DNA of 20,099 bases from a virus. Under the pieces are notes generated by a model. The model was not told the DNA's origin. It was given only the letters and a program-made list of their open reading frames with translations, and made no database searches. Shown here piece after piece: positions 1 through 20,099 of this stretch. Location of the stretch: the IMG/VR virus record IMGVR_UViG_3300017917_003147, positions 1 to 20,099 of that record. One strand, 5' to 3'. Every line of letters begins with the position of its first letter. The first letter of the stretch is position 1. The translations under genes and the position numbers were made by a program.

Positions 1-146
1 AACCAAAAAGGGGAGCAGCATATTTTTTCCCAGGAGATAAAAATTTTATACATGGAGTTACAGAAATTAAAAGTGGAATAAGATACACCTGTCCATTTTT
101 TTGGACTATAACAGAGTTGTTAGAAGGGAGTAAAATAAATGCTTAA
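1..146 (+). CDS. 2OG-Fe(II) dioxygenase, 3' end only
   Basis: The reading frame from base 3 is open from the window edge to a TAA at 144-146 and gives 47 C-terminal residues. They contain FFPG, then IHGV, then GIRYT. This is the end of the double-stranded beta-helix of a 2-oxoglutarate/Fe(II) dioxygenase: the distal iron-binding His in HGV and the Arg of IRY that would hold the 2-oxoglutarate carboxylate. The HxD motif and N-terminus lie upstream, outside the window. The closest relative here is the gene at 1704, which shares GIRYT and an FW pair shortly after. It overlaps the next gene by 8 bases, which suggests co-translation. The family call is good; the substrate is unknown. Confidence 0.75.
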   Translation, partial: PKRGAAYFFPGDKNFIHGVTEIKSGIRYTCPFFWTITELLEGSKINA

Positions 147-831
147 AGAACTTAAAGATATGTTAATTAAAGACGGATATATTGTTAATGAGCCAATAGA
201 AAATTTATTAGAAATTAAAGACTATTTAACAAAAGAAGAATTAGACTATTGTCATGATCTTATAAATAAAACTCCGAATGAAGAGTGGTTTCATTTATAT
301 TTAAGCAGTATTAAACCATTTGCTCTAGAAAAATTTGGTAGAGATGATATTGAAAATTTAGTTGCTGAAGGTCTTCTTGAAATAACTCAAGGCTGGGAAG
401 ATAAAAATTTATCAATACCAGATGATGAGTTTGTTAATAGAATAACAAATAGAATAAATAGTTATTTTGAAAAATTGCATCCTAGGGTTTTAAATTCTGG
501 ACAGGGTAGCATACAAAGAATGCAAGAGGGAGTACAGTTAAAATCTCATACAGATCAAGATACAGATCCATCAATTAGGTATGCAACAATTATATATTTA
601 AATGATGATTATGTTGATGGAGAAATATTTTGGGAAAATAAAGATTTCTCTATGAGACCATCCCCAGGAACAATGCTTATATTTCCAGGAACAAAAGAGT
701 TTCATCACGGAGTTAGACATGTTGGCAAGGGACCAATAAGATATGTAATTGTTGGATTTGTTAAAAATTTAAATTATTATGAATATGATAGAGAAGGTAA
801 TAGGAGAGAAAATGTCGACACTAGTTATTAA
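139..831 (+). CDS. 2OG-Fe(II) dioxygenase (prolyl 4-hydroxylase-like)
   Basis: Protein of 230 residues. The C-terminal half carries the dioxygenase signature: H137-T-D139 as the HxD iron ligands, the family-typical YLNDDY followed by GEIFW (about 153-165), FPG near 182, distal His H190 in HHGV, and R201 in IRY as the likely 2-oxoglutarate carboxylate anchor. Residues 1-110 are mostly helical and have no motif I recognise. Enzymes of this fold oxidise C-H bonds, usually by hydroxylation, with Fe(II), O2 and 2-oxoglutarate; the substrate here is not visible. The start overlaps the previous gene by 8 bases, with GAAGGGAG just upstream as ribosome binding site. It is the second of five tandem paralogues. 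Confidence 0.85.
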   Translation: MLKELKDMLIKDGYIVNEPIENLLEIKDYLTKEELDYCHDLINKTPNEEWFHLYLSSIKPFALEKFGRDDIENLVAEGLLEITQGWEDKNLSIPDDEFVNRITNRINSYFEKLHPRVLNSGQGSIQRMQEGVQLKSHTDQDTDPSIRYATIIYLNDDYVDGEIFWENKDFSMRPSPGTMLIFPGTKEFHHGVRHVGKGPIRYVIVGFVKNLNYYEYDREGNRRENVDTSY

Positions 832-1723
832 AGAATTATATCCATATATAATTATTTATCAAAACGTTTTTGAAAATCCAGAAAAAATTTATGATATATT
901 AAAAAGATCTGGTAAAACAGAGAATGAAATTTTAAATAAATGGAAAGATTGGTATACATTTGGTCAACAAATATATGATTCTCAAATTCAATTTGATAAA
1001 ACCATACCAGAGTTTAAAATATCTAAGGATGTAGAGGTAATTAGTGATGCTGACATTGAACAAAAATATTTTATTACTGAATTAATTAAAGGTTTCCATT
1101 TAGTAAATAATGACTATTTAAAAAGATTCAATATTAATTTAGATTTTAATTCTAAAACAATAAATAATCATCCATCTTTAAATCCAAATTGGAGTACAGA
1201 ATTCCCAGAGATTGTAGAAAGCTATAGGTGGCAGGGCCCTAGTATTTGTAAATACTATTCAGGTGCAGGAGAGTTAGAAAATTTAGTTATGCAATATCAT
1301 AGCGATCATATAATAGAAGAGTATGTAAGCCCAGGATATAAATTCCTTTTAACAACAACTACATATTTTAATGATGATTATGAGGGCGGAGATATCGTTT
1401 TTGGAGTAGGAGATAAAAAAATATCCTATAAGCCAAAAGCTGGAGATTTTGTTATTTTCCCTTCAGGTCATCCAGACTTCTTAACGGAAAATAATGATCC
1501 ATTTTTTCACGCAGTTAAAAAAACAAAAAATGGAGAAAAGTATTTTTCAAGAATGTACTGGACTAAGTTTTATAATGGAGACGAAGAGTTTTTTAATAGA
1601 AAAAATAGTCTTGATGAAAAAGAGTTTAAGAAAGCACATAAAGATTATAGTTTTGGAATATATGTTGATATACAAAAAAAGTATGAAAATCTAGAAGAGG
1701 TTAATGGAAATGAATTTATCTGA
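812..1723 (+). CDS. 2OG-Fe(II) dioxygenase, long form
   Basis: Protein of 303 residues from the ATG at 812. An in-frame ATG at 779 exists, but 812 follows AGGAGA (802-807) at good spacing and gives the N-terminus typical of the array (short lead, then IIIYQNVF). Iron ligands are H163-S-D165 and H233 (FFHAV); YFNDDY lies at about 185-190 and FPSG near 217. The basic residue in the 2-oxoglutarate position is lysine (K243 before Y), as in many prolyl 4-hydroxylases, not the arginine of its neighbours. It shares an N-terminal NKWKDW segment (42-47) with the gene at 2458 (NKWREW), so these two look like a sub-lineage. A 50-residue charged tail follows the catalytic fold. It overlaps the previous gene by 20 bases. 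Substrate unknown. Confidence 0.84.
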   Translation: MSTLVIKELYPYIIIYQNVFENPEKIYDILKRSGKTENEILNKWKDWYTFGQQIYDSQIQFDKTIPEFKISKDVEVISDADIEQKYFITELIKGFHLVNNDYLKRFNINLDFNSKTINNHPSLNPNWSTEFPEIVESYRWQGPSICKYYSGAGELENLVMQYHSDHIIEEYVSPGYKFLLTTTTYFNDDYEGGDIVFGVGDKKISYKPKAGDFVIFPSGHPDFLTENNDPFFHAVKKTKNGEKYFSRMYWTKFYNGDEEFFNRKNSLDEKEFKKAHKDYSFGIYVDIQKKYENLEEVNGNEFI

Positions 1724-2456
1724 ACAAAATAGAATAACTAAGGATATTATTTTATATAAAAATTTTTTAACAAAAGAAGAGTGCTCAAGTTTAATAAAAA
1801 TTTTAAATGATCAAGCTAATTCTGGTAAATTATCTTGGACTCCTATATCTTTTTATGAATCATACTCATCAGTGTTACCTCAAGATAATGATATAGAAAT
1901 AGAACAAAACAACCTCCCTGGTGATATTTTTTCTCAAATAAGAAATGGCATAATAAGAGCAGTAGCTTCAGTTCATGAAATAGATTATAATAAAATATCT
2001 CAAATTGGATATCATACTCAAAAATGGGAGCCAGGAGCATATGCTAGATTGCATTCTGACAATACAGATGAAAAAGGCAATACTGGTCCATTTGCTAGAA
2101 GTAGATATGCTGCCTTTTTATACCTCAATGATGATTTTGAAGGTGGAATTTTAAAATTTCCAAATCAAAATATAGAAATAAAACCAGAAACAGGATTATT
2201 GGCTGCATTTGATGGCGGATTTAATAACATGCATGAAGTTAGCCTAATAACTAAAGGAATAAGATATACAATAGGATCTTTCTGGGATGATAGAGAAGAA
2301 TCAGAATATCCACAAGAAGTTAGAGATATGTGGGCTGAAGAAATGAAAAAAATAAGAGATCAGCAGGATATTGAAAAGCAAGAATGGCAAGATCTTTTAA
2401 AACAAGGATATAAGATAGATAAAGATGGAAATAAATATAAAGTGGAGGATATTTAA
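1704..2456 (+). CDS. 2OG-Fe(II) dioxygenase
   Basis: Protein of 250 residues. The N-terminus (DIILYKNFLTKEE) is the standard opening of phage and marine prolyl-hydroxylase-like proteins. Iron ligands are H117-S-D119 and H177 (MHEV); YLNDDFEGG lies at 140-148; R187 in GIRYT is the expected 2-oxoglutarate anchor. After the fold, about 55 residues (196-250) form a charged tail, probably helical, ending in KIDKDGNKYKVEDI. A second in-frame ATG at 1710 is better spaced from the GAAGAGG at 1694-1700 and may be the real start, removing two residues. It overlaps the previous gene by 20 bases (14 if 1710 is used). The partial gene at the window edge is its nearest relative here. Confidence 0.84.
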   Translation: MEMNLSEQNRITKDIILYKNFLTKEECSSLIKILNDQANSGKLSWTPISFYESYSSVLPQDNDIEIEQNNLPGDIFSQIRNGIIRAVASVHEIDYNKISQIGYHTQKWEPGAYARLHSDNTDEKGNTGPFARSRYAAFLYLNDDFEGGILKFPNQNIEIKPETGLLAAFDGGFNNMHEVSLITKGIRYTIGSFWDDREESEYPQEVRDMWAEEMKKIRDQQDIEKQEWQDLLKQGYKIDKDGNKYKVEDI

Positions 2457-2457
2457 A

Positions 2458-3183
2458 ATGGAAAGAGTAATACTAGAGGATAACATTTATTATTATAAAA
2501 ATGCTATTCCCGATCATAAAAAGTTTATAGAAATTCTAGAGTCTACAGAAAATGAAGATTTTGGTAAATCTATAAATAAATGGAGAGAATGGCAAGCATG
2601 TAGTGGAGAAATGTATATATATGGACTAGAAAAAACAATTTTCCCAACTGATGAACAAAAAAAATTATCTAAAGAAGAAAACTCTATAAGTTATTTATAT
2701 AATACAGTAATGGATTTGTTTTACGAAATTTGTAAAGATTATGCAGAATCAAAAGGAGACTTTGATAAACCAGTAGATCTTCCTTTGTTTGACATAAAAA
2801 AGTACATGCCTGGAACTTTTATGGGAGCTCATTTTGATCAACAAGAGGGAGATACCAGACTCAGATATTCATTGGTATTTTATTTAAATGATGATTATGA
2901 AGGGGGAGAACTTTCTTTTACAATAGAGTCTCCAGATGCTCCTATAATTGAAGGTAAACCTATGGAAGATTATGAAAAAGAAAAAGAAAATAATTTTAAT
3001 AGAATTACCATTGGTTTAAAGCCAGAGGCTGGTAGTGTTATTATATTCCCGTCATCTCCACCATATCATCACACAGCCCACCTAGTTAAAAGTGGCAATA
3101 AATATATGATTCCATTACATTGGTATAATTTAGATGGAGATACTTTAACAAGTGCTCCTAATACAAAGCCTAGAGAATACTGA
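2458..3183 (+). CDS. 2OG-Fe(II) dioxygenase with loop insertion
   Basis: Protein of 241 residues from the ATG at 2458, which follows GGAGG (2444-2448) by 9 bases and lies one base after the previous stop. An upstream in-frame ATG at 2425 lacks this signal and is disfavoured. Iron ligands are H125-F-D127 and probably H208 (HLV); YLNDDYEGGEL lies at 142-152 and IIFPSS near 195-200. The 2-oxoglutarate anchor position holds K215 (KY), like the gene at 812. An acidic/lysine-rich insertion of about 25 residues (157-181) enlarges a loop after the first core strands, which could shape substrate choice. It is the last gene of the array; its TGA is part of a promoter-like TGATATAAT. Confidence 0.84.
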   Translation: MERVILEDNIYYYKNAIPDHKKFIEILESTENEDFGKSINKWREWQACSGEMYIYGLEKTIFPTDEQKKLSKEENSISYLYNTVMDLFYEICKDYAESKGDFDKPVDLPLFDIKKYMPGTFMGAHFDQQEGDTRLRYSLVFYLNDDYEGGELSFTIESPDAPIIEGKPMEDYEKEKENNFNRITIGLKPEAGSVIIFPSSPPYHHTAHLVKSGNKYMIPLHWYNLDGDTLTSAPNTKPREY

Positions 3184-3189
3184 TATAAT
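3181..3189 (+). promoter_or_regulatory. Extended -10 promoter, leaderless start of the 3196 gene
   Basis: TGATATAAT is a perfect -10 hexamer (3184-3189) with the TGn extension, which can replace a -35 box; I see no good -35. The predicted first transcribed base falls on or next to the ATG at 3196, and there is no ribosome binding site, so the message would be leaderless. The local sequence is very AT-rich, so chance is possible. Confidence 0.4.
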
Positions 3190-3195
3190 ATATAA

Positions 3196-4956
3196 ATGTC
3201 ATACTACCTTTCTGTAATTAAAAATTCTCCTTCGGGATTTTGGAAAACCGATGAGACTTCTGGTAGTATTGCATACGATAGTTCTGGTTGTGGTAACCAT
3301 GGATCATATTTTGGTGAAATTATAAAAGGTGGTTTGCCATTAGTAAATGGTGGATCTCATTCTATAAAAATAACTAACTCCAATTATATTGAGTTTCAAA
3401 TAACTAAAGATTTCTCTGGATTATCTGGTACTGGAGGCTTTGGAACTAATACAACTTCAGATAATGATTTTACATTAGAGGTGTGGGTACACCCAAAAAA
3501 TATAACTTCATTAACACCAATACTAGCCGATAGTAATGGAGTTGGTCTTTACTGGGATAATGGTAATATATTATTTAAACTAGAATCAGAAGAAGTTTTT
3601 TATTCTGTTCCAAATCCAAATAGATCATTACATATAGTTGGAATATATTCAGTAAATGCAGCTTATTTATATTTAAATGGATCATTGGTTGCATCAAAAT
3701 CATTATCTAAAATAAATTTTACAAATGAATATTTAACATTTTCAATTGGACCTGCCAATATAAATGAATATTTTATAATAGATGCACCTGCAATCTATAG
3801 ATATTCTTTAACAAACAATGACATAATAAATCATTATAATAATTTTTTTACCAATACAGAATCAAATATAGTTTTGCCAGATTCTGGAGAACTATTTAAG
3901 CCTTCTGAAAAATATCAATCAATTTCAAATACGTTTGCATTTCCTGCACAATTAGATTGGCAATATCATATTAATGAAAATTTAAGTTATAGAGAACAAC
4001 AAAATAGTATTTATTTAAATAAAAATTCCTCATATGGAGAGTTTATAAAAGTTATAAGTTTACCTGTTTGGAAAAATTATATTTCTTCAAAAATAGAGTG
4101 GCTTTCAAGTAATGGAGTTTCGTTTTGGATTTCAAATAGTGGAGAAGAAAACTCTTGGTATGAATGTACAAATAACAGCTCTTTGCCAAATTTTAGTCAA
4201 GAATTAAATTCAGCAAATAAAAAAGTTATATATATAAAAGTTAAATTTGAATCATCTAATTCGGCTATTTATATACCTGAATTATATTATTTTAAAATTC
4301 ATTTTTATGATGAAAAAAAGATTTGGTCACATAATGGAGGTTCAATAATATCTACATCTCAGCCTAATTCTGGAGACTATTGGGATATAGATATTTCAAA
4401 TAATAATAGTAGTATTCTTTTAAGAAATTTTGATAACGGAATAAAAACCAAAAATTCAGTTTTTTATATTGATACAATTAAAAATATTAAAAATATAGAA
4501 ATGATATTTTCTCCAGAATCTTTAGGTAGTGGATATTTAATATATAATAAAACTGGTTCTGTAGAAAGCTATGTATCCTGGTCAAATACGGGACTTATTT
4601 CTAAAAGTAATATTGCTAGCATATATATAAACGGAGTAGACGTATCTTTAGAAAATAATATAAGTAATTATATATATATAGGAGATATAAATTATATTTC
4701 TATAAAATTTACATCTACGATAACAGATAAAATTTGGCTTAATGGAAAACAGGATAATGGTAATAGGTCTAATGTTTTGCCTAATAATATATATCAAAAT
4801 ATATCAATATATGAAATAGAATCCTATGATGAGTTAAAACACTATAATCTATATATTGGAAAAGATGTTATTACAGCATATGATTCTGTCATACAAATAT
4901 CAGAAGAATCAATAAAAACATACTCAAGAGATAAAATATTAGTAAATAATGCATAG
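3196..4956 (+). CDS. LamG/concanavalin A-like virion protein
   Basis: Protein of 586 residues. Residues 1-215 read as a concanavalin A/LamG-like beta-sandwich: the opening SGFWKTDETSG, the DSSGCGNHG turn (about 28-37), FTLEVWVHP (about 92-100) and a YLYLNGSLVASK strand pair (about 155-166). Such domains occur in phage tail and surface proteins and often bind sugars. Residues 216-586 are Asn/Ser/Ile-rich and beta-strand-like with no motif I can name; they could be a second sandwich and an assembly region. No signal peptide or membrane segment. The gene sits 12 bases after the dioxygenase array and before the portal block, not in the usual tail-fibre position. Likely a receptor-binding or decoration protein; the exact virion location is inference. 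Confidence 0.6.
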   Translation: MSYYLSVIKNSPSGFWKTDETSGSIAYDSSGCGNHGSYFGEIIKGGLPLVNGGSHSIKITNSNYIEFQITKDFSGLSGTGGFGTNTTSDNDFTLEVWVHPKNITSLTPILADSNGVGLYWDNGNILFKLESEEVFYSVPNPNRSLHIVGIYSVNAAYLYLNGSLVASKSLSKINFTNEYLTFSIGPANINEYFIIDAPAIYRYSLTNNDIINHYNNFFTNTESNIVLPDSGELFKPSEKYQSISNTFAFPAQLDWQYHINENLSYREQQNSIYLNKNSSYGEFIKVISLPVWKNYISSKIEWLSSNGVSFWISNSGEENSWYECTNNSSLPNFSQELNSANKKVIYIKVKFESSNSAIYIPELYYFKIHFYDEKKIWSHNGGSIISTSQPNSGDYWDIDISNNNSSILLRNFDNGIKTKNSVFYIDTIKNIKNIEMIFSPESLGSGYLIYNKTGSVESYVSWSNTGLISKSNIASIYINGVDVSLENNISNYIYIGDINYISIKFTSTITDKIWLNGKQDNGNRSNVLPNNIYQNISIYEIESYDELKHYNLYIGKDVITAYDSVIQISEESIKTYSRDKILVNNA

Positions 4957-5001
4957 TTTTGTCTTGTAGATTGACAAAAAGCTGGACTTGAGGCCTACAA
5001 G
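4957..5001 (+). other. Inverted repeats that could form a pseudoknot
   Basis: TTTTGTC (4957-4963) can pair with GACAAAA (4973-4979). The loop between them holds TTGTAG (4964-4969), which can pair with CTACAA (4995-5000). The two stems interlock as an H-type pseudoknot directly after the stop of the 3196 gene. No U-run follows, so it does not look like an ordinary terminator. Role unknown; chance is possible in AT-rich DNA. Confidence 0.3.
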
Positions 5002-5011
5002 GTGGTAAAAT
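4983..5011 (+). promoter_or_regulatory. Promoter for the 5020-portal unit, near-leaderless
   Basis: TGGACT (4983-4988), 17 bases, then TAAAAT (5006-5011) with an upstream TGG, giving an extended -10. The predicted transcription start is about two bases before the ATG at 5020. The alternative ribosome site AAGGTGG (4999-5005) is 14 bases from the ATG, which is too far to be convincing. Confidence 0.4.
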
Positions 5012-5019
5012 AAATACCT

Positions 5020-5367
5020 ATGGATATTAAAAAAATAGGATCTAAGGTAAAAGTTGGAGAAACTACTCTTGGCGTATATGTTTGGGAAATGCCAGATGGT
5101 AGGTGGATTGGCGACGATGAAGGCAATTTTTTATCAATAACTTCAAAAATAGGAGATAGGGATAAAATAAATTTGCTAGCAAAAGCTGTAAGACATTATG
5201 GTATAGATGAGGGTAAACCAAAGTTCCTTGAAGGAAGTAGAAAAATTGATGACGAAGAATTTGAGTATCAAAAACAAAGATTAAAGTGGGGCTTAACTCC
5301 AGACCCATTAGATATTGGCGTGTATAAAGATGAAATGAATGCAATTAAAAAAGGACAAAAAAAATGA
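5020..5367 (+). CDS. Conserved-looking small protein before portal
   Basis: Protein of 115 residues that I do not recognise. It opens with MDIKKIGSKVKVGETTLG, continues with VWEMPDGRWIGDDEGNFLSI (21-40), and ends in a lysine-rich helix (NAIKKGQKK). It has several tryptophans and a mix of acidic and basic residues, is probably soluble and cytoplasmic, and has no signal peptide or membrane segment. Its TGA overlaps the portal ATG by four bases (ATGA), so translation is coupled and a role in head assembly or packaging is plausible by position only. The start is supported by a promoter-like element just upstream, not by a well-spaced ribosome binding site. Confidence 0.7.
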   Translation: MDIKKIGSKVKVGETTLGVYVWEMPDGRWIGDDEGNFLSITSKIGDRDKINLLAKAVRHYGIDEGKPKFLEGSRKIDDEEFEYQKQRLKWGLTPDPLDIGVYKDEMNAIKKGQKK

Positions 5368-6944
5368 TTGAGTATGAAGAAGATACTATAACAAACAATG
5401 TTGAAATATCTAATGTTGCAGACTGGATGAAGTTTAATTCTCCATCTATTAATAAGAATCAAGATCCATTTTCTATTGAAGGCGAAGAAATATTAAAGTT
5501 GTCTGGGCTAAGTCCTACAGTTAGAAGAAAAGTTAGTAGAGATATACAAAAGAAATTTGTTGGTACAGAAAACTCTGGAACACAGCAGCTATTAATTCAA
5601 CAAGCAGTTAGTGGTTATGCTTTATTTGATTTAGTTATGCCTGAGTATAATTTGGATTATTTATCTACAATATACGAAATATCTCCATATAATTATGCAG
5701 CAATTAATGCTAAAGTTTCTAATATTGTGGGATTAGGGTTTGACTTTGTAGAAACAAAAAAGACAAATGATTTACTTGATGGTATTGAAGATGAAAAACA
5801 ATTAGAAAGAGCACGTAGGAAACTTTCTAGAATTAAACAGGATTTACATGAGTGGCTTGAAGATTGTAATGAAGAAGAAACATTTAAAGAAACACTAATT
5901 AAATTTTATACAGACGTAGAAGCAACTGGTAATGGATATCTTGAAATAGGTAGAACAACTGCTGGAAAAATAGGATACATAGGTCATATTCCTTCAAAGA
6001 CTATGCGTGTGAGACGATTACGAGATGGATTCGTACAATTGCTTTATGGCAAAGCAGTATTTTTTCGCAATTTCGGAGATCAGGAAACACCAAATCCAAT
6101 AGCTGGATCAACTGATAGACCAAATGAAATTATTCATTTAAAGAAGTATACTCCTAAAAATAATTATTATGGAATTCCAGATATTATTGCAGCACAAAAT
6201 GCAATGGCTGGAAATGAATTTGCTAGTAAATATAATCTTGATTATTTTGAAAATAAAGCAGTACCAAGATATATTATTACAGTAAAAGGCGCTAAACTAT
6301 CACCAGAATCTGAACGTAAATTATTAGAATTTTTCCAAGTAGGGCTTCGTGGTAAAAATCATAGATCTTTATATATTCCACTTCCTCCAGATTCTCCAGA
6401 TTCTAAAACAGAATTTAAAATGGAGCCAATCGAGGCGGGCACTCAAGAATCTTCATTTAATATTTATCGACAAGCAAATAGAGACGAAATATTAATGGCT
6501 CATAGGGTCCCAATTAATAAAATTGGAACTGCATCTGGAATATCATTGGCAAATGCTAGAGATGCTGATAAAACATTTAAAGAGCAAGTATGCGCTCCAG
6601 CTCAAGATATTCTTGAAAAAAAATTAAATAAAATTATTCAAGAAATGACAGATGCTCTTCAGCTTAAATTTAATGAATTAAGCTTAACTGATGAAGATAC
6701 ACAGTCTAAAATTGATGAAAGATATCTCAGATTACAAGTAATTACTCCAAACGAGGTTAGAATTAGAAAAGGTCTAGTTCCACGTGATGGTGGGGATGAG
6801 GTAGTAGATTTAGCTGCCAAAGCTGCTGAAATTAAAGCAGAGGCCATGAATAGTAGAACTCGTGATCAGCAAAGAGAAGCAAATTCTCCAGATATTTCTG
6901 GCGAAGGCAGAAATGCAAAAGGCGATGGTAGACAGGTGGAGTAG
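5364..6944 (+). CDS. Portal protein
   Basis: Protein of 526 residues, a normal length for an HK97/Phage_portal-type portal. It forms the dodecameric ring at one head vertex through which DNA is packaged and to which the neck attaches. Supporting segments: YNYAAINAKVSNIVGLGF (109-126) at the start of the clip/wing region, ATGNGYLEIGR (187-197), PNEIIHLKKY then YYGIPDIIAAQNAM (253-281), and ENKAVPRYIITVKG (296-309). The C-terminus (about 480-526) is Ala/Lys/Glu-rich and then Gly-rich. The start overlaps the upstream gene by four bases. Arginine codons are mixed AGA and CGN, unlike the all-AGA dioxygenase genes. The protease and capsid genes follow, as usual. Confidence 0.9.
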   Translation: MIEYEEDTITNNVEISNVADWMKFNSPSINKNQDPFSIEGEEILKLSGLSPTVRRKVSRDIQKKFVGTENSGTQQLLIQQAVSGYALFDLVMPEYNLDYLSTIYEISPYNYAAINAKVSNIVGLGFDFVETKKTNDLLDGIEDEKQLERARRKLSRIKQDLHEWLEDCNEEETFKETLIKFYTDVEATGNGYLEIGRTTAGKIGYIGHIPSKTMRVRRLRDGFVQLLYGKAVFFRNFGDQETPNPIAGSTDRPNEIIHLKKYTPKNNYYGIPDIIAAQNAMAGNEFASKYNLDYFENKAVPRYIITVKGAKLSPESERKLLEFFQVGLRGKNHRSLYIPLPPDSPDSKTEFKMEPIEAGTQESSFNIYRQANRDEILMAHRVPINKIGTASGISLANARDADKTFKEQVCAPAQDILEKKLNKIIQEMTDALQLKFNELSLTDEDTQSKIDERYLRLQVITPNEVRIRKGLVPRDGGDEVVDLAAKAAEIKAEAMNSRTRDQQREANSPDISGEGRNAKGDGRQVE

Positions 6945-6960
6945 TCCTACTCAACTGTTT
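6935..6960 (+). terminator. Weak hairpin after portal
   Basis: GAGTAG (6939-6944, including the portal stop) pairs with CTACTC (6947-6952), with weaker outer pairing, followed by a short T-rich stretch. The loop is only two bases unless the top pairs open, and the T-run is poor. It may be a partial terminator or only a processing hairpin before the protease promoter. Confidence 0.3.
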
Positions 6961-6962
6961 AT

Positions 6963-6991
6963 TTGCCTTTAGATATATAAAAGCCTATAAT
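6963..6991 (+). promoter_or_regulatory. Promoter for protease, near-leaderless
   Basis: TTGCCT (6963-6968), exactly 17 bases, then TATAAT (6986-6991). The -10 is perfect and the -35 matches 4 of 6. The predicted start of transcription is about 6998, two bases before the ATG at 7000, and no ribosome binding site is present. This is the best sigma70-type promoter in the window. Confidence 0.6.
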
Positions 6992-6999
6992 ATACACAT

Positions 7000-8340
7000 A
7001 TGACCATTGAAAAATCACATTGGTCTTCCAAAGGAAATGTTATTAATTTAGCAGTTCCTTTTACGAAGGTCAACAGAGAAAAAAGAACAGTCTCAGGGTT
7101 CGCAACATTAGACAACCTTGACCAGACTGGTGATGTTGTCACGATGGAAGCTAGCATGAAAGCTTTTGAAAATTTCCGTGGCAATTTAAGAGAAATGCAT
7201 CAGCCAACAGCTGTGGGCAAAGTTGTCTCATTTAGACCAGAAACATATTATGATCCAAAATCAAAAGAATTTTATAATGGTGTCTATGTAGATGCATACA
7301 TTTCAAAAGGCGCACAAGATACTTGGGAAAAAGTATTAGATGGAACATTACAAGGATTTTCAATCGGCGGAAAAATTATAGATTCAGAAACAGAAATGAA
7401 CAAGGCAACAGGAGAGTCTGTTCGCTTTATTAAAGATTACTCACTTGTTGAATTATCAATAGTAGATTCTCCAGCAAATGAATTATGCAACATATTGTCA
7501 ATTGAAAAAGTCAATGGTCAAATGATTTTCAAAGGCATTGCAGCAGATGTAAAGATGGAAAATATTTTTTATTGTGCAGATAGCGATTCTGTATTTATGT
7601 CAACAGAAGCTGAGTATATTTCACCAGTAACTGGTAAGAAAACAGAACTTATTGGTTGGGTGGAATCAAATGATACAAACAAATCAAAAGAAATAGATAA
7701 GATTCTTGGTTTATACAAATCAAGATTAAACACGTTGCCTGATGTAAAAATTGCAAAACAGGCAAACGCAGAAGGAGGTAATGAAGTGGAAAATTTAGAA
7801 ACCACAACAACTACCGAAGAGACTGTTGAAAAACTACGTGTTCCAGGACAAGAAGCTGCAGCTGAAGCTGTAGTAGAAGTTGCTGAGCCAGTAGTTGAAG
7901 TAGAAAAGTCTGAAGAAGTAGTCTCTACAGAAGAAAACACTTCTGCCGAAGTTCTGGAAACAGCAGCCGAAGCAACAGAGGTTGTAGAACCTGATTTTGC
8001 AAAAATGCTAGGTGACCTTAAAGGCTTCTTCTCGGAGACTTTGGAAAAGGCCTCTGAGGCAAATGCCGCTCAGGTTTCAGCAATTAAAGAAACTGTTGAA
8101 ACATTTAGTAAAGGCGTAGATGCTAGAATTTCAGAATTAGCAGAAAAACATACAGCACTCTCTACCGCAGTAGAATCAATTAAAAATACTATTGAAGGTG
8201 TAGAAAAAAGAGTGGACGCAGTCGAATCTGAGACTGCAATTAAGAAGTCCTCTGACCTTGGCGGGTCTCAGGAAGTAACAATAAAAAAATCAAAATGGAA
8301 CGGCACTTTCCTCGGTTCCGTTAGTGAATTGATAAAATAA
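7000..8340 (+). CDS. Prohead protease with C-terminal scaffold region
   Basis: Protein of 446 residues. Residues 15-175 match the HK97-type prohead serine protease fold: FTKVNREKRTVSGFAT, then NLREMHQP with candidate catalytic H67, LQGFSIGG (118-124), and YSLVELSIVDSPAN (147-160) with candidate nucleophile S153. It would cut the scaffold (and perhaps capsid) proteins and itself during head maturation. Residues 176-262 are a linker domain. Residues 263-446 are rich in Glu, Ala and Val and probably coiled coil, as in scaffold proteins; the last residues are basic (KKSKWNG). The start follows a strong -10 and has no ribosome binding site, so it is probably leaderless. It contains a nested in-frame start at 7786. 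Confidence 0.87.
   Translation: MTIEKSHWSSKGNVINLAVPFTKVNREKRTVSGFATLDNLDQTGDVVTMEASMKAFENFRGNLREMHQPTAVGKVVSFRPETYYDPKSKEFYNGVYVDAYISKGAQDTWEKVLDGTLQGFSIGGKIIDSETEMNKATGESVRFIKDYSLVELSIVDSPANELCNILSIEKVNGQMIFKGIAADVKMENIFYCADSDSVFMSTEAEYISPVTGKKTELIGWVESNDTNKSKEIDKILGLYKSRLNTLPDVKIAKQANAEGGNEVENLETTTTTEETVEKLRVPGQEAAAEAVVEVAEPVVEVEKSEEVVSTEENTSAEVLETAAEATEVVEPDFAKMLGDLKGFFSETLEKASEANAAQVSAIKETVETFSKGVDARISELAEKHTALSTAVESIKNTIEGVEKRVDAVESETAIKKSSDLGGSQEVTIKKSKWNGTFLGSVSELIK
7772..7788 (+). promoter_or_regulatory. Strong internal ribosome binding site with GTG start
   Basis: AAGGAGGT (7772-7779) is the strongest ribosome binding site in the protease gene and stands 6 bases before an in-frame GTG at 7786-7788. 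An ATG at 7781 is only one base away from it, out of frame, and would give a five-codon product. Confidence 0.65.
7786..8340 (+). CDS. Nested scaffold protein (in-frame GTG start)
   Basis: A second product of 184 residues is likely from the GTG at 7786, in the protease frame (V263). The evidence is the AAGGAGGT at ideal spacing and its position at the start of the acidic, Ala/Glu/Val-rich, coiled-coil-like part. Many phages make the scaffold this way, with a small amount of protease-scaffold fusion and much free scaffold sharing the same C-terminus (lambda C/Nu3 is the known model). The capsid protein here starts its fold early and has no obvious delta domain, so a separate scaffold is needed. 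Expected role: internal scaffold of the prohead, destroyed by the protease. Expression itself is inference. Confidence 0.6.
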   Translation: MENLETTTTTEETVEKLRVPGQEAAAEAVVEVAEPVVEVEKSEEVVSTEENTSAEVLETAAEATEVVEPDFAKMLGDLKGFFSETLEKASEANAAQVSAIKETVETFSKGVDARISELAEKHTALSTAVESIKNTIEGVEKRVDAVESETAIKKSSDLGGSQEVTIKKSKWNGTFLGSVSELIK

Positions 8341-8359
8341 GGTAGGTGAAAATAAACTA

Positions 8360-9394
8360 ATGAGCAATGAACTATTAGCTAAAGCAGTTGCTGCTGATAC
8401 AACATTAACCACAGCTATGACAGGAACAGGTGGAGCCGATTCTGGTATCCACGTTGGATCTGAAGGTAAAGGTGGTTTGTTAAATCCAGAGCAGTCTGCA
8501 CGATTCTTAGATTACATGTTTGATGCAACAGTAATCGGTAAAGTAGCTCGTACAGTCCGAATGAGGGCTGACACTACTGAGATTGATCGCATTGGCGTAG
8601 GTGAAAAATTGATGAAGCTTGCTGCAGAAGCAGATAATACTGGTACAAATGCAGCTGTTACTTTCTCAAAGATTTCTCTTACTACTAAGAAGCTTCGCCT
8701 TGATTGGGAGCTTTCGACAGAATCTCTTGAAGACAATATCGAAGGTGCCGATCTAGAAGACCATATTGCACGTTTGATGGCAACACAGGCAGGTAATGAT
8801 ATTGAGGACGTAGTCCTTAATGGAGATACCTCTTTAAGTGGAGATGCGCTATACAAGGCATTTGATGGTATTGTTAAGATTGCAAAGGCAAACGGTCATG
8901 TTGTTGATGCAAATGATGCAACAATTTCACGTGAAGTCTTTAATAATGCACTTAAGGCGCTTCCAAGAAAGTATAAGCAACGCCGTCCAGATCTTAGATT
9001 CTTGTCAGGTTCAAACTTGATTCAAGATTATCTATATTCTACATCTCAAAATATACAGAACGTAAACCCACAGGATATCGCTTCAAGCATTATCCGTGGA
9101 GATCAGGCAGGCCTAGGTGGTCCAGCTGGATTCGTAGCACCGTTTGCGTTTGGTATCCCAATTGTTGAAGTTCCTTTATTGAAGGAAACACAGGGCGCTG
9201 ATAATGATCAAGGTGATATACACTTGACATTCCCAAATAACGTAGTTATTGGTATCAAGCGTGATGTAACAGTTTACCGCTTCTTCTGGCCAAAGAAGGA
9301 CTCCATTGAATATACAATGTATACTCGTGTTGGAACCCAAATTGAGCAAGCAGATGCATGGGTAGTTGTAAAGAACGTTAAAGTCGCTTCCTAA
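8360..9394 (+). CDS. Major capsid protein (HK97 fold)
   Basis: Protein of 344 residues in the usual place after protease/scaffold. It has a short Gly/Thr-rich N-terminus (about 1-35) that likely becomes the N-arm. Capsid-type segments follow: LLNPEQSARFLDYMFD (39-54), LRLDWELSTESLEDN (about 110-124), ATQAGNDIEDVVLNGD, and a late LTFPNNVVIGIKRDVTVYRF strand pair before the C-terminus. It forms the icosahedral shell. The ribosome site is weak (GGTAGGTG, 8341-8348), so expression may depend on coupling with the scaffold. Arginine codons are mostly CGN, unlike most of the window, which fits selection for high expression. A strong terminator follows. Confidence 0.88.
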   Translation: MSNELLAKAVAADTTLTTAMTGTGGADSGIHVGSEGKGGLLNPEQSARFLDYMFDATVIGKVARTVRMRADTTEIDRIGVGEKLMKLAAEADNTGTNAAVTFSKISLTTKKLRLDWELSTESLEDNIEGADLEDHIARLMATQAGNDIEDVVLNGDTSLSGDALYKAFDGIVKIAKANGHVVDANDATISREVFNNALKALPRKYKQRRPDLRFLSGSNLIQDYLYSTSQNIQNVNPQDIASSIIRGDQAGLGGPAGFVAPFAFGIPIVEVPLLKETQGADNDQGDIHLTFPNNVVIGIKRDVTVYRFFWPKKDSIEYTMYTRVGTQIEQADAWVVVKNVKVAS

Positions 9395-9414
9395 TTTATA
9401 GGATTAGACTGCTG

Positions 9415-9447
9415 AAAAGCCCCTAAATAATTTAGGGGCTTTTCCTT
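9415..9447 (+). terminator. Rho-independent terminator after capsid gene
   Basis: A 13-base perfect stem (9415-9427 with 9431-9443; core GCCCCTAAA/TTTAGGGGC), a three-base loop, and flanking A-run and T-run. The A/T flanks make it potentially active in both directions. It ends the capsid unit. Confidence 0.85.
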
Positions 9448-9459
9448 TTAATGTAATAA

Positions 9460-9468
9460 TGCTATAAT
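9460..9468 (+). promoter_or_regulatory. Extended -10 promoter for the neck genes
   Basis: TGCTATAAT (9460-9468) lies just after the capsid terminator. The -35 is weak (TTTTCC at 9440-9445, 17 bases away). Transcription would start near 9475, leaving a short leader with AAAGGAG (9482-9488) five bases before the ATG at 9494. It restarts transcription for 9494-12590. Confidence 0.5.
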
Positions 9469-9493
9469 TTATTTACATATCAAAGGAGAAATT

Positions 9494-9892
9494 ATGTCAT
9501 TTGACACATTAAAGGTCAAAGAATTAAAAGAAATAGCAGATAGCTTCGCAGTAGATACAGATGGACTAAAAAATAAAGCAGATATTATTGCCGCACTGGC
9601 AGAAGAAGGCGTAACTTGGTCAGTGTATCAAAATACAATTAAAAATATAGAGAATTCTAAAGAAGATGCTGTAGAAATTCTTCCTAAATTTGATCCAAAT
9701 AAAGAATTAGATGAAGATATGGTATTAGTTAGAATGACTAGAGCAAATTATCGATATGATATTGCAGGACATACTTTTACAAAAGAGCATCCTTTTGTTG
9801 CAATGAAACCAGATCAAGCTCAAAAAATTTTTGATAAGGAGGAAGGCTTTAGATTGGCTACGCCAAGAGAGGTACAAGAGTACTACAATTAA
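9494..9892 (+). CDS. SAP/Rho-N-like head protein
   Basis: Protein of 132 residues. Residues 6-40 (LKVKELKEIADSF, then NKADIIAALAEEG) look like the helix-extended-loop-helix of SAP or Rho N-terminal domains, often found in small genes just after phage capsid genes and thought to contact nucleic acid. Residues 75-132 form a second part with MVLVRMTRANYRYDIAGHTF and a LATPREVQEYYN ending, resembling other small head proteins. It has a strong ribosome site (AAAGGAG). By position it may be a minor head or neck protein; the exact function is not shown. No signal peptide or membrane segment. Confidence 0.65.
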   Translation: MSFDTLKVKELKEIADSFAVDTDGLKNKADIIAALAEEGVTWSVYQNTIKNIENSKEDAVEILPKFDPNKELDEDMVLVRMTRANYRYDIAGHTFTKEHPFVAMKPDQAQKIFDKEEGFRLATPREVQEYYN

Positions 9893-9901
9893 GCCTTTTA
9901 A

Positions 9902-10882
9902 ATGGCAGAAATATATAAAAATACAAATGATCCTATAAGAACAAAAGTTTTTTGGAAAGGGGAACTTGTAACTTCAACCTCAGTAACTGCTGTTGTATTT
10001 GATATAACAGAAGATGTTACAATAATACCAAATATAAACCCTAATAATCAAATAGGTGTATTCCCAGCTACAGAAGATGAGGTAAACCCTGGGACTTATT
10101 ATATTAATCTTCCATTAAATTTAACAACAAGAAATAAAAATTTAAGAATAGTTTGGTATTTTCTTGTAGGATCACAAACCGAATCACTAGTAACATTTTG
10201 TGATATTGTCACTCCATATGTAAGTATTGCTGAAGCCATAGAAGATTTAAATTTGGGTGCTGATCAAAGCGATCCAATGTATAAAACATATCATGAAATT
10301 AGAATGGCAGAAAAGTATGCTAGAAAGCAAGTAGAGTATTTTACTGGTCAAAAATTTTCTTTATATGACGAAGAATTTACAATTATGGGAAATGATTCAG
10401 ACACATTACCTCTTCCAAGTAAAATATATTCATTACATTCTTTATCTCAAAATGATCAGTTGTGGGTAGATAATTTAAATAATATAAATAATATTGGTTA
10501 CGTTATAGAACCAACTACAAGCGGATTTGGAATTAAAATAAATCAAGCGTCTTTAATTCAGGGAGATACTTATATTGCAAATGGAATGATTCCTCCATCC
10601 ATTAATGATATTTCTCCAAATATATTTAGACGAGGAAAACATTATGATGTCCATGCTAGATTTGGATGGGAATATGTTCCCGACGAAGTTGAACAGGCGA
10701 CTATAGAAATAATGAGGTCGTATTTCGCAAAAGATAGATCTTGGAGAGATAGGTATGTAAGTAAAATTTCTACAACAGATTGGGATTTTCAATTTACTTC
10801 TGATGCATTCAGTGGAACTGGATCAGCATATGCAGATAAATTGTTATTAGATTATGTAGTAACTCAAATGGTAGTGGTATAA
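9902..10882 (+). CDS. Head-tail connector with N-terminal Ig-like domain
   Basis: Protein of 326 residues with two parts. Residues 1-110 look like an immunoglobulin/BppU-like beta-sandwich (VTAVVFDIT near 30, PGTYYINLPLNL near 64-75, LRIVWYF near 82-88). Residues 113-326 look like the helical head-tail connector (HK97 gp6/SPP1 gp15 type): EIRMAEKYARKQVEYFTGQKF (137-157), and HARFGWEYVPDEVEQATIEI then YFAKDRSWRDRY (about 250-285). It would dock under the portal. There is no clear ribosome site in the nine-base gap, so it may rely on coupling. The extra N-terminal sandwich is larger than typical connectors and could project from the neck. The start of the next gene overlaps its stop. Confidence 0.7.
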   Translation: MAEIYKNTNDPIRTKVFWKGELVTSTSVTAVVFDITEDVTIIPNINPNNQIGVFPATEDEVNPGTYYINLPLNLTTRNKNLRIVWYFLVGSQTESLVTFCDIVTPYVSIAEAIEDLNLGADQSDPMYKTYHEIRMAEKYARKQVEYFTGQKFSLYDEEFTIMGNDSDTLPLPSKIYSLHSLSQNDQLWVDNLNNINNIGYVIEPTTSGFGIKINQASLIQGDTYIANGMIPPSINDISPNIFRRGKHYDVHARFGWEYVPDEVEQATIEIMRSYFAKDRSWRDRYVSKISTTDWDFQFTSDAFSGTGSAYADKLLLDYVVTQMVVV

Positions 10883-11307
10883 TGTACAGCATCATTAATG
10901 GATTATTAACAATGACGCTAGATGTTTATAAACAATATGAACAGCAAGACCCAGATACTGGCACTATAAAAAAAGAATTTTCTTATTATAAAACAATGCC
11001 ATGTTATGCAAGAGGTATAATTAGTCAATCTGTATCAAGAAATTTAGATAAACAAGTATTTAATAATACATATTCAAATGAACAATATATAGAAGTTAGA
11101 ACAGCAGAGAGATTAACTATTAGAGAAAAAGTTAAAAATATTTGTGATGCCGAAGGCAATGTTATTTGGTATGAATTAAATTATCCAAATGATACTCCTA
11201 CTGTATTTGAAGTAATTGGAAGTACCCCAATTACAGATCCATTCGGCTCTGTGGTTGGTTATAATAATTCATTAAAAAGATCGGAGAATCAGAAAATTGA
11301 CATCTGA
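10882..11307 (+). CDS. Probable head closure protein
   Basis: Protein of 141 residues in the position and length range of head closure/head-tail joining proteins (SPP1 gp16 type). It is beta-strand rich: LDVYKQYEQQDPDTGT (13-28), a CYAR segment, QYIEVRTAERLTIREKVKNI and a TVFEVIGSTPITDPFGS strand near the end. The function rests mostly on gene order. The ATG overlaps the previous stop (TAATG) and a perfect extended -10 (TGGTATAAT, 10875-10883). If that promoter worked, its message would begin inside the gene, nearer the in-frame ATG at 10912 (residue 11). I keep 10882 as the coupled start. Confidence 0.6.
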   Translation: MYSIINGLLTMTLDVYKQYEQQDPDTGTIKKEFSYYKTMPCYARGIISQSVSRNLDKQVFNNTYSNEQYIEVRTAERLTIREKVKNICDAEGNVIWYELNYPNDTPTVFEVIGSTPITDPFGSVVGYNNSLKRSENQKIDI

Positions 11308-12088
11308 GGCCATAGCTTTACAAGCTGCTAGTGGATTAATTAATCTAATGACTGGTAGGCCAATGAGTGGCGCAATAAAAGATTCTACAGTAGCTCAAAT
11401 ATCGGCAGCCATATTTTATAAAACAAATGTGATGGCCAAATTAACTTCTAATGCTTCTTTTCAGAATACTTTTAATAAAACTATATATAATCAAATTAAT
11501 AAAGATTTTGTTGATTATATTGATGCTAAAGCTAGAACATCTCCAAAATCTTTTCATCATATTTATGAGTGGGGAAAAGTTGGGGATAGGGAAGCTAGAT
11601 TATTTAAATTAAATAACATATCTCAAACGGGATTATCTTTAATGATTAATTATGAGTTATTAGATTCTAAATCATTTGTCCCATCATCTAATTCAAATCA
11701 TAAGCATGTTTTTGTCAAAAAAGCATCAGTTATGGAAGAAGGAAGATCTGTTGTTATTTCTCCAAAATACTCTGAAAGATTAGTTTTTGATATAAATGGA
11801 TATACAGTATTTATGCCAAAAGGACAATCTGTTACTGTATCTAAGCCAGGCGGGATTGCTGTTAAAAATTCATTTTTATCGGCATATAAATATTTTTTTA
11901 CAAGTAATTTAGTCAACATGTCAATTAAAAAATCTGGCTTTCAAAATTTATTTAATTCTAAAATGACAAAGGCTTTAAACGTCCCTGTACATATTAAAAC
12001 CGTAAAGTATAAGTTCTCACCCAATAGTATTGCAAACGAGGCTGACGCAGCCCTTCTAGCAGCTTTTTCGGGGGTATCTAATGGCTAA
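11297..12088 (+). CDS. Neck/tail completion protein, function inferred
   Basis: Protein of 263 residues starting at a TTG (11297), ten bases after a GGAG (11283-11286) and inside the end of the previous gene. It opens with an Ala-rich helix (SEAIALQAASGLINLMTG). The centre (100-180) is strand-rich (RLVFDINGYTVFMPKGQSV), and the C-terminus is helical (ANEADAALLAAFSG). I recognise no catalytic motif. The slot between head closure and tail terminator usually holds an HK97 gp10-like neck or tail completion protein. The length is greater than usual for that family (about 100-170 residues), so the call is tentative. Confidence 0.5.
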   Translation: MTSEAIALQAASGLINLMTGRPMSGAIKDSTVAQISAAIFYKTNVMAKLTSNASFQNTFNKTIYNQINKDFVDYIDAKARTSPKSFHHIYEWGKVGDREARLFKLNNISQTGLSLMINYELLDSKSFVPSSNSNHKHVFVKKASVMEEGRSVVISPKYSERLVFDINGYTVFMPKGQSVTVSKPGGIAVKNSFLSAYKYFFTSNLVNMSIKKSGFQNLFNSKMTKALNVPVHIKTVKYKFSPNSIANEADAALLAAFSGVSNG

Positions 12089-12590
12089 CTATAAACTTGA
12101 TGCTATGTTTGAAATCAGAAAATATTTTTGGAATAAATTAAAAGAATATAATATATTTGATGAGGATGAATACTGGGCAGATAATTTAAATGAAGCCATA
12201 GTACCCATTATTCCAGTTCAACAAGCTCCAGAGATGAATCAATTTTTGAGCGGCAAGAAACATTTAGTTTATGATAAGATAGGCCTTTCATATCAAAATA
12301 ATTGGCTAATATGCTGCGAGCAAATTTTATTTACTGTGTATACTACAGATCTATCTGAATTGGTAGAAATTAGAAACTTTATGACAGATGAATTTAGAAG
12401 AATGGATGACTCTGCTAGGGATATAAATAAATGGGATAATCTATCAGACAAATTTAAATTCCATAGTATCTTCATAGCTGATATATCTCCCACAAAACCG
12501 TCAGAAGAAATGCAAGGGTTTTTGGCCACTGATATTATTTTAGAAGTAACATATTCAAGAATTACAGATAAAACTGGTAGATTTGCTTAA
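12081..12590 (+). CDS. Probable tail terminator protein
   Basis: Protein of 169 residues. The pattern fits tail terminators (lambda gpU/HK97 gp11 like): an N-terminal helix (EIRKYFWNKLKEYN), a central strand run (WLICCEQILFTVYTTD), a helix (LVEIRNFMTDEFRRMDDSA), and a final strand (DIILEVTYSRIT). Such proteins form the hexameric ring capping the tail tube where it meets the head. It is immediately upstream of the tail tube gene, as expected. The start overlaps the previous gene by eight bases, with GGGGGT upstream as a poor ribosome site, so translation is probably coupled. No membrane segment. The call rests on pattern and order, not on a unique motif. Confidence 0.62.
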   Translation: MANYKLDAMFEIRKYFWNKLKEYNIFDEDEYWADNLNEAIVPIIPVQQAPEMNQFLSGKKHLVYDKIGLSYQNNWLICCEQILFTVYTTDLSELVEIRNFMTDEFRRMDDSARDINKWDNLSDKFKFHSIFIADISPTKPSEEMQGFLATDIILEVTYSRITDKTGRFA

Positions 12591-12610
12591 TTTGCTTTAG
12601 GCTGTATTAT
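12583..12610 (+). promoter_or_regulatory. Promoter for tail tube gene
   Basis: TTGCTT (12583-12588), 16 bases, then TATTAT (12605-12610); an overlapping TATACT at 12608-12613 is an alternative -10. It is weaker than the other promoters by consensus. The leader of about 75 bases holds an (AT)n run (12651-12662), a palindrome and AGGAGGT (12679-12685), the best-placed ribosome site in the window. Confidence 0.4.
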
Positions 12611-12666
12611 ACTCTAAAATTAGTTCTAGAGGAAAGGGCCTAGCCAGCCAAATATATATATATTAC

Positions 12667-12678
12667 ATTTCATGAAAT
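12667..12678. repeat. 12-base palindrome before tail tube ribosome site
   Basis: ATTTCATGAAAT is a perfect palindrome ending exactly where AGGAGGT begins. It could be an operator or a small RNA structure next to the ribosome site. Chance cannot be excluded. Confidence 0.3.
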
Positions 12679-12692
12679 AGGAGGTTAACTTC

Positions 12693-13373
12693 ATGGCACA
12701 ATCAGCAGGTAATGCTAAAAATATTCTCGTTGGTGCTTCCCCATTGTTTATTTCAAACATTGATATTACAGAAGGATCAGCATACAAGGAAAACGCAGAA
12801 CCAGGTTCAGCAGATGCGGCTGCATATGAGACAACAAAATCTTATACAGAAACACTTAATGGTGTAACAAGCGGTGCATTCTACTACAGAAACGTTGGTT
12901 TTACTAATAATGGTCTTCAGATCACTTATAACCCAACATATGATTCTGTAACAGTTGATCAGTTACTTGATACAGCAAAGCTATTCAAGTCTGCGATGGA
13001 GGTTATGATCGCAACAGAAATGTCCGAAGGTACATTAGAAAACGTTCTAGTTGTATTTGGACAAGGATCAGATACCTTGACATCACCATCTTCAGGAACA
13101 CAAAGTGGAAATGATGTTCTCGCACTTGCGGGTGGATCACTTGGCGAAGCTCCAACAGAGCGTCAGCTAATTGCAGTTGGACAAGCTCCAACAGTGGCTT
13201 CTCCAAAGACAGAGCGTGTATATTATGCACGTCGTGTTCTTTCTGTACAACAGTCACAGTTCTCTTTGGCTCGTACAACTCCAACTACTTTCCCAGTAAC
13301 ATTCCGTCTTCTTCCAGATGCTTCAAAGGTCGGTCAAGAATACGGTTTGATTATTGACCGTGCTTGGGCTTAA
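12693..13373 (+). CDS. Major tail tube protein
   Basis: Protein of 226 residues in the position before the chaperone pair and tape measure, with the strongest ribosome site of the window (AGGAGGT) and a terminator after it, as expected for an abundant protein. It opens MAQSAGNAKNILVGASPLFISN, followed by strand-rich segments: NNGLQITYNPTYDSVTVDQL (about 70-89) and MEVMIATEMSEGT (about 102-114). The C-terminal strand TTFPVTFRLLPDAS (about 200-213) is typical of tail tube proteins. It polymerises as stacked rings around the tape measure. Arginine codons are nearly all CGT, in contrast to the neck genes. The TAA stop lies inside a long palindrome. Confidence 0.82.
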   Translation: MAQSAGNAKNILVGASPLFISNIDITEGSAYKENAEPGSADAAAYETTKSYTETLNGVTSGAFYYRNVGFTNNGLQITYNPTYDSVTVDQLLDTAKLFKSAMEVMIATEMSEGTLENVLVVFGQGSDTLTSPSSGTQSGNDVLALAGGSLGEAPTERQLIAVGQAPTVASPKTERVYYARRVLSVQQSQFSLARTTPTTFPVTFRLLPDASKVGQEYGLIIDRAWA

Positions 13374-13393
13374 TAATTAAATTTAATTATTAA
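13370..13393. repeat. Perfect 24-base AT palindrome at the tail tube stop
   Basis: Bases 13370-13393 equal their own reverse complement, centred between 13381 and 13382, made only of A and T and including the TAA stop at 13371-13373. The terminator stem begins four bases later. It could extend the terminator structure or protect the 3' end of the message. Confidence 0.6.
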
Positions 13394-13396
13394 AAT

Positions 13397-13423
13397 AAAC
13401 CCCCCAGAAATGGGGGGTTTTCA
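13397..13423 (+). terminator. Rho-independent terminator after tail tube gene
   Basis: A ten-base perfect stem (13397-13406 with 13411-13420; AAACCCCCCA/TGGGGGGTTT) closed by a stable GAAA tetraloop, with a short T-run after. The A-run before it could make it work on the other strand too. Confidence 0.85.
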
Positions 13424-13424
13424 T

Positions 13425-13453
13425 TTGTAGTCTTAATATCCTTATGTTATAAT
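13425..13453 (+). promoter_or_regulatory. Promoter for chaperones and tape measure
   Basis: TTGTAG (13425-13430), 17 bases, then TATAAT (13448-13453) preceded by TGT, an extended -10. Transcription would start near 13460, before AAAGGAGG (13466-13473) and the TTG at 13479. An ATG at 13452 overlaps the -10 and would not be in this message. Confidence 0.55.
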
Positions 13454-13478
13454 GTTTTATATCCTAAAGGAGGATAAA

Positions 13479-13811
13479 TTGGCTACAAAAGTCTACGACG
13501 TAGAAGAAATCGAATTACAAAATGGGGCTAAAGTAAAACTTAAGCCACTATCAATTAAACAACTCCGTAAATTTATGGAAGTTGTAAAACAAACACAAGA
13601 CTCATCAGATGAAAATGCAACACTAAGTATTTTAATTGATGCATGTGCAGTAGCACTTGAAACACAATTACCAGATTTGGTTGCAGATAAAGATAAATTA
13701 GAAGATGCATTAGACGTCCCAACTATTAATCGCATTCTAGAAGTTTGCGGTGGAATTAAGATGGACGACCCAAACCTGATAGCGGCAGCGGTACTGGCTG
13801 GTCAGAACTAG
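13479..13811 (+). CDS. Tail assembly chaperone, short form (gpG-like)
   Basis: Protein of 110 residues from a TTG at 13479, five bases after GGAGG (13469-13473). The in-frame ATG at 13452 is rejected because it lies in the promoter -10. The protein has a beta start (YDVEEIELQNGAKVKLKPLS), a helix LRKFMEVVKQTQ, and a long helical region to VPTINRILEVCGGI, typical of lambda gpG-like chaperones that hold the tape measure before tube assembly. It ends at TAG 13809-13811. Most ribosomes should make this form; a minority shift at 13769-13775 to make the long form. The tape measure gene follows, which is the classic order. Confidence 0.82.
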   Translation: MATKVYDVEEIELQNGAKVKLKPLSIKQLRKFMEVVKQTQDSSDENATLSILIDACAVALETQLPDLVADKDKLEDALDVPTINRILEVCGGIKMDDPNLIAAAVLAGQN

Positions 13812-14140
13812 ATCTAGCCGCATTATTAGGTGAAGTATTTCTTCTAGGGCATTGGAAGAATTACGAAGAGTTAGAAGAAAACTTATCAATGCCTGAGCTT
13901 TTGCAAACGCTTAAATCAAAGCATGAACAGGAGCATAACCAGCGAAAATTTGCAGCATCTCTAAAGGGAATAGATATAGACGATGGTGCAGAAAATAAAG
14001 AAGGTTCTACCTTTGACGATGTAAGAAGAAGAGCCCTTGGAATAAATGCATCAGCAGATGATGTTGTAAGTTTACAAGGATCTTTTGCCAGCGAAGCTGG
14101 ATTTGGAATCGGAATGGGGTTAGGATATTCCAAGGAGTAA
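13479..14140 (+). CDS. Tail assembly chaperone, frameshifted long form (gpGT-like)
   Basis: A -1 shift at CCCAAAC joins the first 99 residues to a second frame from 13775 to the TAA at 14138-14140, giving about 220 residues. The second part (SELDLAALLGEVFLLGHWKN, then ENLSMPELLQTLKSKHEQEH) is the usual start of the T domain, although it has no start codon or ribosome site of its own before the ATG at 13889. That ATG lies too far inside the conserved region to be the real start. The T part ends in a Gly-rich tail (GFGIGMGLGYSKE). In lambda-like phages the G/GT ratio controls tail assembly. AAGGAG of the tape measure lies within its last codons. Confidence 0.8.
13769..13775 (+). promoter_or_regulatory. 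-1 ribosomal frameshift slippery site CCCAAAC
   Basis: CCCAAAC fits the X-XXY-YYZ rule in the zero frame (C-CCA-AAC). The -1 frame has a stop at 13757-13759 just upstream and stays open from there to 14140, so the shift must occur in the short window where both frames are open. A stimulating hairpin downstream is possible (GC-rich 13782-13800) but not clear to me. Confidence 0.8.
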
Positions 14141-14143
14141 TTA

Positions 14144-17100
14144 ATGGCTGACGAACAAATTGTAACGAGTATAGTCGCCAAAGCTGACTTGTCAAGCCTT
14201 GTGTCTGAAGTACACAGGGCTACAGCCAGTTTACAACAATTACAAAGAGAATTAAATACTTCCAATAAATCAATTGCATCAGCTACAAAAATAGCTAATA
14301 ATTTATTTAGAGATACTCTTGTTGGAAGTGGTATGTATGCCAGTAATTTTGTTAATTTAAATTCAGATGTAGATAAGTTTGGTAAAAATTTAGATGCTGG
14401 AAGACTAAAGCTTAAAGATTATTTTACAACATATCAAACGCATTTAAGAACATCAAAAGGATTGATTAGAGAGCTTGCTAGAGAGCAAGTAATGCTACAA
14501 AATTCTGTTCTTCAACCATTGGGTAGAAATGCTCAAGGCTTAATGCAGTACAACGTAATGATTCCCAGAGGCCTTGATGAAGTAGCAAATAAGATGAAAA
14601 TAGCTCGCATGGAAGCTATGATAATGAATAAAACTCTTTCTCAGGGGGCTACAGCACTAATTAATTGGGGTAAAAATACTCAATGGGCTGGTCGCCAGTT
14701 AACAGTAGGCTTAACAGTTCCAATGACTATGTTTGGTTCAGCAGCAGCAAAAGCATTTAGAGAAGCTGATCAAGAATTAGTTAGATTAACAAAAGTTTAT
14801 GGAGGATTAGCTGCAACATCAGCACAAGATTTAAAAGCAATTAGAGAAGATGTAGTAAAAACATCAAAAGAATTATCTCAGGCATATGGATCAAGTTTTA
14901 AAGACACCATCGCTTTAGCAGCTGACATAGCAGCAACAGGAAAAACTGGAAATGACTTATTGAGTTCTGTTAAAGAAACAACAAGACTTGCAATTCTTGG
15001 TGAAGTCGATAGACAAGAGGCAATGAAAGCTACTCTTGCTATACAAACAGCATTTAAGCAAAATACTCAAGAACTTACAGAAACAATTAACTTTTTAAAC
15101 GCAGTTGAAAACCAAACATCAACAACTCTTAATGATTTAGTCGAAGCTATTCCAAAAGCAGGACCAATTATTAAAGGTTTAGGTGGTAGCGTAAAAGACC
15201 TTGCATTATATTTAACAGCAATGCGAGAGGGTGGAATCGCAGCTGGAGAAGGAGCAAACGCATTAAAGTCTGGTCTAGCATCATTAATTAATCCAACTAA
15301 AGTAGCTCAAGCAAGATTTAAAGAATTTGGAATTGATATTTTAGGAATTGTAAATTCTAACGCAGGGAATGTAACTGCAACTATTTTAGAACTACAAAAA
15401 TCATTAGAAAAATTAAATCCATTGCAAAAACAACAAGCATTAGAACAGTTGTTTGGTAAATTCCAATTTGCTAGAATGAATGCCTTGTTTGAAAATCTTG
15501 GTAAGCAAGGAAGCCAAACTTTACAAGTTCTTGATTTAATGAAGGCTTCATCTCAAGATTTAGCAAACATAGCTGGACGAGAGTTAACTCAAGTAACAGA
15601 ATCAGCATCTGGTAAGTATAGAAGGGCTATCGAAACCTTAAGGGCTAGTCTAGCAACAACTGGAGAGCAGTTTTTAGGAGTTGCTACTAAATTTATAAAT
15701 GCTTTTTCTAAAGTTTTAGATTTTTTTAATAATTTACCAGAACCTATTAAAAAAGCTGTAACATATTTGGGTGGATTTACAGCAGTAATTGGTCCAATAA
15801 TTATGTTAACTGGCGTACTTGCAAACTTTTTTGGATATATTACAAAGGGTATAGTTCAGCTTAGAGCGTTTTTTCAAAGAGCACATGGATGGAAAATGCT
15901 TACTCCAGAAATTATTGCTGCACAAAAAGCTGCGGACTTAGTAGAACAATCATTTTATTCTGATGCAAAAGCTGCCGAAGTTCTTCATGGAGCATTAACT
16001 AAACTTACATCAGATTATATGAATTTACAAAAGGCAATGTTAACTGGCACAATACCAGTGAATCCAGCAGTAACAACAGTTGCTGGAAGACCAGTTATGG
16101 ATTCTTTAAGAAGAGTTGTAGATCCTAATGATCCATATGTTGGAGATATTAATACTAGAGCAATGTCTCATATTAATCCAAGAGATCCAAATAATCCAGC
16201 TTCTATTTTTGGAGGAGTTCCTGGAGCAGTACCAGTCAATAGAGGAATTTTAAGAACACCACAAATATATATGCAAGACAGACTTCCTAACATAGAAGGT
16301 TTAACTTCGGTAAAAGGAATTTCTACTGGTATAGTTTCTGGCGAAGCTGCCAGATTCCATGCATTAATGGCAACGCTTGGAATGCAAACAGAAGCTGAAG
16401 TTGCTAATTTAAAGAAAACAATTGCATTAGGTGGTACTGTAAGTGCAGAGTTATTAGATACTTTTGATGACATTCTTCCTATTACAACTAGATTAGCAGA
16501 TAATGCAGCTACACAGTCAGCTAGAATTGTAACAGAATTAAGAGCTGGGAAAATGACAGTTGATCAAGCTAAAACAGAAATAATGGCAATAAATGCTCAA
16601 TTAGAAACTGCATTAAAATCTGAAGTTGCTGCATATGCAGCTTCAAGAGGAAGAACAATTGATTTTACTAAAGCTCCATTAATGAATCAACCAGTAGTTG
16701 ATGCTACTGGACAATTTACATTAAGAGACTTATATAAAAAAGAAGCAAATCGTGCTGTCATGGAAGAATTTGGAAGGTTACGTGGAGTTAGAACATTTGG
16801 CGCTCCATATAGTATTCAAACAACTAGGTTACCAAAATTAAATGCTGGTGGAGATATAGAATCATTTGGTCCTAATAAAACTGTTGTATCTGGACCTACA
16901 TCAATTAATTATGATGATAGATTAGGTACTGTTCCAGTTGGAGGATATGTATTGAATCAAGGAGCATCATTAGATCCAGCCAATAGGGATCTAGTTGCAA
17001 TGGCTCCATATACATTTGAGGATGGTGGAAAAATAACAGCAGCATTAACTCCAGGAGAAGTTGTTTTTGGACCAAAGATAAATAAAATTCCTGGATTATA

Positions 17101-20099
17101 TGATGCAGTAGATGCAGCAAATAATGGATATAGTTTTGGCGGACAAATAATGCGTAACGTGTATGGATATGGAAAAGAAAGTGTATTGTCTGTATGGGCA
17201 AGATTAGTAAATTCAAAAGATTATCCTAAAGTAATTAAAGCAGCAAGCATTTCTTCAGATGCTGCAATTTTATCTAAATTAACTGGAATGCCAATAAAAG
17301 ATGCAATTGCACTAAGTAAAAAAGATTATGAAGATGCAATTAAATACGCAAATAAAGCTGCAAGAATAAATGGAACAGATAAAACTATTGAATTTGTTAA
17401 AGCAAGAACTGCACAGTTAATAAAAATAAGTAAACAATATCCAAATGGTAATTTAATTTTAGATGCATATACAAATAAAAATAAATATAATCAGGCAAAT
17501 AAAGCTAAAGGGCATGCTGTAATATCTACTGTAGATTATACAAAAGATATGCTTTCTGTTACAAAACAACTAGAGGCTGATGGGGTAATTGATTCTAAGC
17601 AGGCAGCAAAAGTTATTGGAATATTAGGCGGATTAAAGAATTTTGATATTACGGATCCAGTACATAAATCACATTTCTTAACTGCACAAACATCTGCAAA
17701 TATATTTAAACCTGGAGAGTTAGAAAAATTATTAATTCAAAATGGAATGTCTGCACAAGAAGCAAAGATATATACAAATGTCACTGGAATTAGAGCAAAT
17801 AACTACGCATATCAATCAACTGGATTAATGGGTTCATTTAATACCATGTTTGCTGGTATGGCAAGAAACAAAAATTTGAACTTTGCAGATGTAGTATCTC
17901 CATTCCAAGATGAAGCAAAATCTAATTTTATTTCAGGAATTAGAGGCCTTAAAGCAAGTTTAGGCATAAAAGGCAAGACTACAATGGAAGATATTATTAA
18001 ACAATTAACACTTACAAGAATGAAATCGGGAAGATCATTTGTTCCAACATTATTAGGAGTACTTTCTTCTAGAGGTAGTTCATGGACAAGAACATTAAGT
18101 TCTCCAGCTGTTGCTTCTTTTGTTTCAAAAAATATGGGTGGATTTATTCCAGGAGGTTCAATTTCTAGACCAAGAAATTCATATGGCTCCCCGATGTCAT
18201 TATTAAATCCTTCTAGCATGTTAAAAGTTCTATCAAGTGCGAAAAGTATGTCAAGTAAATCTTCTTTGGGCAGTTTTGCAAATATGCCAACTGTAAATTA
18301 TAGTCATCAAATACTGCCTAGTTCTGGTAGAAGTTATCCAATACCTGGAGTTTCTGGCATATATAAAAATGATAAGGGAGAACTAGTATTTTTTAAAGGT
18401 GTTCCAAATGAAATTACTGCAAAAGCAGAAATGTATGGAACTAGAATGGCTAGGGAAGTATTTGGACTAGATTCTCCAAATCAAACAATAAAAACTATAT
18501 TAAACCCATTTGATCCATCTAAAAAAAGTAAATTATTAGGATTAGAATCTCCATTTGATTCTAGATTTTCTGCAGGCGGAACTAAGTTTACAGAAGATCA
18601 AATGATTAGACAGCACATAGCAGCTCTATTAATGAATAATAAAGATTTATCTAAATCTAATGTATTTGGCAATGTGTTGGCTGATGTAGGTCCAGCAGGG
18701 GTATTTTCTAGGGCATCAATGAATACTTCTTTTGCAGAATCTATGAATTCAATGGAAAAACAGGCAATGATAAATCTTCTTGCTGTAAGGGGCGGAGCAA
18801 GAAAAGATTTTGCATACAACACTTCTGGAATAGCATCAGAAATGTCTTCAAGGCAATATGGTGCAAAAATGAAAGCTGCTATGAAAAACATGCATCCTAG
18901 GTTAAAAGCATTTATTAATTCATTGCCAGAATCTGATAGGGCTCCATATATTGCAATGCTTGCAAGACTTGAAGAAGGAATGAAAGTAAATTGGAGTAAA
19001 TATCAATCTATTCATGCAAATCCACAATTTAATAAAGGTGGAGGAATTATTCGTCATGGAAGATCTGCATATGGAAGACCAGGTAATCCAGCAGCTAGAG
19101 CACAATGGGAAGCTAAACAACGTTTACAAAGAGAAAGAGATTTGGCTGCAGCTAGATCTAGAGCAGCATCTCATCAGATTTATGGACAACAAGGATTAAC
19201 TACAGGTCTTGGAAGAGAAGCGGTTAGACAAGGAACTACAAGTTTTTATAATCCAGGAGCTTATTTAAGATCTGCAATGATTCCTAATATTACAATGCCA
19301 GCAAATATTCCTTTCATTGGAAATACAGCAGCAATAGCAAGCATCCCAAATATGTTAAGTAAATCGCTTCAAAAAATGGCAATAACTATAAAAGAAGGTG
19401 CTAATGCTATAGCAGTTAATTCTTTAGCTGGAGCTAAATATGCAAATGCTTCTTTTAAGTCTGCTTCTACTTCTCTTACAAATGGAATGAAGTCTTATGC
19501 TTCAGATATGCAATCACACGGAAGAAGACTAGCTCATAAAATAGCAATGGCTGGTCAGCCAATTAGACAAGCTCAAGCAGAATATATGGCAGGTCAAGGA
19601 TATATAGTTAGAAGTAATACAGCTACGGGCAGACCAGTAATGGAAAATGGAAAACAAGTTCCTTTAATGGGTCCAGGACTAGTTGGAAGTTGGGGACAGG
19701 GTGGAGTAGTAGATAGCCAAGGAAGAATGGTGCAGGATATTTCAACTAGAAAAGTTGGAGTTCTTGGAATGAGAAGAAGAGAATTTTTAATAGATGATAA
19801 AGTTTTAAGTGAAAAAGAAGCTAAGGCTGCTGGCTATAGATATCAGTCTAGTGGTAGCATGGGTGCTCAAATGGGCGTTATGATGGGAGGGCAATTAGCT
19901 TCACAAGCAGCGTTTGCAAAAGGAAATGAAAAAATGGGATACGGCTTAATGGCTGCATCCACATTAGCAATGTTTGCTCCAATACATAGAATAGGACCAG
20001 CTTTAAAATCAATTGGTCCAGCTTTAAAAAGCGGAGGAGCGGCAATAAAAACTATGGAAAGGTCTTTCCATGGTCTTGTCAATTTAATAGCAAAAGCAG
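14144..20099 (+). CDS. Tape measure protein, 3' end outside window
   Basis: Open from ATG 14144 (AAGGAG six bases upstream) to the window end, at least 1985 residues. It sets tail length, chaperones tube growth and travels with DNA into the cell. The N-terminal 60-150 residues are coiled-coil-like. Residues 170-430 match the phage tape measure core (TVPMTMFGSAAAKAF, then FREADQELVRLTKVYGG and the Ala-rich LADIAATG-type repeats). A hydrophobic segment at about 538-568 is a likely membrane-passing helix. GG-hydrophobic motifs recur at residues 900, 959, 997, 1330 and 1630, with LTPGEVVF at 968-975, dividing the rest into modules. Residues about 1405-1560 resemble a kinase fold. Nearly all Arg codons are AGA. 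Confidence 0.9.
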   Translation, partial: MADEQIVTSIVAKADLSSLVSEVHRATASLQQLQRELNTSNKSIASATKIANNLFRDTLVGSGMYASNFVNLNSDVDKFGKNLDAGRLKLKDYFTTYQTHLRTSKGLIRELAREQVMLQNSVLQPLGRNAQGLMQYNVMIPRGLDEVANKMKIARMEAMIMNKTLSQGATALINWGKNTQWAGRQLTVGLTVPMTMFGSAAAKAFREADQELVRLTKVYGGLAATSAQDLKAIREDVVKTSKELSQAYGSSFKDTIALAADIAATGKTGNDLLSSVKETTRLAILGEVDRQEAMKATLAIQTAFKQNTQELTETINFLNAVENQTSTTLNDLVEAIPKAGPIIKGLGGSVKDLALYLTAMREGGIAAGEGANALKSGLASLINPTKVAQARFKEFGIDILGIVNSNAGNVTATILELQKSLEKLNPLQKQQALEQLFGKFQFARMNALFENLGKQGSQTLQVLDLMKASSQDLANIAGRELTQVTESASGKYRRAIETLRASLATTGEQFLGVATKFINAFSKVLDFFNNLPEPIKKAVTYLGGFTAVIGPIIMLTGVLANFFGYITKGIVQLRAFFQRAHGWKMLTPEIIAAQKAADLVEQSFYSDAKAAEVLHGALTKLTSDYMNLQKAMLTGTIPVNPAVTTVAGRPVMDSLRRVVDPNDPYVGDINTRAMSHINPRDPNNPASIFGGVPGAVPVNRGILRTPQIYMQDRLPNIEGLTSVKGISTGIVSGEAARFHALMATLGMQTEAEVANLKKTIALGGTVSAELLDTFDDILPITTRLADNAATQSARIVTELRAGKMTVDQAKTEIMAINAQLETALKSEVAAYAASRGRTIDFTKAPLMNQPVVDATGQFTLRDLYKKEANRAVMEEFGRLRGVRTFGAPYSIQTTRLPKLNAGGDIESFGPNKTVVSGPTSINYDDRLGTVPVGGYVLNQGASLDPANRDLVAMAPYTFEDGGKITAALTPGEVVFGPKINKIPGLYDAVDAANNGYSFGGQIMRNVYGYGKESVLSVWARLVNSKDYPKVIKAASISSDAAILSKLTGMPIKDAIALSKKDYEDAIKYANKAARINGTDKTIEFVKARTAQLIKISKQYPNGNLILDAYTNKNKYNQANKAKGHAVISTVDYTKDMLSVTKQLEADGVIDSKQAAKVIGILGGLKNFDITDPVHKSHFLTAQTSANIFKPGELEKLLIQNGMSAQEAKIYTNVTGIRANNYAYQSTGLMGSFNTMFAGMARNKNLNFADVVSPFQDEAKSNFISGIRGLKASLGIKGKTTMEDIIKQLTLTRMKSGRSFVPTLLGVLSSRGSSWTRTLSSPAVASFVSKNMGGFIPGGSISRPRNSYGSPMSLLNPSSMLKVLSSAKSMSSKSSLGSFANMPTVNYSHQILPSSGRSYPIPGVSGIYKNDKGELVFFKGVPNEITAKAEMYGTRMAREVFGLDSPNQTIKTILNPFDPSKKSKLLGLESPFDSRFSAGGTKFTEDQMIRQHIAALLMNNKDLSKSNVFGNVLADVGPAGVFSRASMNTSFAESMNSMEKQAMINLLAVRGGARKDFAYNTSGIASEMSSRQYGAKMKAAMKNMHPRLKAFINSLPESDRAPYIAMLARLEEGMKVNWSKYQSIHANPQFNKGGGIIRHGRSAYGRPGNPAARAQWEAKQRLQRERDLAAARSRAASHQIYGQQGLTTGLGREAVRQGTTSFYNPGAYLRSAMIPNITMPANIPFIGNTAAIASIPNMLSKSLQKMAITIKEGANAIAVNSLAGAKYANASFKSASTSLTNGMKSYASDMQSHGRRLAHKIAMAGQPIRQAQAEYMAGQGYIVRSNTATGRPVMENGKQVPLMGPGLVGSWGQGGVVDSQGRMVQDISTRKVGVLGMRRREFLIDDKVLSEKEAKAAGYRYQSSGSMGAQMGVMMGGQLASQAAFAKGNEKMGYGLMAASTLAMFAPIHRIGPALKSIGPALKSGGAAIKTMERSFHGLVNLIAKA
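18300..18890 (+). other. Kinase-fold-like segment inside tape measure
   Basis: Tape measure residues about 1390-1580. GIYKNDKGELVFFKG places K1418 like the ATP-binding Lys of HipA/PI4K-type kinases, with E1429 in the following helix. N-K-D1501-L-S-K-S-N1506 gives the D-x4-N spacing of their catalytic loop, and D1514 (LADVG) could be the second metal ligand. The loop His common in such enzymes is absent. The match is by eye only, and the segment may be structural rather than catalytic. Confidence 0.35.

Follow-up and report, generated by a model that had tools for sequence, protein, structure and literature searches.

Tandem 2OG-Fe(II) oxygenase genes in a phage contig and their linkage, across related phages, to a Phe/Pro-repeat fibre gene

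The window analysed here, an entire linear IMG/VR contig of 20,099 bp (G000), has a left edge that cuts a gene. What remains of this gene encodes the C-terminus of an oxygenase (ox0) and is followed, within the first 3.2 kb, by four complete 2OG-Fe(II) oxygenase genes that overlap or abut. The array is composed as follows, with group names (c0, c1, c2) referring to the clustering described below.

ox0, 3..146, plus strand: 2OG-Fe(II) oxygenase truncated by the contig edge, of which the last 47 residues remain; group c1
ox1, 139..831, plus strand: 2OG-Fe(II) oxygenase of 230 aa; PF13640 at 40.5 bits; HTD, distal H and R intact
ox2, 812..1723 (ORF opens at 779), plus strand: 2OG-Fe(II) oxygenase of about 303 aa; PF13640 at 31.3 bits; HSD, H and K intact
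ox3, 1710..2456 (ORF opens at 1704), plus strand: 2OG-Fe(II) oxygenase of about 248 aa; group c0; PF13640 at 33.2 bits; HSD, H and R intact
ox4, 2458..3183 (ORF opens at 2425), plus strand: 2OG-Fe(II) oxygenase of about 241 aa; group c2; PF13640 at 43.2 bits; HFD, H and K intact

Judging from Shine-Dalgarno-like sequence, ox1 to ox4 probably start at 139, 812, 1710 and 2458, respectively; for ox2, position 812 was favoured over 779 because of the Shine-Dalgarno-like AGGAGAGAAA. Frame 3 encodes the ox0 remnant (bases 3-143, stop codon at 144-146); the translation begins PKRGAAYFFPGDKNFIHGVTEIKSGIRYTCPFFW and shares 78-84% identity over 36-38 residues with the C-termini of group c1 oxygenases of related phages. 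A first-pass annotation had described at least five tandem oxygenases, the four complete ones with an HxD, a distal His and a basic anchor and with little identity outside these motifs. This description holds: all five genes belong to PF13640 (2OG-FeII_Oxy_3) or align with it, ox1 to ox4 score 31.3-43.2 bits against a gathering cut-off of 27, the H-x-D, the distal H and the basic R/K 2-oxoglutarate anchor are kept in 4/4, and pairwise identity among the four is 24-29%, mostly over the catalytic core. As a measure of chance, a PF13640-type gene occurred in a 4-kb stretch at 0/47 random viral loci. No tRNAs were found in the window.

Downstream of the array, the order of genes is LamG, a small unknown protein, portal, protease, capsid and tape-measure-like genes, of which three are used below.

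LamG (concanavalin A-like) protein, 3196..4956, plus strand: PF13385 at 42.7 bits, phrog_11584; right-hand border of the cassette
Portal protein, 5364..6944, plus strand: PF04860 at 113 bits
Head maturation protease, 7000..8340, plus strand: phrog_9427, E=1e-126; served to collect relatives

The protease shares 43-51% identity with that of the Stanwilliamsviridae (Streptomyces phages, e.g. Blueeyedbeauty and Coruscant), with which the window has in common the structural block of portal, protease, MCP and tape measure and the position of LamG and a small unknown protein ahead of it. In the two Stanwilliamsviridae genomes examined, however, the region before LamG and portal has no annotated oxygenases and carries glycosyltransferases, ribonucleotide reductase and endolysin instead.

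The relatives comprise 80 metagenomic contigs whose protease is 75-98% identical to that of the window. A row of 4-7 oxygenases upstream of LamG-portal is present in 39 of them. Contigs of 90-120 kb have 8-12 PF13640 copies each in total, and one locus (L081) has no oxygenase within 6 kb. In another (L007), the cassette and LamG are exceptionally separated by inserted genes for a glycosyltransferase, a collagen-like protein and a Listeria-Bacteroides-repeat protein. Clustering of the oxygenases indicates that the same groups recur, with c0 (ox3) and c1 (ox0) found in nearly all cassettes while other groups differ by cassette type. The nearest cassette, that of L027, has counterparts of ox0 (84% identity), ox2 (48%, L027:2589-3500), ox3 (78%) and ox4 (71%, L027:4242-4940); relative to it, ox1 is an insertion, with homologues in viral contigs of up to 56% identity. 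A glycosyltransferase and an SDR, both by Pfam, and an FkbM-like protein, judged by reading alone, occur in or beside some cassettes. The AlphaFold model of an accompanying phrog_7084/DUF6065-like protein had a pLDDT of 49, too poor for structural use, and no paper naming DUF6065 was found in the literature searched. In two relatives, a further set of oxygenases lies apart, near RecA/SSB-like genes.

The full active site is kept in 822/845 fully aligned family members, most exceptions being the genes that end cassettes of types A and C (groups c4 and c11), which are without iron ligands. Median dN/dS in the oxygenase groups of the relatives ranges from 0.04 to 0.22 and is mostly about 0.07; the oxygenases are thus under strong purifying selection, and even c4, despite its lost ligands, is conserved (dN/dS 0.066). 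The array genes are therefore not decaying copies, and a single functional gene accompanied by decaying duplicates, the outcome that the first-pass annotation had named as speaking against its view, is not what the relatives contain. That the array consists of redundant duplicates in decay, or of non-catalytic structural proteins built on the oxygenase fold, might be suggested by c4 and c11, but the ligands and dN/dS values of the remainder and the recurrence of the same groups in nearly all cassettes make it highly improbable.

A candidate partner was found on the other side of the cassette. All relatives examined in which the upstream region is present (18/18) have, upstream of the cassette, a gene whose product carries a Phe/Pro repeat at its C-terminus. 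FN3 domains occur in most of these products, with Pfam confirming them wherever this was tested, and in 5/5 cases tested the gene ahead of the repeat gene encodes an Mtd_N tail-fibre domain. The repeat occurs as FF[GSA]PP[GS] with a period of 6, FFSPPFFPPG with a period of 10, [FH]FPPFFPP, FFPFFPPFFPY-like and also FFPP, and across backbones the repeat type is matched by the cassette type. In L027, ca. 5.5 kb containing other genes separate the repeat gene from the cassette. The window ends before that position, and by homology its phage presumably carries such a gene. Among bacterial genomes, the Phe/Pro repeat was seen in 12 scattered metagenome-bin contigs.

The association was then measured from the repeat side by scanning all viral contigs for DNA encoding FFPPFFPPFFPP or FFxPP[GS] repeats (at least 120 stretches each) and scoring whether an oxygenase follows on the same strand within 4 kb, only loci with enough sequence being counted. 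Among the matches listed, oxygenases lie downstream of 47/60 FFPP loci and 60/62 FF[x]PP[GS] loci and upstream of only 1/40 and 0/44 of the same repeats, respectively; per-locus controls gave 1/53 for collagen-like Gly-Pro-Gln repeats and 0/47 for a random 15-mer. Counted per nucleotide cluster, an oxygenase is found downstream in 21/29 FFPP and 15/15 FF[x]PP[GS] clusters, the remaining 8/29 FFPP clusters having none within 4 kb, as against 1/51 for collagen, 0/33 for random sequence and 3/57 for Pro-Thr repeats. Given the collagen and Pro-Thr controls, a link of oxygenases with repetitive or Pro-rich fibres of every kind is ruled out. From the oxygenase side, homologues with at least 8 kb of upstream sequence have a same-strand Phe/Pro-repeat ORF upstream in 29/29 cases for ox1 and 25/32 for ox3, with two of the seven ox3 misses (L813 and L815) being contigs otherwise known to contain the repeat gene; the background is 1/334 control loci. 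The linkage of oxygenases to the repeat gene is tight and directional, and it is found in many phages.

PF13640 genes occur in 44/50 FFPP contigs, while a match to the window portal occurs in 18/50, 17 of them clearly related and one at 23% identity. Repeat-bearing contigs as long as 205 kb are without a PF04860 portal match. Several phage lineages thus seem to share the combination, with the reservation that the contigs are fragments. The T4-type portal PF07230 matched 0/50 repeat-bearing contigs, but it gave no match in the control genomes either; the window portal is of the PF04860 type.

Co-inheritance was assessed by distance correlations over 18 phages, with the ox3 group as oxygenase marker. 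Distances of ox3 follow the FN3 portion of the repeat protein (r=0.78; partial correlation given the protease 0.78, permutation p=0.0005) and neither the protease (r=0.03) nor LamG (r=0.06), which itself tracks the backbone (r=0.70 with the protease). This rules out the LamG protein as the oxygenase partner. The first-pass annotation had proposed, among other options, a diversified set acting on a virion protein, with a surface-type neighbour beside it: diversified hydroxylases for a virion protein are the best supported of its ideas, but the neighbour it pointed to, LamG, was the wrong one. No support was obtained for its other suggestions, a stepwise pathway, a nucleotide or a host metabolite. 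The full-length Mtd_N fibre correlates with ox3 at 0.59, below the 0.77 of the Phe/Pro gene, and its N-terminal 200 residues at 0.20. Since ox3 follows the fibre parts and not the protease or LamG, the distal fibre part, the repeat protein and the oxygenases seem to form a module exchanged among backbones, within which the link between repeat protein and oxygenases seems the tightest. Because the Mtd_N fibre also correlates with ox3, the link between enzymes and repeat could reflect hitch-hiking inside the fibre module.

Structural comparison was based on ox3, the only array member modelled. Its AlphaFold2 model, built with 17 orthologues (pLDDT 90), is predicted to have the fold of peptidyl prolyl hydroxylases: the top Foldseek matches in the PDB were P3H1, a bacterial P4H, the PBCV-1 collagen hydroxylase (vCPH), which is a known viral example, and an algal P4H with (Ser-Pro)5, with E-values down to 2e-10, moderate TM-scores (about 0.46-0.58 by query length) and 16-21% identity in the structural alignments to peptidyl prolyl hydroxylases. 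The ox3 group profile likewise matched mostly hydroxylases of peptidyl proline or lysine, namely P3H1 (2e-10), Bacillus P4H (2e-6), PHD2 and the lysyl hydroxylase LH3, and also the PKHD-type PiuC. A direct PDB search with ox4 alone found no match. Prolyl hydroxylases make up the bulk of the solved structures in this superfamily, which makes such matches weak on substrate; they support peptidyl hydroxylation without proving it.

Taken together, the array probably encodes peptidyl hydroxylases, at least partly and perhaps mainly prolyl, dedicated to a single Phe/Pro-repeat virion fibre encoded upstream (estimated probability ca. 0.6). The same module could also be explained by oxygenases acting on another target on or around the virion, such as a glycan or a cell-surface receptor altered to exclude other phages, and being swapped with the fibre since both set host specificity. 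The cassette does travel with a part of the fibre, and the glycosyltransferase, SDR and FkbM-like protein seen with some cassettes would suit such a role, but the linkage is specific to the Phe/Pro repeat rather than to tail-fibre repeats generally (1/53 collagen loci, 3/57 Pro-Thr clusters) and peptidyl hydroxylases predominate among the nearest fold and profile matches, so that we regard this explanation as unlikely, if the more serious of the alternatives.

Under the preferred reading, that of fibre hydroxylases, the Phe/Pro-repeat fibre would be produced beside the Mtd_N-type tail fibre, and each enzyme, with the aid of Fe(II), O2 and 2-oxoglutarate, would hydroxylate its own position of the repeat, such as one or the other Pro of the PP pair, another ring carbon or a different flanking Phe, Ser, Gly or His context. 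Collagen and the hydroxyproline-rich proteins of algae and plants are hydroxylated stiff fibres, and the outcome here might likewise be a densely hydroxylated, stiff and polar rod. In some phages the hydroxyls may be glycosylated afterwards, with sugars that the glycosyltransferase beside some cassettes could supply. We infer all four elements of this scheme, namely the fibre as substrate, the residue hydroxylated, the division of one enzyme to one site and where the fibre sits on the virion. For the broader proposal, that mobile, repeat-matched multi-hydroxylase cassettes make a densely hydroxylated Phe/Pro rod, are exchanged with the fibre across lineages and amount to an undescribed phage protein-modification system, we consider the odds about even.

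Like the array, the peptidyl prolyl hydroxylases (P3H1/C-P4H, algal P4H, bacterial P4H, PBCV-1) combine a double-stranded beta-helix with HxD...H and R/K, and they act on a proline-rich repeat, as is presumed here. The array differs in belonging to a tailed phage and in comprising four to seven different tandem enzymes, and its presumed substrate, unlike collagen, is mostly without Gly-X-Y triplets. Nor does the array pair a collagen hydroxylase with a Gly-X-Y substrate gene: Gly-Pro-Gln collagen genes have downstream oxygenases at only 1/53 loci, and the linked gene carries Phe/Pro repeats.

T4-like cyanophages have up to five 2OG oxygenases per genome (Sullivan et al. 2010, PMC3037559), for which involvement in 2-oxoglutarate/nitrogen signalling or in DNA repair has been proposed (PMC3037559, PMC2984593). 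These enzymes (phrog_61 and relatives) fall in the same HMM families as the window genes, but PMC3037559 does not report them as a single tandem array accompanied by a Phe/Pro-repeat fibre. By analogy, the array might serve host metabolism, 2-oxoglutarate/nitrogen signalling or DNA repair or modification, with which the oxygenase sets near RecA/SSB-like genes would agree; the position of the cassette between fibre and head genes, its directional link to the repeat gene, its several divergent members and the finding of no DNA-modification genes in the cassettes examined render this improbable. In the literature searched, with preprints and most subscription journals outside its scope, no mention of FFPPFFPP repeats was found, and nothing relevant on phage hydroxyproline or tandem oxygenases by title or abstract. 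We rate the peptidyl-hydroxylase-like enzymes as the known part of this system and the arrangement and presumed substrate as the new one; fibre hydroxylation would be a phage protein modification undescribed in the literature searched.

Aquatic phage genomes with several 2OG oxygenases have been on record for over ten years, with no substrate identified. From the linkage described here one concrete candidate emerges, a repetitive fibre protein, so that the question becomes testable. If the proposal is true, phage fibres would be widely modified by hydroxylation, and hydroxylases with varied specificities for Phe/Pro sequences could be drawn from the cassettes.

In L081, a viral locus related to the window, no oxygenase occurs in the 6 kb upstream of LamG. 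Additional genes were found around the cassette in two other loci:

L106 (reverse complement) 11449-16960, intervening genes separating the Phe/Pro-repeat (fibre-like) gene from the cassette in the closest relative
L007:1133-5583, inserted glycosyltransferase, collagen-like and Listeria-Bacteroides-repeat genes

Read by eye only, the L106 genes resemble those for a methyltransferase, a radical-SAM protein, a PLP enzyme and an IMP dehydrogenase/GMP reductase. The L007 insertion separates the cassette from LamG; the protease of this phage is 98% identical to that of the window.

In some repeat proteins the Phe/Pro run is followed by a further, C-terminal domain, which on reading resembles a Hint/intein-type domain (motifs TLxRTPxGxVxAGQxxxGDxV and VDTEVLAKDGWKKVENLQVGDKL); the instances compared with Pfam had no match. 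L106 also encodes a second repeat protein with a short, different N-terminal part, its gene immediately following a collagen-like gene on the same contig.

L106 (reverse complement) 9969-11447, repeat protein with Hint/intein-like domain
L113:17947-19305, same
L105:10733-12118, same
L106 (reverse complement) 2809-3573, second repeat protein (FFPPFFPPSFP repeats)

Most cassettes contain one to three DUF6065 or phrog_7084 proteins, which are mutually alignable and have remote relatives in tailed viruses of haloarchaea, HF1 and HRTV-7 among them; none was found in the window.

L039:2362-3078, DUF6065/phrog_7084 protein inside cassette
L016:1274-1972, same
L016:1965-2681, same
L077:553-1961, same

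In two phage genomes that also carry cassettes, two or three further tandem oxygenases adjoin SSB-like and RecA-like genes. No Phe/Pro repeat occurs near these second sets in L094 and L090, and their role probably differs from that of the cassettes.

L094:1794-4946 (G013), second oxygenase set adjoining SSB-like and RecA-like genes
L090:16210-17885 (G001), same

Finally, cassettes of types A and C end in a gene for a conserved oxygenase-fold protein from which the iron ligands are absent, for example:

L034:5627-6172, ligand-less last cassette gene
L033:5583-6188, same

With a dN/dS of ca. 0.07 in group c4, one cluster of such genes, this protein is a maintained pseudo-enzyme, perhaps serving as a substrate-binding or partner subunit.
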